DNA from: Tahibacter amnicola
GTDB taxonomy: Bacteria; Pseudomonadota; Gammaproteobacteria; Xanthomonadales; Rhodanobacteraceae
NCBI RefSeq assembly: GCF_025398735.1
Contig: NZ_CP104694.1
Coordinates: forward strand, 4,303,001 to 4,367,000
Direction of reading: 5' to 3'
Length of the DNA: 64,000 bases
In this document: piece by piece, positions 1-64,000 of the stretch
Layout of the letters: each line of letters opens with the position of its first letter
Position numbering within the stretch: the stretch's first letter is position 1
Notes under the pieces: generated by a model
Databases searched by the model: none
What the model saw: only the letters and a program-made list of their open reading frames with translations
What the model was told of the DNA's origin: nothing
Translations under genes and position numbers: made by a program

Positions 1-830
1 GGCAAGCGGCCACGCAGAAAGATCTCCCGGACTTTGTACTCGGTCATTCGGTACACCTCGCAGCGTAGTCGCGACCAGGCCAAACCGACCCGCCCTGCGC
101 GCCAGGCGCCAAGGGCCAGGTAATGATACAAAAACAGCAGCCAGTAGCGGCAAGGCACCCGATAGAAGTACTTCTTGAGCCACATCCTCCGCTGAAGAGG
201 CGTTCCGCGCCAGCGCGCTTGTTCCGCCAACGGTGACGCGCTGGCCATGGCGATAGCCTCTGCCGAGGAATAGCGATTCTGCTTGTCCAGCCAGTGCGCA
301 AGATCCGGACTGTCGTAGTGCTCCAGCTCGCCAGTCACTGGCGAGATGCGGCCACTGACGATGGGATGTTCGTTCACGGTAACGTCACTGAAGCGACAAG
401 TCCCAGTCCGCCACAAACGCAGCAGGCGTTGTCGCACCGGCAGTGGTCTGCCCATGAACCACAGACGTCGCGTCACTTCCAATCCGTCGCACGTACCGCT
501 CCCGATCGCCTTCGCGATGGCGATCTTCAACGCATCGTCCAGGCGCTCGTCCGGGTCCAGTTTCATCGTCCACGGCGCTGTGATCGGCAGTTGTTCCAGC
601 GCGAAGTTCCATTGGTCGCCGAATCCACGAAACGGACGCTGCACGACGTGCACGCCATGACGCAGCGCGATATCTACCGTGTCGTCGGCGCTGCGGCTGT
701 CGACGAGAAACACTTCCTGTGCCCAGCCCGCGACATTGCAGCAGACAGCATCCATGTTGTGTGCCTCGTTGAGCGAAAGCATCACGACAGCGACAGGCAC
801 TTTCGCGCTGTGGTTATCAGTAGGCATCAT
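1..830 (-). CDS. Glycosyltransferase family 2, partial (cut by window start)
   Basis: The frame opens at an ATG at 830 and stays open to base 1, so the C-terminus lies outside the window. The first 276 residues are visible. Near the N-terminus is the GT2 nucleotide-sugar binding start (VAVVMLSLNEAHNM) followed by FLVDSRSADDT. A DXD-like metal site (KLDPDE) lies near residue 95. The pattern resembles WaaE/KdtX-type GT2 enzymes, which act at the cytoplasmic face of the membrane on lipid-linked glycans. It is the most distal visible gene of the polysaccharide operon. Its ATG overlaps the TGA of the preceding GT4 gene (ATGA at 830-827), which implies translational coupling. Acceptor and donor sugars cannot be read from sequence. 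Family assignment is good; specificity is unknown. Confidence 0.85.
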   Translation of the reverse strand, partial: MMPTDNHSAKVPVAVVMLSLNEAHNMDAVCCNVAGWAQEVFLVDSRSADDTVDIALRHGVHVVQRPFRGFGDQWNFALEQLPITAPWTMKLDPDERLDDALKIAIAKAIGSGTCDGLEVTRRLWFMGRPLPVRQRLLRLWRTGTCRFSDVTVNEHPIVSGRISPVTGELEHYDSPDLAHWLDKQNRYSSAEAIAMASASPLAEQARWRGTPLQRRMWLKKYFYRVPCRYWLLFLYHYLALGAWRAGRVGLAWSRLRCEVYRMTEYKVREIFLRGRL

Positions 831-1951
831 GCGAGCGCTACCCACTCCGGCGCCGTCCCGCCATCACGAATCCAGCGGTAGCTTTCCACGAGGCGTGCGG
901 CGACGATAGGCCAGCTGAAGTCTTCCGCCATCCAGGCACGTCCGGCGCTCCCCATCTGCCGCAGCGTGCCGGGCGAACACCGCATTGCCTCATCCAGCGC
1001 CGTGGTGATGCCGTCCGCAGAAACCCACCATCCACAGCCGCGCTCAGCGAGCCCGGACCAGGGCGCACCGTGCGTCGTCACCACGGGAACACCACTGGCA
1101 AGACTCTCGGCCACGACCATGCCGAAGTTCTCGCTGGCAGAGGGCAATACCAGCAAATCGCTGCCCGCCAACATTCTGTTCTTCGCCGGACCGATCACCG
1201 GACCGGAGAAGTGGCACCGCAAGAGTCCACATCGAAAGGCCTGGCGCTTCAGTCCCTCGATGTAGGCCGGTGCGCCCTTTCCGGCGATCACCAGTTCCCA
1301 GTCCGGGTGCGCAAACTGCAGCTGCCTCCAGCTTTCCAGCAGGCGATCCAGCCGCTTGATCGGGTGGATGCGCCCTAGGAAGAGCAGACGGCGCATGGCC
1401 GCATCCTCCTTCGCGACCGAAAGCGCGGGGATGTCGATCCCATTGGGAACCACCGCCACGGGCCGGCGCCATCCCGCCCGCCGGATGTCCTCGTACTCCA
1501 TCGGACTGGTGGCATGCAGGAGGTCGGCGCGGGCCAGCGTCGGCCGCTGAAGGGGGCCGGCCAGCAGCTTCTTGAACCGTGACCTGGCCAGCGCGGCCGG
1601 CGCGAGTGTACCCCGCGGCGAAACCACCAATGCAGCCCGGCCAAGCCGCGGCCTGCGCCATCCGCAGACCATGTTCGGAAATGCCCACAGACTGTGATTG
1701 TGCACAATATCGCATTCTGCATAAGCACGCCCGAGGGCCGGCCACCAGCGCGGCGTGAAACCGAAGGTGCCCAGCGCGCGCCACTGCGTCATCAGCGATA
1801 AGGTCACGTTCCGCAGCGGCTCGTCCACGGCAAGGCACAGCAGGCTCGTCGCCACGGATTCGTCCGCCATGGATTCGCACAGGCGCCGTACCGAAAGCGA
1901 CGGCCCGGATACGGGGTCGTCCATGTGGGGAATGACGTGAGCTACCCGCAC
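827..1951 (-). CDS. Glycosyltransferase family 4
   Basis: A 374-residue GT-B fold enzyme that would transfer a sugar from a nucleotide donor onto the growing lipid-linked repeat unit in the cytoplasm. The N-terminus VRVAHVIPHMDDP is a normal GT4 opening. The C-terminal half has LFLGRIHPIKRLDRLLE and the E-x7-E donor-binding motif in PSASENFGMVVAESLASG. I chose the GTG at 1951 because it begins exactly where GT4 homology begins and overlaps the end of the upstream amidotransferase by ten bases. A longer open frame upstream has no family similarity. The gene is coupled downstream to the partial GT2 by an ATGA overlap. The sugar donor cannot be deduced. Confidence 0.88.
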   Translation of the reverse strand: MRVAHVIPHMDDPVSGPSLSVRRLCESMADESVATSLLCLAVDEPLRNVTLSLMTQWRALGTFGFTPRWWPALGRAYAECDIVHNHSLWAFPNMVCGWRRPRLGRAALVVSPRGTLAPAALARSRFKKLLAGPLQRPTLARADLLHATSPMEYEDIRRAGWRRPVAVVPNGIDIPALSVAKEDAAMRRLLFLGRIHPIKRLDRLLESWRQLQFAHPDWELVIAGKGAPAYIEGLKRQAFRCGLLRCHFSGPVIGPAKNRMLAGSDLLVLPSASENFGMVVAESLASGVPVVTTHGAPWSGLAERGCGWWVSADGITTALDEAMRCSPGTLRQMGSAGRAWMAEDFSWPIVAARLVESYRWIRDGGTAPEWVALA

Positions 1952-3762
1952 GGGGAAACGCTCCGGTCGTAGGATGCAGCAACCCACCTCGCCCAACCGC
2001 GCAGGCCACCGCCCGATGCGCGGGCATTGGCGTCCATGGCGCCCAGCCATTGCTCGACGGGAATGCAAAAGCCGGTCTTTCGACGTCGCCACACACACGA
2101 CGGTAGCGGCCGCACCGGCGTTTGTGCGAGATAGCGCTTGCCGCGCGATCCGCTGAATGCAGCGAGGAGCGGCTGCAGTTCGCGCAGCAGAACGGCATCG
2201 ACAAATGGCGTGCGCAGCTCAACGCCGTGGCTCATGCTCGCCCAGTCGCTGTCGCGCAGCAGTTGGTTACGCAGATAGGCCATCGATTCCAGCTGGCCTA
2301 CGGCCAAGCGCGGGCAGGCAGCCAGCGGACCCGCGAGCGCAGCCACCCACCCGATGGGATCCACGCAGTGATCCGCATCGGCGAGGTGACGCGGCAACAG
2401 CTGGGCCAGCTCGCCGGGCGCAAAGACGCTGCGGCGCACGAACCACGCGCCCCGAAGGTCATGCGCGACGCGCGGCAGCAGAGCCCAGCGGGGATTGCCG
2501 CTGCGACGGCTTTGCCGCTTTCCCAACCATTCCGCCAGCGCCGCAGCCCCCGGAATCCGCTCCACTGCACGCCAGGCGCTGACAAGGCCGGGAACTTCGC
2601 GAAAAAGCGAGTACCCCTGGAACAGCTCGTCCGCGCCAACGCCGGACAAAACCACCTTGAGCCCATTTTCCGCCGCCGCTTTGGTGGCGTACCAGGTGTT
2701 GACCCCATCGATCGAGGGTTGGTCCATCGCGACCAGCAGTGCCGGGAGATCCCGCTCAAATTCGGCCCGATCCACGCGACGGATGACGTGGCGAATACCA
2801 TAGACACCGGCGACCTCCGCTGCGCGGGCCGACTCGTCTTCGGGGCGTCCGAGGAACTCCGCAAACTGCAGAGTGATGCCACACGCCGCCGTTCCGACCT
2901 GCTGCATCACGGCGGCGAGGCAACTGGAGTCGACACCACCGGAAAGCAGGATGCCAACCGGAACATCCGCGACCATGTGCGCGCTGACACTGCGCGTCAC
3001 GGCCTGCCTGACGCTCCGCGCTGCACAGAGCGGCGTCGCAGATGCGCTGTCAGGTAGCTGGTTCCAGCTGCCGCCAATATTCCAGAACGACTGGACGGCG
3101 AGACCACCACGCGCCGTCGCGTAGCCGAAATGCCCGGCCGGCAGCGCTCTGACAGCGCGAAACCACGTATAGGGTTCAGCCACGCTGCCGAGCATCCAGA
3201 AACTGGCCTGCCCCTGCGGACACCCTTCACGATCGACCTTTCCGCTGGCAATGATCGCCCTCACCTGCGAAGCAACGAGGAGACCATCTTCCGTTGATGC
3301 GTAGTAAAGCGGCTTGATGCCGTAGGGATCCCGTGCCAGGAACAGGCGCCGACGCCCGGCATCCCAGATGGCGATGGCAAACATGCCACGCAGGCGCGAC
3401 AGCATGGCCTCACCGTCGCGAACGAACAGCTCCAATAGCACTTCCGTGTCACTGTTTGTCCGCAGCCGGACGCCACGCCGGATCAATTCCTGTCGCAGCG
3501 TCTCGTAGTTGTACAACTCTCCGTTATACACAATGGCGAACTGACCACAGCCCGATACCATCGGCTGGGACGCGCGCGCATCAAGATCAATGATCGAAAG
3601 GCGGCGGTGCCCCAGACAGACGCCGCTAAGCGGATCCTGCCAGAAGCCCTCGCCGTCCGGACCGCGCGGACGCAGCGATTCGCACATGCGACGCACCACC
3701 GATGTCATGGCATCCGAATCCCTTCGCCCAGGCCATGTCAACAGGACCGCCAATCCGCACAT
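1942..3762 (-). CDS. asnB: AsnB-type glutamine-dependent amidotransferase (asparagine synthase-like)
   Basis: A 606-residue two-domain enzyme. The start at 3762 places cysteine at position 2 (MCGLAVLL), the N-terminal nucleophile of class II glutaminase domains; the ATP-dependent synthetase domain follows, with the PP-loop GILLSGGVDSS near residue 260. Typical AsnB proteins make asparagine from aspartate and glutamine. Homologues inside polysaccharide clusters are often thought to amidate uronic acids or other sugar carboxylates in the repeat unit, and that is my preferred role here because flanking genes are Wzy and glycosyltransferases. A stand-alone asparagine synthetase cannot be excluded. 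The C-terminus overlaps the next GT4 gene by ten bases, and only ten bases separate its start from the upstream polymerase gene. Confidence 0.88.
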   Translation of the reverse strand: MCGLAVLLTWPGRRDSDAMTSVVRRMCESLRPRGPDGEGFWQDPLSGVCLGHRRLSIIDLDARASQPMVSGCGQFAIVYNGELYNYETLRQELIRRGVRLRTNSDTEVLLELFVRDGEAMLSRLRGMFAIAIWDAGRRRLFLARDPYGIKPLYYASTEDGLLVASQVRAIIASGKVDREGCPQGQASFWMLGSVAEPYTWFRAVRALPAGHFGYATARGGLAVQSFWNIGGSWNQLPDSASATPLCAARSVRQAVTRSVSAHMVADVPVGILLSGGVDSSCLAAVMQQVGTAACGITLQFAEFLGRPEDESARAAEVAGVYGIRHVIRRVDRAEFERDLPALLVAMDQPSIDGVNTWYATKAAAENGLKVVLSGVGADELFQGYSLFREVPGLVSAWRAVERIPGAAALAEWLGKRQSRRSGNPRWALLPRVAHDLRGAWFVRRSVFAPGELAQLLPRHLADADHCVDPIGWVAALAGPLAACPRLAVGQLESMAYLRNQLLRDSDWASMSHGVELRTPFVDAVLLRELQPLLAAFSGSRGKRYLAQTPVRPLPSCVWRRRKTGFCIPVEQWLGAMDANARASGGGLRGWARWVAASYDRSVSPCG

Positions 3763-3772
3763 TGCAGAGGCC

Positions 3773-5308
3773 TCAGTCGCGATGAAAGTGCCGGCTGCTG
3801 TTCGGTGACCGGAACAGGACGAAACGCATGACCAACAACAAGGGTACGTAGCGCGCGATCGCGATGAAGAACGCGTAGAACACACTGTCGACGTGCCCCA
3901 GCGCCCCTGTCAATCCGACAATCAGGAAGGACGCGGCTCCACCGGACAGCAACAGTGCCCGGAAGATGGCTGACTGGAAGAGCCCGACGACCAGGAATCC
4001 CAGCGCGACGGCCCATGCGCCTCCAGCGAAGTTCAGGTAGGTCACAGGAGACATCCCTGTCGACGACAGGGAATTCATTCCCAGTACCACCTGGGTATAC
4101 CACACGCCAAGGTCGTTGATCGGCTTGCCTTGCCAGATGGCGCGCGGAACAAAGCTGTACAGCGGCGAGTAGAAAATGTCTGCCAGAAACTGCGGGGATC
4201 CGGCGGGAAGGATATCGGTCTTTGCCGCATATTCGATGCCGGCAGCAGCTGTGGTGACGTCCTGCACCCGGTTGAGGAAATTTGTCGCGGTCTGGGTCAG
4301 GTTGTTGTCGAGGTTCGACGACTTTCCGCCGGCCGAAAACGCGTTGACGATGGCGGTGACACTGGTGCCTTCGAAACTGGATTCGCGGTTGCGGTACTCG
4401 CGGAACGGCTCAATCACCATGTACGCCAGCAGCAAGGCGGTCAGCGATACGGGCAGCAGCCACAGCGGCAGCCGGTTGCGCTGGACATAGTAGGCCATGC
4501 CGACGACAACCACGGGCGCCACTACCGCACTCTTGAATCCCGACATGAAACCGAACAGTTCTTCGGTTGCCCACACAGCAATCAGCAACCATACGGAGCA
4601 TCGGCCGCTGAAGTACGTTAACGACACCGCGACCAGGACAATGATGCCCAGATCGTCAGCCAATGCCAGGTACTGGTTGTACGCCGATGCTGCGATAGCT
4701 TGCTCATAGCTGGATGAGTAACCATATAGCCCGAGGCTGATGGCCAGCAGCCGCGCGCCCACCACGAGAGCCAACACGGCAGCCAGGCCACTGCGCCGGA
4801 GCTGCGGAACGGTTTGCGATGCTCGCGCCAGGACAGGCGTTCGTGCCAGTACCTCTGCCAGCCAACGTGACGTGCCGGACCAATGCCCGGTCCACAGCGC
4901 GCTGGCGCCGATGAGATTGAGCCATTCGTACTGGATCCGGTAGATGTCCGGTGTCGGATCAAAGCGGACCTGCCGCTGCAGATCATCGGGCCACATCGAC
5001 AGGAGGATGAAGGCGGTAGCGGGAAGTAGGTTTCCCAGGAGCGCGAACTGCACGGAAGGATTGAGCGCCCAGTGCGTCAATCCACTGGCGCGGACCAGGA
5101 CAATCTGAGCAAGTCCGTACGCGATGAGGAGACCGACAAGTCCGTACAAGCGAAACCCGACGGCGCTGTTCTCGCTACTCCAGCCAAACGCTAGAAAGGT
5201 ACCGACACTGATGACCGGTAGCGTAAGCAGGACGTGAACCACGCCCGGGTGCTGTGACCGGAAATGCAGGTGCTCGCGGGGATAGCCGGAAACGGCCGCA
5301 CTAAGCAT
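3773..5308 (-). CDS. wzy: Wzy-like oligosaccharide repeat-unit polymerase
   Basis: A 511-residue integral membrane protein with about ten to twelve predicted membrane segments (for example VGLLIAYGLAQIVLV, SVGTFLAFGW and FLVVGLFQSAIFRALLL) and a long periplasmic stretch near residues 330-410. This architecture, with low sequence conservation, fits Wzy polymerases that join flipped repeat units on undecaprenyl diphosphate in the periplasm. Immediate neighbours are a Wzx flippase upstream (eight-base overlap) and an amidotransferase downstream, as expected for a Wzx/Wzy cluster. A second polymerase/ligase-like protein is encoded at 12420-13883, so which of the two polymerises and which ligates is not settled by sequence. 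Assignment rests on topology and context. Confidence 0.75.
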   Translation of the reverse strand: MLSAAVSGYPREHLHFRSQHPGVVHVLLTLPVISVGTFLAFGWSSENSAVGFRLYGLVGLLIAYGLAQIVLVRASGLTHWALNPSVQFALLGNLLPATAFILLSMWPDDLQRQVRFDPTPDIYRIQYEWLNLIGASALWTGHWSGTSRWLAEVLARTPVLARASQTVPQLRRSGLAAVLALVVGARLLAISLGLYGYSSSYEQAIAASAYNQYLALADDLGIIVLVAVSLTYFSGRCSVWLLIAVWATEELFGFMSGFKSAVVAPVVVVGMAYYVQRNRLPLWLLPVSLTALLLAYMVIEPFREYRNRESSFEGTSVTAIVNAFSAGGKSSNLDNNLTQTATNFLNRVQDVTTAAAGIEYAAKTDILPAGSPQFLADIFYSPLYSFVPRAIWQGKPINDLGVWYTQVVLGMNSLSSTGMSPVTYLNFAGGAWAVALGFLVVGLFQSAIFRALLLSGGAASFLIVGLTGALGHVDSVFYAFFIAIARYVPLLLVMRFVLFRSPNSSRHFHRD

Positions 5309-6935
5309 GGGGATCCCCGCTTGGCCATCGCCGCAGTGGCGTCGTGTCGGCTAGCCCTGTTGCATTCCCTTTGACACGTCCGGTGCGTCGTTTGCGCAGG
5401 ATCGTGCTCATCCTTCGCAGAACGACAGCCCGCTCCGCGTCGCTGAACAAGACGAAGAAGAGGAGCCCGCCCAGTATTACCTCAAGGACAAGCGCGCTGA
5501 TTGCCACCGCAGCAGCACCTGACGGAAACCACAGCGGTGAGGTCGCCAACAGTGCGGTCAGGACGATGCAGGCCGCCAGCGCCGACCGACGCCCCTTGTA
5601 CCGGGCTCGTTGTTCAACAAGGACAGCAACTAGCACGCATCCATGAGCCGCGAGCTCGGCGATCGCGTAGCCGAACAGGAGATTTTCCGGAATCAGCGCA
5701 ACTCCGAGAAGCAGAAACACGATGGCATGAACGACGGCCATCTTGAGCACGATGCCAAAGCGTCTTGCGGCCACCGAATCCTGTATGCCGACCTGCCCCA
5801 CCGACGCGAAAACCGCCGCGACGCACGCCACACGGGCTGGCCCTGTCGCCGGCAGGTAGGGCGCGCCGAATAACAGACCGATCAACCACGGCATTGCGGC
5901 AATGACAGCGATCGCCACGATCACCGTAGCCAGCCAGATCAGCTTCAAGGTGATCGCGGCCTGACGGTCGATGGTATCTGTCGGCTGTCCATGACCGCGC
6001 GCAGCCGCCAACGAGGACACGACCACGCCCGCTATGCTGTGCGGCAAAAAGCCCACGACACTGCACATGGCGATCAGAATGCGTTGATAACCCACCGCCT
6101 CAATGCCGCCGGCCTGCCCCAGCATGCCCTGGAGTCCATAAGTCACCGGAATCAGGACGAAGCCCGACGCGTAGTACGGAAGACCGGTCCTCAGCAACGT
6201 CCGCGCAGCGGCGAACACCACCGACACCGACAGCGACGGAATACCTGCCTTCCAGTCAATCAGCACCGTCAGTACGCGCAGCAGCACCACCGCATTGATC
6301 ATCTGCGTTACGACCATGACCATAAGCACGAGCTGCAGGTTGCCCCACCATGCCGCAGCACCCGAGGTGATCAGTCCAATCGTGGAAACCGCCATGGTCC
6401 ATCGGGCATAGATGTCAAACCGGTTGGCTCCAGCCAGCACGGCGTAGACGAACTGGCATAGGCACTGGGCGAAAACCAGAGGTCCTGCAAACTGGAGCAT
6501 TGGCGCTATCGGCGCGCTGCCGTAGACGCTACCAGCGACCCATTTAGCACTCATCAGAACGGCCATCCACGCCAATGCACCGGCGATGCCCAGCAACACC
6601 ATCCCGGCGAATACATAGGGCAAAGTCTGCTGCACACGATCCGGCCGGCTGGCAACCTCGACCTGGAGCGATGCGTCGACGCTGAGACGGAATAGCCCGT
6701 AGGCGCTACTTGTCGTGGTATTGACAATCGTCAGGACACCAAAGTCCGTTGCCCCCAGAGTCCTGGCAAACAGCGCGCTGCCCAGCGTACCGATCACGCG
6801 TTGGTAGATCGCCAGCCCGCCCATCCAGCCGATGTTTGCCAGGTCGCTCATGGACGCCCAGCCGGAACGCCCGCGCAATGCACGCACACTGTCCCCGTCG
6901 GCGGGTACGCGTTCATGCTGCGGATCTCGCGTCAA
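5301..6935 (-). CDS. wzx: Wzx-like lipid-linked oligosaccharide flippase
   Basis: A membrane protein of the MOP/PST exporter superfamily with about twelve to fourteen helices. The first helix region (NIGWMGGLAIYQRVIGTLGS, then LFARTLGATDFG) matches the opening of polysaccharide translocases. It would move undecaprenyl-diphosphate-linked repeat units across the inner membrane. The coordinate given uses a TTG at 6935 that overlaps the upstream GT4 gene by 23 bases. The first in-frame ATG is at 6851 and gives 516 residues; the homologous core begins just after that ATG, so either start is possible. The stop overlaps the wzy start by eight bases. Family assignment is firm from topology and position; the exact start is not. 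Confidence 0.82.
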   Translation of the reverse strand: MTRDPQHERVPADGDSVRALRGRSGWASMSDLANIGWMGGLAIYQRVIGTLGSALFARTLGATDFGVLTIVNTTTSSAYGLFRLSVDASLQVEVASRPDRVQQTLPYVFAGMVLLGIAGALAWMAVLMSAKWVAGSVYGSAPIAPMLQFAGPLVFAQCLCQFVYAVLAGANRFDIYARWTMAVSTIGLITSGAAAWWGNLQLVLMVMVVTQMINAVVLLRVLTVLIDWKAGIPSLSVSVVFAAARTLLRTGLPYYASGFVLIPVTYGLQGMLGQAGGIEAVGYQRILIAMCSVVGFLPHSIAGVVVSSLAAARGHGQPTDTIDRQAAITLKLIWLATVIVAIAVIAAMPWLIGLLFGAPYLPATGPARVACVAAVFASVGQVGIQDSVAARRFGIVLKMAVVHAIVFLLLGVALIPENLLFGYAIAELAAHGCVLVAVLVEQRARYKGRRSALAACIVLTALLATSPLWFPSGAAAVAISALVLEVILGGLLFFVLFSDAERAVVLRRMSTILRKRRTGRVKGNATGLADTTPLRRWPSGDPHA

Positions 6936-8037
6936 CGGCAGACAGCTGTCCGTTACGCGCCAGCAGATCTAACAGAAACTCCGCAGTGCCCTCTGCTCCC
7001 AACGGACGTGCGATCGCCCGGTTCAGATGCGCATGCTGCGCGATCAGCGCTGGCGATCGCAGATAGCGCTCGATGCGGTCGACGAATGCTTCGACAGTAG
7101 GTTCGCACCGGAAGCCATTGACCCCCTCTTCGATAAGGTTTCCGATACCAAGGATGCGATCGCTGATGACGATACCAAGACCCGACGCCATCGACTCGAT
7201 GATGGTGAAGTTGCCGTTGCTGAATGTAGCAGGCAGGATCATCACGTGAGCGCGCGCGTACACATCGGGCAGTTCATTCCACTGCCGGATATCTGCGAGA
7301 AATTCCACGGCCGTTTCCAGGGTCAGTTCGGCCACCCGGCGCCGGCACGCGGGACCGAGCTCGCCGGCAGCGTTCATCAGCAGCCGGGCATTCGGATATC
7401 GGCGGCGAAGCACGGCGAAAATGTCCAGCGCCAACAGTGGCGCATAGATGGGCGTCATCCGGTTCGGATACAGCAATACTGGACTATCCCCCGGCTTCCT
7501 CGCGGGATGCCCTAGATAGCCGTCGATATCTGCCGCATAGCGACCTGCGACAACTTTCTGCCCAAAGCCGAGTACGTCACGGAACTGCGCGACCGCATCG
7601 TCGGCGCTTACGATCACCAGATCGACATGCCGATACAAATTTCGTAGCAGCCACCACGCGGGGCTCGCTCCGCGCAGGTTTCCGTGCCGGTCGCGCGAAC
7701 GTTCGGTGAACACGACCACACGCTTTCCGTTGCGACGCGCCCAGCGATACGCCAGATAGTTTCCGGGGATCGAGAACCCGCCCAGAATGACGATATCGGG
7801 ATCGAAGGTATCTAGCTGGCGGGTCAGCTCAAGGGAAAGATAGCGGCCGTTCAAAAGCCACGTATCCGGAAGAATGCGGCAGGAATCGCCGCCATCGATT
7901 CGCCAGAACGTCCCGCGCGTCCGCTCCGGCCCTTCGTAAAACCAGAATTGCGCATCGACGTGACGCCGCCGGAGCGCGACGCACAGCTTGACCTGCGGCG
8001 GCACCATGACCGAACTCAGGTAAAGAAGGCGTGTCAT
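6913..8037 (-). CDS. Glycosyltransferase family 4
   Basis: A 374-residue GT-B enzyme. The C-terminal donor-binding segment reads ILPATFSNGNFTIIESMASG, a GT4 E-x7-E variant, followed by LIEEGVNGFRCEP, the usual GT4 loop after the catalytic region. The N-terminus MTRLLYLSSVMVPPQ is compatible with the first Rossmann strand. The start ATG overlaps the stop of the preceding GT4 gene (ATGA at 8037-8034), so it is likely translated by re-initiation. It presumably adds one sugar of the repeat unit at the cytoplasmic face of the inner membrane. Donor and acceptor are unknown. Confidence 0.85.
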   Translation of the reverse strand: MTRLLYLSSVMVPPQVKLCVALRRRHVDAQFWFYEGPERTRGTFWRIDGGDSCRILPDTWLLNGRYLSLELTRQLDTFDPDIVILGGFSIPGNYLAYRWARRNGKRVVVFTERSRDRHGNLRGASPAWWLLRNLYRHVDLVIVSADDAVAQFRDVLGFGQKVVAGRYAADIDGYLGHPARKPGDSPVLLYPNRMTPIYAPLLALDIFAVLRRRYPNARLLMNAAGELGPACRRRVAELTLETAVEFLADIRQWNELPDVYARAHVMILPATFSNGNFTIIESMASGLGIVISDRILGIGNLIEEGVNGFRCEPTVEAFVDRIERYLRSPALIAQHAHLNRAIARPLGAEGTAEFLLDLLARNGQLSAVDARSAA

Positions 8038-9053
8038 GGCGATCGGTAGACGGCGAGATAGTCAACGGCAATCCGGGCAGGCTGAAATCGGCGGACATTA
8101 TCCAGCCCGTCGCGCACCAACTGGTCGCGAAATGCGGAATCTTCGATGGTACGGCGAATCGCGACGCGGATGGCCTCAATATCGGTAGGGTCGACCACGC
8201 AAGCCCCTTTCCCAGCCACTTCAGGCATGGCCGTGACATGGGAGGTCACTACTGGACGCCCCATGGCCTGGGCTTCGATAATCGGCATTCCAAAACCTTC
8301 GGAAAGCGATGCAAAGGCGATGACGTCGGCACGCCGATAGAGCTCAGGCACTGCCTCCTCGGCGACCCAACCGTGGCAGTAATAGTCCACTCCCGAGTTT
8401 TCGAGCAACTGTCGCGTGACCTCGTCCGGATTACCGAGTATCTCCAGGCGCCAGCCTGTTCCCTTGAGCGCTTCGACGATCCGCGTCAAATTCTTGTGAG
8501 GCTGCGCGCCGACCTGGAGCACTGTCGGCACCGACTGGCGCGTACCATCTGCATCCGGCGTGAACCTGTCGGACACGCAATTGTGTACGACAATCGTCTT
8601 TCGACGCGTCGCCGGACAGTGCTTCGCCAATTGCTCCTGCGTATGTGTCGAGATCGTCGTCAATCGCCATGCGAGACGATACGGCAGATCCATCCACAAC
8701 CAGCGATAGACAGCACGACGCCACCCGCGCAACGTGTAGAGGTAGTGGCCGATGTCGTGGACAGTGAGCACCACGCGCAATCCCACCAACAAGGGCAGAA
8801 TGTGATTGGCAGCGCCGGTCACGTGCACGATATCCGGCCGCAGCCGGCGTATTCGCCAGATGTCACCCAGCAACCGCCAGCCACCGCGAAGGACGTAGGT
8901 GCTCACTTCACAGTGAGTCTGCATCGCCGTCGCAATGGAACGGAAAAGCCCCTCGATACTATGCCCGCCGGCGCACGGCGCGCGGAACACATATACCACC
9001 CGCAGACGCCCGCCGGCATCGACCGAGGTGACCGCGGGCGCCGGTACACTCAT
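8034..9053 (-). CDS. Glycosyltransferase family 4
   Basis: A 339-residue GT-B enzyme with a complete GT4 C-terminal domain: TVLQVGAQPHKNLTRIVEAL, then ADVIAFASLSEGFGMPIIEA and QAMGRPVVTSHVTAMPEVAG. The E-x7-E motif lies in EGFGMPIIE. The HPLL/LTVHDIGHY segment in the N-terminal half is typical of GT4 mannosyl/rhamnosyl-type enzymes, although that does not fix the donor. The ATG at 9053 overlaps the TGA of the formyltransferase gene, and its own TGA overlaps the next GT4 start, so the three genes form a tightly coupled block. It likely acts in the cytoplasm on the lipid-linked repeat unit. Confidence 0.87.
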   Translation of the reverse strand: MSVPAPAVTSVDAGGRLRVVYVFRAPCAGGHSIEGLFRSIATAMQTHCEVSTYVLRGGWRLLGDIWRIRRLRPDIVHVTGAANHILPLLVGLRVVLTVHDIGHYLYTLRGWRRAVYRWLWMDLPYRLAWRLTTISTHTQEQLAKHCPATRRKTIVVHNCVSDRFTPDADGTRQSVPTVLQVGAQPHKNLTRIVEALKGTGWRLEILGNPDEVTRQLLENSGVDYYCHGWVAEEAVPELYRRADVIAFASLSEGFGMPIIEAQAMGRPVVTSHVTAMPEVAGKGACVVDPTDIEAIRVAIRRTIEDSAFRDQLVRDGLDNVRRFQPARIAVDYLAVYRSP

Positions 9054-9769
9054 TCCGGTTCCACCACCAGCGACAGATACACTTTCTTCCCGCTGTCCGG
9101 ATCGCGCACGTAAGCATTCCGGTAACCCATGAACGAAAGGGCACGCAGACGATCATAGAAGTCGCGGAAACTGCCACGCTGGTCGAGATCGATCTCGCAC
9201 AGACGGTCAAAATCGGACTTGCTGTGCATGTTTCCCTCCTCACTCATTGGCTGCGATTCACCGTCAGCGTGAATCAACGCGTGCAAGTTATGACGCAGAT
9301 AGCGTTTCTCAGCATCAATGACACGCCGGTACGCCGTATACGATGTGTCGGAGAACAACACCGGCACTTCTTCGCGATACAAAATGTCGCCGTGATCCAG
9401 CGCCTCATCCATCCGATGCACTGTCATGCCCAGCTTCAGCCCACGGAGGATGGCAAAGACCTGCGGAAACCAGCCGCGCGTGTCCGGATTGTGGCCCGGG
9501 TGGATATTGACGCAGCGGACAGCCCGCACCAGTGCAGACGGAAATCGCTGCTTGGAGTGCAGCGAAACAATCAGCCGATATCGCGCGATCAACGCGTCGC
9601 ATCCGGTGCGCACATCGACCACGTCGATGTCGGGACGGGCGGCAAGCGGACCCTGCCGGGAACAACCGAACGTCACGTCCGCGATACCCTTTTCCACTAC
9701 CAGGGCCTGCACGAACTCAAAGAGCTCGACGTTATCGGTCAATACCAAGCTGCGGAACGGATCAGCCAT
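9050..9769 (-). CDS. dTDP-4-amino-4,6-dideoxyglucose-type N-formyltransferase
   Basis: A 239-residue sugar N-formyltransferase that would move a formyl group from N10-formyltetrahydrofolate onto the 4-amino group of a dTDP-4-amino-4,6-dideoxyhexose. The catalytic Asn and His lie in VNIHPGHNPDTRGWFPQVF (N88 and H90), and LDHGDIL at 124-130 supplies the catalytic Asp region. The PG-NP-RGWFPQVF stretch is what I recall as characteristic of the VioF/FdtF-type subgroup rather than methionyl-tRNA formyltransferase. The ATG at 9769 overlaps the stop of the preceding aminotransferase gene, the enzyme that would make the substrate. A TTG at 9787 is a less likely alternative start. The pairing strongly suggests Qui4NFo, or its 4-epimer, in the polysaccharide. 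Confidence 0.87.
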   Translation of the reverse strand: MADPFRSLVLTDNVELFEFVQALVVEKGIADVTFGCSRQGPLAARPDIDVVDVRTGCDALIARYRLIVSLHSKQRFPSALVRAVRCVNIHPGHNPDTRGWFPQVFAILRGLKLGMTVHRMDEALDHGDILYREEVPVLFSDTSYTAYRRVIDAEKRYLRHNLHALIHADGESQPMSEEGNMHSKSDFDRLCEIDLDQRGSFRDFYDRLRALSFMGYRNAYVRDPDSGKKVYLSLVVEPE

Positions 9770-10986
9770 TCGGCCGCGCCCCGTCAATCAGGCAACCGAT
9801 AATGTCGCACACCATGTGCACGGACGGCAGGTCCGTGCCGGTACCCGTGGGCAGCACCATAACGTGCTGCGCGACGGCTTCCGTGTTTGGCAACAGCAGG
9901 CCGGCGTGGGGATACAAATCGCGATAGGGTTGCATGCGATGGCAGCCCGGCCAGAAGTACTTCCGCGCCAGGACATTCTCAGCGTGCAGGCCGCTGACCA
10001 TTTCGTCGCGCGTCACCGGGCACTCCGGCCCCACTTCCACGACGACATACTGGTAATTGGGCGTATCCCGATCATCGTAGGAAAGCACGCGCAGGCCCGG
10101 CAAGACACCGAGACGTTCCCGGTACGCACGGTGGTTACGCCAGTTCACTTCAACCACATAGTCAATGTAGTCAAAGTTCGTCAGCCCGATAGCAGCCGCC
10201 ACCTCGGTCATCTTTCCATTGGTACCTGGATAGATGACGTTATCGTAGCCGGCGAATCCGAAGTTGCGCATCAGGCGCATCTTCTGCGCCAGCGCGGCGT
10301 CGTTGGTGACAACCGCCCCCCTCGCCCGTGTTGAAGAATTTTGTCGCATGGAAACTCAGCACCTCGCAGGCACCGAGCCCTCCCAGACGACGCCCCTTGT
10401 AGCCGGCACCAAAAGCGTGGGCGGCGTCGTACATGAGTTTGAGGTGATGTTCGTCGGCGATTGCCTGCAAGGCCTCGTGCGGCGCTGCGCGTCCCCACAG
10501 GTGCACGCCGATGATTCCCGTCGTCCGCGGCGTGATCATCCGCTCGACGGCAACGGGATCGAGATTATGTGTCTCCGGATCGATGTCGGCGAATACGGGC
10601 GTGATCTCCTGCCAGTGCAGCGCATGTGCCGTCGCGACGAAAGTGAAGGACGGAATGATCACCTCGCCGGACAATCCCAACGCCCGGATCGCGATCTCCA
10701 GGGCGACCGTGCCGTTGCACATGGCGACGCAATGGCCGACGTCCAGGTGAGCCGCGATATTCGCCTCAAGCTCCTGCACCATTGGGCCGTTATTGGTGAG
10801 CCACTTGTTGTCGAGCATGGTGATCATGCGCTGGATCAGCACATTGCGATCACCAAGATTGGGACGTCCGACGTGGAGCGGCTCGCCAAACGCGGGGGCG
10901 GCACCGTGGATGGCCAAGTCCGCCGGCCGGCGTACGGATTTGGTCAGCACGTTGCTGATATTCGGATTCAACAGGGCAACGGTCAT
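9762..10986 (-). pseudogene. vioA: DegT/DnrJ/EryC1 sugar aminotransferase (VioA/QdtB-like), broken by a frameshift
   Basis: The PLP-dependent enzyme should convert dTDP-4-keto-6-deoxyglucose to dTDP-4-amino-4,6-dideoxyglucose. The first part (from ATG 10986) carries NKWLTNNGPMVQELEANIA, a substrate/PLP region HCVAMCNGTVALEIAIRALG, FADIDPETHNLDP and the PLP lysine in SFHATKFFNTGEG. The frame is then lost at a run of six C on the plus strand (10316-10321). The rest continues in another frame as GAVVTNDAALAQKMRLMRNF to the TGA at 9762. Removing one base or adding two restores a protein of about 407-408 residues, normal for the family. The next gene is the formyltransferase that would use the product. 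It is either a recent mutation or a homopolymer sequencing error; I favour error because both halves are otherwise intact. Confidence 0.88.
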
Positions 10987-11173
10987 GGCGTCGTCCCTTT
11001 CGCGGAAACGCTGCGTCGAAAGCCGGACAGTGGGGTCAGCAAAGAATACTGCACGGCCCCGTAGCCGGCAGGGGTGGCTGACGTCCAGACACGTTCACGG
11101 CGACGTCGAAAACCGCCTAGCGCTGTCCGCCGACACGACAACTGCCGGAGCGCCTCCAACGTCGTGAGATCGG

Positions 11174-12382
11174 TCACCGGGAACCCCCGCCAGCACACAA
11201 CCACCGCGACAGATCAGCCACGATACGCTCCGCCGCATGGCCGTCCCATTTCTCCGGCACGCGCCCACGCTTCCCGCCGGTTTCCAGAATATCGCGGACA
11301 CATTGCCGAATCACCCGGGCGTCCGTGCCGGTCAAGGTGTTGGTACCCTGTTCGATCGTGACAGGACGTTCCGTGTTTTCACGCACCGTCAGGCAGGGAA
11401 CACCCAGCGCGGTGGTCTCTTCCTGGATGCCACCGGAATCGGTAAGCACGAATGTGGCGTCTGCCATGAGCCCGAGCATCTCGAAGTATCCCAGCGGGGC
11501 TAGCGCAACGACGTCGGGCTGGTCGAGGAACCCCTGCAGGCCAGCAGCCTGCAACGCCTGGCGCGTGCGCGGATGGACCGGGAATACCAGGGGGATATCG
11601 TGCGCAATCTGGTCCAGGACCTGTACCAGCCGCGACAGGGCCCCGCCGTCGTCCACGTTGGACGGTCGATGCAGGGTGACCACGGCGTAGCCGGCTTCCG
11701 CCAGCGGGCCTGCACCTGCGGCAGCCAGGGTCTGGGCCGCCGGAACGGCACGGTCACGATGCGTGAGCAGGGTGTCGATCATCACGTTGCCGCTGAACAC
11801 GACGCGATCGTCGGGAATGCCTTCCCGGCGCAGATTGAGGCAGGCGGCGGGCTCGGTGACGTACAGGCGATCACTCAGCTGGTCGGTCAGCAACCGGTTC
11901 AGTTCTTCGGGCATTGCGCGGTCACCCGAACGCAGCCCGGCCTCCACGTGCACGACCTTGATCTGCTTCTTCGCCGCCACCAGGGCGCAGGCAATGGTGG
12001 AATTCACGTCACCGACCAGCAGGATGCAGTCCGGCGCCACCTGGTCGAGCACCCGCTCGAATCGCAACATGATGGTAGCGGTCTGCACAGCGTGACTGCC
12101 GGAACCGGCCTGCAGGCAGATGTCCGGTTCCGGGATACCCAGTTGCGCGAAGAATTGCGTGTTCATTGCCACGTCGTAGTGTTGACCGGTATGCACCAGC
12201 ACGACGTCGATGGCTACTGCGGTGGAAGTCGACGACAGCGCGCGCAGCAACGCAGCCATCTTGACGAAATTAGGCCGTGCCCCAACCACGGCGACCAGCT
12301 TCACACGCGGCGTCGATTGACCGGCACGCGGCCCGGCCGGGCGGATCATTGCAGGAACATCGGTCGATTCGACTGCACGCAT
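11174..12382 (-). CDS. wecB: UDP-N-acetylglucosamine 2-epimerase (non-hydrolysing)
   Basis: A 402-residue enzyme interconverting UDP-GlcNAc and UDP-ManNAc in the cytoplasm. Signature stretches are VAVVGARPNFVKMAALLRAL at the N-terminus, VHTGQHYD, VVHVEAGLRSGD, ATLHRPSNVD-like VTLHRPSNVDDGG, and the C-terminal LTDSGGIQEE with TVRENTERPVT. I chose the ATG at 12382, where the conserved sequence begins soon after; a longer frame upstream has no family character. The enzyme implies ManNAc, or a derivative made by enzymes encoded elsewhere, as a precursor for the surface polysaccharide. It sits 37 bases after the ligase gene and 187 bases before the aminotransferase gene. I recognise nothing in that 187-base gap. 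Confidence 0.93.
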   Translation of the reverse strand: MRAVESTDVPAMIRPAGPRAGQSTPRVKLVAVVGARPNFVKMAALLRALSSTSTAVAIDVVLVHTGQHYDVAMNTQFFAQLGIPEPDICLQAGSGSHAVQTATIMLRFERVLDQVAPDCILLVGDVNSTIACALVAAKKQIKVVHVEAGLRSGDRAMPEELNRLLTDQLSDRLYVTEPAACLNLRREGIPDDRVVFSGNVMIDTLLTHRDRAVPAAQTLAAAGAGPLAEAGYAVVTLHRPSNVDDGGALSRLVQVLDQIAHDIPLVFPVHPRTRQALQAAGLQGFLDQPDVVALAPLGYFEMLGLMADATFVLTDSGGIQEETTALGVPCLTVRENTERPVTIEQGTNTLTGTDARVIRQCVRDILETGGKRGRVPEKWDGHAAERIVADLSRWLCAGGGSR

Positions 12383-12419
12383 GGGCGCCACCTCGAAAAC
12401 CCGACGGGACGACAGCTGC

Positions 12420-13883
12420 CTACCGCATGGTATGCAATTCACCAGAACGCTGGGAAGTATCAGAAGATACTTCCGGATAATGCCGTAGCACACCCGGTGC
12501 CGGCGGCGGACGGGTCAGAAGGCCCGCCAGCACGGCGGCGACCATTGCCGCGAGCGGCGCGCGCGCCGGGAAATCCACCAGCCCGTGCAGGAGAAACAGC
12601 GCCAACCCCAACGCACAGGGCCACTGCAGGGCACGAAATCCGTCCGACACGTTGCGTCGCCAATAGCGCCACAGCGCATAGCCAACACCTCCTGCGACGG
12701 CCAGGTACAACAGTGGACCAAGAATGCCGATCTCGAAGGTCAGTTCAACCAGATCGTTGTGGGCCCGATTGACGTAATAGGGCTTGAGCGATGCCACCGT
12801 CTCGAACGTGGCGAAAATGTCCGCGAACGTGCCAGGACCGCTCCCGAACGGGAACATCGCCAGTGCCGCACGCCAGCCTCGTCCGAGCAACGTGAAGCGA
12901 CCGTCGGCGAACCCGTCTTCGGTAAAACGTTCCAACGCATGCATCCAGGCGTACTGGGACACCACCGCCACCAGCACCAGCAGACTCAACGCAATCGACA
13001 ACAATCCGCGATGACGTTGCCGCGCCAATGCCAGCCATCCGGCAGTCAGCAGCACGGCGAGGAAACCCAGGCTGATGCCCGCGCGTGAGCGCGAAGCGAC
13101 GAGCCCCGACAGGCACACCAGCAAGGCAAGCGCATACAGCCACCGCCACGCCAATACGTGGACGTCGGCATCCCCGGCCGTGCCACGCGCCGCCAGGACA
13201 CAGAGCACGGGCAAGCTCATGACGATCAGCGACGCCAGGTGATTGCGATTGGCGAATGCCCCGGTCGCGCTGTAGAGGTCGGCAGGTCCGAACAGTCGCA
13301 GCGGGCCATCAGCACCGCCCTGCAGCTGCGCCAGACCCCACAAGGCCTGCAGCGTCGCCAGCGCAACCAGGCCAATAATCACTGCCGTGCGCTGCTCCCC
13401 GGGCAAGCGACACGTCGCCACGAAGACGGCCACCACCGGCACGCACTTTAGCCAGGCACGCCAGGTTTCGTCGGTGGCCAGCGACAGGGGCAGCGCCGGC
13501 ACCTTGCCAGCCGTGTCCGCCAGGAAGGGTTCGAGCAATACAGCACGTCCCGGCAGCGCAGCGATGAAGTCAATCGGCCATGGAACCAGGTAAAGCCCCG
13601 GAACGAGCGCCGCGAAGACGCCCAGGCAGATCCAGGCCGTCGTGCCCCGCCACTCCAGCGCCGGCCGACGCCAGGACGCCAATGCAAGGCACGGCAACGC
13701 CGCCAGCGCCAGCACGCTGTCGCGCCACGAAAAGAACGACCAGCCGCCCATCACGGCGGCACACGTCAGCACCACGCCAACAGACACGGCCAATGCGGAC
13801 GTGCCGTATCTGGTTTCTTCCGGCAGAAATGAAGCGGGGCCCGTCCGGGCCCCGCGGGAATACCGTGCAGCCACGACGGCCAT
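12420..13883 (-). CDS. O-antigen ligase/polymerase family membrane protein
   Basis: A 487-residue protein with about twelve hydrophobic segments. A large periplasmic loop contains the region ATGAFANRNHLASLIVMSLP and later FGSGPGTFADIF, features of the Wzy_C/O-antigen ligase (WaaL) family. It would either ligate or polymerise undecaprenyl-linked glycan in the periplasm. The gene follows the FecR-like gene by only eight bases and precedes wecB by 37, so it belongs to the operon. A Wzy-like protein is encoded at 3773-5308 and another family member at 31606-32730. Sequence alone does not decide whether this one is the ligase or an alternative polymerase. Confidence 0.83.
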   Translation of the reverse strand: MAVVAARYSRGARTGPASFLPEETRYGTSALAVSVGVVLTCAAVMGGWSFFSWRDSVLALAALPCLALASWRRPALEWRGTTAWICLGVFAALVPGLYLVPWPIDFIAALPGRAVLLEPFLADTAGKVPALPLSLATDETWRAWLKCVPVVAVFVATCRLPGEQRTAVIIGLVALATLQALWGLAQLQGGADGPLRLFGPADLYSATGAFANRNHLASLIVMSLPVLCVLAARGTAGDADVHVLAWRWLYALALLVCLSGLVASRSRAGISLGFLAVLLTAGWLALARQRHRGLLSIALSLLVLVAVVSQYAWMHALERFTEDGFADGRFTLLGRGWRAALAMFPFGSGPGTFADIFATFETVASLKPYYVNRAHNDLVELTFEIGILGPLLYLAVAGGVGYALWRYWRRNVSDGFRALQWPCALGLALFLLHGLVDFPARAPLAAMVAAVLAGLLTRPPPAPGVLRHYPEVSSDTSQRSGELHTMR

Positions 13884-13891
13884 GGCGTGCG

Positions 13892-14380
13892 CTACTGGCT
13901 GATCGGCGGAACGACGACGCCATCGTCGTCGTCATTGTCGTCGTTGCGTCTCTCGAAGTAATAGGCCGTCGGGATCAGGAGGACTGCTGCAACCAGCCAT
14001 TTCTGGCCATCCGTCAGTGTGGTGGTGGCGTCGCCGGTTGCGGCGTCCGTCTCGCCCAGGGCTTGCCGGAACGAGGTCGGCTTGCCGCCGAACTGCAGGC
14101 AATCGGACTTCTCACCGATCGTCACCATCGAATCGCCTGCCAGGGTCTGCTCGCAGCCATCAGCGAACGCGACCAGGGCCTTCGAATCGCTGAGGGTCAT
14201 GAGGCGGTCGCCAGCAGCGAGAATGGCGCCCTCCTGGGCTGGCGTGAACTCGCTGCCCCTCGACAAGAGTACTTGTCCCTTCACGGCCATGACCGTGGCG
14301 ACGGCAGGGGCCAGCTGCTGGCCCGTGGCGACCGTGGCGGCCAGCGCCAAGGTCAGTGACAACGCTACTCGATCGAACAT
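13892..14380 (-). CDS. Small exported FecR-like protein with C-terminal membrane anchor and acidic tail
   Basis: A 162-residue protein of unknown function. The ATG at 14380 is preceded by GGGAG at good spacing. Residues 1-20 look like a signal peptide. Residues 30-75 (ATVMAVKGQVLLSRG, then GAILAAGDRLMTLSDSKALV) resemble the small FecR-type beta domain. Residues about 130-146 (KWLVAAVLLIPTAYYF) form one membrane helix, followed by RRNDDNDDDDG, a strikingly acidic run, and a Pro-containing end. Two cysteines flank the FecR-like part. It lies within the polysaccharide operon, eight bases before the ligase gene, so a periplasmic accessory role in assembly or anchoring is plausible but unproven. 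Confidence 0.75.
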   Translation of the reverse strand: MFDRVALSLTLALAATVATGQQLAPAVATVMAVKGQVLLSRGSEFTPAQEGAILAAGDRLMTLSDSKALVAFADGCEQTLAGDSMVTIGEKSDCLQFGGKPTSFRQALGETDAATGDATTTLTDGQKWLVAAVLLIPTAYYFERRNDDNDDDDGVVVPPISQ

Positions 14381-14436
14381 GACGTGCTCCCTTTCTGCCT
14401 TTGCCATTCGGGGAGTTTTCTGCCGCGAATGGCAGT

Positions 14437-15777
14437 CTATTGCTGCGTTTCACCTGGCGCAAGCGAACTGACCGAAGCGGGATTTTCCGCCGGAAAACCG
14501 GCGTTTTGCCCGGCGTTCCCGAAGTCACCGGCGGTGATGACCCGCAGGTCGTCGAACCATGCGGTGCCGCTGATCTGTCCCTCCGCCGCGATGCGCGCGC
14601 GCGTCGCCAACGTCAGTCGCTGTGCCTTGCAGTCGGCGGGAACGTCGACGCCGAACTGGAAAGACTGCCAGCCCGTCGTACCCCGCATCGGTTCGCTGCG
14701 TCCCAGGGAGCGCGTCGGCGTTCCGAGGCAGTCGAGTACCCATTCGAGCCCCCGCTCGGATTGCAACGCGTCGAGTCGCACCTGTCCCATCACCGCAAAA
14801 CGTCCGGGCGGCAGGAGCAGGATCTGGGAAACATGGGTGAACGCCACGCGCTGGTTCGAAAAATGCACCCTTAGCGCGTGACCGGCCCGGTCCCGTTTGT
14901 CGGTCACCGTGGCTGACGCACCGGCGAGCGACTGTATCCGCCAGTCAAATCCCGTGTTGGTCGGCGCACGCTCGAAATCGCCGTTGTGAATCGCATTGCC
15001 CGGCGCCATCGGTGCAGGCAACGACTGGCGCCACAGGATGTACGCCGGCTCCACCGCCTGGTCGCGTATCAGCCGCTCGACCAACGCAGACAACTCGTCG
15101 GACGTCGGTGGAAAAACGGACTTACGCAGCCCTTTCACTACTTCGACCGTAGAAGCGATGACGGACGAATCGCCCTGTGCGCAAGCCAGGAGAAACGCGG
15201 TTCGCCAAGGGGGATTGCCCGCCAGCACGTCGACGAAGGCCGCCGGCGCACCCGGTTGCGTCAACCACACCCTCAACGCGGGAAACAACTTCTTCGCCCG
15301 CACGGGCGTCAGCCGCAGGATGACGTCGACGTGTTCGAGTGCCGAACGCCACTGGCCGCGCAGCAACGCCGCATCCGCCAACCAGATACGCGCGGGAATA
15401 TCCGCTGGCAACAAACGGATCGCGCGCTCCAGCTGCGTCTGCGCCACGGCGGTTTCGCCCCGTCGGTGGGCTACTTCGCCAAGGACGCGATACACCCGAC
15501 CGTCCGCCGGCCTCTGCAGAAGCAGCGCGCGCGCGCGCTGTTCGGCCTGCGGCAGATCCGGCGTGGCGGCGCCCGCGGCCCTCTCGGCCAGACGCAGCTG
15601 CGCTCGCGCATTGTCGGGCTGCCACGACAGCGCCAGCGCCGGATCGGCGTGCTCGAACGCGGCGCCCATTCCCATCTGCAGCGATCGCCATCCGATGAGC
15701 CCGGCGATGATTGCGACCACGGCCACCCGCAAGACCGCGCGGCCCTGGCGTGCCTCAGCCGCGATGACCACTGACAT
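14437..15777 (-). CDS. Membrane-anchored TPR protein with C-terminal jelly-roll-like domain
   Basis: A 446-residue protein. Residues about 16-34 form an N-terminal membrane anchor. Residues about 45-190 contain TPR-like helices (for example ADGRVYRVLGEVAHRRGETA followed by IPARIWLADAALLRGQWRSA). Residues about 270-425 look like an all-beta, carbohydrate-binding-like jelly roll beginning at NAIHNGDFERAPTNTGFDW and ending with GTAWFDDLRV, a common ending for such domains. The protein probably acts in the periplasm at the inner membrane as a scaffold or glycan-binding factor of the export machinery. Its start overlaps the preceding NTF2-like gene by 23 bases. Function is inferred only from architecture and location. 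Confidence 0.8.
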   Translation of the reverse strand: MSVVIAAEARQGRAVLRVAVVAIIAGLIGWRSLQMGMGAAFEHADPALALSWQPDNARAQLRLAERAAGAATPDLPQAEQRARALLLQRPADGRVYRVLGEVAHRRGETAVAQTQLERAIRLLPADIPARIWLADAALLRGQWRSALEHVDVILRLTPVRAKKLFPALRVWLTQPGAPAAFVDVLAGNPPWRTAFLLACAQGDSSVIASTVEVVKGLRKSVFPPTSDELSALVERLIRDQAVEPAYILWRQSLPAPMAPGNAIHNGDFERAPTNTGFDWRIQSLAGASATVTDKRDRAGHALRVHFSNQRVAFTHVSQILLLPPGRFAVMGQVRLDALQSERGLEWVLDCLGTPTRSLGRSEPMRGTTGWQSFQFGVDVPADCKAQRLTLATRARIAAEGQISGTAWFDDLRVITAGDFGNAGQNAGFPAENPASVSSLAPGETQQ

Positions 15778-16627
15778 TGTGCTGCAGCTTGGTTATTCGA
15801 AGGTTGCCGCCGGTGCGCCGAAGACCCAGCACGATCGCTCCGGTCACCGGCTTCGCGTTTGCGTCGCGCGCCCCCACGACGGCTTCGTAGCGGCCCCGGC
15901 CAATCGCCGAGTCCGCCGCGATTTCCCATTGCATGCCGCTGAGGGTCAGGCGCCGCGGTTCGCTGCGTTCAAACAGGCGGCGATAGTCAGTACGAATGCG
16001 CTCGATGCCCCCCTCGTTCGCCTCGACATCTTCGCTGAAGAGAGAAAGGAAATCATCCACATTATCGGATGAGTACAGCTGCTGGAACCGCTCCTGCCAG
16101 GCACGCACCTCCGCTTCCGAAAGACGCGACGGAAGCGGGACTTCGCTCGGTAATCCAGCAGGTGGCCCACGATAGCGTGGAGGCCCGGCGCCCGACGACG
16201 CGGAACCCGGCATCGCTTGGACTTCAGTGGCACGCGCAAGCGGTTCCGCCACCACCGCCTCGACGGCCGGCCTGGCGGACACCGATTCGTTGCCCGCCCC
16301 GACCTGCTGCAGCACTTGCAACGTCGGCGCTCCGGAAAGGGCGATGTCGCTCACCCGGACTGGCAAGGCTTCGACCTCGAGCCCGATGGCCGCGGCAGCC
16401 AAGGCGGAGCGCACCGTTGGTACGGCCCGCGGAAGGACCTCGCCAGCAGGTTCTGCGTGTTGCGCAACGGGCACCGAATCCGCCGCAGTGGCAGGCGTCA
16501 CTCTCGCCTGCCAGCCGTCATCTTTGGCACTCAACCAGATCCACAGTCCAAGGACCGCCACGCAAGTCACCGCACTGGTTCCGATCACTACATTCGGCAG
16601 GCGACGCACCCAGCGTCCAGGCAACAT
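15755..16627 (-). CDS. Membrane protein with C-terminal NTF2/SnoaL-like domain (probably the 3' part of the J-domain gene)
   Basis: A 290-residue product from the ATG at 16627. A single membrane helix lies near residues 11-33 (NVVIGTSAVTCVAVLGLWIW), followed by a Pro/Ala-rich linker and a C-terminal domain from about residue 165 (SEAEVRAWQERFQQLYSS, then DDFLSLFSEDVEANEGG) that looks like an NTF2/SnoaL fold. Protein-like sequence (PPLHLHDAERWPVPMLPG) continues upstream of this ATG in the same frame to a run of six C at 16674-16679. One extra base there would join it to the J-domain gene at 16588-17133, giving a protein of about 459 residues. I therefore think the two entries are one gene. Function within the polysaccharide operon is unknown. 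Confidence 0.75.
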   Translation of the reverse strand: MLPGRWVRRLPNVVIGTSAVTCVAVLGLWIWLSAKDDGWQARVTPATAADSVPVAQHAEPAGEVLPRAVPTVRSALAAAAIGLEVEALPVRVSDIALSGAPTLQVLQQVGAGNESVSARPAVEAVVAEPLARATEVQAMPGSASSGAGPPRYRGPPAGLPSEVPLPSRLSEAEVRAWQERFQQLYSSDNVDDFLSLFSEDVEANEGGIERIRTDYRRLFERSEPRRLTLSGMQWEIAADSAIGRGRYEAVVGARDANAKPVTGAIVLGLRRTGGNLRITKLQHNVSGHRG

Positions 16628-17133
16628 CGGCACTGGCCAGCGCTCGGCGTCATGCAGATGCAACGGCGGCAATCCCCCCTGCCAGTGACTGCGTCCTGCA
16701 GCAATCCCGGCGACAACGACAGGTCGTAGGCCCTGCGCCGCTGCGGCGTGCGCAGCGAGTTCCAGGCACGTGTCACCCGGTCTGCGAACACGGCATGATC
16801 GTTATGCGGGTGCCGATCCGGGTGCAGCCATCGCATCAGCCAGCGGTAGTGTGCTTTGACACACTCGGCGGACGCGTCCGGCGCTACGCCCAGGATCCGG
16901 TAACTGTCGGCCTTTTCGTCGAACAGCAATTGCGGCAGGAAAAAGATGGCCGCTTCACGCAGCTGCTGCGCCGGCACGTGCGTGCTGAGCGCGATGGCAT
17001 TCGCGGTGGCCACATCACCGGCCGCCAGCCGGATCACTTCGATCAGGTTTCCGGGCAGCGCACGATGGCACAGCTGCCGGCCGAGACTCGGCGTGCGGTA
17101 CACCCCCAGCATCAGATCCAGTGCATCGCTCAC
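16588..17133 (-). CDS. J-domain protein of the polysaccharide operon (probably the 5' part of a split gene)
   Basis: From the GTG at 17133 (an in-frame ATG lies at 17112), the first 70 residues form a helical region (RALPGNLIEVIRLAAGDV, then QQLREAAIFFLPQLLFD). A J domain follows from about residue 76 (DSYRILGVAPDASAECVKAH) with the HPD motif in RWLHPDRHPHND, which would stimulate an Hsp70 ATPase. After AYDLSLSPGLLQDAVTG the sequence becomes cysteine-rich and unlike a protein (CRRCICM...CRCC), while the other frame reads well. This indicates a lost base in the G6 run at 16674-16679. The intact protein would be a cytoplasmic J domain attached through one helix to a periplasmic NTF2-like domain. 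It sits 12 bases after the autokinase gene. Confidence 0.78.
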   Translation of the reverse strand: MSDALDLMLGVYRTPSLGRQLCHRALPGNLIEVIRLAAGDVATANAIALSTHVPAQQLREAAIFFLPQLLFDEKADSYRILGVAPDASAECVKAHYRWLMRWLHPDRHPHNDHAVFADRVTRAWNSLRTPQRRRAYDLSLSPGLLQDAVTGRGDCRRCICMTPSAGQCRCCLDAGCVACRM

Positions 17134-17145
17134 GACGGCGCCTGG

Positions 17146-19470
17146 TCAATGCCGCACAAGGGATTCTGCGGTGGCCTTCTGGGCCAGCTGCCGGGCCGGC
17201 GGCGCATTGCCGTAGGCGTAGCCGTAATCGCCGTATCCATAGCCATAACCGTATCCATAGCCGCGTCCGCTGGAACGCGAATCCAGCTTGGTCAGCACGA
17301 CTCCGAGCAGGCGCGCGCGCGCCGACAGCAGGCGCTTGAGCACGCCCCGGGCGTAACCCAGCCGTGTTCCGCCAGACTCGACCACCAGCACTGTTCCCGC
17401 TGCCAGGTTGGAGAGAATGGCCGCGTCGGCGATGCCAAGCACAGGCGGGCCATCGATGATCACCTGGTCGAACGACTCGGCGGCCAATCGCAGCAGCGCG
17501 GGCATTTTCGGCCCCGCCAGCAATTCGGCGGGGTTCGGCGGCAGCGGGCCGGAACACAGGCAGGCCAGCCGCTTCTCGTGTGTCGGACGAAGGAACTGCA
17601 GCGGACGATTGGCGCCGGACAGGTAGTTGCTCAGCCCCCCTGCATTGCTGATGCCCAGTGCCTTGTGCAGCGACGGGTTGCGCAGGTCCGCATCGATCAG
17701 GAGAACGCGTTTTCCCAATTGCGCGAAATGCAAACCCAGTGTCAGCGCGGTCGTGCTCTTGCCCTCACCGGGCGTGGAGCTGGTGACGAACAAGGTGCGC
17801 GGAACGCCGGTTTCGGTGGAAAACTGCAAGGCCGTACGCACCGACCGGTAGGATTCGGAGAACGCCGAGCGCGGGTCTTTCACTTCCACCAGCGGCGAAC
17901 TGCGGCGCACGCGCGGGATCACGCCCAGCACCGCCAGCCCGAACTGGCGCTCGACATCTTCCGGCAGCTTGATGGTGTCATCCAGGTGCTCGAACAACAG
18001 CGCCAGCAGTATGCCACCGGCCATCCCGGCGAGGAGCGCGAGCAACAGGTTGCGGGTAAGGCTGGGACTGAAACGGCTGAGCGGAGGGCGCGCGCGATCC
18101 ACAATGGAAATATTATTGGCGCCGATACCGCCGGCAACGCCGATCTCCTTGTAGCGCTGCAGAAGACCGTCGTAGAGCTGGCGGTTGGTATCGACCTCGC
18201 GTTTGATGATGTTGTACTTGATGCTGCGTCCCTGCATGTCCAGCACGGCGGTCTTCAGTTCACCCAGTCGCGCGGTGAGCATCGATTCCTTGCCCTGCGC
18301 CGCATCGAACTCGGCCTTGACCGCTCCTTTGACGCGGCCGATTTCGCTGCGCAGCTGGGCGTCGATCTCGTCGATCTGGCCCTTGAGCTGTTCCATGGCC
18401 GGATAGCCCGGCTTGTAGATGCGCAGTTTTTCCTGGTATTCGGCGTGCAGTTCCGCACGACGCTGCTTGAGCTGTCCGATCACCGGGCTCGCCAGCACTT
18501 CCGGCAGCGATTCGCCACTGGTCTGCAGCGAGCGCCGGAACTTGGCCTCTGCCTCGATGCGCTGCTGCTGTGCCGTGGCCAGGCCCTGGTTGATCACTTC
18601 CATTTCCTGCGACGCCAGCGACTGGCGCTCGTCGATGTTGATGATGCCTTCCTGCTGGGCGAATTCGACCAGCTGCTTCTCCGAATCTTCCAGCTTGAGC
18701 TTGAGCTGCTGCAGGCGATCTTCCAGGTACGTCTTGGCATAGGCCGACGCGTCAAAGCGGCGGTCGATATTGGAGGCGATGAAGGCGTCTCCGACGGCAT
18801 TGGCCATCGTTGCGGAGAACTGCGGATCGAGGCTGTTGAAGTGCACGCGGACCAGGCGCGAATTGCGAATCGGTTCGATCAGCAAATGCCCGAGGACAAA
18901 TTGGGTCAGTGCGTCGCGACCGACAACCTGCGCCGCGTCTTCCGAGGCGACCGCGGGTGTGGAGCGGAACAGGGCGAGCATGCCCGCCAGGACCGACGGC
19001 GCAGACATCCGTTGCACCACCGCGTTCTCTCCCAGCGCGTGCTGTTCCACCACACGCTCGGCAAGCGTCCGGCTCTTCAGCAACTCGTACTGGGTCTGGT
19101 AGAAGTCGCGATCACCCAGCCCTTCGGCCGGCATCAGGCCATCCCCCTGGATCACCTTGATCGTGTCGCGATCGATCTGCAGGGTCGCCGTGGCGCGGTA
19201 GGTTGACGGGGTCATCAGCGTGATCAGCAGCACCACCACGACCGTCGTCGCAAGCACCGACAACACCACCCATTTGCGCTTGAGCAGGATCTGCCAGTAG
19301 CTGAGGAGGTTGACCGGATCGTCCGGCGTCACCTCCTGGGCACGCACCTCCAGCAGTCCGTGCGGCGGCCGCAATGCCACGACATTGGAGGCCGCCGGGC
19401 GCAGCGCCGGCACGCGCGGTACCGGCGAGTGGCCCTCGGAATGCCCTACCAGGTTGTTGTGATCACTCAT
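17146..19470 (-). CDS. wzc: Wzc-like polysaccharide co-polymerase / bacterial tyrosine autokinase
   Basis: A 774-residue inner-membrane protein from the ATG at 19470. An N-terminal Wzz domain begins with a helix at about 68-88 (KRKWVVLSVLATTVVVVLL). A long periplasmic coiled coil and a second helix (LLALLAGMAGGILLALLF) precede the BY-kinase domain, with Walker A in SSTPGEGKSTTALTLG, Walker A' in LLIDADLRNPSLHKALG and Walker B in VIIDGPPVLGIADA. The C-terminus carries the tyrosine cluster GYGYGYGYGYGDYGYAYGN, the autophosphorylation tail. It sets chain length and works with the Wza-like exporter and the CpsB phosphatase, both encoded just upstream. Fusion of co-polymerase and kinase is the proteobacterial arrangement. 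Confidence 0.95.
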   Translation of the reverse strand: MSDHNNLVGHSEGHSPVPRVPALRPAASNVVALRPPHGLLEVRAQEVTPDDPVNLLSYWQILLKRKWVVLSVLATTVVVVLLITLMTPSTYRATATLQIDRDTIKVIQGDGLMPAEGLGDRDFYQTQYELLKSRTLAERVVEQHALGENAVVQRMSAPSVLAGMLALFRSTPAVASEDAAQVVGRDALTQFVLGHLLIEPIRNSRLVRVHFNSLDPQFSATMANAVGDAFIASNIDRRFDASAYAKTYLEDRLQQLKLKLEDSEKQLVEFAQQEGIINIDERQSLASQEMEVINQGLATAQQQRIEAEAKFRRSLQTSGESLPEVLASPVIGQLKQRRAELHAEYQEKLRIYKPGYPAMEQLKGQIDEIDAQLRSEIGRVKGAVKAEFDAAQGKESMLTARLGELKTAVLDMQGRSIKYNIIKREVDTNRQLYDGLLQRYKEIGVAGGIGANNISIVDRARPPLSRFSPSLTRNLLLALLAGMAGGILLALLFEHLDDTIKLPEDVERQFGLAVLGVIPRVRRSSPLVEVKDPRSAFSESYRSVRTALQFSTETGVPRTLFVTSSTPGEGKSTTALTLGLHFAQLGKRVLLIDADLRNPSLHKALGISNAGGLSNYLSGANRPLQFLRPTHEKRLACLCSGPLPPNPAELLAGPKMPALLRLAAESFDQVIIDGPPVLGIADAAILSNLAAGTVLVVESGGTRLGYARGVLKRLLSARARLLGVVLTKLDSRSSGRGYGYGYGYGYGDYGYAYGNAPPARQLAQKATAESLVRH

Positions 19471-19516
19471 GACCGCCCACCTTGGCTGCGTGTCAGAGGC
19501 CTTCCGGGCGAGACGC

Positions 19517-20275
19517 CTAGAATGGCCTGAACAGGGCAAACACGGGCACGGATTCGATGAACCGCCGCAGCGCCGTCTTGCGACCGGATTGCTCGACGAC
19601 GACGATGTCGTCGCCATAGATCAGGGGGTCTTCCGCCCGCCCGGCGCGGATGGCGGCGATATCGAACACCGCGGCCATCTTCTGCCCGTTCACGACGCGG
19701 AAGATCACAACGCCTTGCAGATTGGCCAGTTGGTCCAGCCCCTCGGACATCGCCAGTGACTGCAGCAGCGTGGTCCTGCCAGTCAGGGAATAGATACCCG
19801 GCTTGCGCACGGCGCCTTCGACCGTGACGCGCTGGCTGGTGAATTCTTTAATAAATACACTGACCTGCGGGTTCTGGATGTACCCGTCAGCGAGCTTCTT
19901 TGCGATATCGCCTTCCAGCTCGCCGATGGTCCTGCCCCCGGCCTGCAGGGTGCCGATAAGGGGCAGCGAGATCTGCCCCTGGGTGTTCACGCGGACCGAT
20001 CGCGTCAGCTCCGCGACCTGGAACACGTTGATCTCGATCAGGTCGTTCGGACCGATCCGGTATTCGGACGCCGCCTTGAACTCGCCCGATTGACCGATGG
20101 CGTCTGGCGGCGGCATGGCGGCGGTGCCGCTCTTTGCGACGGGACGCGCTTCACGCGGCTGCAGGCTCGGCTGTGTGGCGCAGCCAGCGATCAGCATGCT
20201 GACGAGCGCAGCAAGCCCGAGTGCACCACGCCACGTTTTCCATTTCGCTGCAAACCCGGATGCGCTCAACGCCAT
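19517..20275 (-). CDS. wza: Wza-like outer-membrane polysaccharide export lipoprotein
   Basis: A 252-residue lipoprotein. The signal peptide ends in the lipobox LIAGC (Cys at about 32). A poly-export domain follows (EYRIGPNDLIEINVFQVAEL, then QISLPLIGTLQAGG and IAKKLADGYIQNPQVSVFI), and then an SLBB-type segment (QRVTVEGAVRKPGIY). It is much shorter than E. coli Wza (about 380 residues), as in other short OPX proteins, so it may lack the alpha-helical outer-membrane barrel. It would form the periplasmic/outer-membrane export channel with the Wzc-like protein encoded 46 bases downstream. Its start overlaps the phosphatase gene by ten bases. Confidence 0.93.
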   Translation of the reverse strand: MALSASGFAAKWKTWRGALGLAALVSMLIAGCATQPSLQPREARPVAKSGTAAMPPPDAIGQSGEFKAASEYRIGPNDLIEINVFQVAELTRSVRVNTQGQISLPLIGTLQAGGRTIGELEGDIAKKLADGYIQNPQVSVFIKEFTSQRVTVEGAVRKPGIYSLTGRTTLLQSLAMSEGLDQLANLQGVVIFRVVNGQKMAAVFDIAAIRAGRAEDPLIYGDDIVVVEQSGRKTALRRFIESVPVFALFRPF

Positions 20276-21066
20276 GGCAGCAGCTCCTGGATGCGTCCCC
20301 AGGCGGGGACTTTTCGGGCAGGCGACAGTTCGACCGGCATGGCAACCCGATCGGGCAGTTCGTTACGCAACACCGCTCGCGGACGGTCGTTCACCAGCCG
20401 GCTCGCCTCAGCCTCGCCGACACGTTGGGCCGCCGCGTCGCGCCCTTCCGCCAGGCAGGGCGGCCGCTTGTCGGGGCTGTGTGCGTCGGTGGCAAGCAGG
20501 TGCACCAGCCCTTCGGCAAGCATCCGGTCTGACCAGTAGCGTGGCCGCCGTCCAAAACGCCCGGTCAGCGACCCGGCGGTGAGCTGCATCCACACGCCAC
20601 GCCGGGCCAACCGTTGCATGACGTCGTAGTGGCTTTCGATCCAGGTCAAGCGCTCGGGATGCGTCAGGATCGGCACGTAACCCGCCGCCGCCAGCTCGAA
20701 CACCGACGCCTCGAATCGCGGCGGCGCCACGTGATGCGGCGGTTCCAGGAGGAAGTAGCGCGAACGATGCAAGGTCGGCACGGTGCCGGCACGGAGGCGC
20801 TCGAGCAGGTCCGGCGCCAGGTGGACATCCGCGCCGACCACCAGCTGCAGTGAGATATGGCGCCTGGCGAACGCGGCGCTCAGCTGCGTGACCGCCCGCT
20901 GGATGCCTACCGCCGTGTTTTCATACAGGCCCGGGTAGATATGCGGTGTGCACGCCACCACCCGAATGCCATCCGCTACTGCCTGGGCTGCCATGGCCAA
21001 TGACACTTTCAGGTTCGCGGCACCGTCATCGATGCCGGGCAGCAGATGGCAATGCAGGTCGATCAT
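20266..21066 (-). CDS. CpsB/CapC-type (PHP family) tyrosine-protein phosphatase
   Basis: A 266-residue metal-dependent phosphatase of the PHP fold. It opens with MIDLHCHLLPGIDDGA, the first metal-binding motif, followed by VVACTPHIYPGLYEN, the histidine-containing second motif, LEPPHHVAPPRFE, PILTHPERLTW and LATDAHSPDKRPP. These are the landmarks of CpsB/YwqE enzymes that dephosphorylate the tyrosine tail of the polysaccharide kinase. Here it replaces the low-molecular-weight Wzb phosphatase of E. coli. It overlaps the wecA-like gene at ATGA 21066-21063 and the wza gene by ten bases. It acts in the cytoplasm on the Wzc-like protein encoded two genes downstream. Confidence 0.93.
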   Translation of the reverse strand: MIDLHCHLLPGIDDGAANLKVSLAMAAQAVADGIRVVACTPHIYPGLYENTAVGIQRAVTQLSAAFARRHISLQLVVGADVHLAPDLLERLRAGTVPTLHRSRYFLLEPPHHVAPPRFEASVFELAAAGYVPILTHPERLTWIESHYDVMQRLARRGVWMQLTAGSLTGRFGRRPRYWSDRMLAEGLVHLLATDAHSPDKRPPCLAEGRDAAAQRVGEAEASRLVNDRPRAVLRNELPDRVAMPVELSPARKVPAWGRIQELLPWR

Positions 21067-22196
21067 CGGAACCCCGTGGGGCGACCGCGTCGCGACGCGT
21101 GTTCGGGATCAGGCTCCACTTCGATGGCGCGTGTCACCAGCTGATCCGGCGACCGCAGGATTCGACGCGAAGCGCCAAGCCAGTCGACGACCCGTTCGCG
21201 ACGTCGTGTCAGCACAAAATGCAGGGCGAGGATGGCCAGGAACACCACCACAAGAATGGCCTGGCCGCCCGTCGTATCGTGCCAGGCCAGGGCAAAGGTG
21301 CCGCCGAGCACCGACAGCATCGCCAGGAGGCCGACCATCGCCTGGGTCGAGAAGCCAGCGTCGAGCATCAGGTGATGAATGTGATTCCGGTCGGCGCTGA
21401 ACGGGGAGCGGCCAAGCGAGCCCCGGCGCGCAAACACCACGACGCAATCGATCAACGGAATGGCAACAAGCCACGGGGCAATGATGCCCACGGCCGACTG
21501 GCCCGGCTCGCGGGCCAGGCAGAACGACACCCAGGCAATCGTCAGCCCCAGATAGGCGCTCCCGGAATTGCCGAGGAAGGCACGGGCCCGCGGCTGTCCG
21601 CGATGGCGCACATTCAGCGCCAGAAAGCCCACCACGGCGCCAAGCAGGATCAACGCGATCGTCAGCAGCTCGTTGTTGCCGAACGCAGCGGCGATGGCGG
21701 CGAAGTAAGCGAGCGCAATCGCCACCTGGCTGGCGGCCAGTCCGTCGGCTCCGTCGATCATGTTGATCGCGTTGATCACGCCGACAGTGGCAAAAACCGT
21801 AAACGGCACCGACCAGGCACCCAGCGTCAACAAGTCACCGACGCTTTCGGCGCGTGCGCCACCGATAGCGATGATCAGTGCAGCGAGTACCTGCGCCAAT
21901 CCACGCACCCACCAGCGCAGGTCGCGCAGATCATCGATCACCCCGACCAGGACGATCAGCGCGGATGCCGCGATGTAGGTCACCACGGCGTCGCTGATCG
22001 GCACCGACAATGCCAGGGTCACGCTGGCGCCAGTGAAGATGGCCACGCCGCCGACGACAGGTGTCGGCACAGGGTGATTGTGGCGTCCACACGGAACGTC
22101 CACCAGGCCATACCGGTGGGCCAGGGGCAGCAGCGCCAGTGTTCCGCCAAATGCCAGGACACCCGCCGCGATCACGCTTGCGATATTCGTCAGCAT
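21063..22196 (-). CDS. wecA: WecA-like undecaprenyl-phosphate N-acetylhexosamine-1-phosphate transferase
   Basis: A 377-residue polytopic membrane enzyme with about eleven helices. It carries HNHPVPTPVVGGVAIF near residue 39, GVIDDLRDLRWW, the NMIDGADGLAASQ catalytic aspartate region, FLGNSGSAYLG and HHLMLDAGFS-like HIHHLMLDAG, all landmarks of the MraY/WecA/TagO family. It transfers HexNAc-1-phosphate (usually GlcNAc) to undecaprenyl phosphate and so begins each repeat unit. The ATG at 22196 has AGGGAG upstream at good spacing. It is the first gene of the long polysaccharide operon. Its TGA overlaps the phosphatase start. GlcNAc as the actual sugar is a family expectation, not proven. Confidence 0.93.
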   Translation of the reverse strand: MLTNIASVIAAGVLAFGGTLALLPLAHRYGLVDVPCGRHNHPVPTPVVGGVAIFTGASVTLALSVPISDAVVTYIAASALIVLVGVIDDLRDLRWWVRGLAQVLAALIIAIGGARAESVGDLLTLGAWSVPFTVFATVGVINAINMIDGADGLAASQVAIALAYFAAIAAAFGNNELLTIALILLGAVVGFLALNVRHRGQPRARAFLGNSGSAYLGLTIAWVSFCLAREPGQSAVGIIAPWLVAIPLIDCVVVFARRGSLGRSPFSADRNHIHHLMLDAGFSTQAMVGLLAMLSVLGGTFALAWHDTTGGQAILVVVFLAILALHFVLTRRRERVVDWLGASRRILRSPDQLVTRAIEVEPDPEHASRRGRPTGFR

Positions 22197-22407
22197 CGCG
22201 GCTCCCTTGCGTCGGCAGACGCCAGACCGGTGCACAACGTACTCGACCAGACGACAGCCGCCGCGGCGGCCATTTCGCGAATTTCGTGCCAGCCCGGCGA
22301 TTTAACTCCTCAAGCCGCCCAGGCCGCAACTGCCGCGCCCCTTGCCGCGAGCTGCGCTACTCCAATGCATGGCCTGTGCTCAGCACGTGAAGGGTTGACA
22401 GATCAAT

Positions 22408-22449
22408 ATGATAGCAACCACCCCGCTCCACGGATGCGCAGTACGCATC
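22408..22449 (-). promoter_or_regulatory. Candidate promoter and operator of the polysaccharide operon
   Basis: On the minus strand a TATCAT hexamer (five of six matches to the -10 consensus) lies at 22413-22408. Seventeen bases upstream, where the -35 box should be, there is no good hexamer but a palindrome GATGCG-N5-CGCATC (22433-22449). A poor -35 overlapped by a palindrome is typical of a promoter controlled by a DNA-binding protein. The regulator is unknown; the LacI-family gene next door is one candidate. Position relative to wecA would give a leader of about 205 bases. Confidence 0.35.
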
Positions 22450-22546
22450 TTTAGATAATGGGACAAATTCCGAAGCGGCAACCGGCCGCTGGAGCCTCTT
22501 GCGGACTGCGTAATGCGCACCGAACGGTCGAGGCTGCCAGACGCAC

Positions 22547-22579
22547 GACAGGCCGGGACGCACTGCGCCCCGGCCCGTC
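22547..22579 (-). terminator. Stem-loop after the LacI-family gene
   Basis: Eleven-base arms (22547-22557 and 22569-22579, one mismatch, GC-rich) enclose an 11-base loop, ten bases after the lacI stop. There is no clear U tract, so this may be a rho-independent terminator of low quality or an mRNA-stabilising hairpin. It would separate the regulator from the polysaccharide operon. Confidence 0.5.
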
Positions 22580-22588
22580 CCGCTTCAC

Positions 22589-23653
22589 TCAGAGCCGACG
22601 GCAGGATTCGCGTTCGACGACACGCGGCGACGACACGGCATCCATGTCGGCTTCACCGCCAATCAGCATGGAAACGGCCTGTCCGGCGATTTCGCACAAC
22701 GGCGAATGCACCGACGTGAGTGCCGGCGACAGCAGGCGCGAAATGGCGCTGTCGCCGAAACCGACGACCGAGACTTCGCCCGGCACATCGATGCCAAGTG
22801 TCCGCGCCGCCTTGAGCACGGCTGCCGCCATTTCGTCGCTGGCGGCGAAAATGGCGCTCGGACGCGATGGATCGCGCAGCAGGCGGGTGGCACCACGCAG
22901 CGCCGCGTCGAACCCGTAGTCGGCCGACACCAGATGCTCGTCAGCTACCTGCACGCCGCGCAACCCCAGCCGCTCCAGAAATCCGGCGCTGCGTTCACGG
23001 GCCGAGGCCAGGCTTTCCGGGCCGGCGATGAACCCGATCCGCCGATGCCCCAGCGAAACGAGGTAGTCCGCCACTTCGGCAGCGCCCGAGCGATCCTGCG
23101 TCAGCATGGCGCTGGACGACGCATCGACCGGTTCCGCCTGAATGCGCACGTGTCGGCATCCCAGCTCCTCGGCGAGCGCGCCGAGCTCCGGCAGGTCCGA
23201 CAGGGGCGGCGCAAAGATCACACCGTGCGGACGGCGCTGGATAATGAACTGGCGGATGCTGCTGATCGGATCTTCCCGCCGGCTGTCACAGCCGTGCAGC
23301 ACGGCGGCGAAGGCGCTGCCGCGCAGACCGCTGACCAACCCCTCCTGCAGCAGTGGAATGTCCTGCATTGCATTGGAATCGTATAGAAGGCCGACGAGGA
23401 AGGATTTTCCAAAAGCCAGCGCGCGCGCCATCGGGTCGGGCACGTAGCCAATGTCGCGGATCAATGCTTCGACGCGTTCGCGCGTCTGCTGCTGTACCAA
23501 TTGCGAACGATTGATGACGCGGGATACGGTTTTCTTTGATACGCCGGCCATGCGGGCGATGTCGTTGATGGTGGCGGGCTTGCCGGGACGCCGGCCGGGT
23601 GCGATCGATCGGGCGCTGTTGTCGCCGGGGTTGGCGGGTTGATCCATGCTCAT
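22589..23653 (-). CDS. LacI/GalR-family transcriptional regulator
   Basis: A 354-residue repressor-type protein. From the ATG at 23653 (GAGGAG Shine-Dalgarno upstream), about 25 polar residues precede the helix-turn-helix ATINDIARMAGVSKKTVSRV and the hinge region up to IGYVPDPMARALA. The periplasmic-binding-protein-like effector domain follows (SFLVGLLYDSNAMQDIPLLQ, YLVSLGHRRIGFIAGPESLA, PSAIFAASDEMAAAVLKAA). Such proteins bind palindromic operators and respond to a small ligand, usually a sugar or nucleoside. It lies between the polysaccharide operon and zipA, in the same direction, and might control either its own promoter or the operon. The ligand and targets are not predictable. Confidence 0.92.
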   Translation of the reverse strand: MSMDQPANPGDNSARSIAPGRRPGKPATINDIARMAGVSKKTVSRVINRSQLVQQQTRERVEALIRDIGYVPDPMARALAFGKSFLVGLLYDSNAMQDIPLLQEGLVSGLRGSAFAAVLHGCDSRREDPISSIRQFIIQRRPHGVIFAPPLSDLPELGALAEELGCRHVRIQAEPVDASSSAMLTQDRSGAAEVADYLVSLGHRRIGFIAGPESLASARERSAGFLERLGLRGVQVADEHLVSADYGFDAALRGATRLLRDPSRPSAIFAASDEMAAAVLKAARTLGIDVPGEVSVVGFGDSAISRLLSPALTSVHSPLCEIAGQAVSMLIGGEADMDAVSSPRVVERESCRRL

Positions 23654-24227
23654 GGTTTTCTCCTCGCAGCGTTTCGTGGTATCGGCGTTGGGAGCGCAGC
23701 ACAGGCAATACCGCCTGGGCACCGTGGCTGCCCGTATGACGGGGCCGGCTGCGGCGCGCGCATCCACAATTATGTTTTTTGCCTGAAGCGTCAAGGTAAA
23801 TAGCCGTTCGATCGCATATTGATCCGCACAATGGGACCTGCGATCTCCGCTTGCTACAGGCAAGCGGACGTAGCGTCGACATCCCCGGCAGCCGAGCCCG
23901 CCACGACCATATACATATTCATCTTATTCTATGTATACCTTATAAATAAAGTCACTCTCGCGACATTTTGCCTCAGGTTGCACCACTCGCACTGGACGGG
24001 CGCGTATCGCGCGGAATCGCGGAATCGCGGATGCGCTTCAGCTACCGCGCAAACGCCGACGCGCGAACGCACAGCGGCGCAGGCCGCACAGCGATATTCG
24101 CGCTGCGATCACAGAAAGGGTCAGAGCTGGCGGCAATGGCCAGATGGGCGTGCGGGCCCGAGCACCGGCCGCCGAGCGAGCAGGCCGGACCGTCATTACT
24201 GCGCCGGGGGGCGCAGCGTCAGGCGAA
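23654..24227. other. 574-base intergenic region between zipA and the LacI-family gene
   Basis: I see no convincing gene. Toward lacI there is a TTGACG hexamer (23794-23789, minus strand) 14 bases before CATAAT (23774-23769); the spacing is short for a sigma-70 promoter. Between 23905 and 23960 lies an AT-rich block, unusual for this genome, with an inverted repeat (23910-23937). Near 24010-24027 the unit CGCGGAAT is repeated in tandem. Close to the zipA stop, CTGCGCC-GGGG-GGCGCAG (24199-24216) can form a hairpin, possibly ending zipA transcription. A 204-codon frame on the plus strand here has no protein-like features. Confidence 0.5.
23910..23937. repeat. Inverted repeat in an AT-rich block upstream of the LacI-family gene
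   Basis: TATACATA (23910-23917) and TATGTATA (23930-23937) form perfect 8-base arms separated by 12 bases. They lie inside a roughly 55-base AT-rich segment in otherwise GC-rich DNA. It could be a regulator site or a curved/UP-like element about 260 bases before the lacI start. Confidence 0.4.
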
Positions 24228-25028
24228 TTACCAGTCGGGCCGGATCTTGTTGCCTTCGTGACGACGGTCCCAGGCGCGCAGTTCGTCACGGATGTGGGCG
24301 ATGCGCTGCCGCCCGAGGGCATTGCGCTCTTCGTCCAGGACGACGGCATCGAGAAGTTCAGCCAGGCGCTGCGTCGTCGGCAGCATCGTGTCCCAGGCGT
24401 CGAGCGCGGGCAACGGACCGGGCAGCGCCATGAAAAAGCTCAATCCCGGCGTCACCAGTTGGTCGATGCGGCTCATGTCGAAGTGGCCGGGCTTGATCAT
24501 GTTGGCTGCACTGAAGATCGGGCCGGCTTCCGGCTTTCCGTCCACCAGGCGATGAAAGATGCCCATGTCGCCAAATTCCAGCCCGCACTTCTCGGCCGCC
24601 ACGACCAGATCGCTGCCATGAATGCTATGGCCGGCCCGGGCAGCGACGAACAAAGTGACAATGCGCTCGACCGGTTGGTCCGGACGGGAACCGACCTGGG
24701 ACCGCGGCGGTGCCGTCAGCGGCGGTGCAGGCCGCGCCGGCGTTGCCTCATCCAGGCCGTCGACGCTATCGCGATCGAACGCGTGCGGAGCGGGTTCCTC
24801 CTCGTCCGGATCAATCGCCCGCATGGAGGGCAGGCCGTCGTCCTCGGGGTCAGGCGCCTGCCCCAGGGTGGGCTCGACACGCTCGCCGGCGGATGACCGC
24901 ACCGAGGTACGTCGTCCCTGGGTGGGACGCGCCGGCGCCCCCAGGAAATAGATCAATCCGAGGATCACCGCGCCCGCAATCGCGATGATGAGACGTAATT
25001 CGTTGGGACTGAGTGCCTGCTGTTCCAT
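24228..25028 (-). CDS. zipA: Cell division protein ZipA
   Basis: A 266-residue division protein. The N-terminus (residues about 10-29, LRLIIAIAGAVILGLIYFLG) is the single membrane helix, followed by a basic and then Pro/acid-rich linker to about residue 120. The C-terminal FtsZ-binding domain spans about 120-266 (ERIVTLFVAARAGHSIHGSD, FGDMGIFHRLVDGKPEAGPI, ANMIKPGHFD, TPGLSFFMALPGP). ZipA tethers FtsZ filaments to the inner membrane at the division site. The gene follows smc by 107 bases, a conserved pairing. In many relatives ligA follows zipA; here the next gene is a LacI-family regulator and the polysaccharide operon. Confidence 0.93.
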   Translation of the reverse strand: MEQQALSPNELRLIIAIAGAVILGLIYFLGAPARPTQGRRTSVRSSAGERVEPTLGQAPDPEDDGLPSMRAIDPDEEEPAPHAFDRDSVDGLDEATPARPAPPLTAPPRSQVGSRPDQPVERIVTLFVAARAGHSIHGSDLVVAAEKCGLEFGDMGIFHRLVDGKPEAGPIFSAANMIKPGHFDMSRIDQLVTPGLSFFMALPGPLPALDAWDTMLPTTQRLAELLDAVVLDEERNALGRQRIAHIRDELRAWDRRHEGNKIRPDW

Positions 25029-25135
25029 CGCAATGATTCTCCGTAATGGTCAGCGACAGTCAAATGATCGCCGTGAAGGGAATGATGACCGGCGCGGCTG
25101 CGCCCGGCGCAACACCCGCATCGCGGCACAGTCCA

Positions 25136-28100
25136 CTAGGCCGCACCGACCAGTTTCGAGGCCTCGGCGAGGTCCACCTGCACCAGCCGCGAGACGCCCG
25201 GCTCGCGCATCGTCACGCCGCACAGCTGGTGCGCCGCCTCCATGGTGGTCTTGTTGTGCGACACGAAGAGGAACTGCACGTGCTCGGACATCTCGTTCAC
25301 CATGTTGGAGAAACGGCCGACATTGGCCTCATCCAGCGGCGCATCCACCTCGTCGAGCAAGCAGAACGGCGCCGGGTTCAGACGGAAGATCGAGAACACC
25401 AGGGCTACCGCCGTCAGCGCCTTCTCACCACCGGACAACAACGAAATCGAGGTCACGCGCTTGCCGGGCGGTCGGGCCATGATGGAAACACCCGTGTCGA
25501 GCAGGTCTTCGCCGGTCAGCTCCAGGTAGGCGTGACCGCCGCCGAACAGGCGCGGGAAGAGCTCCTGCAGGCCCGAATTGACCTTGTCGAAGGTTTCCTT
25601 GAAACGCTGGCGCGTTTCCCGGTCGATTTTCTTGATCGCGCCTTCCAGGGTTTCCAGCGCGGTTCCCAGGTCAGTCAGCTGCGCGTCGAGGTATGTCTTG
25701 CGCTGTGACTGCTCCTCATATTCCTGGATGGCGGCCAGGTTCACCGGCTCCAGGCGACGGATCTTGGCATCCAGCTCCACCAGGTGCTGCTGCCAGTCGC
25801 CGGCGTCCGCAGTGGCAGGCAGGCCCGCGAGCACCGCATCCAGTTCCAGGCCGGCTTCGGCAATAGCCTCGGCCAGGTTCTGCGCGCGCAGCTTGAGGCT
25901 GTGCTCGGACAGGCGTCGCTCGGAAAGCGCCTCGCGTCGCTGGGTCAGGACGTGCTCGACCCGGTGCCGTTCCTGCTCAAGGCGACGGAATTCCGCGTCG
26001 CAATCTTCCAGCGCCCGGCGGGCTTCGACGAGCTGGCGATCGACCAGGAGGCGCTGATTGAGGTAGGTCTGCCGTTCGGCGTCCAGCTCGGTGAGCGGGT
26101 CTTCGTCAGCGACCAATTGCGCGGCGATCTCCTCGCGACGCGCGTCCAGCTGCTGCAACTGGCCCTGCATGCGGCCCAGCGCCTGCTCCAGCGACTGGAT
26201 CGCCGAACGCTTGGATTCGAGCGACAGCGCCAGCTGGTGGGCCTGGTCGCGGGCCTCGCGGGCGTTCATCCGGGCTTCTTCACGCTGTTCCAGCGTACGG
26301 CGACGCTGGCTGTCCAGTTCCTGGCGCCGCTGTTCCAGGTCGCCCATGCGGATGACGGCCGCGTCCAGGCGGCCGCGGGCCTCCTTGGCCTGTGCCTCGT
26401 CCTCGGCCAGCTTGGCGGACAGCTGGGTGATTTCCCCATCCACCTTTTCCAGGCGGGCCTGGGCGGTTTCCATCTTGCCGCGGTGGCTCTGCAGCTGGCC
26501 GGCGATCTCGGCCAGGCGGCGATGGGCCATGTACAGCTCGCGCTGGGCGTCATCGCGCTCGCGCTCGGTCTCAACCTTCGTGGCTTTCAGCTCGTCGATC
26601 TGGTCAGCGAGTTCACGTCCCCGCTCATCCAGGCTCTCGATCTGGCCCTGCACGGCCTGGATCTCCCGCTCGCGCGCCAGCACGCCCGCCTGGGCGCCGC
26701 CGCGGCGCAGTACCCGTACGAAACCGCTGCCGAACCATTCCCCGCTGCGGGTGATGACGCTTTCGTTCGGCGCCAGCGTCGCCGCCAGCCGTCGCGCATC
26801 ATCCAGCGAATCTGCCGTATGAATCTGGGCCAGCAAGCCGACGACCGCCGCCGGACCACGGGCGTGCGCGGAGAGCGTGCCACTCACCGCCTCACCGCCG
26901 GCCTCCGCCGCGATGAGGACCATGTCGGCTTCGCGCAGGCCGGCGATTTCATCGGCATAGGCGGCCGGCTGGTCCACCAGCACGCCTTCGAGGAATCCGG
27001 AAAGGACGGTTTCCACCGCTGTTTCCCAACCGGCATCGACATCCAGCGACTCACCCAGGCGCTTGGCCGAGGACAGGCCTGAGCGATCCAGCCACTGACT
27101 GGCCGCGCCCTTTTCCTGCCCCAGCGCAGCGTGCTGCAGGGCCTCCAACGAGGACAACCGGCCGCGCAATGATTGCAGCTGCTGCCGCACGTCATTCTGC
27201 GTGGCCTGCGCCTGGCGCTCGCTTTCGAGCACGCGCTCGTAGGCCAGCTTGCGCTCGTCGAGCAGGCCGGTCAGGGTCTCGACGCGTTCCTTGTGGGTTT
27301 CCTGCTCATCGCCCAGCGACTCGGCAGCACTGCTGAGCGCGCCGATGTCCGCCGCCCGCTTTTCGTTTTCCAGGGTTTCCAGACGCCGCGAGATATCCAG
27401 GCACTGGCGGTCAAGGTAGTCCAGGCGCGTGCGCTCGACTTCCGCCGCCTGCGTGGCCTCGGAACTCGATCGGGAGTAGTCGTCCCAGGCGGCCTGCCAT
27501 TCGGCCAGCTTCGCCTCGGCGTCACGCAGGACGTCGCCGGTCGTCTCGTCGGCTTCGCGCAGGGCTTCGAGCTTCGGCTCGCCATCGGCCAGGGCCAGGC
27601 GGAGCGTTTCGATCTGCTCGTTGTCGGCGGCGATATGGTCGGCCAGTTCCTTGTAGGCGCGGTCGGTTTCTTCGCGACTTTTGTCCAGCCGCTCGCGCAA
27701 CTGGCGATTGTGTGCAATCTGCTGCTCGACCCGGGCGATATCCGCGCCCACTTTGTACACCTCGCCCTGCACCGCCCCCAGGTGCTCAGTGGCGAGCTGG
27801 TGGCGTTCGCGGCTGGCTTCCAGCTGGGCTTCGACCTGGCGCTGGTCAGCGAGAAATTTCTCGATCTCCGTCTCGGCCTGGCGCAACGCCGAGCCCTGCC
27901 CTTCCACTTCGTCAGCGATGGCGCGGTAACTGAGCGCCCGCAGCTCTGCTTCTTTCTGCTTCTGCTCGGCCTTCAGCTCCTGCCAGCGCGCGGCGGCCTT
28001 GGCCTGGCGATTGAGGTGTTCGAGTTGCTTGTCCACTTCGTCGCGCACGTCACGCACGCGATCGAGATTTTCACGGGTGGACTTGATGCGGCTTTCGGTT

Positions 28101-28636
28101 TCTTTCCGGCGCTCCTTGTACTTGGAAATGCCGGCTGCCTCTTCCAGGTGATGGCGCAGGGCTTCCGGGTCGGATTCGACGACCTGGGAGATCATGCCTT
28201 GCTCGATGATCGAATAGCTGCGCGCCCCCAGGCCGGTTCCGAGGAAGAGGTCCGTGATATCACGCCGGCGGCAGCGGCCGCCGTTGAGCAGGTACTGGGA
28301 CTGGCCATCGCGGGTGACCACGCGCTTGACCGAGATTTCGTTGAACTTGGCGTATTCGCCGACGATGGTTCCGTCGGAATTGTCGAAGATCAGCTCCACC
28401 GACGCCTGACTGACCGGCTTGCGCGCACTCGAGCCGGAGAAAATCACGTCGGTGAGCGAATCGCCGCGCAGGCGGCTGGCCGCACTTTCGCCCATCACCC
28501 AGCGGATGGCGTCGATGATGTTGGATTTGCCGCAGCCGTTCGGACCGACGATGCCGGTCATGTTGGTCGGCAGATGCAGCGTGGTCGGATCCACGAACGA
28601 CTTGAATCCGGCCAGTTTGATCGTAGTCAGGCGCAT
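25136..28636 (-). CDS. smc: Chromosome segregation protein SMC
   Basis: A full-length 1166-residue SMC ATPase that condenses and organises the chromosome as a dimer with kleisin partners encoded elsewhere. Walker A is GPNGCGKSNIIDAIRWVMGE near residues 32-51. Two long coiled coils flank the hinge at about 515-640 (GWETAVETVLSGFLEGVLVD and onward). The ABC signature is SLLSGGEKALTAVALVFSIF, and Walker B is FCLLDEVDAPLDEANV near the C-terminus. The N-terminus MRLTTIKLAGFKSFVDPTT is canonical, so the ATG at 28636 is secure. It is followed by zipA. Confidence 0.97.
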   Translation of the reverse strand: MRLTTIKLAGFKSFVDPTTLHLPTNMTGIVGPNGCGKSNIIDAIRWVMGESAASRLRGDSLTDVIFSGSSARKPVSQASVELIFDNSDGTIVGEYAKFNEISVKRVVTRDGQSQYLLNGGRCRRRDITDLFLGTGLGARSYSIIEQGMISQVVESDPEALRHHLEEAAGISKYKERRKETESRIKSTRENLDRVRDVRDEVDKQLEHLNRQAKAAARWQELKAEQKQKEAELRALSYRAIADEVEGQGSALRQAETEIEKFLADQRQVEAQLEASRERHQLATEHLGAVQGEVYKVGADIARVEQQIAHNRQLRERLDKSREETDRAYKELADHIAADNEQIETLRLALADGEPKLEALREADETTGDVLRDAEAKLAEWQAAWDDYSRSSSEATQAAEVERTRLDYLDRQCLDISRRLETLENEKRAADIGALSSAAESLGDEQETHKERVETLTGLLDERKLAYERVLESERQAQATQNDVRQQLQSLRGRLSSLEALQHAALGQEKGAASQWLDRSGLSSAKRLGESLDVDAGWETAVETVLSGFLEGVLVDQPAAYADEIAGLREADMVLIAAEAGGEAVSGTLSAHARGPAAVVGLLAQIHTADSLDDARRLAATLAPNESVITRSGEWFGSGFVRVLRRGGAQAGVLAREREIQAVQGQIESLDERGRELADQIDELKATKVETERERDDAQRELYMAHRRLAEIAGQLQSHRGKMETAQARLEKVDGEITQLSAKLAEDEAQAKEARGRLDAAVIRMGDLEQRRQELDSQRRRTLEQREEARMNAREARDQAHQLALSLESKRSAIQSLEQALGRMQGQLQQLDARREEIAAQLVADEDPLTELDAERQTYLNQRLLVDRQLVEARRALEDCDAEFRRLEQERHRVEHVLTQRREALSERRLSEHSLKLRAQNLAEAIAEAGLELDAVLAGLPATADAGDWQQHLVELDAKIRRLEPVNLAAIQEYEEQSQRKTYLDAQLTDLGTALETLEGAIKKIDRETRQRFKETFDKVNSGLQELFPRLFGGGHAYLELTGEDLLDTGVSIMARPPGKRVTSISLLSGGEKALTAVALVFSIFRLNPAPFCLLDEVDAPLDEANVGRFSNMVNEMSEHVQFLFVSHNKTTMEAAHQLCGVTMREPGVSRLVQVDLAEASKLVGAA

Positions 28637-28825
28637 GGATTTACCGCGGCGGACGCCGTCACGGCACGCACGGGGCTATCGCGAACGAAGGCGGGGAAGA
28701 ACCCGTGCCGCCGCTCGCGCCCGGCAAGCGGACGGGGCGTACGCCTGGATTGAGGACGTTGCCCATACCCGACCGGGAGGCTCGCATCCCCGCCAGGGGA
28801 CGCGTCCGGTTCAGGCTCCAGTCCC

Positions 28826-28848
28826 GTGGCCCGGCCTGGCCGGGCCAC
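28826..28848. repeat. Perfect GC-rich palindrome between the parvulin gene and smc
   Basis: GTGGCCCGGCC and its complement flank a single T: 11-base perfect arms over 23 bases, 38 bases after the parvulin stop. It could form a hairpin in the transcript and act as a terminator, but neither strand has a U tract after it. Confidence 0.45.
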
Positions 28849-28885
28849 GTGGTGCGGCAGTATAGCCGACGGGTCCGCGACGCGC

Positions 28886-29779
28886 TCAGCCCTGCTTGGC
28901 CGCACCTTCGGTGGCGGCCGGCGCGCCCGGGGCGGCCGCCTGGCCGGTCGGATTGGCGCCCTGCGGGTTTTTCAGGTCGAGAATCAGCGATTCGCCGCGC
29001 AGTTTCTCCATCCAGGCATCACCCTGCCGGCTAAGCATGATGCGGCGCAGGTCGTTCTTGACCTGGTCGAACGGCGGCGGCGTGTAGGGCTGTACGGCCT
29101 CCACGCCCACCAGGTGCCAGCCGAACTGGCTCTTGACCGGAATCTTGGTGGCCTCGCCCGGTTTCAGGCCCTTGAGCGCAGCGACCAGTTCCGGCGCCGG
29201 CAGCTGGGACAGGCGCACTGCCTTGAAGCTCTTGCCCTGCTTGGCCTTGGCGCGCCAGGCGTCGTACACCTGCTGGAAAGGCTTGCCGTCGAGGATCTCC
29301 TTCGAGGCGGCGAGCGCATCACCCTCGTTGTCGAACATCAGCTGGGTGAAGTCATAGACTTCGGCACCCGACTTGGCCACCTGCTGCTCGTACTCGCCTT
29401 TGAGCACATCGTCGGTGACCGGATGCGTCCGCGCGTAGTGGGCCATCATCGCATTGGCCACACCCTGCAGGCGGCTGGCCTCCACTTCGGCCAGGAATTC
29501 CGGAGACTTCTCGGCATTCGCCTTCTCTGCGGCCTGGGCGAGAAGGATGTAATCGGAGAGCTCCTTGATCGCCACCTTGCGCTGCTCCGGATTGGAAAGA
29601 TCCAGGCCGCGCCCATTGGCAACTTGTTGCAAAAGCAATTCCGATACCGGCAACTTGTTGACACTCAGCGCCGGCTCGCCAGCGTTGAAACGCAACAATG
29701 ACGCCGCGTCGCCGGGTTTTTCAGTCGACGAACAGGCCGACAGCACGGTCATCGCAACGAGGGGAAGCAGTTTGCGCAT
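28886..29779 (-). CDS. Parvulin-type peptidylprolyl isomerase lipoprotein
   Basis: A 297-residue exported foldase. The ATG at 29779 gives a lipoprotein signal peptide ending in the lipobox VLSAC (Cys16). A helical N-terminal region (residues about 40-130, including VNKLPVSELLLQQVANGRG) precedes a PpiC/rotamase domain (about 130-235, with YDFTQLMFDNEGDALAASKE, and PVKSQFGWHLVGVEAVQPY, the usual end of a parvulin domain). A low-complexity Ala/Gly/Pro tail ends the protein. The layout is like PrsA/EpsD-type isomerases that help exported proteins fold in the periplasm. It follows bolA by ten bases and is probably co-transcribed with bolA and yciI. Confidence 0.87.
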   Translation of the reverse strand: MRKLLPLVAMTVLSACSSTEKPGDAASLLRFNAGEPALSVNKLPVSELLLQQVANGRGLDLSNPEQRKVAIKELSDYILLAQAAEKANAEKSPEFLAEVEASRLQGVANAMMAHYARTHPVTDDVLKGEYEQQVAKSGAEVYDFTQLMFDNEGDALAASKEILDGKPFQQVYDAWRAKAKQGKSFKAVRLSQLPAPELVAALKGLKPGEATKIPVKSQFGWHLVGVEAVQPYTPPPFDQVKNDLRRIMLSRQGDAWMEKLRGESLILDLKNPQGANPTGQAAAPGAPAATEGAAKQG

Positions 29780-29789
29780 GGCGGATTCC

Positions 29790-30059
29790 TCAGGCTTCGT
29801 CCGGAGTGCGTGCCTCGATGGACAGCGCATGGATGTCGGTTTGCATCATGTCACCCAGCGCCTCGTAGACGAGACGGTGGCGCGCCAGGGGCGCTTTGCC
29901 GGTGAATGCGACGCTGACGATGCGTACCTTGTAGTGCCCTCGCCCATCACGGGCGCCTTCGTGACCGATGTGCTTGTGGCTTTCGTCGATGAGATCGAAG
30001 ACCTGGGGCTGGAGCGCCGATTCGATGCGTTCACGCATGCGGGACAGGCGATCAGTCAC
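29790..30059 (-). CDS. bolA: BolA family protein
   Basis: An 89-residue member of the BolA family, which works with monothiol glutaredoxins in iron-sulfur cluster handling and is tied to stress morphology. Key family sequence is [19 protein letters not shown], followed by [20 protein letters not shown] and [16 protein letters not shown]. The GTG at 30059 overlaps the TGA of yciI; an ATG at residue 8 is an alternative start. The gene order yciI-bolA-parvulin suggests a small operon. Confidence 0.92.
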
Positions 30060-30355
30060 GGAAATACCTTGCGGAAGGGACGAACGGAAACCCTAGCATA
30101 GACGCCGGCGGCCACGTAAGGATCGGCATCCGCCCAGGCTTGCGCCGATGAAAGATCCGTGAATTCCGCGACGATCAGGCTGCCGGTGAAACCCGCCGGG
30201 CCCGGATCTTCCGCGTCGATCGCCGGAAACGGACCGGCCACCAGCAAGCGACCTTCCTGCTTGAGCTGTTCCAGTCGCGCCAGGTGCGCCGGGCGGGAGG
30301 CTTTGCGACCTTCGAGGGAATTCGGCACGTCGTCACCGACGATGACATACCACAT
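30056..30355 (-). CDS. yciI: YciI family protein
   Basis: A 99-residue YciI-like protein with the ferredoxin-like fold of the family. It begins [20 protein letters not shown], contains [20 protein letters not shown] and [19 protein letters not shown], and ends with [20 protein letters not shown]. The conserved His in the RPAHL segment is present. The biochemical function of most family members is uncertain. It overlaps bolA by four bases. About 250 bases of DNA without a gene lie upstream, in which a TATCAT hexamer near 30474-30479 could be part of its promoter. Confidence 0.9.
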
Positions 30356-30673
30356 GGGAACCGTCCTGTTTGGTGTGGGTGCGCGACGCGGCGAATGTCC
30401 CGCTGGAGCTCCGTGCAGACAAAGTCATCGGAACGACAACCCGACGACGCGCGTCACGTCATAGGGAGCGTAATGATAGCCCAAGCATCGACGCGCATTG
30501 ACGGCGCCGTCCGTCAACGCGCTTGCATGCCGGCGAAAACGGCATAGGCGTCGCCGCCGTCATCAGCACGGTAAATGACGTGTTATTGCGGACCCCTTCG
30601 CCTAAAACCACAAACGCCGCGGCAATCACTTGCCGCGGCGTTTGTGCTGCAACTCACATCACGGGGCGGCCAA
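30356..30673. other. Intergenic region between yciI and the secreted protein gene
   Basis: No gene is visible. The right side holds a strong terminator (30610-30645) for the minus-strand secreted-protein gene. The left side should hold the promoter of the yciI-bolA-parvulin operon; the best hexamer I see is TATCAT on the minus strand near 30479-30474, without a convincing -35 box. Confidence 0.5.
30610..30645 (-). terminator. Intrinsic terminator after the secreted protein gene
   Basis: A perfect 16-base inverted repeat (30610-30625 and 30630-30645) with a four-base loop begins 28 bases after the stop at 30674. On the minus strand the stem is followed by GGTTTT. It should end transcription of the prfB-lysS-ligase-secreted protein group. 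Confidence 0.85.
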
Positions 30674-31588
30674 TCAGTCGCGAAGCGGCTGTCCGTCGAA
30701 CCCATTGGCGAAAATGCTGCGCTCGAGATCGACGTGACCGGCGTTATCGAACGGGACGAGGTCGATTTCATCGCCACCACCCGCGCCGAGGTAGGCGTGG
30801 ACCGTGGCCGGCGCATCCGTCGTGGAATCGATCACGAACTGGCCGCCAATGGTGATGTAATCGTCCGCGAACATCACCTGCGGCACAGACGACCAGCTGT
30901 CCGGCTTGCCCGTGCCGTCGCACAACTCGGGGCGGCTGGAGAAACACTGCCAGCCCGTTGCTGCCAGCCCCGTCACGAAAAACGCCTGGTTCGGGAGCAC
31001 TGCCGCAGCAGGGCCTTCGTTGCGGAACTCCGCCCGGCATTGCACGGTGTTGCCAACGGCGATGCCCACCTGGTCGCAGACCAGATTGACCTTCAGATTG
31101 TTCTCGGCCAGCACCTGCGACTTGAACAGGGCTATTTCGTCGCCGGGCGCCGTTTCGGTGTCATCGGACTGCGCGGTAATCGCCATCTGGACGTGGCGCC
31201 GGGCCGTCTGCGGCACCTCCATGCGGATCAGGTAGTCGTCGCCGGTGTTGGACGGCATCTTCTGCGCGATCAGGCACTGGGGATAGGCCTGTGAATCACC
31301 GGAGCATCCCACCGTCATGACGGGATTCCAGCCAATGGCGGAAGAAATCGTGCGTACGCGGTGCGCCAGATCCGGTCCACCGTTACGCACCGACACGTAG
31401 ACGTCGACTTCCGTACCCGCACGCACGACGGGGGGCGCAACGACCTGAATGGCGAGATCGACATCACCGTAGTAGCCCTGTGCCTTGAGCACGCGGGCCC
31501 AATCGGGACTCAGGGCCGCAACGCCAGCTCCGGCGAGCGAGCACAGAAACACTGCACGGCGAAGCGCGCTGCTGCGAGCAACCGTCAT
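30674..31588 (-). CDS. Secreted protein with CARDB/DUF11-like beta domains and IFANGFD C-terminal motif
   Basis: A 304-residue protein of unknown function. The ATG at 31588 has AAGGA upstream. A signal peptide covers about residues 1-27 (RRAVFLCSLAGAGVAALSP). The mature part looks like two immunoglobulin-like beta domains: VVAPPVVRAGTEVDVYVSVR and NGGPDLAHRVR in the first, and VGIAVGNTVQCRAEFRNEGP in the second, as in CARDB/DUF11 proteins. Several cysteines are present, suggesting disulfides. The end, VDLERSIFANGFDGQPLRD, carries a short C-terminal motif that I recall from other secreted Lysobacterales proteins. It follows an O-antigen ligase paralogue by 17 bases and is followed by a strong terminator. 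Confidence 0.8.
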   Translation of the reverse strand: MTVARSSALRRAVFLCSLAGAGVAALSPDWARVLKAQGYYGDVDLAIQVVAPPVVRAGTEVDVYVSVRNGGPDLAHRVRTISSAIGWNPVMTVGCSGDSQAYPQCLIAQKMPSNTGDDYLIRMEVPQTARRHVQMAITAQSDDTETAPGDEIALFKSQVLAENNLKVNLVCDQVGIAVGNTVQCRAEFRNEGPAAAVLPNQAFFVTGLAATGWQCFSSRPELCDGTGKPDSWSSVPQVMFADDYITIGGQFVIDSTTDAPATVHAYLGAGGGDEIDLVPFDNAGHVDLERSIFANGFDGQPLRD

Positions 31589-31605
31589 CGTCAATTCCTT
31601 TTTTA

Positions 31606-32730
31606 TTAGACTCGATTCGTTTTCGCTGACACGATCGCCACTAGCAGGGTTGGCAATACCCAGGTGTACTGGCGAAGCAGGGTCAATTCGGTCAACGAGA
31701 TGATCGCGACGCAAAACAGCGACGCAACGAGCGCGCATTCTAACGGAAACCGCTCGTCGTTCATGAGACGAAAAACACGCGAGAACACCCTACCTGCCAA
31801 AAACGCGAATGCCGCAAACCCTGCCACGCCCAGCTCGCAGAGCACTTCCAGGGGCAGGCTGTGCGGCCAGGGTGTGAGGCGCGGATCGACCCATTCGTAG
31901 TAGGTGAGCGGATTGGCATCGCGGTAGACCAGCACGAAATTGTGCAGGCCGACGCCCGACGGGTGCGCCAGGAACACCTTCCAGGCCGATTCCCAGAGCT
32001 GGGCGCGCGCCTGCATCGAGCGCATGAAAACGACCGAGAGCACGATCGCGGTAACGACCGATACAAAACTCATTGCTGTTGCGCGAACCGACAACCGCCC
32101 CTGCCCGCGCTGCACGAAGAGCACCAGCGCCGCAGACATCAGGGCCAACGCGGCCGACGTCCACGAACGCAGCACAACGGCTGACAGCAACGACATTGAA
32201 ACACCCAGCGTCAACGCGAGCCGCGGGCGCGGCAACGTCACCGCCAACGGCAGTACACATGCCATCCAGGCAACGTCATTGGGTACGACCAGCCACGTCG
32301 CACCAGCCAGCTTGATCCATTCGGCTGGACGCGCCTGCGACTCCTGGACAACGACATAGGCAATGGCCGCCATCTGGGTGGCGGCGCAAATCGCAAGCGC
32401 GACGGCGAACCAGCGAGCGTTGGCATCACGCCATGGCGTACGCGCCACTAACACCCACAGAACAAAGGCCGACACGGCCGGCACACTCAGGCGAAACGAT
32501 CGGCCGGGATCAAGGCCAAATGCCGAAACGCCGGCGGCGGTCACGAGCAACGCCAGCAAGGCCCACTCAACCGTCGACAATCGCCTGGCCAGGTCAATCT
32601 CGTCACGCCAGACGGCGATACCGCCAGCGAGGACCAGGGCTATCCAGGCCGGTGTGAGCAGGATGTCCAGCCCCTGCAAGGCCAGGAAGGCGGCGACGCC
32701 GAGCGTCGCCGCCGTAGGACGGGGCGTCAT
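31606..32730 (-). CDS. O-antigen ligase family membrane protein (paralogue outside the polysaccharide operon)
   Basis: A 374-residue polytopic membrane protein with about ten helices. It has the WaaL/Wzy_C-type core: LWESAWKVFLAHPSGVGLHN followed by FVLVYRD and DPRLTPWPHSLPLEVLCELG, where the PHS and LCELG stretches lie in the region normally conserved in O-antigen ligases. The N-terminus is very hydrophobic. It starts nine bases after lysS ends and precedes the secreted protein gene by 17 bases, so it is probably transcribed from the prfB-lysS promoter. It could ligate O-antigen to lipid A-core or glycosylate an exported protein, since members of this family include oligosaccharyltransferases. 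Substrate unknown. Confidence 0.82.
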   Translation of the reverse strand: MTPRPTAATLGVAAFLALQGLDILLTPAWIALVLAGGIAVWRDEIDLARRLSTVEWALLALLVTAAGVSAFGLDPGRSFRLSVPAVSAFVLWVLVARTPWRDANARWFAVALAICAATQMAAIAYVVVQESQARPAEWIKLAGATWLVVPNDVAWMACVLPLAVTLPRPRLALTLGVSMSLLSAVVLRSWTSAALALMSAALVLFVQRGQGRLSVRATAMSFVSVVTAIVLSVVFMRSMQARAQLWESAWKVFLAHPSGVGLHNFVLVYRDANPLTYYEWVDPRLTPWPHSLPLEVLCELGVAGFAAFAFLAGRVFSRVFRLMNDERFPLECALVASLFCVAIISLTELTLLRQYTWVLPTLLVAIVSAKTNRV

Positions 32731-32739
32731 GCGTCCCCG

Positions 32740-34257
32740 TTACGCTTCCGGCCGCATATACGGAAACAGCAGCACGTCGCGAATCGAGGGTACATCCGCG
32801 AACAGCATCACCAGACGGTCGATACCAACGCCCAGACCACCGGTCGGCGGAAGACCATACTCCAGTGCACGAATGTAATCCGCATCAAAGTGCATGGCCT
32901 CGTCGTCGCCGGCATCCTTGGCGTTCACCTGGGCCAGGAAACGGGCGGCCTGGTCTTCCGGATCGTTCAACTCCGAGAAGCCGTTGGCCAGCTCCTTGCC
33001 ACCGATAAAGAGCTCGAAACGGTCAGTGATGCCCGGATCCGTATCGTTTTCGCGCGCCAGCGGCGACACTTCGGTCGGATACTGGGTGATGAAGGTCGGC
33101 TGCACCAGGGTGTTTTCCACTGTCGCCTCGAAGATCTCCAGCAACAGCTTGCCCCAGCCGTAGCCGTCCTTCACGTGAATGCCCAGTCGCGCGCAGTGGC
33201 GCGCGAGCGCATCGCGGTCACGCAGCTCGTGTGGCTGGATCTCCGGATTGTGCTGCCGCACGGCCTCTTCCATCGGCCAGCGCTTGAACGGCGCACCGAC
33301 GTCGATGGCCCGGCCTTCCCAGGTGAGGTCCTTCGTTTCCAGGGTGGCGCGAGCCGTCTCGCGGATCATGTTCTCGGTCAGATCCATGATCTCGTTGTAG
33401 GTCGCGTAGGCCTGGTAGAGCTCCAGCATCGTGAATTCGGGATTGTGCCGCGTGGACACACCTTCGTTGCGGAAGTTGCGGTTGATCTCGTAAACACGGT
33501 CGAAACCGCCGACGACCAGGCGCTTGAGGTAGAGTTCGGGCGCCACGCGCAGGTAGAGATCGATATCCAGCGCGTTGTGGTGCGTGACGAACGGACGCGC
33601 CGTGGCGCCGCCGGGGATCACGTGCATCATCGGCGTTTCCACTTCCATGAAACGGCGCGGCGCAGCTTCCAGCCACTGGCGCATGAAGCCGATCATGGCC
33701 GAGCGCAGCTTGAACACACGGCGCGCATCCGGCGTGACGACGAGGTCGACATAGCGCTGGCGATAGCGCTGCTCCACGTCGGCCAGGCCGTGCCACTTGT
33801 CCGGAAGCGGACGAAGTGACTTCGTCAACAAACGCAACTTATCCACCTTGACGGACAGCTCACCCGTCCTGGTGCGCGTCAGGACACCCTCCGCCCCGAG
33901 GATGTCACCCACGTCCCATCCCTTGAAGGCGTCGTAAGCGTCGTCGCCCAGCGCCGCCTGCTGCAGAAACAGCTGAAGCCGGTCGGTGACATCCTGGATC
34001 TGCACGAAGCTGGCCTTGCCCATCTGGCGCTTGGCCAGCATGCGGCCCGCAACGCGGACACGGCGGCCGAGCGCTTCGAACGCTTCGGTCGTCCAGCGTT
34101 CCTTGTCGTCGTATTCCTGCTGCAGGTCACCGGCGAACGCGTCCGGCGCGAAGTCGTTCGGAAACGCGATGCCGCCGGTGCGCAGCGCCTTGAGCTTGTC
34201 GCGCCGCTCGGCAATCAGCTTGTTCTCGTCCTGCGGAATGGGAGTGTTGTCGTTCAT
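32740..34257 (-). CDS. lysS: Lysyl-tRNA synthetase (class II)
   Basis: A 505-residue class II enzyme charging tRNA-Lys with lysine in the cytoplasm. The N-terminal OB-fold anticodon-binding domain spans about 50-160 ([20 protein letters not shown]). The catalytic domain has motif 2 in [20 protein letters not shown] and motif 3 in [20 protein letters not shown]. Length matches E. coli LysS (505). The neighbour prfB, 83 bases upstream, gives the conserved prfB-lysS pair seen across Gammaproteobacteria. The start ATG at 34257 is followed by a usual polar N-terminus. Confidence 0.97.
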
Positions 34258-34340
34258 ATCGCTGGATACCGCAAAGGGGGAAAGGCCGGATGGGCCAGGA
34301 AGGTGGAGGCACCGGCGCCCGTGAGGGGCGCCCGCCCTGA

Positions 34341-35466
34341 TCAGGCGTCCAGACGTTTGGCGCCCGCTTCCAAACCCTGTTTGAGGCTGGCTTCGACGTA
34401 TTCGTCGAGATCGCCATCAAGCACTTTCTGGGTGTCGGTACGCTCCACGCCCGTGCGCAGGTCCTTGATGCGGGACTGGTCGAGCACGTACGAGCGGATC
34501 TGGCTGCCCCAGCCGATGTCCGATTTGGTGGCTTCCAGCGCGTCCTTCTCGGCATTGCGCTTCTGCATTTCCATTTCGTACAGGCGGGCCTTGAGCATCT
34601 TCATGGCGCGATCGCGGTTGGCATGCTGCGAACGCTCGGTCTGGCAGGCCACGACCGTATTGGTGGGCACGTGGGTGATACGCACGGCCGATTCGGTCTT
34701 GTTCACGTGCTGGCCGCCCGCGCCCGAGGACCGGTAGACGTCGGTCTTCAGGTCAGCCGGATTGATCTCGATATCGATGTCATCGTCCACTTCCGGCGAA
34801 ACGAAGATCGAGGAAAACGACGTGTGACGGCGGTTGTCCGAGTCAAACGGCGACTTTCGCACCAGGCGGTGCACGCCGATCTCGGTCTTGAGCCAGCCGT
34901 AGGCGTAATCGCCCTCGACGCGGAACGTGGCGCTCTTGATGCCGGCGACGTCGCCCGCGGAGACTTCCATCAGTTCCGTCTTCCAACCCTTGTTCTCACA
35001 CCAGCGCAGGTACATGCGCAGCAGCATTTCGGCCCAGTCCTGCGCCTCGGTGCCACCGGCGCCGGCCTGCACGTCGACGAAAGCGTTGGCGCTGTCCATC
35101 TTGCCGGAGAACATGCGCTGGAACTCCAGCTTCTCGACCTGGGCGGAAAGGTTTTCGACGTCCGCCGCGACGGCGTCGACCGTGCCGGCATCGCCCTCGG
35201 CCACCGCCAGTTCCAGCAATTCCGCAGCACCGTCGAGGCCTTCGGTCAGGCTCTTGATGCCGACGACGATTTTTTCCAGTTGGGCGCGTTCCTTGCCCAG
35301 GTCCTGCGCCCGCTGGGGGTTGTCCCAGACGGTCGGGCTTTCCAGTTCACGACTTACTTCTTCGAGACGTTCACTCTTGGTCTCGTAGTCAAAGATACCC
35401 CCTAAGCGACAGCACCCGACCCTTCAGGTCGTCGATGCGCGCGGTGATCTGGTTCGTCTCGATCAT
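34341..35466 (-). CDS. prfB: Peptide chain release factor 2, with programmed +1 frameshift
   Basis: RF2 recognises UGA and UAA stop codons. The gene is in two frames by design: 25 codons from the ATG at 35466 run to LRGYL and an in-frame UGA (35391-35389). Shifting +1 at CTT-TGA-C gives [16 protein letters not shown] and 349 more residues to 34341, a total of 374 residues. The second part has [18 protein letters not shown], the SPF stop-codon motif in [15 protein letters not shown] and the catalytic GGQ in [17 protein letters not shown]. This is the classic autoregulatory frameshift: low RF2 favours shifting and RF2 synthesis. Annotating only 34341-35219 would miss the N-terminus. Confidence 0.97.
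35388..35403 (-). promoter_or_regulatory. prfB: RF2 programmed frameshift signal
   Basis: On the minus strand AGGGGG, a Shine-Dalgarno-like element, sits three bases before CTT-TGA-C (AGGGGGTATCTTTGAC). Base for base this is the established bacterial RF2 recoding site. The slippery CTT codon is at 35394-35392 and the UGA at 35391-35389. Confidence 0.97.
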
Positions 35467-35577
35467 GGCGTGGCGTTGTGCGTTGCAAAAGAGGCGCAGG
35501 ATAGCAGCAACGCGGCGCATGGCAACCACCGGCGGTCACCGTTGCCCACCCGGCGCCAGGTGCACGGAAAGCGGTCC

Positions 35578-37314
35578 TCAGGCCGCCTCGATGTGCCGGA
35601 CCAGCAGGCGCAATCGCTCGCGTCCGTTCCAATCGTCAATGCCCAGCTGGAACACGGCACGGATACGCGCCGGCGGAGGCTGGCCGGCATAGCCGCCAAA
35701 CATCACGGCGTCCAGCGTGGCAGCCTGGCGGGCATGCCGCAGCGAAAGGCGCAGGTGGGTCTGCCCCATCAAGCGCCAGTCAGTGACGGTGAACTCATCG
35801 TCGAACAGCGGTTCGGGGAACGTCTGGCCCCAGGGGCCGGCAAAACGCAGCTGGCGGGCCAGGTCGATGTCGTAGTCCTGCGGATGCAATTCGCCGTCGG
35901 TGTGAAGCACCGGGTCCAGCAACTCGGGGCCGATGAGGCGGCGGGCGACGGCATCGAAAGCGGCAGCGAATTCGCCCAGCCTGGCGGACGGCAGGCTCAG
36001 CCCCGCCGCCATCGCATGGCCGCCGTAGCGCGTCATGAGACCCGGAAAACGGGCATCGACCTCGGCGAGCGCATCGCGCAGATGAAAGCCCGGAATCGAC
36101 CTGCCCGACGCCTTGAGCTCGTCGCTGTCATCGCCCGCAGGAGCACAGGCGATCACCGGGCGGTGCAGTCGTTCTTTCAACTTCGAGGCGACCAGGCCGA
36201 CCACGCCGACGTGCCATTCGGGCTGGTGCAGGACAACCCCCACCGGGAACGCCGCGTCGCCGTGCAGGCCGAGAAACCGCCCCACCATCGCTTCGCCCTG
36301 CTCCACCATCTGCGCCTGCAGCTCACGCCGCTCCGCGTTGATCGACGTGAGGAGATCGGCCAGCTCGCGCGCACGTCCCGGATCGTCGGTCAGCAGGCAC
36401 TCGATGCCCAGCGACATGTCTTCCAGCCGTCCGGCCGCATTGATGCGGGGGCCAAGGGCGAAGCCGAGGTCGGTCGCATTGACCGTGGCGGTGCTGCGCT
36501 TGCTCGCCTCGACCAGGGCAAGGACCCCGGCCGTCGCCTGCCCGGCGCGGATCCTGCGCAGCCCGGCCTCCACCAGGATGCGATTGTTGTAGTCCAGCGG
36601 TACAAGATCGGCCACCGTACCCAGCGCCACCAGGTCCAACAGTGTCGACAAATCGGGTTCGCGCCGATGCTCGCCCTCGAACCAGCCACTCTGTCGCAGG
36701 CGCGCACGCAGCGCGAGCAGCACGTAGAAGACCACGCCGACGCCGGCCAGGGCCTTGCTCGGGAAGCCATCGCCAGCCACGTTGGGATTGACGATGGCGT
36801 CGGCCGGCGGCAGCGAATCGCCCGGCAGGTGGTGGTCCGTCACGACCACGTCGATGCCGTGGGCCTTGGCAGCGGCGACGCCGGCATGCGCGGCAATGCC
36901 GTTGTCGACGGTGACGATCAGGTCCGGCCGCAGCGGCAGGATGGTTTCCACCAGCGCCGGACTCAGCCCGTAGCCATGGGTGAAGCGGTTGGGAACCTGG
37001 TAGCTGACCTGGCGCGCGCCCAGCAGGCGCAATCCGCGGATCGCGACCGCCGTTCCGGTGGCGCCGTCAGCGTCGAAGTCACCGACGATGAGGATGTGCT
37101 GATGGGTCCGGATGGCCGCGTCCAGCCGTTCGCAGGCCGTCGCCATGCCGCCCAGGCGGTCCGGCGCGATCAGGCGGGCCAGGCGATGCTCGACCTCTTC
37201 CGGGCTTTGCACGCCACGCGCCGCGTAGATGCGTCGCAGCACCGGGTGGATGGCGTCCGGCCAGGTCTGCCCGGACGCGACGGCGACACGTCGCTCGATG
37301 CGCAGCGCCCTCAT
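35578..37314 (-). CDS. recJ: Single-stranded-DNA-specific exonuclease RecJ
   Basis: A 578-residue 5'-3' single-strand DNA exonuclease acting in RecF-pathway recombination and mismatch repair. The DHH phosphoesterase core is visible: HILIVGDFDADGATGTAVAI (motif I), VTVDNGIAAHAG (motif II), DVVVTDHHLPGD (the DHH motif) and later LGFALGPRINAAGRLEDMSL. The DHHA1 domain has GVVLHQPEWHVGVVGLVASK and a GGHAMAAGLSL glycine-rich motif. The ATG at 37314 overlaps the upstream rpfE-like stop (ATGA at 37314-37311). Length agrees with E. coli RecJ (577). Confidence 0.97.
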   Translation of the reverse strand: MRALRIERRVAVASGQTWPDAIHPVLRRIYAARGVQSPEEVEHRLARLIAPDRLGGMATACERLDAAIRTHQHILIVGDFDADGATGTAVAIRGLRLLGARQVSYQVPNRFTHGYGLSPALVETILPLRPDLIVTVDNGIAAHAGVAAAKAHGIDVVVTDHHLPGDSLPPADAIVNPNVAGDGFPSKALAGVGVVFYVLLALRARLRQSGWFEGEHRREPDLSTLLDLVALGTVADLVPLDYNNRILVEAGLRRIRAGQATAGVLALVEASKRSTATVNATDLGFALGPRINAAGRLEDMSLGIECLLTDDPGRARELADLLTSINAERRELQAQMVEQGEAMVGRFLGLHGDAAFPVGVVLHQPEWHVGVVGLVASKLKERLHRPVIACAPAGDDSDELKASGRSIPGFHLRDALAEVDARFPGLMTRYGGHAMAAGLSLPSARLGEFAAAFDAVARRLIGPELLDPVLHTDGELHPQDYDIDLARQLRFAGPWGQTFPEPLFDDEFTVTDWRLMGQTHLRLSLRHARQAATLDAVMFGGYAGQPPPARIRAVFQLGIDDWNGRERLRLLVRHIEAA

Positions 37315-38261
37315 GCGGTCAGCGGCTTGATGCGGCGCCAGAAACGCCAGCGATGGCCGGGTTGGAAGGTGTAGCGCTGCCCGCTGGCAAAATGCAGGTG
37401 GATCGCCGAAACGCGCTTCGTCGAAAGGACGTCCGCGAGCAACGGTTCCCAGCGCGTGCTCCAGCCCGCGAGCGCATCCGCATCGTCAAGGTCAAGCAGC
37501 GGCGTCGGCGTGGCCGACAGGGTTTCCACCGCGGCCTCGCCGCGTCCGGTCGTGCGAACCTGGGCGATGCGCGCCAGTGCGGTGAGGATCGGATCCTCGC
37601 AATAAACTGCCGAATGGCGCGTCTTGACCCAATCGGGCAGCACGCCAAATCCCCAGAACCACAGGCTGTTGACCGGCACCTGGCCACGCGCGATGCGCTC
37701 GGCGTTGAGCGGATGATTGTGCAGGACGATCTGCACCTCGTTGAGCAGCGCCCGCCAGCGTGCCCCGGCCGGCCCTTCGGGCATGTGCTGGCGCAGGTCG
37801 TCGCCCAGCACGCGGCCGGGTTCGGCAAAGACGGGCAACTTCGCATCGGCTGCCGCGCGCAGGTACCAGCGCGACGGGACGGGCGCATCGATGGGAAAAC
37901 CCGCGTCGCCCAGCAAGGGACGCAAGGGACGCAGCAACTCGGCGCACTCCTCCGCGCTCAGGCCCATGTCACCGCAAGCCATCAGGCGGGCGGTTGCCAT
38001 GTCGGCGCGCAGGTAGGCGGGATCCGCGCGCAGCCACCCGGCGCCGGCGGCGTCCGGGGCGTCGAGGTAGCGCGTCAGTGCGGCGGTCGGGATGCCTGTC
38101 CCGGTGAACTGGAAGTGTTCCCGGATCAGGGCTTCACGACCGGGGGCCGACGGATCGCGGCGGTCGCCACGCGCCACCATCACGGCCAATGCACCGCGTG
38201 CGGCATCGCCATGGCGTGCCAGGCGATCCAGCGGTGGCAACAGAAGCGACAACTCGGACAT
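37311..38261 (-). CDS. rpfE: RpfE-like protein (phosphoglycerate-mutase-related, function uncertain)
   Basis: A 316-residue protein. I recognise it mainly by context: a gene of this kind lies between greA and recJ in Xanthomonas, where it is named rpfE and usually described as related to cofactor-independent phosphoglycerate mutases. Landmarks are LSLLLPPLDRLARHG at the N-terminus, RADPAYLRADMATARLMACG, EVQIVLHNHPLNAERIARGQ and PVNSLWFWGFGVLPD. The HNHPLN...NSLWFWG pattern is what I associate with this family. I chose the ATG at 38261 because GGGAG lies eight to nine bases before it; a GTG five codons earlier is an alternative. Its activity is not established here. Confidence 0.75.
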   Translation of the reverse strand: MSELSLLLPPLDRLARHGDAARGALAVMVARGDRRDPSAPGREALIREHFQFTGTGIPTAALTRYLDAPDAAGAGWLRADPAYLRADMATARLMACGDMGLSAEECAELLRPLRPLLGDAGFPIDAPVPSRWYLRAAADAKLPVFAEPGRVLGDDLRQHMPEGPAGARWRALLNEVQIVLHNHPLNAERIARGQVPVNSLWFWGFGVLPDWVKTRHSAVYCEDPILTALARIAQVRTTGRGEAAVETLSATPTPLLDLDDADALAGWSTRWEPLLADVLSTKRVSAIHLHFASGQRYTFQPGHRWRFWRRIKPLTA

Positions 38262-38327
38262 TCCCTGCTCTCCCACGAAGGTGGTACCGCATCGTTTCGC
38301 CGACGGCCTCCGGGCGCTGGAACGAAA

Positions 38328-38357
38328 ACGCCGTGCGGTCGTCAGACAGCACGGCGT
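38328..38357 (-). terminator. Intrinsic terminator after greA
   Basis: Nine-base perfect arms (38328-38336 and 38349-38357) with a 12-base loop lie 25 bases after the greA stop. On the minus strand the stem is followed by TTTTCG. The rpfE-like/recJ genes would then need their own promoter or read-through. Confidence 0.7.
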
Positions 38358-38381
38358 CGGTGAACCAGCCGTGAGGCCGGA

Positions 38382-38854
38382 TCAATCGTAGCGGACGGCG
38401 GTGATCTCGTAGCGCTTGACGCCATTGGGCGCCTGGAACTCGAAGGAATCACCCTGGCTCTTGCCGATCAGGGCACGGGCGATCGGCGAACTGACGGCGA
38501 TCAGGCGCTGTTTGATGTCGGCCTCGATGTCACCCACGATCTGGTAAGTGACGGCATCGCCGCTGTCTTCGTCTTCCAGCTCGACGGTGGCACCGAACAC
38601 GATGCGCTGGCCGGCAGTGAGCTTGGCCACGTCGATGACCTCCGCATAGCTGAGGGTCGCTTCCATTTCCTGGATGCGGCCTTCGACGAAGCCCTGCTGT
38701 TCACGGGCGGCGTGGTACTCGGCGTTTTCTTTCAGGTCGCCATGGGCGCGGGCCTCGGCAATCGCCTCGATGATGCGCGGGCGCTCGACGGACTTGAGCC
38801 GTTCCAGCTCTTCGCGCAAGCGCTCGGCGCCTTTGAGGGTGAGCGGTGGACGCT

Positions 38855-38858
<4 letters not shown>
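38382..38858 (-). CDS. greA: Transcription elongation factor GreA
   Basis: A 158-residue factor that stimulates RNA polymerase to cleave backtracked transcripts. The N-terminal coiled coil carries [20 protein letters not shown] and [20 protein letters not shown], the conserved tip with acidic residues; the C-terminal FKBP-like domain has [15 protein letters not shown] and [18 protein letters not shown]. Length and sequence are normal for GreA. Its ATG overlaps the carB stop (ATGA at 38858-38855), so greA is probably co-transcribed with carAB. Confidence 0.97.
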
Positions 38859-42065
<3,207 letters not shown>

Positions 42066-42082
<17 letters not shown>

Positions 42083-43499
42083 CGTGGGTTCCTGGTGCAG
42101 AGGCCGGCGGCGCCGTGACGATGTTGACGTCCTTCACGGTGCCGCGTGGAATGGAAAGTTGGTAGCCGCCTTCCCGCGCGGAAAGCTGGATATCGAGTCC
42201 GGAAGACGCAAAATGCACCAGCTGGCCGCGTCGCGTGGTGCCGTTGGTGGTGCGCACAATGATTTCCTGGCCGATTGCCGCACGCAGGTCCTCATAGGGC
42301 ACCGTGCGTACGAAGACCTCGCCCATCTTGATGACAGCGGCATCCGGTGGCGCGGCAGCCGGCGCAACAGGTGCCACCGGCGCTGCGACGGACGTTTCCG
42401 CGGGTGCGGCCGCTGTGGTGACAGGCGCATCCGCCGTGGCGGCGGCAGCCGTCTCCACGGGAGCGGCCGTCAGCGGGCCGATCGACAGCAATAGCGGTTC
42501 GTGGCCGGGAATTTCGACGATGGGGCTCATCAACCCGCGGAACAGCTCGAAGTTGGCGCCCTTGAGCGCCGGAATCGTCAGGCCCTGCTGCGGGCGCGCC
42601 CGGATGGTGAGTTCGCCGCCCTTGCTGGCGTAGGTACGATAGCCCGCCTCAAGCGGGGCGTCGGCCTGGAGCCCGCGCCGCGCTAGCCGTGCGCGGATCG
42701 CCGCCATGTGCTGCTCGACGTAGCCGGCTTCGTCGATGGCAGCTTCCTTGGCGCAATAGGCGTTGCGGGCAGCGATGAATCCGTCGTCACGGAAGGTCAG
42801 CGCCCCGGCGGAAATCGCCGCGGCGGCGATTCCGGCAGGATTGCTGTCCAGGCCGGGTGCCTTCAGGTTCAGCGTGCCGTTCATCGCACCAGCGCCTGGC
42901 GTCGCCTGGACGACTTCGATGTCGATGCCGTCGCTGCCGACGCGGCGCATAGTGAGTGAATGGGTAGTGTCGCCGATCGCGAGCCCCATTTCCCGAAGGT
43001 CAGCCCGCGACCAGAGGGCACTCTTGCAGCCGTCCGCCTCGAACAAGGTGCCCGAGTAAGTACCGGTCACGCTCTCCTGCACGGCGGCGTCCGGAAGCCC
43101 GTCGATGACCAGGTTGCGGAAAGAAAATCCCAGCATCTCGGGAACGGCCTCTTCCGGCCCGAGAATGCTCGTGCGCAGCAACCACATCAGGCCTGGCGTC
43201 TGGATCGCCACGCGATCGGTGGAAAAGGTCAGCGGCCCGGTAGGCAGCGGCAGAACGACCTTGACGTTACCGACGCCCACTTCGCCCTTCAGATTGAAGA
43301 ACGCACGCCCCCGCTCGGCCTGGCCGACGCGACGGACCTGGGCAAACACTTTCTCGACGGCGGCATCCACTCGCCACCAGAACAGGCCGGCCAGTATGGC
43401 CAGCGGGAGCCCGATCCGGGTCACGATCCAGAAGATGACGCGACCGATACCGCCTTCCTCTTTCCGTCTGCTGGTGGGTTTGCGTTGCGCCATGGCCAT
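42066..43499 (-). CDS. Membrane-anchored protein of unknown function between carA and carB
   Basis: A 477-residue protein I do not recognise as a named family. Residues about 21-44 ([20 protein letters not shown]) form a single N-terminal helix. A long middle region is rich in beta-strand character (for example [40 protein letters not shown]). An Ala/Pro/Thr-rich linker at about 340-390 leads to a C-terminal domain at 393-462 ([20 protein letters not shown], then [18 protein letters not shown]) that matches the neighbouring 115-residue protein. The middle region is probably periplasmic. It overlaps carB by 17 bases, so it is in the car operon. Function is unknown. Confidence 0.8.
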
Positions 43500-43633
43500 G
43501 TACCGTCGGTGATGGGATCAAGCCGGTAAGGGCATCCTGCCGGTGCGACCACCGCCGGACTGGTGGTCAGCGGCGACGGTCACCAGACCGCCGCCGCATA
43601 GTGCGATGCCGCGCCGTCCGGGGCGCGTGGAGC

Positions 43634-43981
43634 TCAGTCGGCGGCGCCAACCGTCGGAGACGCCGGAGCGCTCTCGATGACCACTTCCATTTCTTCCACG
43701 GTGTCGCGCGGAATATCCAGCTCCATGCCGCCATCCTTGGCGCTCAGGCGCAGGCGGACGGACGTGCTGGTGCTGCGCACCAGCGTCCCGCTGCGACGGG
43801 AACCCAGGGTGGTCTTGACCAGGAGTTCATGACCCACGTGCTGGGGCAATTTCTCGAAGGTGACCGGTTCAAACAGGCGGACACGGCCCTGCTGGGCCTC
43901 GGCCTGCGGCGTGCTGGAAAACAGCGCGGCCGCCAGGACCACCCCTGCGCCGAAAACGCGCGAAAGCGAATGCAATTTCAT
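43634..43981 (-). CDS. Small exported protein sharing a domain with its neighbour, car operon
   Basis: A 115-residue protein with a signal peptide (residues 1-29, ending PQAEA) and one small domain at 34-101 (VGHELLVKTTLGSRRSGTLV, then GGMELDIPRDTVEEMEVV). The domain aligns without gaps to residues 393-462 of the 477-residue protein encoded 134 bases downstream, including a shared G-x-E-x3-K/R-TT-x-G core, GG-x2-L-x-IPR and TV. It probably acts in the periplasm. It follows carA by ten bases, so it must be transcribed with it. Function unknown. Confidence 0.8.
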   Translation of the reverse strand: MKLHSLSRVFGAGVVLAAALFSSTPQAEAQQGRVRLFEPVTFEKLPQHVGHELLVKTTLGSRRSGTLVRSTSTSVRLRLSAKDGGMELDIPRDTVEEMEVVIESAPASPTVGAAD

Positions 43982-43991
43982 GGAACCTCAG

Positions 43992-45131
43992 TTAGGCAGC
44001 GGCACTCTGGCGCGACTGCATCATGTGGATGAACGGATCGAACATCGCGGCCACGTCCTGTGGTCCGGGGCTTGCTTCCGGATGCCCCTGAAAGCTGTAC
44101 GCGGGTGCATCGGAAAGGGCGATACCTTGCAGGGATCCGTCAAACAGCGAGCGGTGCGTGGCCCGCACATTGCCCGGCAAGGTGGCTTCGTCAACCGCGA
44201 AGCCGTGATTCTGGCTGGAGATCATGACCCGACCGGTGCCCAGGTCAATCACCGGATGGTTCGCGCCATGGTGGCCGAACTTCATCTTGAGGGTTTTCGC
44301 GCCGACGGCCAGCCCCAGCAACTGGTGGCCCAGGCAGATGCCGAATGTCGGCAGGCGGGCCTTCACGAATTCGCGGATAGCGGCAATGGCATAGTCGCAG
44401 GGTTCCGGATCGCCCGGTCCGTTTGACAGGAAGACGCCGTCTGGCTGCAGCGCGAACACCTCGTTGGCCGGCGTCTGCGCGGGCACTACCGTGATGCGGC
44501 AGCCCCGATCGGCCAGCATGCGAAGAATGTTGTGCTTCACGCCGTAGTCGTAGGCGACCACGTGGAAGCGGCCACTGGCCTGCGCAAAGCGCGTTTCGTC
44601 GAGGTCGTAGCTGCCTTCGGTCCAGGCATAGGGCTTGGTGGCGCTGACGACCTTGGCCAGGTCCATGCCCTTGAGACCGGGGAAAGCGCGCGCGGCGGCG
44701 ATGGCTGCTTCGCTGTCAATATCCGCGCCGGCCATGATGCAGCCGTTCTGGGCACCCTTGTCGCGCAGGATGCGCGTGAGGCGGCGCGTATCGATGTCGC
44801 TGATCGCGACGATGTTGTTGCGCTTGAGGTAGGCGTCGAGCGTTTCGGTGCTGCGCCAGTTGCTCGCGGCCAGCGGCAGGTCGCGGATGATCAGGCCAGC
44901 GGCGGCGATGCTGTCCGATTCAACGTCGACCGGGTTGCACCCGGTGTTGCCGATATGCGGATAGGTCAGCGTGACGATCTGACGCGAATAGGACGGGTCG
45001 GTCAGGATTTCCTGGTAGCCGGTAAGCGCGGTGTTGAACACCACTTCGCCGGTGGTCATCCCTTCGGCACCGATCGAAAGCCCGTGGAACAGGCTGCCGT
45101 CGGCGAGTGCAAGAAGAGCGGGCATGGACAT
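43992..45131 (-). CDS. carA: Carbamoyl-phosphate synthase small (glutaminase) subunit
   Basis: A 379-residue class I glutamine amidotransferase subunit that feeds ammonia to CarB. The N-terminal domain has [20 protein letters not shown] and [20 protein letters not shown]. The glutaminase domain has [11 protein letters not shown], the nucleophile Cys in [20 protein letters not shown] and the His/Glu pair in [12 protein letters not shown]. The given start is the ATG at 45131 (MSMPALL); an ATG two codons later is equally possible. It is the first gene of carA-115aa-477aa-carB-greA. Confidence 0.98.
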
Positions 45132-45158
45132 TCTGTCGCCTTATGCGTTAAGGGCCCG

Positions 45159-45179
45159 GCACCTGGCCGAATCAGGTGC
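45159..45179 (-). repeat. Small hairpin in the carA leader
   Basis: GCACCTG and CAGGTGC (seven-base perfect arms, seven-base loop) lie 28 bases upstream of the carA ATG within its probable 5' leader. No U tract follows, so a translation or stability role is more likely than termination. Confidence 0.35.
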
Positions 45180-45247
45180 GACAAAACCCGCGGGCTGGTG
45201 GAACCAGTCCGTGGATTCGGGCGAAAAGGGAATCGAGGCGAGGCGCG

Positions 45248-45276
45248 ATTTTAGGGCGAGGTGACGGATGTGTCCA
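45248..45276 (-). promoter_or_regulatory. carA: Probable sigma-70 promoter of the carA operon
   Basis: On the minus strand TGGACA (45276-45271), 17 bases, then TAAAAT (45253-45248): each hexamer has five of six consensus matches at ideal spacing. It would give a leader of about 110 bases before the carA ATG at 45131. I saw no obvious PyrR-type attenuator in the leader. Confidence 0.75.
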
Positions 45277-45323
45277 CCCGCTTTATGAACATAACCGCAC
45301 GGATCGCCGGGGTTTTGTCGGGT

Positions 45324-46136
45324 CTATTCGTCGAGGAGGTCGTGCATGCCGTACATCCCCGGGGCCGCCCGGGCCAATCGTTGCGCGCCAACCAGGGCGC
45401 CCTTGGCGAAGATGTCACGATTGTTGGCACGGTGAGTCAGCTCGATCCGCTCGTCTTCGCTGACGAACATCACCGTATGCTCGCCGATGACATCACCGCC
45501 ACGCAGGGCATGAAAGCCGATCTCCCCGGCCTTGCGACTGCCGCGCCCCACGCGGCCATGCACGGCGGCAGCCTGGAGTGCGACACCCCGCCCGGCCGCG
45601 ACCGCCTCGCCCAGGGTCAGCGCGGTACCCGATGGCGCATCCACCTTGCGGCGGTGGTGCATCTCGACGATCTCGCAGTCCCAGGTCGGCAGGAGCTGGG
45701 CGGCCATGCGCGCGAAGCGCTGCATCAGGGCGATTCCGAGGCTGAAATTCGATGCCCAGAGCACCGGAATATGCTGAGCCGCCCGGTGCAAGGTCACGTG
45801 CTGCTGTTCACTCAGTCCGGTGGTGCCGCAGATAAAGGCCACGCGCCGCTCCACGGCCAGGGCGATGGCCGAATCAAACGCGTGCGGGCTGCTGAAATCG
45901 ATCAGGGCGTCGAGCTGGGTGTCCGGGTCAAGCGAGGCGCGGAAATCGATATCGGCGACGTCGTTGCCGACGAGGGCGCTGATCGGCGTGTCCTCGAGGC
46001 TGGATCCGGGCCGCACCAGCGCCGCACTGATCCGGACATCCGACTGGAGGGGCGCTGCGCGCAGGATGGCCTGTCCCATGCGCCCGCCAGCACCGTGAAC
46101 GGCAACCATGGTGGGCGTCTGGCTGGACAAGGACAT
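45324..46136 (-). CDS. dapB: 4-hydroxy-tetrahydrodipicolinate reductase
   Basis: A 270-residue NAD(P)H-dependent enzyme of lysine and diaminopimelate synthesis. The nucleotide-binding loop is VAVHGAGGRMGQAILRA, the catalytic region is EIVEMHHRRKVDAPSGTALT (with the conserved EMHH-x2-K-x-DAPSGTA), and VAFICGTTGLS and FSLGIALM are also typical. The end GMYGMHDLLDE is normal for the family. It lies 192 bases upstream of carA, in the order dapB-carA-carB common in Gammaproteobacteria. The gene probably has its own promoter. Confidence 0.97.
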   Translation of the reverse strand: MSLSSQTPTMVAVHGAGGRMGQAILRAAPLQSDVRISAALVRPGSSLEDTPISALVGNDVADIDFRASLDPDTQLDALIDFSSPHAFDSAIALAVERRVAFICGTTGLSEQQHVTLHRAAQHIPVLWASNFSLGIALMQRFARMAAQLLPTWDCEIVEMHHRRKVDAPSGTALTLGEAVAAGRGVALQAAAVHGRVGRGSRKAGEIGFHALRGGDVIGEHTVMFVSEDERIELTHRANNRDIFAKGALVGAQRLARAAPGMYGMHDLLDE

Positions 46137-46198
46137 AGGGAACTCCCGGGCAGTAGCTGGCAGGCGCGAGGGTGCGCCAAACCGGGGGCCGTTGTCAC

Positions 46199-46227
46199 CT
46201 CATAAGACTGTCAGGAGTTCGGTGCAA
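46199..46227 (-). promoter_or_regulatory. dapB: Candidate promoter of dapB
   Basis: On the minus strand TTGCAC (46227-46222), 17 bases, then TATGAG (46204-46199). The hexamers match the consensus only partly, but spacing and position, about 60 bases before the ATG at 46136, fit. I found no lysine riboswitch-like structure. Confidence 0.35.
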
Positions 46228-46327
46228 GCCCCGGATCGGGCTCGCCGCCGACAGTCCGCATGCTTTCAGGAACGTAGCAGGCGTGCGGGAGCCGGCCTGG
46301 GAACGGGCCAGCAATCCGCCACAGCGA

Positions 46328-47457
46328 TCAGGACGTCATCCGCTCCCAGAACTGCTTGACGCCGTCGAACCAGGAGCTGGCCCGCGGTGTATGGGCGCCG
46401 GGTTCGCAGCCTTCGAACGTTCCCTCAAACTCCTCGAGCAGCTCGCGCTGGCGCTTGGTCAGCTTGACGGGAGTTTCGACGACTACGCGGCAATGCAGGT
46501 CGCCCAGGCGACCACTGCGCACGTTTCGCACGCCCTTGCCGCGCAGGCGGAAGAGCTTGCCGGTCTGCGTCTCGGGCGGCAGCGTGATGACGGCCTCGCC
46601 ATCCAGCGTCGGCACCTTGAGTTCCGAGCCCAGCGCCGCCTGCGAGAAGCGGATCGGCACCTCGCAGTAGAGGTCGTCACCTTCGCGCTGGAAGATGGGA
46701 TGGTCGCGCACGCGCACTTCCACATACAGGTCACCGGGCTCGGTGCCACTTGGGCCTGCTTCGCCCTGCCCCGTCAGGCGAATGCGGTCGCCGGAATCGA
46801 CGCCAGCCGGAATCTTCACCTGCAACTTGCGCTCGTCTTCGACGCGGCCTTCGCCACGGCAATCGCGACAGGGGTTGCTGATCGCCTTGCCGGTGCCCGC
46901 GCAGTGCGGACACACCTGCTGCACCGAGAAAATACCCTGCTGCATGCGCACGCGGCCATGCCCCCGGCAGGTGTTGCAGGTGGACGTCTTGCCGTCCGCC
47001 GATCCGGTGCCGGTACAGGTCTTGCAGCTGACCAGGGTCGGTACTTCGATTTCGCGGTCGATGCCGAAAACGGCTTCTTCCAGGTCGAGCTCAAGCATGT
47101 AGCGCAGGTCGGAGCCGCGCCGGGGCGCTGCGCGCCACCGCCACGGCCCATGCCGAAAATGTCCGAGAAAATGTCTCCGAAGATGTCGCCGACATCGCCG
47201 TGGAATCCAGCACCACCGCGACCGCCCATGCCGGCCTCGAAGGCGGCGTGGCCGTGCTGGTCGTAGAGCGCGCGCTTCTGCTTGTCGCAGAGCACCTCGT
47301 AGGCCTCCTTGGCCTCCTTGAACTTCTCCTGCGCGTCGGCGTCCGGATTACGGTCCGGGTGGTACTTCATCGCCAGGCGGCGAAACGCCTTTTTCAGGTC
47401 ATCGTCGTTGACGTTGCGTTCGACGCCGAGGACTTCGTAGTAATCGCGCTTGCTCAT
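46328..47457 (-). CDS. dnaJ: Chaperone DnaJ (frame broken by an apparent one-base loss)
   Basis: DnaJ delivers substrates to DnaK and stimulates its ATPase. From the ATG at 47457 the J domain is intact ([18 protein letters not shown], with HPD in [18 protein letters not shown]) and the Gly/Phe region runs to [11 protein letters not shown]. The frame is then lost at about 47119-47126 (GGGG run on the plus strand). The rest, from [19 protein letters not shown], is in the next frame: four zinc-finger repeats ([32 protein letters not shown]) and the C-terminal substrate domain to 46328. One extra base gives exactly 376 residues, the length of E. coli DnaJ, so a sequencing error is more likely than a real null. 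It lies 435 bases from dnaK. Confidence 0.93.
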
Positions 47458-47892
47458 TTCGAATCAGCCTGGAAATTCACGTGTTCACGAAGCAGCGCAA
47501 GCAGAGCGATGTCTTGCTTTCGCAGAAACCAAAAGACAAAGGGAACCGCGGCACGCAGCAATGCATTGACCAAAAGCGTCCCGTGCAAATGTGAAGAGCG
47601 CGGTAGTCCTCATCATATCCAACCGCTGAGAAGCGCCCTGCTTCGGCCCTACAACGTCGACCAGGATGCGACGGGATTCCTCCTGCATCGAGGGTTCCCA
47701 AGTCTCGCGGCCGACACCTATTGCCATCAGAAGCATTCTCGTCCCCGCGCGCAGTCTTGAGTGCGGTTGCGACGGTTCATGGCGTCAACCCATTCGACGA
47801 GCCGTCCGGCCATACGCCCCACCACCTCAGCCAGAATCAAAACGAAAACGGACAGCCATGGCTGTCCGTTTTCGTTGAGCGCATCCCGCGCC
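47458..47892. other. Intergenic region between dnaK and dnaJ
   Basis: These 435 bases hold the dnaK terminator (47841-47876) and a stretch (about 47460-47760) visibly poorer in GC than the flanks. An 83-codon minus-strand frame (47736-47485, starting MLLMAIGVGRETWEPSMQEE) has a weak purine-rich site upstream (GGGGACGAG) but no recognisable family; I do not call it a gene. The dnaJ promoter must lie here, but I found no clear sigma-32 or sigma-70 match. An unusually long gap for this gene pair. Confidence 0.5.
47841..47876 (-). terminator. Perfect 36-base palindrome, probable dnaK terminator
   Basis: Eighteen-base perfect arms without spacer (47841-47858 and 47859-47876) begin 16 bases after the dnaK stop. 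Both ends of the palindrome are A/T-rich (AACGAAAACG...CGTTTTCGTT), so transcription from either side would produce a GC stem followed by a U-rich stretch. A strong, bidirectional-type terminator. Confidence 0.85.
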
Positions 47893-49824
47893 TTACTTCT
47901 TGTCGTTCACTTCCGTGAACTCGGCATCGACCACATCGTCGTTGCGCGCACCGCCAGCAGCGCCGGCACCGGCCGAAGCCTGCGGGCCCGCACCCGGGGC
48001 GTCGCCGCCCGCCGAAGCGGCGGCAAACAGCGCCTGCGCGGTTTCTTCCAGCTTGGTCGTGCGCGATTCGATGGCCGCCTTGTCGTCGCCCTTCATGACC
48101 TTTTCCAGGTCCGACAGGGCTTCTTCGATACGGCCGATCTGGTCGGGCACCTTGCCGCCGTGATCCTTGATGGCGCTGCGCGTGGCGTGGACCAGCTGGT
48201 CCGCCTTGTTGCGCGTGGCGACCAGTTCATGGAACTTGCGGTCTTCTTCCTTGTTGGCTTCCGCGTCACGGACCATGCGCTGGATTTCGTCATCGGACAG
48301 GCCCGAACCGGCCTTGATCTCGATGCGCTGTTCCTTGCCGGTCTTCTTGTCCTTGGCGTGGACGTGCAGGATGCCGTTCGCGTCGATGTCGAAGGCGACT
48401 TCGATCTGCGGCATGCCGCGCGGCGCCGCTTCGATACCGGCGAGATCGAACTTGGCCAGCGACTTGTTGAAGCGGGCCTGTTCGCGCTCGCCCTGCAGCA
48501 CGTGCACGGTCACGGCGGACTGGTTGTCTTCCGCAGTGGAGAACACCTGCGACGCCTTGGTCGGAATGGTGGTGTTCTTCTCGATCAGCTTGGTGAACAC
48601 GCCACCGAGGGTTTCGATACCCAGCGACAGCGGGGTCACGTCGAGCAGCAGGACGTCCTTGACGGTGCCACCGAGCACACCGCCCTGGATCGCGGCGCCG
48701 ACGGCGACGGCTTCGTCCGGGTTGACGTCCTTGCGCGGCTCCTTGCCGAAGAAGTCCTTTACGGCTTCCTGCACCTTCGGCATGCGGGTCATACCGCCGA
48801 CGAGGATGACTTCGGTGATGTCCGATACGCGCAGCGACGCATCGTTGAGCGCGATGCGGCAGGGCTCGATCGTCTTCTTGATCAGGTCATCCACCAGCGC
48901 TTCGAGCTTGGCGCGGGTCAGCTTGATGTTCAGGTGCTTCGGACCGGAGGCGTCCGCCGTGACGTACGGCAGGTTCACTTCGGTCTGGTGGCTGGAAGAC
49001 AGTTCGATCTTGGCGCGCTCGGCAGCATCTTTCAGGCGCTGCAGGGCCAGCGGGTCGTTCTTCAGATCGATGCCCTGGTCCTTCTTGAATTCTTCCACAA
49101 GGTAGTCGATGACGCGCTTGTCGAAGTCTTCGCCGCCCAGGAAGGTGTCGCCGTTGGTGGCGAGCACTTCGAACTGCTTCTCGCCGTCGATATCGGCGAT
49201 TTCGATGATCGAAACGTCGAACGTACCGCCGCCGAGGTCGTACACGGCGATCTTGCGGTCCTTGCCACCGGCCTTGTCCAGGCCGTAGGCCAGGGCGGCC
49301 GCGGTGGGCTCGTTGATGATGCGCTTGACTTCAAGGCCCGCGATACGGCCGGCGTCCTTGGTCGCCTGGCGCTGCGAGTCGTTGAAATAGGCCGGCACCG
49401 TGATCACGGCTTCGGTCACCGGTTCGCCGAGATAGTCTTCGGCGGTCTTCTTCATCTTCATCAGCACCTTGGCCGAGATTTCCGGCGGTGCCATCTTCTT
49501 GCCGTCGGAGGTCGCCACCCAGGCGTCGCCATTCTCATGGGCGACGATGCCGTAGGGCACGAGGTCCAGGTCTTTCTTGACTTCCGCGTCGGTGAACTTG
49601 CGGCCGATCAGGCGCTTCACCGCGTAGAAGGTGTTCTTCGGGTTAGTGACGCTCTGCCGCTTGGCCGGCGCACCCACCAGGACTTCACCGTCCTTCGTGA
49701 AGGCCACGATCGACGGCGTCGTGCGGTCTCCTTCCGAATTCTCGATCACCCGCGCGGTGGTGCCTTCAATCACCGCTACGCACGAGTTGGTCGTGCCGAG
49801 GTCGATGCCGATGATCTTGCCCAT
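47893..49824 (-). CDS. dnaK: Chaperone DnaK (Hsp70)
   Basis: A 643-residue Hsp70. The ATPase domain starts [20 protein letters not shown] and has [33 protein letters not shown] and [13 protein letters not shown]-like [16 protein letters not shown]. The substrate domain has [20 protein letters not shown], and the helical lid and a Gly/Ala-rich tail end with EFTEVNDKK. It folds nascent and stress-damaged proteins with DnaJ and GrpE, encoded on both sides. A sigma-32-like promoter lies just upstream (49878-49905) and a strong terminator downstream. Confidence 0.98.
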
Positions 49825-49877
49825 TTGTCGCTCTCCTCAAATCTTTCGAAGCCTGTGGCGGCTTCCACTGTCGCGCT

Positions 49878-49905
49878 ATTTAGGGGTGCCTAAGGTCAAA
49901 TCAAG
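49878..49905 (-). promoter_or_regulatory. dnaK: Sigma-32-type heat-shock promoter of dnaK
   Basis: On the minus strand CTTGAT (49905-49900), 13 bases, then CCCCTAAAT (49886-49878). This is close to the sigma-32 consensus CTTGAA-N13-CCCCATNT and ends 53 bases before the dnaK ATG. It begins only six bases after the grpE stop codon, so dnaK can be induced apart from hrcA-grpE. Confidence 0.7.
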
Positions 49906-49910
49906 TGTGC

Positions 49911-50453
49911 TTACTTGGCCACGGCAACCAGCGCCGGGCGCAACAAACGCTCGTTGAGCACATAACCCTTCTGCATCGTGCTGACCACCGTGCCGGAAGC
50001 GTGATCGGGACTATCGATCATGCTCATGGCCTGGTGGAGTTCCGGATTGAACGGCTGTCCGACCGGATCCACCGCTTTCAGGCCATTGGCCTCGACCACC
50101 TTGTTCAGGGTCTTGAGGGTCAGGTCCATGCCTTCGCGCAGGGCTGCGCTATCGGCCGTCTCGATGGCCAGGCCCCGCTCCAGGCTGTCGCACACGGGCA
50201 ACAGGTCAGAAAGCAGACGTTCGTTGGCGAACCTGCGCGCCTGCTCCAGGTCGCGCTGCAGGCGGCGGCGCTGGTTCTCCAGCTCGGCGCGTTCACGCAA
50301 CAGGACATCACGCATGTCGGCCACGGCAGATTCGGCCTGGGCCAGCTGCTGGCTCAGGGCCTCGATGTCCGCATTGACGGCGGCTTCGGCGTCGGACAAA
50401 CCACTGTTAGGGCCGTCCGCCCTTGCGGACGCGGTCGGATCGATGTTTTGCAT
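49911..50453 (-). CDS. grpE: Nucleotide exchange factor GrpE
   Basis: A 180-residue co-chaperone that releases ADP from DnaK. The ATG at 50453 has GGAG upstream. The long N-terminal coiled coil spans about 30-90 (EALSQQLAQAESAVADMRDV, then RAELENQRRRLQRDLEQARR), and the GrpE head has RLLSDLLPVCDSLERGLAIE and PFNPELHQAMSMI, ending in QKGYVLNERLLRPALVAVAK, the conserved GrpE end. The order hrcA-grpE-dnaK-dnaJ is that of most Lysobacterales. Confidence 0.97.
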   Translation of the reverse strand: MQNIDPTASARADGPNSGLSDAEAAVNADIEALSQQLAQAESAVADMRDVLLRERAELENQRRRLQRDLEQARRFANERLLSDLLPVCDSLERGLAIETADSAALREGMDLTLKTLNKVVEANGLKAVDPVGQPFNPELHQAMSMIDSPDHASGTVVSTMQKGYVLNERLLRPALVAVAK

Positions 50454-50522
50454 TAAGACTCCGGCGAGTTCGGTCCCGTACCCCACGGGGCGCGGGATGA
50501 TACGGTTTGGCGAGCGGCCTTG

Positions 50523-51580
50523 CTATTGGGGCGTGTGCGCCCGGTTCAAGGCACCCGACAAAATCTGTGCCGTAGCCTCCACAACCGGGATCACCCGCTC
50601 GTAGGCCATGCGGGTCGGCCCGATCACTCCGAGCACCCCCAGGACCCGCCCGCCGATACCATACGGCGCCGTCACCAGGCTGCAGTTTTCCAGGGCGGCA
50701 AACCCGGATTCCTCGCCGATGAACAGCCGCACGCCCTCGGCCCGGGCGCACCGTTCCAGCACGGCCAGCAGGTCGCGCTTGCGCTGGAAGGCTTCGAAGA
50801 GGTCACGCAGCCGTTCGAGGTTGGAAAGGTCCTGCACGCCCATCAGATTAGTCTGGCCGGCCACGAAGACATCGGGCTGGGGAGCGGCGTCGAACGCGCG
50901 CTGTGCGACATCCACCGCCGCGCTCATCAGGCGGTTGAGCTGGGCACTGGTTTCCTGCATTTCCCGCAGGAGGCGCAGTCGGATCTCGTCCAGGCGCTGC
51001 CCGGAAAACTGGGCATTGAGGTAGTTGGCCACCTGCTCCAGCTCCGATGCCGAGTAGGCCCGCTCCAGTTCAATGACCCGGTTCTGCACCTGGCCGTCGG
51101 TGAAGACCAGGATGACCAGCGTCCGGCGGGCGTCCAGCGGAACGAAGTCGATGTGGCGGAACGGTACTTCCTGGTGCTGGGGCACCGTCACGACACCGAC
51201 GAAATGGGTGAGCTGCGACAGCAGCGACGAGGCGCTGTTGAGAAGGTCCGGCGTCGGCGCGACAGCCGACAGCTCGCGGCGCAGCTCCTCCACCTGCGGT
51301 TCGCCCAGCGGCCGCAGTTCCAGCAGGCTGTCGACGAAGACGCGGTAGCCCTGGGCTGTCGGCACCCGGCCTGCCGATGCATGCGGCGCGGCGACCAGAC
51401 CCAGTTCTTCCAGGTCTGACATGACGTTGCGGATCGTCGCCGGACTCACATCCAGCCCGGACGACCGGGCCAGGGTGCGGGAGCCGACGGGCTGGCCGTC
51501 AACGACGTACTGGGCGATCAGCGTCCGCAGCAGCTGGCGAGCGCGGGGATCCAGGGGTGGGTCGAACTGGTACGGGACAT
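50523..51580 (-). CDS. hrcA: Heat-inducible transcription repressor HrcA (N-terminal start unclear)
   Basis: HrcA represses heat-shock genes through the CIRCE element. The winged-helix start region (DPRARQLLRTLIAQYVVDGQ, then PVGSRTLARSSGLDVSPATI) and the effector domain (VGVVTVPQHQEVPFRHIDFV, GPTRMAYERVIPVVEATAQI) are clear to the stop at 50523. In this frame no ATG or GTG lies just before LDPRARQ. The ATG at 51580 is one base out of frame; with one extra base in the G-rich run at 51551-51561 it would give a nine-codon start (MSRTSS...PPLDPRARQ), the length I recall for Xanthomonas HrcA. Otherwise the TTG at 51656 is the only nearby start. I give the ATG position. No CIRCE element was seen in the hrcA-recN or grpE-dnaK intergenic DNA. 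Confidence 0.9.
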
Positions 51581-51710
51581 TGCCCCGGAGGATACACGGC
51601 GCGCGGCACTCGGCAAGCCGTCGTCCACCCCGGTAACCCGCGGGGCTGTCTCTCAACCTGCGACAGCATCCTGCTAGAGTTTGTGGTCTGCCGATATCAC
51701 GGACCCGGGC

Positions 51711-53381
51711 ATGCTGCGTTCCCTGTACGTCAAGGATTTCGCCATCGTCGGCGAGGCCGACATCAGCTTCCAGAACGGATTGACCGTCGTCACCGGCGAA
51801 ACCGGTGCCGGCAAGTCCCTGATGGTCGACGCACTGCTCCTGTTGTCCGGCACGCGCGCAGACGCCGGCGTCGTGCGCCAGGGCTGCGACCGCGCCGAGC
51901 TGGCTGCCGAGTTCGACCTGACGACCACCCCCGCCGCCCAGGCCTGGCTCAAGAGCGAGGACCTGGACGACGACGGCGCCTGCCAGCTGCGCCGCGTCAT
52001 CCGCGTGGAAGGCAGCTCGCGCGCCTGGATCAACGGCCGTCCGGTCACCCTTGGCCAGCTCGGTACGCTGGCCGAATTCCTGATCGAGATCCATGGCCAG
52101 CACGAGCACCAGGCCCTGCTCGACCGTACTCACCAGATGGCTCTGCTGGATGCCTACGGCCAGCACGCCGACGCAACGACAGAAGTGGCCGCGGCGGCGC
52201 GGCGTTGGCGCGACATCGGCAAGCAGATCGATGCCATCGCCGGCAGCGGCGACCACTCCGAACGACTGGGGCTACTGGAGCGCCAGCTCGACGAACTGGA
52301 CCGCCACGCCCTTACGGCGGAGCAGCTGGCGGAGCTCAATGACACCCACAAGCGGCTCGCCAACGCAGGGCAGTTACTGCAGGGCAGCTCAAATGTCGCG
52401 GAACTCATTGATGGCGATAGTGAATTCGCCGTTCGGCGGTCGCTGGTGCGGGCCCGCACGGAACTGGCCCGGCTGGCCGAACTGGATCCTTCCCTCGCCG
52501 GTGCCGCGGAGCTGATCGAGGCGGCCGAGATTCAGCTGGGCGAGGTCGCCGATTCACTCGGGCGTTACCAGGACAGCCTCGACCTGGATCCGGAACGGCT
52601 CGGAGAAGTCGAGTCGCAGCTGTCGAAGTTGCACGAGCTGGCCCGCCGGCATCGCCTGTCGATGGCTGATCTCAAACCACACGCCGAAGCCCTGCGCCAT
52701 GAAGTGGAGACGCTGCGCAATGCCGGCACTGTGCTCGCCGAGCTGCAGCGCGAACGGCAGGTCGTCCTGGAGCAGTACAAGCGCGCGGCCGCCCTGCTGT
52801 CCCGGCTGCGCCGGGAAACGGCCGAGCGTCTCGGACAGGAAGTCAGTGCATTGATGGCGGAACTGGGCATGTCCGGCGGCGTGTTCAGCGTCGACCTGGA
52901 ACCCCACGGTAAAGATGACCCGGACGCCGCCGGCGCAGAGCGTTGCGAGTTCCTGGTCTGTGCGAACCAGGGCCAGGTGCCGCGCCCTTTAAGAAAGGTC
53001 GCGTCCGGCGGCGAGCTGTCCCGGATCAGCCTGGCGATCGAGGTGGCCGCGCTGGGCCTGGACGAGGTCGGCACGATGGTGTTCGATGAAGTCGATTCGG
53101 GGATCGGCGGCGCGACGGCCGAGGTCGTCGGCCAGAAGCTGCGCCGCCTGGGCGCCAGCCGACAGGCCCTGTGCGTGACTCACCTGCCGCAGGTCGCCGC
53201 CCAGGGGCACCATCATTTCCGCGTCAGCAAGGACAACGACGGCGGCACCACGCTGACGCGGATCGAGGCGCTGGGCGACAAGGCCCGTCGCGAGGAGATC
53301 GCACGCATGCTGGGCGGCATCGAGATCACGAAGGAAACGCTGGCTCACGCCCGCCAGATGCTCGATCGCGCCACCAAGTAG
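51711..53381 (+). CDS. recN: DNA repair protein RecN
   Basis: A 556-residue SMC-like ATPase of double-strand-break repair. Walker A is TVVTGETGAGKSLMVDALLL near residues 24-43. Two coiled-coil arms lie about 155-230 and 270-360. The C-terminal half holds the signature VASGGELSRISLAIEVAALG and Walker B in TMVFDEVDSGIGGATAEVVG, then LCVTHLPQVAAQGHHHFRVS. The ATG at 51711 begins the conserved MLRSLYVKDFAIV. It is divergent from hrcA and convergent with fur. RecN is commonly SOS-induced; an inverted repeat upstream does not have LexA spacing. Confidence 0.96.
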   Translation: MLRSLYVKDFAIVGEADISFQNGLTVVTGETGAGKSLMVDALLLLSGTRADAGVVRQGCDRAELAAEFDLTTTPAAQAWLKSEDLDDDGACQLRRVIRVEGSSRAWINGRPVTLGQLGTLAEFLIEIHGQHEHQALLDRTHQMALLDAYGQHADATTEVAAAARRWRDIGKQIDAIAGSGDHSERLGLLERQLDELDRHALTAEQLAELNDTHKRLANAGQLLQGSSNVAELIDGDSEFAVRRSLVRARTELARLAELDPSLAGAAELIEAAEIQLGEVADSLGRYQDSLDLDPERLGEVESQLSKLHELARRHRLSMADLKPHAEALRHEVETLRNAGTVLAELQRERQVVLEQYKRAAALLSRLRRETAERLGQEVSALMAELGMSGGVFSVDLEPHGKDDPDAAGAERCEFLVCANQGQVPRPLRKVASGGELSRISLAIEVAALGLDEVGTMVFDEVDSGIGGATAEVVGQKLRRLGASRQALCVTHLPQVAAQGHHHFRVSKDNDGGTTLTRIEALGDKARREEIARMLGGIEITKETLAHARQMLDRATK

Positions 53382-53407
53382 TCCCCGCAAACCGCAGCCG
53401 CGCAGAT

Positions 53408-53439
53408 ACGACAAAGGCGACCGAAGCCGCCTTTGTCGT
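53408..53439. terminator. Bidirectional terminator between recN and fur
   Basis: Twelve-base perfect arms (53408-53419 and 53428-53439) with an eight-base loop lie between the convergent recN and fur stops, 26 bases after recN and 15 bases after fur. The stem contains AAAGGC/GCCTTT, giving modest U runs on both strands. Confidence 0.7.
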
Positions 53440-53454
53440 CCTCACCAGAGGCGA

Positions 53455-53862
53455 TCAGCGCTTTTTCTTGGGGCGCACGTACAGCACCAGGCTGTGTTCT
53501 TCCAGCACGTAGCCGTGCTTGTCGGCGATCTCCTTCTGGAGTCGCTCGATCTCCTCGCTGGTGAACTCGATCACCTTGCCCGACTCGATATCGACCATGT
53601 GGTCGTGGTGCTTGCCGCGGTCGAGCTCATACACCGCCTGGCCGCCTTCGAAATTGTGCTTGAGCACCAGCCCCGCCGCTTCGAACTGGGTCAGGACGCG
53701 GTACACGGTGGCAAGCCCGATGTCGTCCTGGTGCGAAAGCAGTTCGCGATAGATGTCTTCCGCGGTGAGATGCTTGCCGTCGGCATCTTCAAGGATGCCG
53801 AGAATACGAACGCGCGGATGCGTGACTTTCAGTCCGACCTTGCGCAAATCCTGCGATTCCAT
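53455..53862 (-). CDS. fur: Ferric uptake regulator Fur (cysteine-free)
   Basis: A 135-residue metal-dependent repressor of iron-uptake genes. The ATG at 53862 has AGGAG at ideal spacing. The winged helix includes LRKVGLKVTHPRVRILGILE and DIGLATVYRVLTQFEAAGLV, with metal-site His/Glu in the HKHNFEGG-like VLKHNFEGGQAVYEL and KHHDHMVDIESGKVIEF. The protein contains no cysteine at all: the place of the CxxC zinc motif of E. coli Fur reads MVDIESG. The gene is divergent from bamE, an arrangement known in Xanthomonas (fur-omlA). Confidence 0.97.
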   Translation of the reverse strand: MESQDLRKVGLKVTHPRVRILGILEDADGKHLTAEDIYRELLSHQDDIGLATVYRVLTQFEAAGLVLKHNFEGGQAVYELDRGKHHDHMVDIESGKVIEFTSEEIERLQKEIADKHGYVLEEHSLVLYVRPKKKR

Positions 53863-54073
53863 GATGTCTCCTGTTTGCGCCTGCAGCGGGTGAATGGCGC
53901 GACACTGCCGATGTCGGCCGGCTCCATTTCGCGACGATTCACCTTGCGCGGGGCCTTTCGCCGCCGGCAAGCTGGAAAATCGTTGCAGATCAAGAGCAAG
54001 GGCGCGGGGTGTCGTCCTTGGCTCCCGCGGCGGGACCCGCGCCAGGATGCCAATTCGCGCTGCGCCCTTAGTG

Positions 54074-54079
54074 TATCAT
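54074..54079 (+). promoter_or_regulatory. bamE: Candidate -10 box of bamE
   Basis: TATCAT (five of six matches to the -10 consensus) precedes the bamE start by 32 bases. No convincing -35 hexamer lies 16-18 bases upstream. If it is used, transcription would start near 54086, giving almost no leader for the ATG at 54091 and a normal one for the ATG at 54112. Confidence 0.35.
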
Positions 54080-54111
54080 CCGCGCCTTCCATGACTGACC
54101 GGATCGTCGCA

Positions 54112-54525
54112 ATGACGCGTTTTGCCCGCCCACTCTTGGCTGTCTGCGTAGCAATTGCCCTCAGTGGCTGCGGCCTGATCTACCGTCCCGACGTCCAGCA
54201 AGGCAACCTTCTCACCAAGCAACTGGTGGATCAGCTCAAGCCCGGCATGAGCAAGCGCCAGGTGTCCCTGCTGCTGGGCACGCCTTCGATCACCAGCCCG
54301 TTCGAGCGCGATCGCTGGGACTATGTCTCCTCGATCCAGCGCCGCGGCGGCAAGATCGACACCAAGAACCTCACCCTCACCTTCGAGAACGAAGCCCTGG
54401 CCCGCATCGAAGGCGACTACTTCCCCGAGAACGCCGAGCAGCTCATCAAGGATGCGAAGAAGTATCGCATCGAGTTCCCGGACGAGAAGCGCCCGGGCCA
54501 GGACAAGAAAAAGCGTCGCGGCTGA
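54112..54525 (+). CDS. bamE: Outer membrane assembly lipoprotein BamE (OmlA)
   Basis: A 137-residue lipoprotein of the BAM complex that inserts beta-barrel proteins into the outer membrane. The signal peptide ends in the lipobox ALSGC (about residue 20). The SmpA/OmlA domain follows: IYRPDVQQGNLLTKQLVDQL, KPGMSKRQVSLLLGTPSI (with the conserved G-M-S/T-K-x-QV-x3-LG-P), and DRWDYVSSIQRRG with LTLTFENEALARIEGDYFP. A lysine-rich tail ends the protein. An ATG at 54091 adds seven residues and is less likely. Known as omlA in Xanthomonas, divergent from fur. Confidence 0.95.
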   Translation: MTRFARPLLAVCVAIALSGCGLIYRPDVQQGNLLTKQLVDQLKPGMSKRQVSLLLGTPSITSPFERDRWDYVSSIQRRGGKIDTKNLTLTFENEALARIEGDYFPENAEQLIKDAKKYRIEFPDEKRPGQDKKKRRG

Positions 54526-54553
54526 TTCGTCGCCGCCCTGCCCGCACCGCGCC

Positions 54554-54832
54554 CTACTTCCGGGCGCGCTGCCGGCGTACTTCCTTCGGATTGGCGATCA
54601 GTGGCCGGTAGATTTCGACGCGATCGCCATTTCGCAACACGGTTTCGAGCGTCGCCGGGCGATTGAAGACGCCCAGGCGGCTGGCCGCCAGGTCCAACGC
54701 TGGCACCAGCGCAGTCACGGCGGATTCGGCTATTGCCTGGGCGACTGTTGCCGGCTCCGCCAGCGACACCGTTCTGCGGAACAGCTGATCCGGTGTCGCG
54801 TACACGACTTCGACCTCGATCTGTTCAGCCAT
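54554..54832 (-). CDS. rnfH: RnfH family (UPF0125) ubiquitin-like protein
   Basis: A 92-residue beta-grasp protein. It begins [16 protein letters not shown], has [38 protein letters not shown] and ends with [20 protein letters not shown], which is the conserved RnfH/UPF0125 end (YRPL-x2-DPKE-x-RR). Family function is uncertain. The start overlaps the ratA gene by eight bases; ratA-rnfH is a conserved pair near smpB in Gammaproteobacteria. Confidence 0.93.
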
Positions 54833-55256
54833 AGGCGCGCGTTGCCTCGCGGCAGAATTCATCGACCATGCGATCCGCCAGCCCCTGGAAACCCAGCCGC
54901 AGGGCCGAGCCGACGAGCCGCCCGGAATACTCGAAATCCAGCGCCAGCGCGATCTTGCAGCCGATATCGCCCAGCGCGGTGAACGTCCACACCCCTTCGA
55001 GTGTCTTGAAGGGCCCGTCAACCAGATGCATGGCGATGCGGTCGGGACGCTCCAGTGTGTTGCGCGTGGTGAAGGCCTGGGTAATTCCCGCGACCCGCAC
55101 TTCCAGCCGCGCGCTCAGGGCGTTTTCCTCGCGGGCCAGCACCGTGGCAGTGGCGCACCAGGAGAACCGCTTCGGATATGCTTCGACTTCATTGACCAGA
55201 TCAAACATCTGGCTCGGACTGTAGCGCACCATGGCGCTGCGACGGATCTTGATCAC
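54825..55256 (-). CDS. ratA: RatA/Coq10-like START-domain protein
   Basis: A 143-residue START-fold protein. From the GTG at 55256 it reads [20 protein letters not shown], then [40 protein letters not shown] and [19 protein letters not shown]. These match the Coq10/RatA family, which in E. coli was described as an inhibitor of ribosome subunit joining and elsewhere as a ubiquinone-binding protein. The order ratA-rnfH is conserved, and it is divergent from smpB (81 bases apart). Confidence 0.93.
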
Positions 55257-55337
55257 TCGACAGGCTCGATCGCTCCCGGCCGCGGTATTGCCGCCGGCGT
55301 TCGTTCCGGAGTGGAACGTCTACGGATTCTAACGAAG

Positions 55338-55832
55338 ATGGCCAAACCCAAGGACAAGAAAGACAAGGATGGCTCGGGAACGATCGCGCTGAACAAGCGC
55401 GCCCGGCACGAGTACCACATCGACGAGCGCTACGAAGCCGGCATTGCCCTGGAAGGATGGGAGGTCAAGAGCCTGCGTGCCGGCCGCATCAACTTCGGCG
55501 ACGCCTACGCCCTGATCAAGGACGGCGAGATCTACCTCTTCGGCGCACAGATCACCCCATTGATTTCCGCCTCCACCCATGTGGTGCCCGAGGATCGGCG
55601 TACCCGCAAGCTGCTACTGCATCGCGAGCAGATCGACAAACTCGTCGGTGCGGTGGAGCGCAAGGGCTATACGCTGATTCCCACCGCGCTCTACTGGAAG
55701 AGCAACCGGGTCAAGGTGGAAGTGGGCCTGGCGCGCGGCAAGCAGGAACACGACAAGCGCGCGACCGAGAAAGAACGCGACTGGAACCGGGAAAAGCAGC
55801 GCGTCATGCGCTCGCACAACCGCGATGCCTAG
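55338..55832 (+). CDS. smpB: SsrA-binding protein SmpB
   Basis: A 164-residue RNA-binding protein that brings tmRNA to stalled ribosomes. After a lysine-rich N-terminus it has [60 protein letters not shown] and the C-terminal [20 protein letters not shown] tail that enters the decoding site. The partner RNA gene ssrA begins 137 bases downstream on the same strand, which is a logical pairing. Confidence 0.97.
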
Positions 55833-55918
55833 CCGCCGCGGCCTGATCCGCGCCCGTCGCCAACGCGACGAGCGCCGCCGCCAGGAGGCCCTCGTCCAAC
55901 AATCGGCGACAGCCACCA

Positions 55919-55948
55919 TTGAAGACGACGGCACCGACCTCATATACT
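55919..55948 (+). promoter_or_regulatory. ssrA: Probable sigma-70 promoter of ssrA
   Basis: TTGAAG (55919-55924), 18 bases, TATACT (55943-55948). It predicts a start near 55955, about 15 bases before the mature tmRNA 5' end at 55970, which RNase P would process. Confidence 0.75.
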
Positions 55949-55969
55949 CCCGCGGTGATCAAGAACCCC

Positions 55970-56323
55970 GGGGGCGATCGGCTTCGACGGGGGCTTCGAA
56001 ATCACTTGGTGCATGCCGAGGGGGCAGCTTTCCTCGTTAATCCAGCGGCAAAACTCATAGTTGCCAACGACGACAACTACGCTCTGGCCGCTTAAGGCCT
56101 AGCCCGGAACCCACTTGTGCCTGTGCTCGTGGATGTACGGTCATCATCACAGGATCGCTGATGCTTGCCGCCTGACGGTCATCGGCTAACTCCAATCGGG
56201 CTGGTTGTCCGGTGCGCTTCGCACGCTGTGTTGCCGGAGAACGAGATCAAACAGTGCGCTATGCATGTAGAGCCGGGGACGTAGGGCCTTCGGACGCGGG
56301 TTCAATTCCCGCCGCCTCCACCA
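55970..56323 (+). ncRNA. ssrA: Transfer-messenger RNA (tmRNA, SsrA)
   Basis: A 354-base tmRNA that rescues stalled ribosomes and tags the nascent peptide. The 5' end GGGGGCGATCGGCTTCGACG and the 3' end CGCCTCC-A-CCA pair as an acceptor stem (one G-U), and GGTTCAATTCCC near 56299-56310 is the T-arm. The tag frame begins at GCC 56063 and reads ANDDNYALAA before TAA 56093-56095, the usual proteobacterial degradation tag. The CCA end is encoded. It follows smpB and is followed by a strong terminator. Confidence 0.97.
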
Positions 56324-56329
56324 TCTGCA

Positions 56330-56359
56330 AAACCCGGGTGAAAGCCCGGGTTTCTTTTT
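56330..56359 (+). terminator. Intrinsic terminator of ssrA
   Basis: Nine-base perfect arms (AAACCCGGG 56330-56338, CCCGGGTTT 56345-56353) with loop TGAAAG, followed by CTTTTT. It starts six bases after the mature tmRNA end. Confidence 0.9.
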
Positions 56360-56645
56360 GGCCAATGCCTGCGACAGCACTTCGGCGAATCCGCCACCGC
56401 ACTCAACGCTGCCGTCCTCACTTGCGCACTGTGCCAATCGCATCCGACCTCGTCGTGGCGTCACCGCGCGCGATGGCCATCGACGCGTATCCGCGTCCTA
56501 TCTAGGCGCCAAAGAGGGGTTTCCGGGAATGCCATTCGCACGACCACGCCACACGCCGACAGCAGCCAGCACGCACGCCAGCAACGCCTATCGATCGATG
56601 CCGGCCGGGGCCGCGATCGTACCGGACAGCGCCCCCCTGCTCCAC
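56360..56645. other. Intergenic region between ssrA and the next unknown gene
   Basis: I see no gene, promoter or repeat in these 286 bases. I looked for a second copy of the ssrA 3' end (an attachment-site duplication left by an integrated element) and for an integrase fragment, and found neither here. Confidence 0.5.
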
Positions 56646-57152
56646 CTAAAGCAAGCGAATGCGCTCGAGCGCCCCCATCATGACCGTATCGTTGTTCCAG
56701 CGTCGGAACTCCTGCCTGGCGGCATCCGTGCCATCGATGTAGAAGAAGGTCTCGAGGGCTTCCCTGACGCCAGCATCCGATGTCGATTGGTAGAGCTCGC
56801 GCGCCCAGTCCAGGCCGATATCCGGCCAGCCCGGCTCACCCGCCCAAGCCTTGGCCACCAGGCACGCCGCCTCCCGGCACGCTTCACTGCGCGAATGCAC
56901 ATCGCCGGCCCACGTCGACACATTTTCCACAACGCAACGAACCAGGTATTGGCGGACAAATTGCACGATCCGGACATCGGGATACTCCGGATGAATCCGT
57001 CGGCTGCGCGGTACGAGGATGTCGTAGACCAGTGCCATCGCCTCCAGGTTTTGCACCGCCAGAAGTTCGTCCAGATCCTCCTGGCTCAACCGATCCACGC
57101 CATCCAGCACGACGATCAGTGCTTCGCCGGCGAGACCGCTCGAAAATCGCAT
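56646..57152 (-). CDS. Unknown protein, 168 residues
   Basis: I do not recognise this protein. It is a soluble, mostly alpha-helical-looking product without signal peptide or membrane segment: MRFSSGLAGEALIVVLDGVD at the start, VRIVQFVRQYLVRCVVENVS in the middle and QEFRRWNNDTVMMGALERIR at the end. A good Shine-Dalgarno (GGGAGGA) lies nine to ten bases before the ATG, and the product has normal amino acid use, so it is very likely a real gene. It is the first of several small unknown genes right of the tmRNA. Size and lone position would fit an immunity-type protein, but that is a guess. Confidence 0.65.
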   Translation of the reverse strand: MRFSSGLAGEALIVVLDGVDRLSQEDLDELLAVQNLEAMALVYDILVPRSRRIHPEYPDVRIVQFVRQYLVRCVVENVSTWAGDVHSRSEACREAACLVAKAWAGEPGWPDIGLDWARELYQSTSDAGVREALETFFYIDGTDAARQEFRRWNNDTVMMGALERIRLL

Positions 57153-57290
57153 CAGGCAGATCCTCCCGGGCGGAACGCCCGACGGACCCGAACATAGTCT
57201 CTGAACCGGGCGTGCTCAAACGCATGCGCGCCACCAGGGCTGGCCAGCAGTACGATAGGCCTGCGGCAACTGCCACGGAGGCACCTTGTC

Positions 57291-57629
57291 ATGACGTCCC
57301 TGCCCGACACCGTTCGCCTGGAAGCCACCGACGTGACCTTCCTTTCCCTCGGCGACGAAACAGCTTTCTTCACCTGGCTCAAGAGCCTGCCATTCGTCGC
57401 CCACGTCGACGGGCACCATAAGCTTCTTCACATCGACATCGCCACTTCGCTTCTTGACGAAGAAGGCCTGCGCGAGCTGCTGGCCCTGTTCCAGCGGTAC
57501 AGGCTGCCACTAAACCAGTTGGCGGCGCTTGATGCCGACGAATTCGCACTGTGGTTCCGGAACCCGCGCGCCGACTGGTTTCGCGGCGTGTTCGGCAGTG
57601 ACGCGGCACCGGCGCTTCGGGCAAGATGA
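57291..57629 (+). CDS. Unknown protein, 112 residues
   Basis: No family recognised. A soluble protein with GGAGG upstream of the ATG. It reads LEATDVTFLSLGDETAFFTW, then LHIDIATSLLDEEGLRELLA and LFQRYRLPLNQLAALDADEF, ending with RADWFRGVFGSDAAPALRAR. The mix of alternating hydrophobic and polar residues suggests an alpha/beta fold. It is divergent from the 168-residue gene (138 bases apart) and followed 27 bases later by another small gene on the same strand, with which it is probably co-transcribed. Confidence 0.65.
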   Translation: MTSLPDTVRLEATDVTFLSLGDETAFFTWLKSLPFVAHVDGHHKLLHIDIATSLLDEEGLRELLALFQRYRLPLNQLAALDADEFALWFRNPRADWFRGVFGSDAAPALRAR

Positions 57630-57656
57630 CTCCGCCACCCCTGTAGCGGTGTTCGC

Positions 57657-57986
57657 ATGGCCACCGACCACGTCGCTCCGGATCTTCCCGCCAAGCTAGG
57701 CGACCTCTGTCGCAACCTGGCGACGCTCGCCATTCATCCGGACTTGGCAGTCGCGCACCTCGCCGCTTCTCTCAGCTTTCGATTGACGCTCGCGCTGCAC
57801 GACATGGCCTTTGGCCCGACCGAATGGGCCGGCGTGCCGGATGAATCCCTGCTGCGCGCCACCGAGGTCGTCAAATCCGCGCTGGGTGTCGTCAGCAAGA
57901 CGTCGGAATCGCCATCCATGGACGAGATGGTGAACGTTGTGATCGCGGTCGACCAGGTCATCCGGATATTGAGAACATTGGCGTAA
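57657..57986 (+). CDS. Unknown protein, 109 residues
   Basis: No family recognised. The product looks all-helical (LPAKLGDLCRNLATLAIHPD, then LAASLSFRLTLALHDMAFGP, ending VNVVIAVDQVIRILRTLA) with no signal peptide. It lies 27 bases after the 112-residue gene on the same strand. There is no strong Shine-Dalgarno before its ATG at 57657, so the pair may be translationally linked. About 280 bases without a gene follow. Confidence 0.6.
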   Translation: MATDHVAPDLPAKLGDLCRNLATLAIHPDLAVAHLAASLSFRLTLALHDMAFGPTEWAGVPDESLLRATEVVKSALGVVSKTSESPSMDEMVNVVIAVDQVIRILRTLA

Positions 57987-58268
57987 CGGTGCCGACGCGT
58001 CGACCATAGGCAACCGCCACGATCGAGGCGCCAGCGGGCGCTCGGCCGCCCCCACGCCTGGCTGCTGATACGTGATGGACTACGGCAGCGTCGACGGCGC
58101 CCTTCCACACGGCCCGGGCATTGCCAATCTGCCGCGTTCTCTAGCCTGAGGGAAAGCGAGCACTCTCCAGGCTTTCTGCACAGCGATGTGACATAGCGTG
58201 ACCGGGCTGTTCAATAGGGTCGAAATTTACCGGGTTCACAAGATCCCGAGGATGTGCCAAAGCAGCCC

Positions 58269-59630
58269 TTACGGCGCAGACGCCTGGAAATCCCACCGGT
58301 ACGGCGTTTCCCGCAGGATCCATGTCCCTCCGGTCTCGCCTTTCGGGCCGATGGAAGTGACCTCGGCCACAGTGAAGCGCAAGCCGCCGTCGATCGGCGT
58401 AATGGCTTCGACGAGACTGTCTCCGGCGACCTGGAAGCGGCTTTCCACCGGAAAACTGCCCTGGACGCGCCGCACGAGGTGCCCATTGCTCCGGGAGAAC
58501 TCCGCCCACGACAGCAGGGCGCGATCGCGCACGTCCGGCGCGTATTGCCAGATCACCGCCAGTACGCCGATGCGATCGCCCAGGTCGTAGAGCCGGATGG
58601 GGCGCTCGTGAACACCATAAGGCTGCCCTTCCAACCACGCCATGCGTGTGCGGACATAGGTTCCCTCCGACGTCCATTCGAGGTAACGCTTCCAGGCGGG
58701 ATGCACGACGCCCTGGTTTCCTGCATCCAGCTCGCTGGCGCCGTCGAGGAACACGTCGAACCCATCCACGGTTGCGGCCTGCGAGCGTTTCTGCCGCTCC
58801 TCCACTGCAGCCCGGGTGGTTGGCTGGTGCGCGATGCCGGTTGATGACTCCGCCACCGGGTCGCGTTCGAGTACAGGCACCTCCGCGGGCTCGACAATCG
58901 CGACGGACCCTCCCGGCGAACGCGCCTTGGAAGGATCGCCGCGGAACAATCCCTGTTCCATGCGACGCATCTCATCCAGTCGCAGGCAGCCGAAGGGGAT
59001 GTCGAACGCATCGTGTATGTAGCCGTAGCCGCGCGCGAGTTCGTAGGCCACCTCTCCGGTAGCAGCGTTCTTGACCCGGATGCGCAGGCGATGCTGGGTC
59101 ATCGGAAGGCCCGAGAGATCCGGCAGCCCTTCCGTCACCGGGTCCACCGTGACGCGATACTCGCTGGTAAGGGACGCGACACGTTCCGCCGCCAGGCATT
59201 CGTCCGCGCGCAGACCGAGGTCGATCCAGCTCGCCGGATTGCGCATCGGTCCCGGCGGCGCTGGCGCCCGGTTCGCATATCGCAGACAGGTCGCCTCGCC
59301 CGCCTTGCCAATACGAAACCGCACATATTGGCCCGTTCCCGGCGCCTGGGGCGCGATCGATGCGTTGCTCTCGACAAAATCGACGCCGTCACGCAGCATC
59401 AACCCCACCGCCCAGTGCGCCGCCGTCGTCGTCAGCGCGTGAGGATCCGCATAGACGGACCTGGCAGTGATCGGCCCCAGGGATGCGGGTACCGGATTGG
59501 CCTGGCACCAGGCATCTGTCTCGGCGATTGCCGCCTTGGCCCGCTGCTCGGAATTGCAGCCCTGCAGCACCGCGGATACGGCAAGGGACATGGCAAGCAG
59601 GCAACGATGATTCCGGCGGGCGCGATGCAT
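58269..59630 (-). CDS. Lipoprotein of unknown function, 453 residues
   Basis: The ATG at 59630 has an ideal Shine-Dalgarno (AGGAGA). A lipoprotein signal peptide ends in VLQGC (Cys about 25). The mature protein has a repeated pattern of short beta-like segments, for example FVESNASIAPQAPGTGQYVR, GQYVRFRIGKAGEATCLRYA, YELARGYGYIHDAFDIPFGC, and a C-terminal part with LYDLGDRIGVLAVIWQYAPD and GGLRFTVAEVTSIGPKGETG. No known domain is obvious. It should sit in the inner or outer membrane facing the periplasm. A neighbouring gene of unknown function lies 91 bases upstream on the same strand. Confidence 0.7.
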   Translation of the reverse strand: MHRARRNHRCLLAMSLAVSAVLQGCNSEQRAKAAIAETDAWCQANPVPASLGPITARSVYADPHALTTTAAHWAVGLMLRDGVDFVESNASIAPQAPGTGQYVRFRIGKAGEATCLRYANRAPAPPGPMRNPASWIDLGLRADECLAAERVASLTSEYRVTVDPVTEGLPDLSGLPMTQHRLRIRVKNAATGEVAYELARGYGYIHDAFDIPFGCLRLDEMRRMEQGLFRGDPSKARSPGGSVAIVEPAEVPVLERDPVAESSTGIAHQPTTRAAVEERQKRSQAATVDGFDVFLDGASELDAGNQGVVHPAWKRYLEWTSEGTYVRTRMAWLEGQPYGVHERPIRLYDLGDRIGVLAVIWQYAPDVRDRALLSWAEFSRSNGHLVRRVQGSFPVESRFQVAGDSLVEAITPIDGGLRFTVAEVTSIGPKGETGGTWILRETPYRWDFQASAP

Positions 59631-59721
59631 GGTCTCTCCTGGAAGGCAACGGCCCGATGGTACCGGCCGGCAGGTAGGAGTACGAGACGGCGCGCAGAAA
59701 TTTTCGGCGATGCCAACCGTT

Positions 59722-60180
59722 TCACACGGATTGAGAGCCCCGGAATTCCGTTGGGGAGACCAACGCTCCTACGTCCAGAATGGGAATCCGCTCAGGTATC
59801 TGTATGTCGAGCTCCTGCGCAGCCCTCCGCGCATCGTTGCGCAGTCGACGCCAGTCGTCGCTGGAAAGTACAGCGGCAGCAGAGCAACTTGCCGCGTTCG
59901 CATGCGCCATGAAGACATCTAGGCGATGATTGAAATCCATCAACGCAGACGCGTCCGCGTCACCGGGGAAAATGTCCCATAACGCGCCGACGTATGTCTT
60001 GAACACACAGGCAACACCGTAAAAATAGTCAGAGCCGATATTGCCGAAGTCTTGATCATCGAAGTAGCAGGGGAACGCCGGAACCGAAACCCGGGAGAGA
60101 CTGGCAACTTGCTCCTCGCCATCGAAGCAGAACACCATCAATGCGTCAATTGCATTGACATGGGCGGCACTGGTTCTCAC
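59722..60180 (-). CDS. Unknown protein, 152 residues
   Basis: No family recognised. From the GTG at 60180 (AAGG upstream) it reads AAHVNAIDALMVFCFDGEEQ, then an aromatic-rich stretch (PAFPCYFDDQDFGNIGSDYF, YGVACVFKTYVGALWDIFPG) and a helical part ending IQIPERIPILDVGALVSPTE. The base composition of its first half is less GC-rich than the neighbours. It has no signal peptide. Codirectional with the lipoprotein gene downstream (91 bases). An internal ATG is possible as the start. Confidence 0.55.
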   Translation of the reverse strand: MRTSAAHVNAIDALMVFCFDGEEQVASLSRVSVPAFPCYFDDQDFGNIGSDYFYGVACVFKTYVGALWDIFPGDADASALMDFNHRLDVFMAHANAASCSAAAVLSSDDWRRLRNDARRAAQELDIQIPERIPILDVGALVSPTEFRGSQSV

Positions 60181-60337
60181 GAGAAGCCTTGGTCGAGTTT
60201 CGACTGCGGTACCTAACGTTGCCAGACGGCGGATGCTGCCGCAACGCTACGTGCAAGATCCAGCCACCTCTCGCTGTCGCGATGCGGTGCGTGCTGCTGC
60301 CACTCCATCGCATATCGACGCCACGCCTGGTGAGACG

Positions 60338-60369
60338 TGACGTGCGGCCAACTCAGGGGCCGCACGTCA
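60338..60369 (-). terminator. Stem-loop after the S8 peptidase gene
   Basis: Twelve-base perfect arms (TGACGTGCGGCC 60338-60349 and its complement 60358-60369) with an eight-base loop lie 33 bases after the peptidase stop. There is no U tract on the minus strand, so it may act with Rho or protect the transcript end. Confidence 0.55.
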
Positions 60370-60402
60370 AGCGCGCGACATGTCACGCCACGAAGCAATC
60401 AC

Positions 60403-63012
60403 CTATCGCCCACAGATCAACTTGAGCTGATCCACCACACCTCCTCGGCGCACCGCGAATCCCGTCGCCGCCAGTCGCGCCGGGCACTCGATGCGACCGA
60501 ATTCCGCGCCACCATTTCCGCCGGCGCCACCCAGCAGCGACGACGTATCGGTGACCGTGCTGGCAGACGCCAATGGCGAACAGCGCACGCGCAGGCGGTC
60601 GACGAGTGCCCCCGCCCGGCCGGAAATCGCGCTGACGGCCTGGTCGCGGGCACAGGTCAGCCGCGTTGCCGTTCCACCGCTGCCACCGACGACGGTTGCG
60701 TTCGACGGTGTTCCGTCCCAACGGCCACCTGCCGTCGTCTTCACGCAACGCGGTGCTATCGCATCGATGACGGCGCCGCTGCGGACGAAAACCCCGGCCA
60801 TGACTTCACCCCGGCCGCACTTCGTCGTCGTCGCCACGCCGCCATTGCCGCCGACGGCGCGGCTGGTCCACGGTGTATCCACGGTAGCGTCGGCTGGCTT
60901 GGTGGTGCAAAGCAACTGCAGTTGATCGATGTAAGCCCCGGCCCGCCCCTTGAAACCCGCGGCCAGTCGCCCTTCGGGGCAACGGACCGGGCCGAACACC
61001 GCGCCGAATTCGCCACCGGCGGTATCGGTCGTGCGGCGATCCTCCGGATCGGCCGACGGCGCGCATTCCAGTTGCAGCTGGTCAACAAAGGCACCGGAGC
61101 GGCCCCGCATACCGACGACGACACGCCCATCCTGGCAGCGGCGGGCAAATGCCTCGCCGCCGGTCCCGCCAACGCTCGCGGTGCTGCTGTCGCTGCCGTC
61201 GGCGAAGGCACAGACAGCCTGCAGCTGGTCGATGAACAGTCCGGCGCGACCGCGCACCCCGACTAGCAGCTGGCCCTGGGGGCAACGCAACTGGAATGGC
61301 GATCCACCACTGCCACCAACGGCGATCGTCACGCTGTCGAAATCGGCCAGCGCGCGACGCAGATCCGGGCGCCCGCCGATGCCGGCTCCCACGAGCGCGC
61401 CACCGGCGTTGCTCGTTTCCACCAACAGCCGACGCATCTGCTCCGGCGTCAACACGCCATGCCCGCTGGCATTCATCACACCCTGGATCGACAGCACCGC
61501 ACCCGCCACGATGGGTGAGGCCGACGACGTACCGCCGAATGCCCGGGTATAGAACTGATTGACGTCACTGCCGTTCACGCGGATGTTCACGTCGCTGTCG
61601 TCGCCTTCGCGATCGACATGGCCTGCCGCCATCACGCCGCTGCCCCACCCGTTTACATCCACGCGACCGCCGTGATTGCTGAAACAGGCACGCTCCCGGC
61701 GCCCACCGACCGTCGCGCCCACGAGGATCGCACCGGAATCCCGGCGTGTCCGGTCGAACCGGTTCTCGTACTCGGCGCGGTCCAGATCCATTTCGCCGTT
61801 GCCGGCAGCCTCGACGACGATGATGCCAGCAGCCGTTGCCGTGCTGATGGCGTCAAAACTGTCGGGAAAATATTCCATGGGCACGAACTCGAACTGTCTG
61901 CAGTCCTCGCCGTCGCCACGGCACGAACAGGCCGCCCCCACCGGAGGCCCCGGCGAGTGCTGCTCGATCAGGATCACGTCGCCCGGGCGCAACGGCTCGG
62001 TTGCGCGGATCACGGCGTCCGCGACGCTGGCGTCGTGGATCGCCGAACCGCCCCCCAGTACCGCCCGCAACGCATTGGGCGAAATCGTGGAGGCGGCACC
62101 CCAGCTGGCGTCACTGGCGATGCCCGTTACCCCATGGCCGTCGTCCTTGGCGACCAGCTCGCTGACCACGGATGTGCCATGGTGAGTCTTCAGATCGCCG
62201 GCGTTGACGCCGCTGAGGATCTCGTTGAGAAACGGCACGCCGGAGTACCAGAAAGGCTTGGGCAGATCCTCGTGGTCCACGTTCCAGTTGCCTTCGATAT
62301 CGATGATGCGCATGCCCGCGCCCCGGCCACCGGCCAACTCCCAGGCAGAGACGGCGTCGATACCGCCGTCCGCCGCCGGTCTCAGGTAACCCTGCCCGCT
62401 TTCGAAGTCAGGCGTCTGCGGTGGCACGTCGGCATTGCGGGGAAACGGCGGCAGGTAGGCCACCTCCACGAGCGGCGACTGGTTCAGGCGTGTCGCGATG
62501 GCCTCGCCCTGCACGGAGGGATCCAGGTAAATCCAGTAGTAACTGTCCAGGCGCGGCATCTGGCGACAGGAGCGCGCCTGCGCCTGCTCGTGCAGTGCCG
62601 CAAGGCGGGATGGTGGGTCGGAAAAATAGGGGCGCACGCCGCGCACCGCACGATCGGCCAACAGTCGATTCAATTCGTCGATTTGCATTCCGATCACCCC
62701 GGCCATCGGCGAGGACGCTGCAAACGTCGCAGCGCGAGCGCCGTCGCCGCCATAAAGCCGCCCGCCATCCCGGAGCTTCACCACGACGCGGTCCCGGTAG
62801 AGCCCTGGCCAGAAACGCACGCGATCGGGCTTTACGTGAGGTGTGCGCGGCCGTGGACACAGCGCCTCGTCGCCAGCGGAAAGTGAGGGAGCAAGTGTCG
62901 GGCGGTCCGGAAGCGTTACAAGCCCCGGTCGTGGCTGGGCCGGCAGCAGCCCGGGCGCCAGTAACGCACCCAGCAACAGCCAGCGACGCAGGGTGAATAG
63001 AGGAAGGATCAT
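60403..63012 (-). CDS. Secreted S8 (subtilisin-like) serine peptidase with six C-terminal cysteine-paired repeats
   Basis: An 869-residue exported protease from the ATG at 63012. Residues 1-26 are a signal peptide. An N-terminal pro-like region (to about 215) precedes the catalytic domain: Asp238 in MRIIDIEGNWNVDHEDL, His278 in KTHHGTSVVSELVAKDDG, oxyanion Asn405 in VVEAAGNGEMDL and Ser496 in AFGGTSSASPIVAGAV. From about residue 560 to the end there are six repeats of about 55 residues with the pattern GGxGG-x-F...CP-x-G...GRAG-x-x-IDQLQ-x-x-C. Each repeat has two cysteines, probably a disulfide. The repeats loosely recall jacalin-like lectin sequences but I do not assign them. Divergent from a membrane regulator gene (162 bases). 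Confidence 0.92.
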   Translation of the reverse strand: MILPLFTLRRWLLLGALLAPGLLPAQPRPGLVTLPDRPTLAPSLSAGDEALCPRPRTPHVKPDRVRFWPGLYRDRVVVKLRDGGRLYGGDGARAATFAASSPMAGVIGMQIDELNRLLADRAVRGVRPYFSDPPSRLAALHEQAQARSCRQMPRLDSYYWIYLDPSVQGEAIATRLNQSPLVEVAYLPPFPRNADVPPQTPDFESGQGYLRPAADGGIDAVSAWELAGGRGAGMRIIDIEGNWNVDHEDLPKPFWYSGVPFLNEILSGVNAGDLKTHHGTSVVSELVAKDDGHGVTGIASDASWGAASTISPNALRAVLGGGSAIHDASVADAVIRATEPLRPGDVILIEQHSPGPPVGAACSCRGDGEDCRQFEFVPMEYFPDSFDAISTATAAGIIVVEAAGNGEMDLDRAEYENRFDRTRRDSGAILVGATVGGRRERACFSNHGGRVDVNGWGSGVMAAGHVDREGDDSDVNIRVNGSDVNQFYTRAFGGTSSASPIVAGAVLSIQGVMNASGHGVLTPEQMRRLLVETSNAGGALVGAGIGGRPDLRRALADFDSVTIAVGGSGGSPFQLRCPQGQLLVGVRGRAGLFIDQLQAVCAFADGSDSSTASVGGTGGEAFARRCQDGRVVVGMRGRSGAFVDQLQLECAPSADPEDRRTTDTAGGEFGAVFGPVRCPEGRLAAGFKGRAGAYIDQLQLLCTTKPADATVDTPWTSRAVGGNGGVATTTKCGRGEVMAGVFVRSGAVIDAIAPRCVKTTAGGRWDGTPSNATVVGGSGGTATRLTCARDQAVSAISGRAGALVDRLRVRCSPLASASTVTDTSSLLGGAGGNGGAEFGRIECPARLAATGFAVRRGGVVDQLKLICGR

Positions 63013-63174
63013 GGCACTCTCGCAGCGTGGGGGCGGCCTATCCGCCGCGGCCGACACTGGTTCAAGGCGCCAGGGAAGTCTTCACGAAGGTCATTCCTGC
63101 ACAACAGCAAAACCTCACGAAGATCTCACGGGCCCCGGTGACGGCGCCGCCACGCACGGTTAGGCTCATCGGCC

Positions 63175-64000
63175 ATGACTCTCACCGCGTCCGCGACGCC
63201 TGCACCGACGGCTGATGCCTACCGCTTCGGCCGCTTCCGGCTGGATCTGCGCCGCCAGCAATTGTTCGTCGACGAACGCGAGGTACCGATCGAGCCCAAG
63301 CCCTTCGCCCTGATGGCGGCCCTGGCCGAAGCTGGCGGCACTGTCGTCAGCAAGCCGTCGCTGCATGCGCGGCTATGGCCACGCCAGGCCGTCACCGACG
63401 CCGTGCTGACCCAATGCATCCTGCGCGCCCGGCAGGCACTGGGCGACGATGCGCATGAGGTCATCGTGACCGTGCATCGGCAGGGGTACCGCCTGGGCGT
63501 TGACGTGACGGCCGAACCAACGCCAGCGCGCGCGGTGCCCGGCGATAGCGCGGACACTGGATCGCCGGCGCGTCGGCATCGACGCCTGTCCACCTTCGCG
63601 CTGCTGGGGTGCCTGGCGACGGTGCTGGTGCTCGGCATGGTGGTTCGGCGTCAATCCGCGACCGCGCAACGCCCGTCGGTTGCCGTGATGCCAATCGAGA
63701 TCCGCAGTGAATCGGAGGAGGACCGACGCATCGCCGAAGGATTGAGCGATGCCCTCCTCATTCGCCTGGCGCAGGAACCGGACCTGCGCGTCCCCGCCAG
63801 GACCTCGGTCCGGGTCGCCTCCACGCATCGGGATGACGTCCAGCGGGTCGGCAGGGAGCTGGGCGTCACGCACGTGTTCGATGCGGTGATGTCGCGGACG
63901 GCAGAAGGGTTCACGCTGCACGCCAGCCTGGTTCGCAGCGATGACGGATTCCAGTCCTGGGCGCAGACCTTCCCGATTGCGACCGGCGACCTGGCATCGG
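63175..64000 (+). CDS. CadC-like winged-helix membrane regulator, partial (cut by window end)
   Basis: The frame is open to the last base, so the C-terminus is missing; 275 residues are visible. Residues about 16-105 form an OmpR/PhoB-type winged helix (YRFGRFRLDLRRQQLFVDER, IEPKPFALMAALAEAGGTVV, TVHRQGYRLGVDV). A membrane helix lies at about 140-158 (LSTFALLGCLATVLVLGMVV). The periplasmic part starts like the TolB-N/adenylate-cyclase-associated domain found in such regulators (SVAVMPIEIRSESEEDRRIA, then EGLSDALLIRLAQEPDLRVP). TPR repeats may follow beyond the window. It is divergent from the S8 peptidase gene and may regulate it, which is an inference from position only. Confidence 0.88.
   Translation, partial: MTLTASATPAPTADAYRFGRFRLDLRRQQLFVDEREVPIEPKPFALMAALAEAGGTVVSKPSLHARLWPRQAVTDAVLTQCILRARQALGDDAHEVIVTVHRQGYRLGVDVTAEPTPARAVPGDSADTGSPARRHRRLSTFALLGCLATVLVLGMVVRRQSATAQRPSVAVMPIEIRSESEEDRRIAEGLSDALLIRLAQEPDLRVPARTSVRVASTHRDDVQRVGRELGVTHVFDAVMSRTAEGFTLHASLVRSDDGFQSWAQTFPIATGDLAS

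Follow-up and report, generated by a model that had tools for sequence, protein, structure and literature searches.

A membrane J-domain protein encoded beside wzc in Tahibacter amnicola, its gene apparently split by a missing base, may recruit DnaK to the Wzc polysaccharide machine

In a polysaccharide locus of T. amnicola, two neighbouring open reading frames on the minus strand encode a J domain (16588..17133) and a transmembrane (TM) helix followed by an NTF2-like domain (15755..16672). Positions are those of the window, the whole stretch of 64,000 nucleotides that was analysed. Are these one gene or two, and what would a J-domain protein do in such a locus? The original prediction was that a single gene had been broken at a run of six cytosines. 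Our overall reading, with a probability of roughly 0.6, is that the locus encodes a single-pass membrane J protein of a family tied to wzc, that this protein recruits DnaK to the Wzc machine and that its gene is split by a missing base.

The run (CCCCCC) was confirmed, and one extra G on the coding strand at this position joins the two frames into a protein of 459 residues, in agreement with the length of about 459 proposed from one added base:
15755..17133, minus strand: almost certainly a single gene, for a membrane J-domain/NTF2-like protein of 459 amino acids once joined (joined frames and relatives)
16674..16679, minus strand: C6/G6 run, the site of the frame break (sequence, frame joining and codon model)

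A codon model with frequencies trained on the same genome placed the best point for a frame switch at transcript nucleotides 441–455, the G6 run lying at nucleotides 454–459. Upstream of the run frame 0 alone scored well; downstream, stops accumulated in frame 0 and frame 2 was open. The prediction that membrane-protein sequence extends 5′ of the first ATG of the second frame was borne out by an alignment that crosses the break, between ERWPVPMLPGRWVRRLP of T. amnicola, which starts 5′ of this ATG, and TERSPMPLLSARAVRRLP of T. aquaticus. Intact relatives align to residues of the J gene on either side of the break, and PF13577 (SnoaL_4) passes its cut-off of 24 in the joined protein only (24.3 versus 22.5 bits). 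An intrinsic coding-potential scan for frame breaks was discarded as too noisy: it listed 30 candidates over 400 kb of T. amnicola and 20 in a congener, most of them gene ends, and the J-gene site was not in the list; we therefore relied on tblastn breaks and on run-length counts.

Homologues encoded as two separate genes, which would speak against the join, were looked for, and the relatives instead encode one frame. Among 40 relatives, three congeners (G004, G006 and G002, with fused homologues also recovered as loci L003, L004 and L005) carry the whole protein in one frame at 39–42% identity, as do two further genomes of the same order (G035 and G038). A scan of 84,980 species genomes yielded 34 loci, in which all copies uncut by a contig end are single frames, those from Lysobacterales with one hydrophobic helix near residue 160–195. 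The fused homologues sought beside wzc in other Lysobacterales were thus found, every complete wzc-linked orthologue from that order being one uninterrupted protein. At family level the gene is split in the T. amnicola genome only; the order-level search gave one further broken copy (G1104, L214), which lends no support to a conserved break since its wzc is indel-broken too. We conclude with near certainty that the two frames are a single gene.

The predicted domain order of the joined protein was supported by Pfam and by AlphaFold2 with Foldseek: an N-terminal helical domain, a J domain, one TM helix, a disordered linker and a C-terminal domain that across the family is usually NTF2-like. The parts in T. 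amnicola are as follows:
16918..17133, minus strand: N-terminal helical domain, residues 1–72 (N-J structure model and PDB comparison)
16723..16908, minus strand: J domain, residues 76–137 (PF00226, E 7.8e-13)
16816..16824, minus strand: HPD motif (His-Pro-Asp), residues 104–106 (sequence and alignments)
16532..16591, minus strand: predicted TM helix, matching helix 180–207 of the T. harae model (prediction and model)
15785..16120, minus strand: C-terminal NTF2-like (SnoaL_4/DUF4440-type) domain (Pfam, AlphaFold2 and Foldseek)

No model in Pfam or NCBIfam covers the whole protein. AlphaFold2, run on the T. harae orthologue with 35 alignment rows, was confident in the N-J (1–144) and C-terminal (333–448) domains, and placed a TM helix at 180–207 followed by a low-confidence linker; the N-J part modelled alone reached a pLDDT of 94 and a pTM of 0.88. 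The first 72 residues had no PDB relative outside the J domain in the N-J structure comparison. The J fold itself, with its HPD motif, finds J domains as its best PDB matches (e.g. CbpA, 3ucs, and dnj-12, 2och), and Pfam detects no other DnaJ domain, the combination expected of a class C J-domain protein. This likeness to DnaJ and CbpA ends with the J domain: the wzc-linked protein lacks the G/F region, the zinc finger and the C-terminal substrate-binding domains, and it misses the NCBIfam equivalog cut-offs for both by far. The C-terminal domain of the T. harae orthologue has the cone-shaped α+β fold of the NTF2-like superfamily (Foldseek E 1e-6, TM 0.7–0.75 on targets), in keeping with the PF13577 match of the joined protein. 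It shares this fold with the CaMKII hub and Bd1075, differing from them in being attached to a J domain by a TM helix and a disordered linker, and no catalytic family was identified for it. The NTF2-like domain is expected to be periplasmic.

The gene stands in a recognizable polysaccharide export locus, starting 12 nt after the end of wzc:
20266..21066, minus strand: CpsB/CapC-type phosphatase (PF19567, Pfam)
19517..20275, minus strand: Wza-like outer-membrane export protein (PF02563, Pfam)
17146..19617, minus strand: Wzc-like tyrosine autokinase with a Tyr-rich tail (reading-frame bounds, the real start probably near 19473; reading-frame list and domain search)
14437..15777, minus strand: TPR protein, the conserved next gene (Pfam and relatives' loci)
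13892–14407, minus strand: small FecR-like/LapA-retention-like protein (NF033682, below cut-off; domain search)
12420..13883, minus strand: Wzy/O-antigen ligase-like protein (PF04932, Pfam)

The same setting recurs widely. In each of the 34 loci of the species-wide scan a J gene comes immediately after wzc; most of these loci also have wza and CpsB on the upstream side and genes for TPR, FecR-like and Wzy proteins on the downstream side. The Wzc tails were Tyr-rich in 39 of 39 examined. The gene for the FecR-like/LapA-retention-like protein is conserved in most relatives, as the second one after the J gene. We define the wzc-linked J-protein family by a helical N domain and J domain encoded directly downstream of a Tyr-tailed wzc, a description that the T. 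amnicola gene fits. A profile of the N and J domains separates full matches from ordinary DnaJ and CbpA, which match approximately positions 73–138 only; full matches were present in 37 of 398 genomes of the order, some 18 others among 369 of the class and two others among 398 of the phylum. The J gene is therefore a member of a conserved wzc-linked family and not a local oddity. It had been called unusual within a Wzx/Wzy operon and without an assigned role; the first half of that statement gives way to the 34 wzc loci, while the second stands, as we found no paper in the open-licence literature that links a J-domain protein to Wzc or exopolysaccharide loci.

Family members vary most at the C-terminal end. 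Alphaproteobacterial copies (e.g. L102, L103 and L105) are about 190–255 residues long, with neither TM helix nor C-terminal domain, and from tree position we infer that two genomes (G613 and G337) are Alphaproteobacteria; in the wzc-linked loci L095–L101 the C-terminal domain is divergent or not recognized. The NTF2-like part is thus dispensable for the link with wzc. Other variants carry two tandem N-J domains (L177/L233; in L233 at 9384–11963) or two tandem NTF2-like domains (L226 and L227). One contig, L094, is binned as Rhizobium although its J protein groups inside Arenimonas, and the bin is probably contaminated.

The closest known systems differ in architecture or context. DjlA begins with a TM helix, continues with a TerB-like domain and ends in a J domain, and it has no periplasmic domain. 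Here the J domain comes first (76–137), then the TM helix and then the putative periplasmic NTF2-like domain, so that the DjlA order is not found, and the NCBIfam model for DjlA covers no more than the J stretch, scoring 20–22 bits against a cut-off of 162. What the two share is a membrane anchor and a cytoplasmic J domain, DjlA being a DnaK cochaperone of Gram-negative bacteria, together with ties to extracellular polysaccharide, via Rcs in the case of DjlA, and to envelope machines (PMC11709261, PMC10754441). AtcJ of Shewanella is a short, dedicated J protein that serves a single process and whose gene shares an operon with those of its partners (PMC6715715). It resembles the short alphaproteobacterial forms of the wzc-linked family, but its operon serves cold adaptation and has no link to polysaccharide export.

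What might the protein do? The helical and J domains, on the cytoplasmic side and with the HPD motif intact, would bring DnaK to the Wzc polysaccharide machine in the inner membrane, where the J protein would be held by its TM helix and periplasmic NTF2-like domain. Wzc octamers, or a partner of theirs, could then be assembled, reset or refolded with the help of DnaK during export cycles. Precedents for a cochaperone come from DjlA, which uses its J domain to loosen the membrane complex of IgaA and RcsD and whose overproduction induces capsule (PMC11709261), and which enhances the AcrAB-NodT envelope pump, an effect that depends on HPD (PMC10754441), and from Wzc itself, which cycles between octamer and phosphorylated monomer (PMC8285477). 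That the protein is a dedicated cochaperone acting on the Wzc machine we put at about even odds, with DnaK recruitment, the client, the membrane topology and the mechanism all inferred. More tentatively, DnaK may take apart or reset Wzc octamers, in which case a chaperone, in addition to tyrosine phosphorylation, would set the timing of chain growth and export.

The distribution of the HPD motif bears on this proposal. Among 79 non-redundant family members, 54 have the motif and all 54 are wzc-adjacent, compared with four of the 25 without it (Fisher 5e-15). HPD-less examples adjoin ordinary genes, or lie within polysaccharide loci that have no close Wzc match at their side. The HPD losses fall in a few clades of the tree, one of them a genus within the family of T. 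amnicola, so the Fisher value overstates the evidence; the association does not count independent events, as the combined HPD and wzc label needs as few as three changes on the tree. Still, loss of the HPD motif and loss of the wzc neighbour recur together. The main rival to the cochaperone reading is that the J domain is a DnaK-independent docking module and the protein a structural adaptor between Wzc and periplasmic or export parts. The 25 HPD-less members keep the fold and four remain beside wzc, indicating that a J fold can serve without DnaK, and in two of the loci beside wzc (L166 and L167) an apparent response-regulator receiver domain lies between an HPD-less J domain and the TM helix. 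Against docking, adjacency to wzc is complete among HPD-positive members, HPD loss mostly accompanies loss of the wzc neighbourhood, and H-P-D and the preceding W-L are nearly invariant in Lysobacterales alignments. We regard the docking role as possible but doubtful.

There remains the break itself, which is very probably an assembly error, a base missing at the C6/G6 run. The longest G/C runs in 400 kb of the T. amnicola genome are six bases long, and there are 49 of them; 400 kb of congener G002 has 35 such runs, besides seven of 7 bases and one of 8. Across the whole genome of 6.46 Mb, GGGGGGG matches 58 times, and 20 of these matches fall within one C26 run, whereas G002 has 107 matches in 5.7 Mb and G004 has 143 in 7.3 Mb; G/C runs of at least 7 are thus strongly under-represented. 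The C26 run (G000:C1:1544105–1544130), in a genome otherwise poor in such runs, is possibly an assembly artefact. When G002 proteins were compared with the 400 kb stretch, frame breaks appeared at the J gene, at dnaJ (near 47116 in the window) and, around genome position 4400625, at a C6 run. Two other genes of the window are broken:
46328–47457, minus strand: dnaJ, frame-broken near 47116 (J domain and zinc-finger half in different frames, at 46816..47457 and 46328..47098)
9762–10986, minus strand: DegT/DesI-type aminotransferase, broken at a G-rich stretch at about 10311–10316 (NTGEGG and AVVTND in different frames)

No other full dnaJ was found among the J-domain matches of the genome. The dnaJ break, which is probably an assembly indel, lies at a GC-rich site without a long run. 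The depletion of longer runs and the breaks in the only dnaJ and in the aminotransferase make an assembly error probable, and missing bases most simply account for these breaks, that in the J gene and the others. Further candidate breaks lie at C6 runs at about 4249301, 4400625 and 4519589 of G000:C1, one of them inside a coding stretch longer than 10 kb.

A true mutation in the strain, whether the gene is taken as a pseudogene or as phase-variable through the G6/C6 run, is unlikely. Frame switching is known from polysaccharide loci, the break does lie at such a run, and the broken aminotransferase gene belongs to the same polysaccharide cluster; but a housekeeping dnaJ, single in the genome, is broken as well, at a site without a long run, the depletion of runs of at least 7 is genome-wide, and long runs are absent from the break position in the relatives examined. 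Programmed −1 frameshifting or transcriptional slippage, yielding J-only and full-length proteins, would suit the G6 run and the J-only soluble forms of Alphaproteobacteria (L102, L103 and L105), but we rejected it as highly improbable: the in-frame sequence at the break is not a canonical X XXY YYZ heptamer, neither heptamer nor conserved run occurs there in any of seven relatives, and relatives encode the long form without a shift. A reading as two separate genes, one for a soluble J protein and the other for an NTF2-like membrane protein, can likewise be set aside, for although J-only versions occur elsewhere, the congeners are fused, homology to fused relatives spans the break and protein-like sequence precedes the first ATG of the membrane frame.

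Annotators should note that the T. amnicola genome carries probable indel errors in this window, dnaJ included. If the cochaperone reading is right, a chaperone step would recur in the Wzc-dependent export of polysaccharide across many Lysobacterales and some further Proteobacteria, a step absent, as far as we found, from current models of the pathway. The correlation between the HPD motif and wzc adjacency makes this role directly testable by a single point mutation.

Follow-up and report, generated by a model that had tools for sequence, protein, structure and literature searches.

Most work on jacalin-type lectin domains has been done in plants and animals. VMO-I is a cysteine-bearing beta-prism of three repeats of approximately 55 residues, which is not known to possess the jacalin-type sugar loops. 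The mannose pocket of jacalin-related lectins has been described as consisting of a GG loop and a GxxxD loop that form hydrogen bonds with the sugar, and ZG16 as having one such GxxxD site (PMC4059138). Griffithsin was reported to contain GGSGG three times, together with three aspartates that are critical; when all three were mutated, its binding to a high-mannose glycoprotein was nearly abolished (PMC6835697). According to a further study, lipids or proteins can also be ligands of beta-prisms, as in the case of the APC-beta domain of TgPLP1 (PMC6294395).

Here we analysed one window, i.e. a stretch of 64,000 nucleotides from Tahibacter amnicola, in which a gene on the minus strand encodes an S8 protein with a cysteine-rich, jacalin-related tail. 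For the words searched, no description of a bacterial fusion of this type came up in the open-licence literature. The protein comprises 869 amino acids from an ATG at 63012 to the stop at 60403; an upstream GTG is an alternative start of the protease frame and would give 884 amino acids. The following parts were assigned outside the tail:

60403..63012, minus strand: whole gene of 869 codons for a predicted secreted S8 peptidase that ends in two beta-prism-like domains of three units each (open reading frame and Pfam)
62935..63012, minus strand: signal-peptide-like N-terminus, residues 1-26 (by eye: charged start, hydrophobic run, end A-Q)
62383..62934, minus strand: prodomain-like segment, residues 27-210 approximately (from its position and because L003-L005 align with it in part)
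61342..62340, minus strand: Peptidase_S8 catalytic domain, about residues 225-557, with D238, H278, N405 and S496 (PF00082 and alignment)

In the Pfam scan, PF00082 (Peptidase_S8) matched residues 275-536 (1.5e-18, 67.6 bits, cut-off 21.8), and the prodomain-like segment gave no Pfam match. The Asp/His/Ser triad and the oxyanion Asn occur in the order D-H-N-S, as in peptidase family S8. Since D238, H278, N405 and S496 are invariant in the alignment with the relatives L003, L004 and L005, we expect an active protease. The three relatives are S8 proteins of the same order but of different families, with 29-33% identity over the alignment, and apart from the window protein itself they were the only matches at E 1e-30 or better in a whole-protein search of 99 genomes; none of the seven congeners had a whole-protein match at this threshold. 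They have the same catalytic region, with the catalytic residues common to all, but lack the cysteine units. Downstream of the S8 part, L004 carries DUF11 and other sequence, L003 carries other sequence, and L005 has nothing within the stretch seen. Because the S8 relatives end otherwise, the cysteine units look like a tail swapped onto an existing type of protease.

The tail itself is highly regular. An earlier note, made from the letters of this DNA, had described six C-terminal units with two cysteines each, which was borne out by a shuffle-controlled count: the final 311 residues contain 12 cysteines in six pairs, each exactly 24 residues apart (577/601, 626/650, 678/702, 732/756, 787/811 and 843/867), whereas 20,000 shuffles of the tail gave at most five pairs at any spacing from 5 to 60. 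The units were assigned from the sequence as follows:

61207..61320, minus strand: unit 1, GGSGG, C577-C601, GLFID
61060..61173, minus strand: unit 2, GGTGG, C626-C650, GAFVD
60904..61017, minus strand: unit 3, GGEFG, C678-C702, GAYID
60742..60855, minus strand: unit 4, GGNGG, C732-C756, GAVID, followed by the linker AGGRWDG
60577..60690, minus strand: unit 5, GGSGG, C787-C811, GALVD
60406..60531, minus strand: unit 6, GGAGGNGG, C843-C867, GGVVD

Their consensus reads VGGxGGxAFxxRCPxG....G..GRAGAxIDQLQLxC, and in consensus numbering G7, G8, G11, C18, R30, G32, D36 and C42 are invariant in all six. Almost every pair of units (14 of 15) outscores all 500 shuffles, the exception being units 4 and 6, whose score was reached by 3 of the 500. 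One detail of the earlier description needs correction: the GGxGG start is found in five of the six units, but unit 3 has GGEFG instead. The proposed loss of similarity towards the end is visible in comparison with unit 1, to which units 2-6 are identical in 17, 16, 9, 10 and 9 of 32 positions, although between units 3 and 6 there are 14 identities in 32. An extra residue ahead of the first cysteine is also common to units 3 and 6.

The relationship to jacalin-type lectins is supported by several comparisons. A profile search placed PF01419 (Jacalin) above its curated cut-off of 22 on the tail (7.6e-12, 46.3 bits) as well as on the whole protein (1.6e-9, 38.8 bits). Positions 2-133 of the 136 in this profile align to residues 718-863, which correspond to units 4-6. 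The best PDB sequence matches are jacalin-type lectins, with 2.1e-7 for the top one. Furthermore, nine three-unit segments of the cysteine-bearing family were compared by hhalign with four cysteine-free bacterial jacalin domains, which are not a random sample, since two came from the profile search with the cysteine module and two from a PF01419 search; this comparison gave a probability of 97.9 and a score of 80.1, while 20 column shuffles reached at most 0.7 and 16.4. The alignment runs end to end, unit on unit, with GxxxD over GxxxD in all three. The PF01419 search over related genomes found the domain in at least 8 of 99 genomes, a count that misses the window gene, which the direct scan puts above the cut-off.

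The same results, together with the architecture of the relatives, bear on how the six units are grouped. By eye, exactly three units are present in L016 (of which L023 is a named copy, counted once), L025, L026, L032 and L033, and six in L031. The 24-residue cysteine spacing is broken in 5 of the 27 family units, always in the second of three. A linker resembling aGxW follows unit 4 of the window protein and the first units of L026 and of both L031 halves; it is absent after the first units of L016, L025, L032 and L033 and after unit 1 of the window protein. Given the span of the Jacalin match, the three-unit relatives, the positions of the spacing breaks, the extra residue of units 3 and 6 and the linker, we divide the tail into two three-unit domains:

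60904..61338, minus strand: predicted beta-prism A, units 1-3, residues 559-703 (sequence and profile comparison)
60406..60864, minus strand: predicted beta-prism B, units 4-6, residues 717-869, best Pfam Jacalin stretch 718-863 (Pfam and model)

Judged from these sequence features, the tail most likely represents two beta-prism I domains of three Greek-key units each, and not six lectins. The jacalin-type assignment made earlier was retained on the basis of PF01419, the PDB matches, the hhalign comparison and the mannose-site motifs, but six independent lectins gave way to two three-unit domains. With the jacalin-related lectins (PF01419: banana lectin, griffithsin, ZG16) the tail has in common the GG and GxxxD loops and, as predicted, the three Greek-key units per domain; in contrast to them, each window unit adds an invariant cysteine pair. 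The six-unit, cysteine-bearing tail of this S8 protein is real.

Structure models, the check by which the earlier note would have been refuted had another scaffold appeared, were built from three-row alignments and were weak, with a pLDDT of 46.9 for units 1-3 and a pLDDT of 60.1 and pTM of 0.59 for units 4-6. Jacalin-type lectins head the Foldseek list for the units 4-6 model, where E was at least 0.17 and no match was significant. In VIA-align, Z was at most 4.2 and likewise no match was significant; the leading Vip3A chains (Z 4.2 and 3.9) were not counted as evidence. Chains of PCSK9, resistin and VMO-I were not among the fold matches listed for this model.

How could such a tail serve a protease? 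We think it on balance probable that the protein is an exported S8 protease tethered to a sugar-bearing surface by two disulfide-bearing beta-prism I domains, a scheme in which we infer the export route, the formation and pairing of the disulfides, the binding of sugar and its avidity, and what kind of surface is involved. After export, the protein would mature into an active subtilisin-type (S8) protease, and the two C-terminal beta-prism I domains would hold it on a carbohydrate-bearing surface. The GGxGG and GxxxD loops of the units would together form a shallow jacalin-type sugar pocket, and up to six weak sites could act together, as the three of griffithsin do. The paired cysteines would probably form disulfides, which may make the domain more robust in the extracellular environment and protect it from proteases, the enzyme itself among them. 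Prey or host surfaces as the target, as suggested in the earlier note, are a guess.

The loops are central for this assumption. All six window units have GxxxD and all but unit 3 have GGxGG, so up to six predicted sugar sites are possible in the tail. With GxxxD present in every unit of both domains, the window tail is closer to griffithsin with its three sites (as described in PMC6835697) than to ZG16. Across the family, GxxxD is found in 16 of 27 units and the GG loop in 18 of 27. Among the seven proteins compared, the window protein has the best-preserved GG and GxxxD loops, and their retention is the strongest sign of what may be a working multivalent lectin. GxxxD is missing in 11 of the 27 family units, among them all three of L026, so sugar binding is maybe not the role of every member; the L026-type module may have lost the loop and may bind another ligand.

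Both cysteines are kept in 27 of 27 family units, which for a secreted protein suggests disulfides within or between the units. Cysteine-bearing units arranged three per domain are also the trait of VMO-I, and here they are found in all 27 units and in five single-module proteins. The tail could instead be a VMO-I-like disulfide beta-prism with a mainly structural or protein-binding role, as stabiliser of the protease or as its anchor to an extracellular matrix protein, and with no sugar site. The VOMI profile (PF03762) indeed finds the tail with 2.6e-4 and 21.6 bits (whole protein 15 bits) and, at E up to 1, three of the nine three-unit segments. Its length of 167 positions would accommodate three units of some 55 residues, and some partners of the related modules are matrix-like, e.g. 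a collagen-like protein. Nevertheless, we regard this explanation as unlikely: every VOMI score stays below the cut-off of 25 bits, whereas Jacalin passes its own, and almost every window unit retains the GG and GxxxD loops, which a scaffold could do without. VMO-I differs from the window protein in being an animal egg protein without a protease.

A second group of disulfide-bearing beta-prisms consists of the PCSK9 V-domain and the APC-beta domain of TgPLP1, which are described as pseudo-threefold (PMC6294395), as is predicted for the tail. By their example the tail would bind membrane lipids or a receptor protein. In PCSK9 the order of parts is alike, a subtilase followed by a pseudo-threefold, cysteine-paired beta-prism, as far as described in PMC6294395, and we treat this parallel as an analogy. 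In the same source both folds are characterised as double-layered with more cysteines per unit, APC-beta having four conserved ones per repeat, against the single pair in each window unit; further, neither the PCSK9-tail families nor APC-beta gave a sequence match to the window protein at E up to 10. The one other hint came from L026, which matched Resistin with 0.0042, below the cut-off; as a weak match in one of nine members that may be cysteine-driven, it was discarded as evidence. Lipid or receptor binding therefore appears very improbable to us. Least credible of all is that the repeats do not bind anything and serve as a passive spacer or stalk, or that they are a secretion or sorting signal at the C-terminus which is cleaved off once the protein is exported. 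This would suit the C-terminal position of the module on several secreted proteins, but L025 has it N-terminal to a CAP domain and in L032 and L033 it accounts for a large part of the protein, neither of which fits a C-terminal sorting tag, and the loop glycines and aspartates are conserved beyond the needs of a spacer.

The reading of the tail as a sugar-directed lectin can also be considered in the light of the proteins that carry related modules. L031 has six units on a galactose/glyoxal-oxidase-like Kelch protein with GO-like_E_set, L025 combines the module with CAP, L016 is the collagen-like protein, from a Chromatiales MAG, and L032 and L033 are smaller proteins in which the module makes up a large part and no other Pfam domain was found. 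L026 (292-2112, minus strand) is a frame of 606 amino acids with one cysteine module, further segments, CxxCH haem-like motifs near the end and no Pfam match. The genome searches covered drawn samples of genomes other than that of the window, in which the cysteine module was found in 3 of 397 genomes (order sample), 1 of 368 (class sample) and 2 of 397 (phylum sample, with two further hits, L027 and L028, that are cysteine-free). A second profile, also run on a class sample, gave 1 of 368, apart from the weak partial match L036, and a two-pattern scan of named genomes yielded one module relative. The phages, plasmids and viral contigs searched contained no module relative, and none of the six module proteins found in other genomes combined the module with an S8 protease.

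Hence, the cysteine module behaves as a portable accessory domain that is rare in the samples drawn, and because it is spread over unrelated, mostly secreted-looking proteins, a function in targeting or adhesion is expected. It was also asked whether the six-unit cassettes of the window protein and L031 go back to a single block transfer. The best cross pair, window domain B with L031 domain A, scored 270, compared with 244 and 267 for the pairs within each protein, so this candidate was no better supported than separate duplications and was dropped. As a wider and rather doubtful proposal, cysteine-paired bacterial beta-prism lectins standing between jacalin-related lectins and VMO-I might circulate as a plug-in cassette that targets secreted proteins of unrelated kinds (S8 protease, CAP, collagen-like and galactose/glyoxal-oxidase-like), with the subtilase version as the bacterial counterpart of the animal PCSK9 architecture. 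The module on such varied secreted proteins would be a compact case of bacteria aiming enzymes at sugar-coated surfaces, and if the disulfides and the six sites are real, the module would represent a naturally multivalent lectin of robust build and would connect jacalins and VMO-I in sequence.

Cysteine-free jacalin domains were met as well. Two Cry-like proteins of the same genus resemble the window protein in their C-terminal jacalin domain but are cysteine-free and carry Endotoxin_N: L006 consists of a ricin-type lectin, Endotoxin_N and Jacalin, L013 of Endotoxin_N and Jacalin. By eye, L007, L009-L012 and L014 from the same genus or family are alike to these two, several of them with Lys/Ala-rich tails. 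In L028 (391-1944) the domain lies at the C-terminus of a frame of 517 amino acids, the remainder of which has no Pfam match, and in L027 it is a stand-alone frame of 151 amino acids.

Regarding the genomic surroundings, the protease gene lies head to head with a regulator gene, with 162 bases between them:

63175..63999, plus strand: CadC-like regulator (Trans_reg_C and TPR; 695 amino acids, runs off the window; Pfam)

From this head-to-head position, the regulator may control the protease. On the other side of the protease, 58269-59630 (minus strand) encodes a lipoprotein-like protein of 453 amino acids with no Pfam match. At the thresholds used, the protease, the regulator and the 453-amino-acid protein were absent from all seven congeners, so the stretch looks species-specific. 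Near it lies a tmRNA gene (55970-56323, plus strand) with the tag ANDDNYALAA. An integration island at this gene was considered and dropped, since a search for a second copy of the tmRNA 3' end found none in the window or in L040, the first 20 kb beyond it, and no exact one genome-wide. Just beyond the window and directly after the CadC-like regulator, L040 (2290-6882, plus strand) encodes a protein of 1530 amino acids with a PD40 propeller, Big_9, cadherin-like and DUF11 domains.
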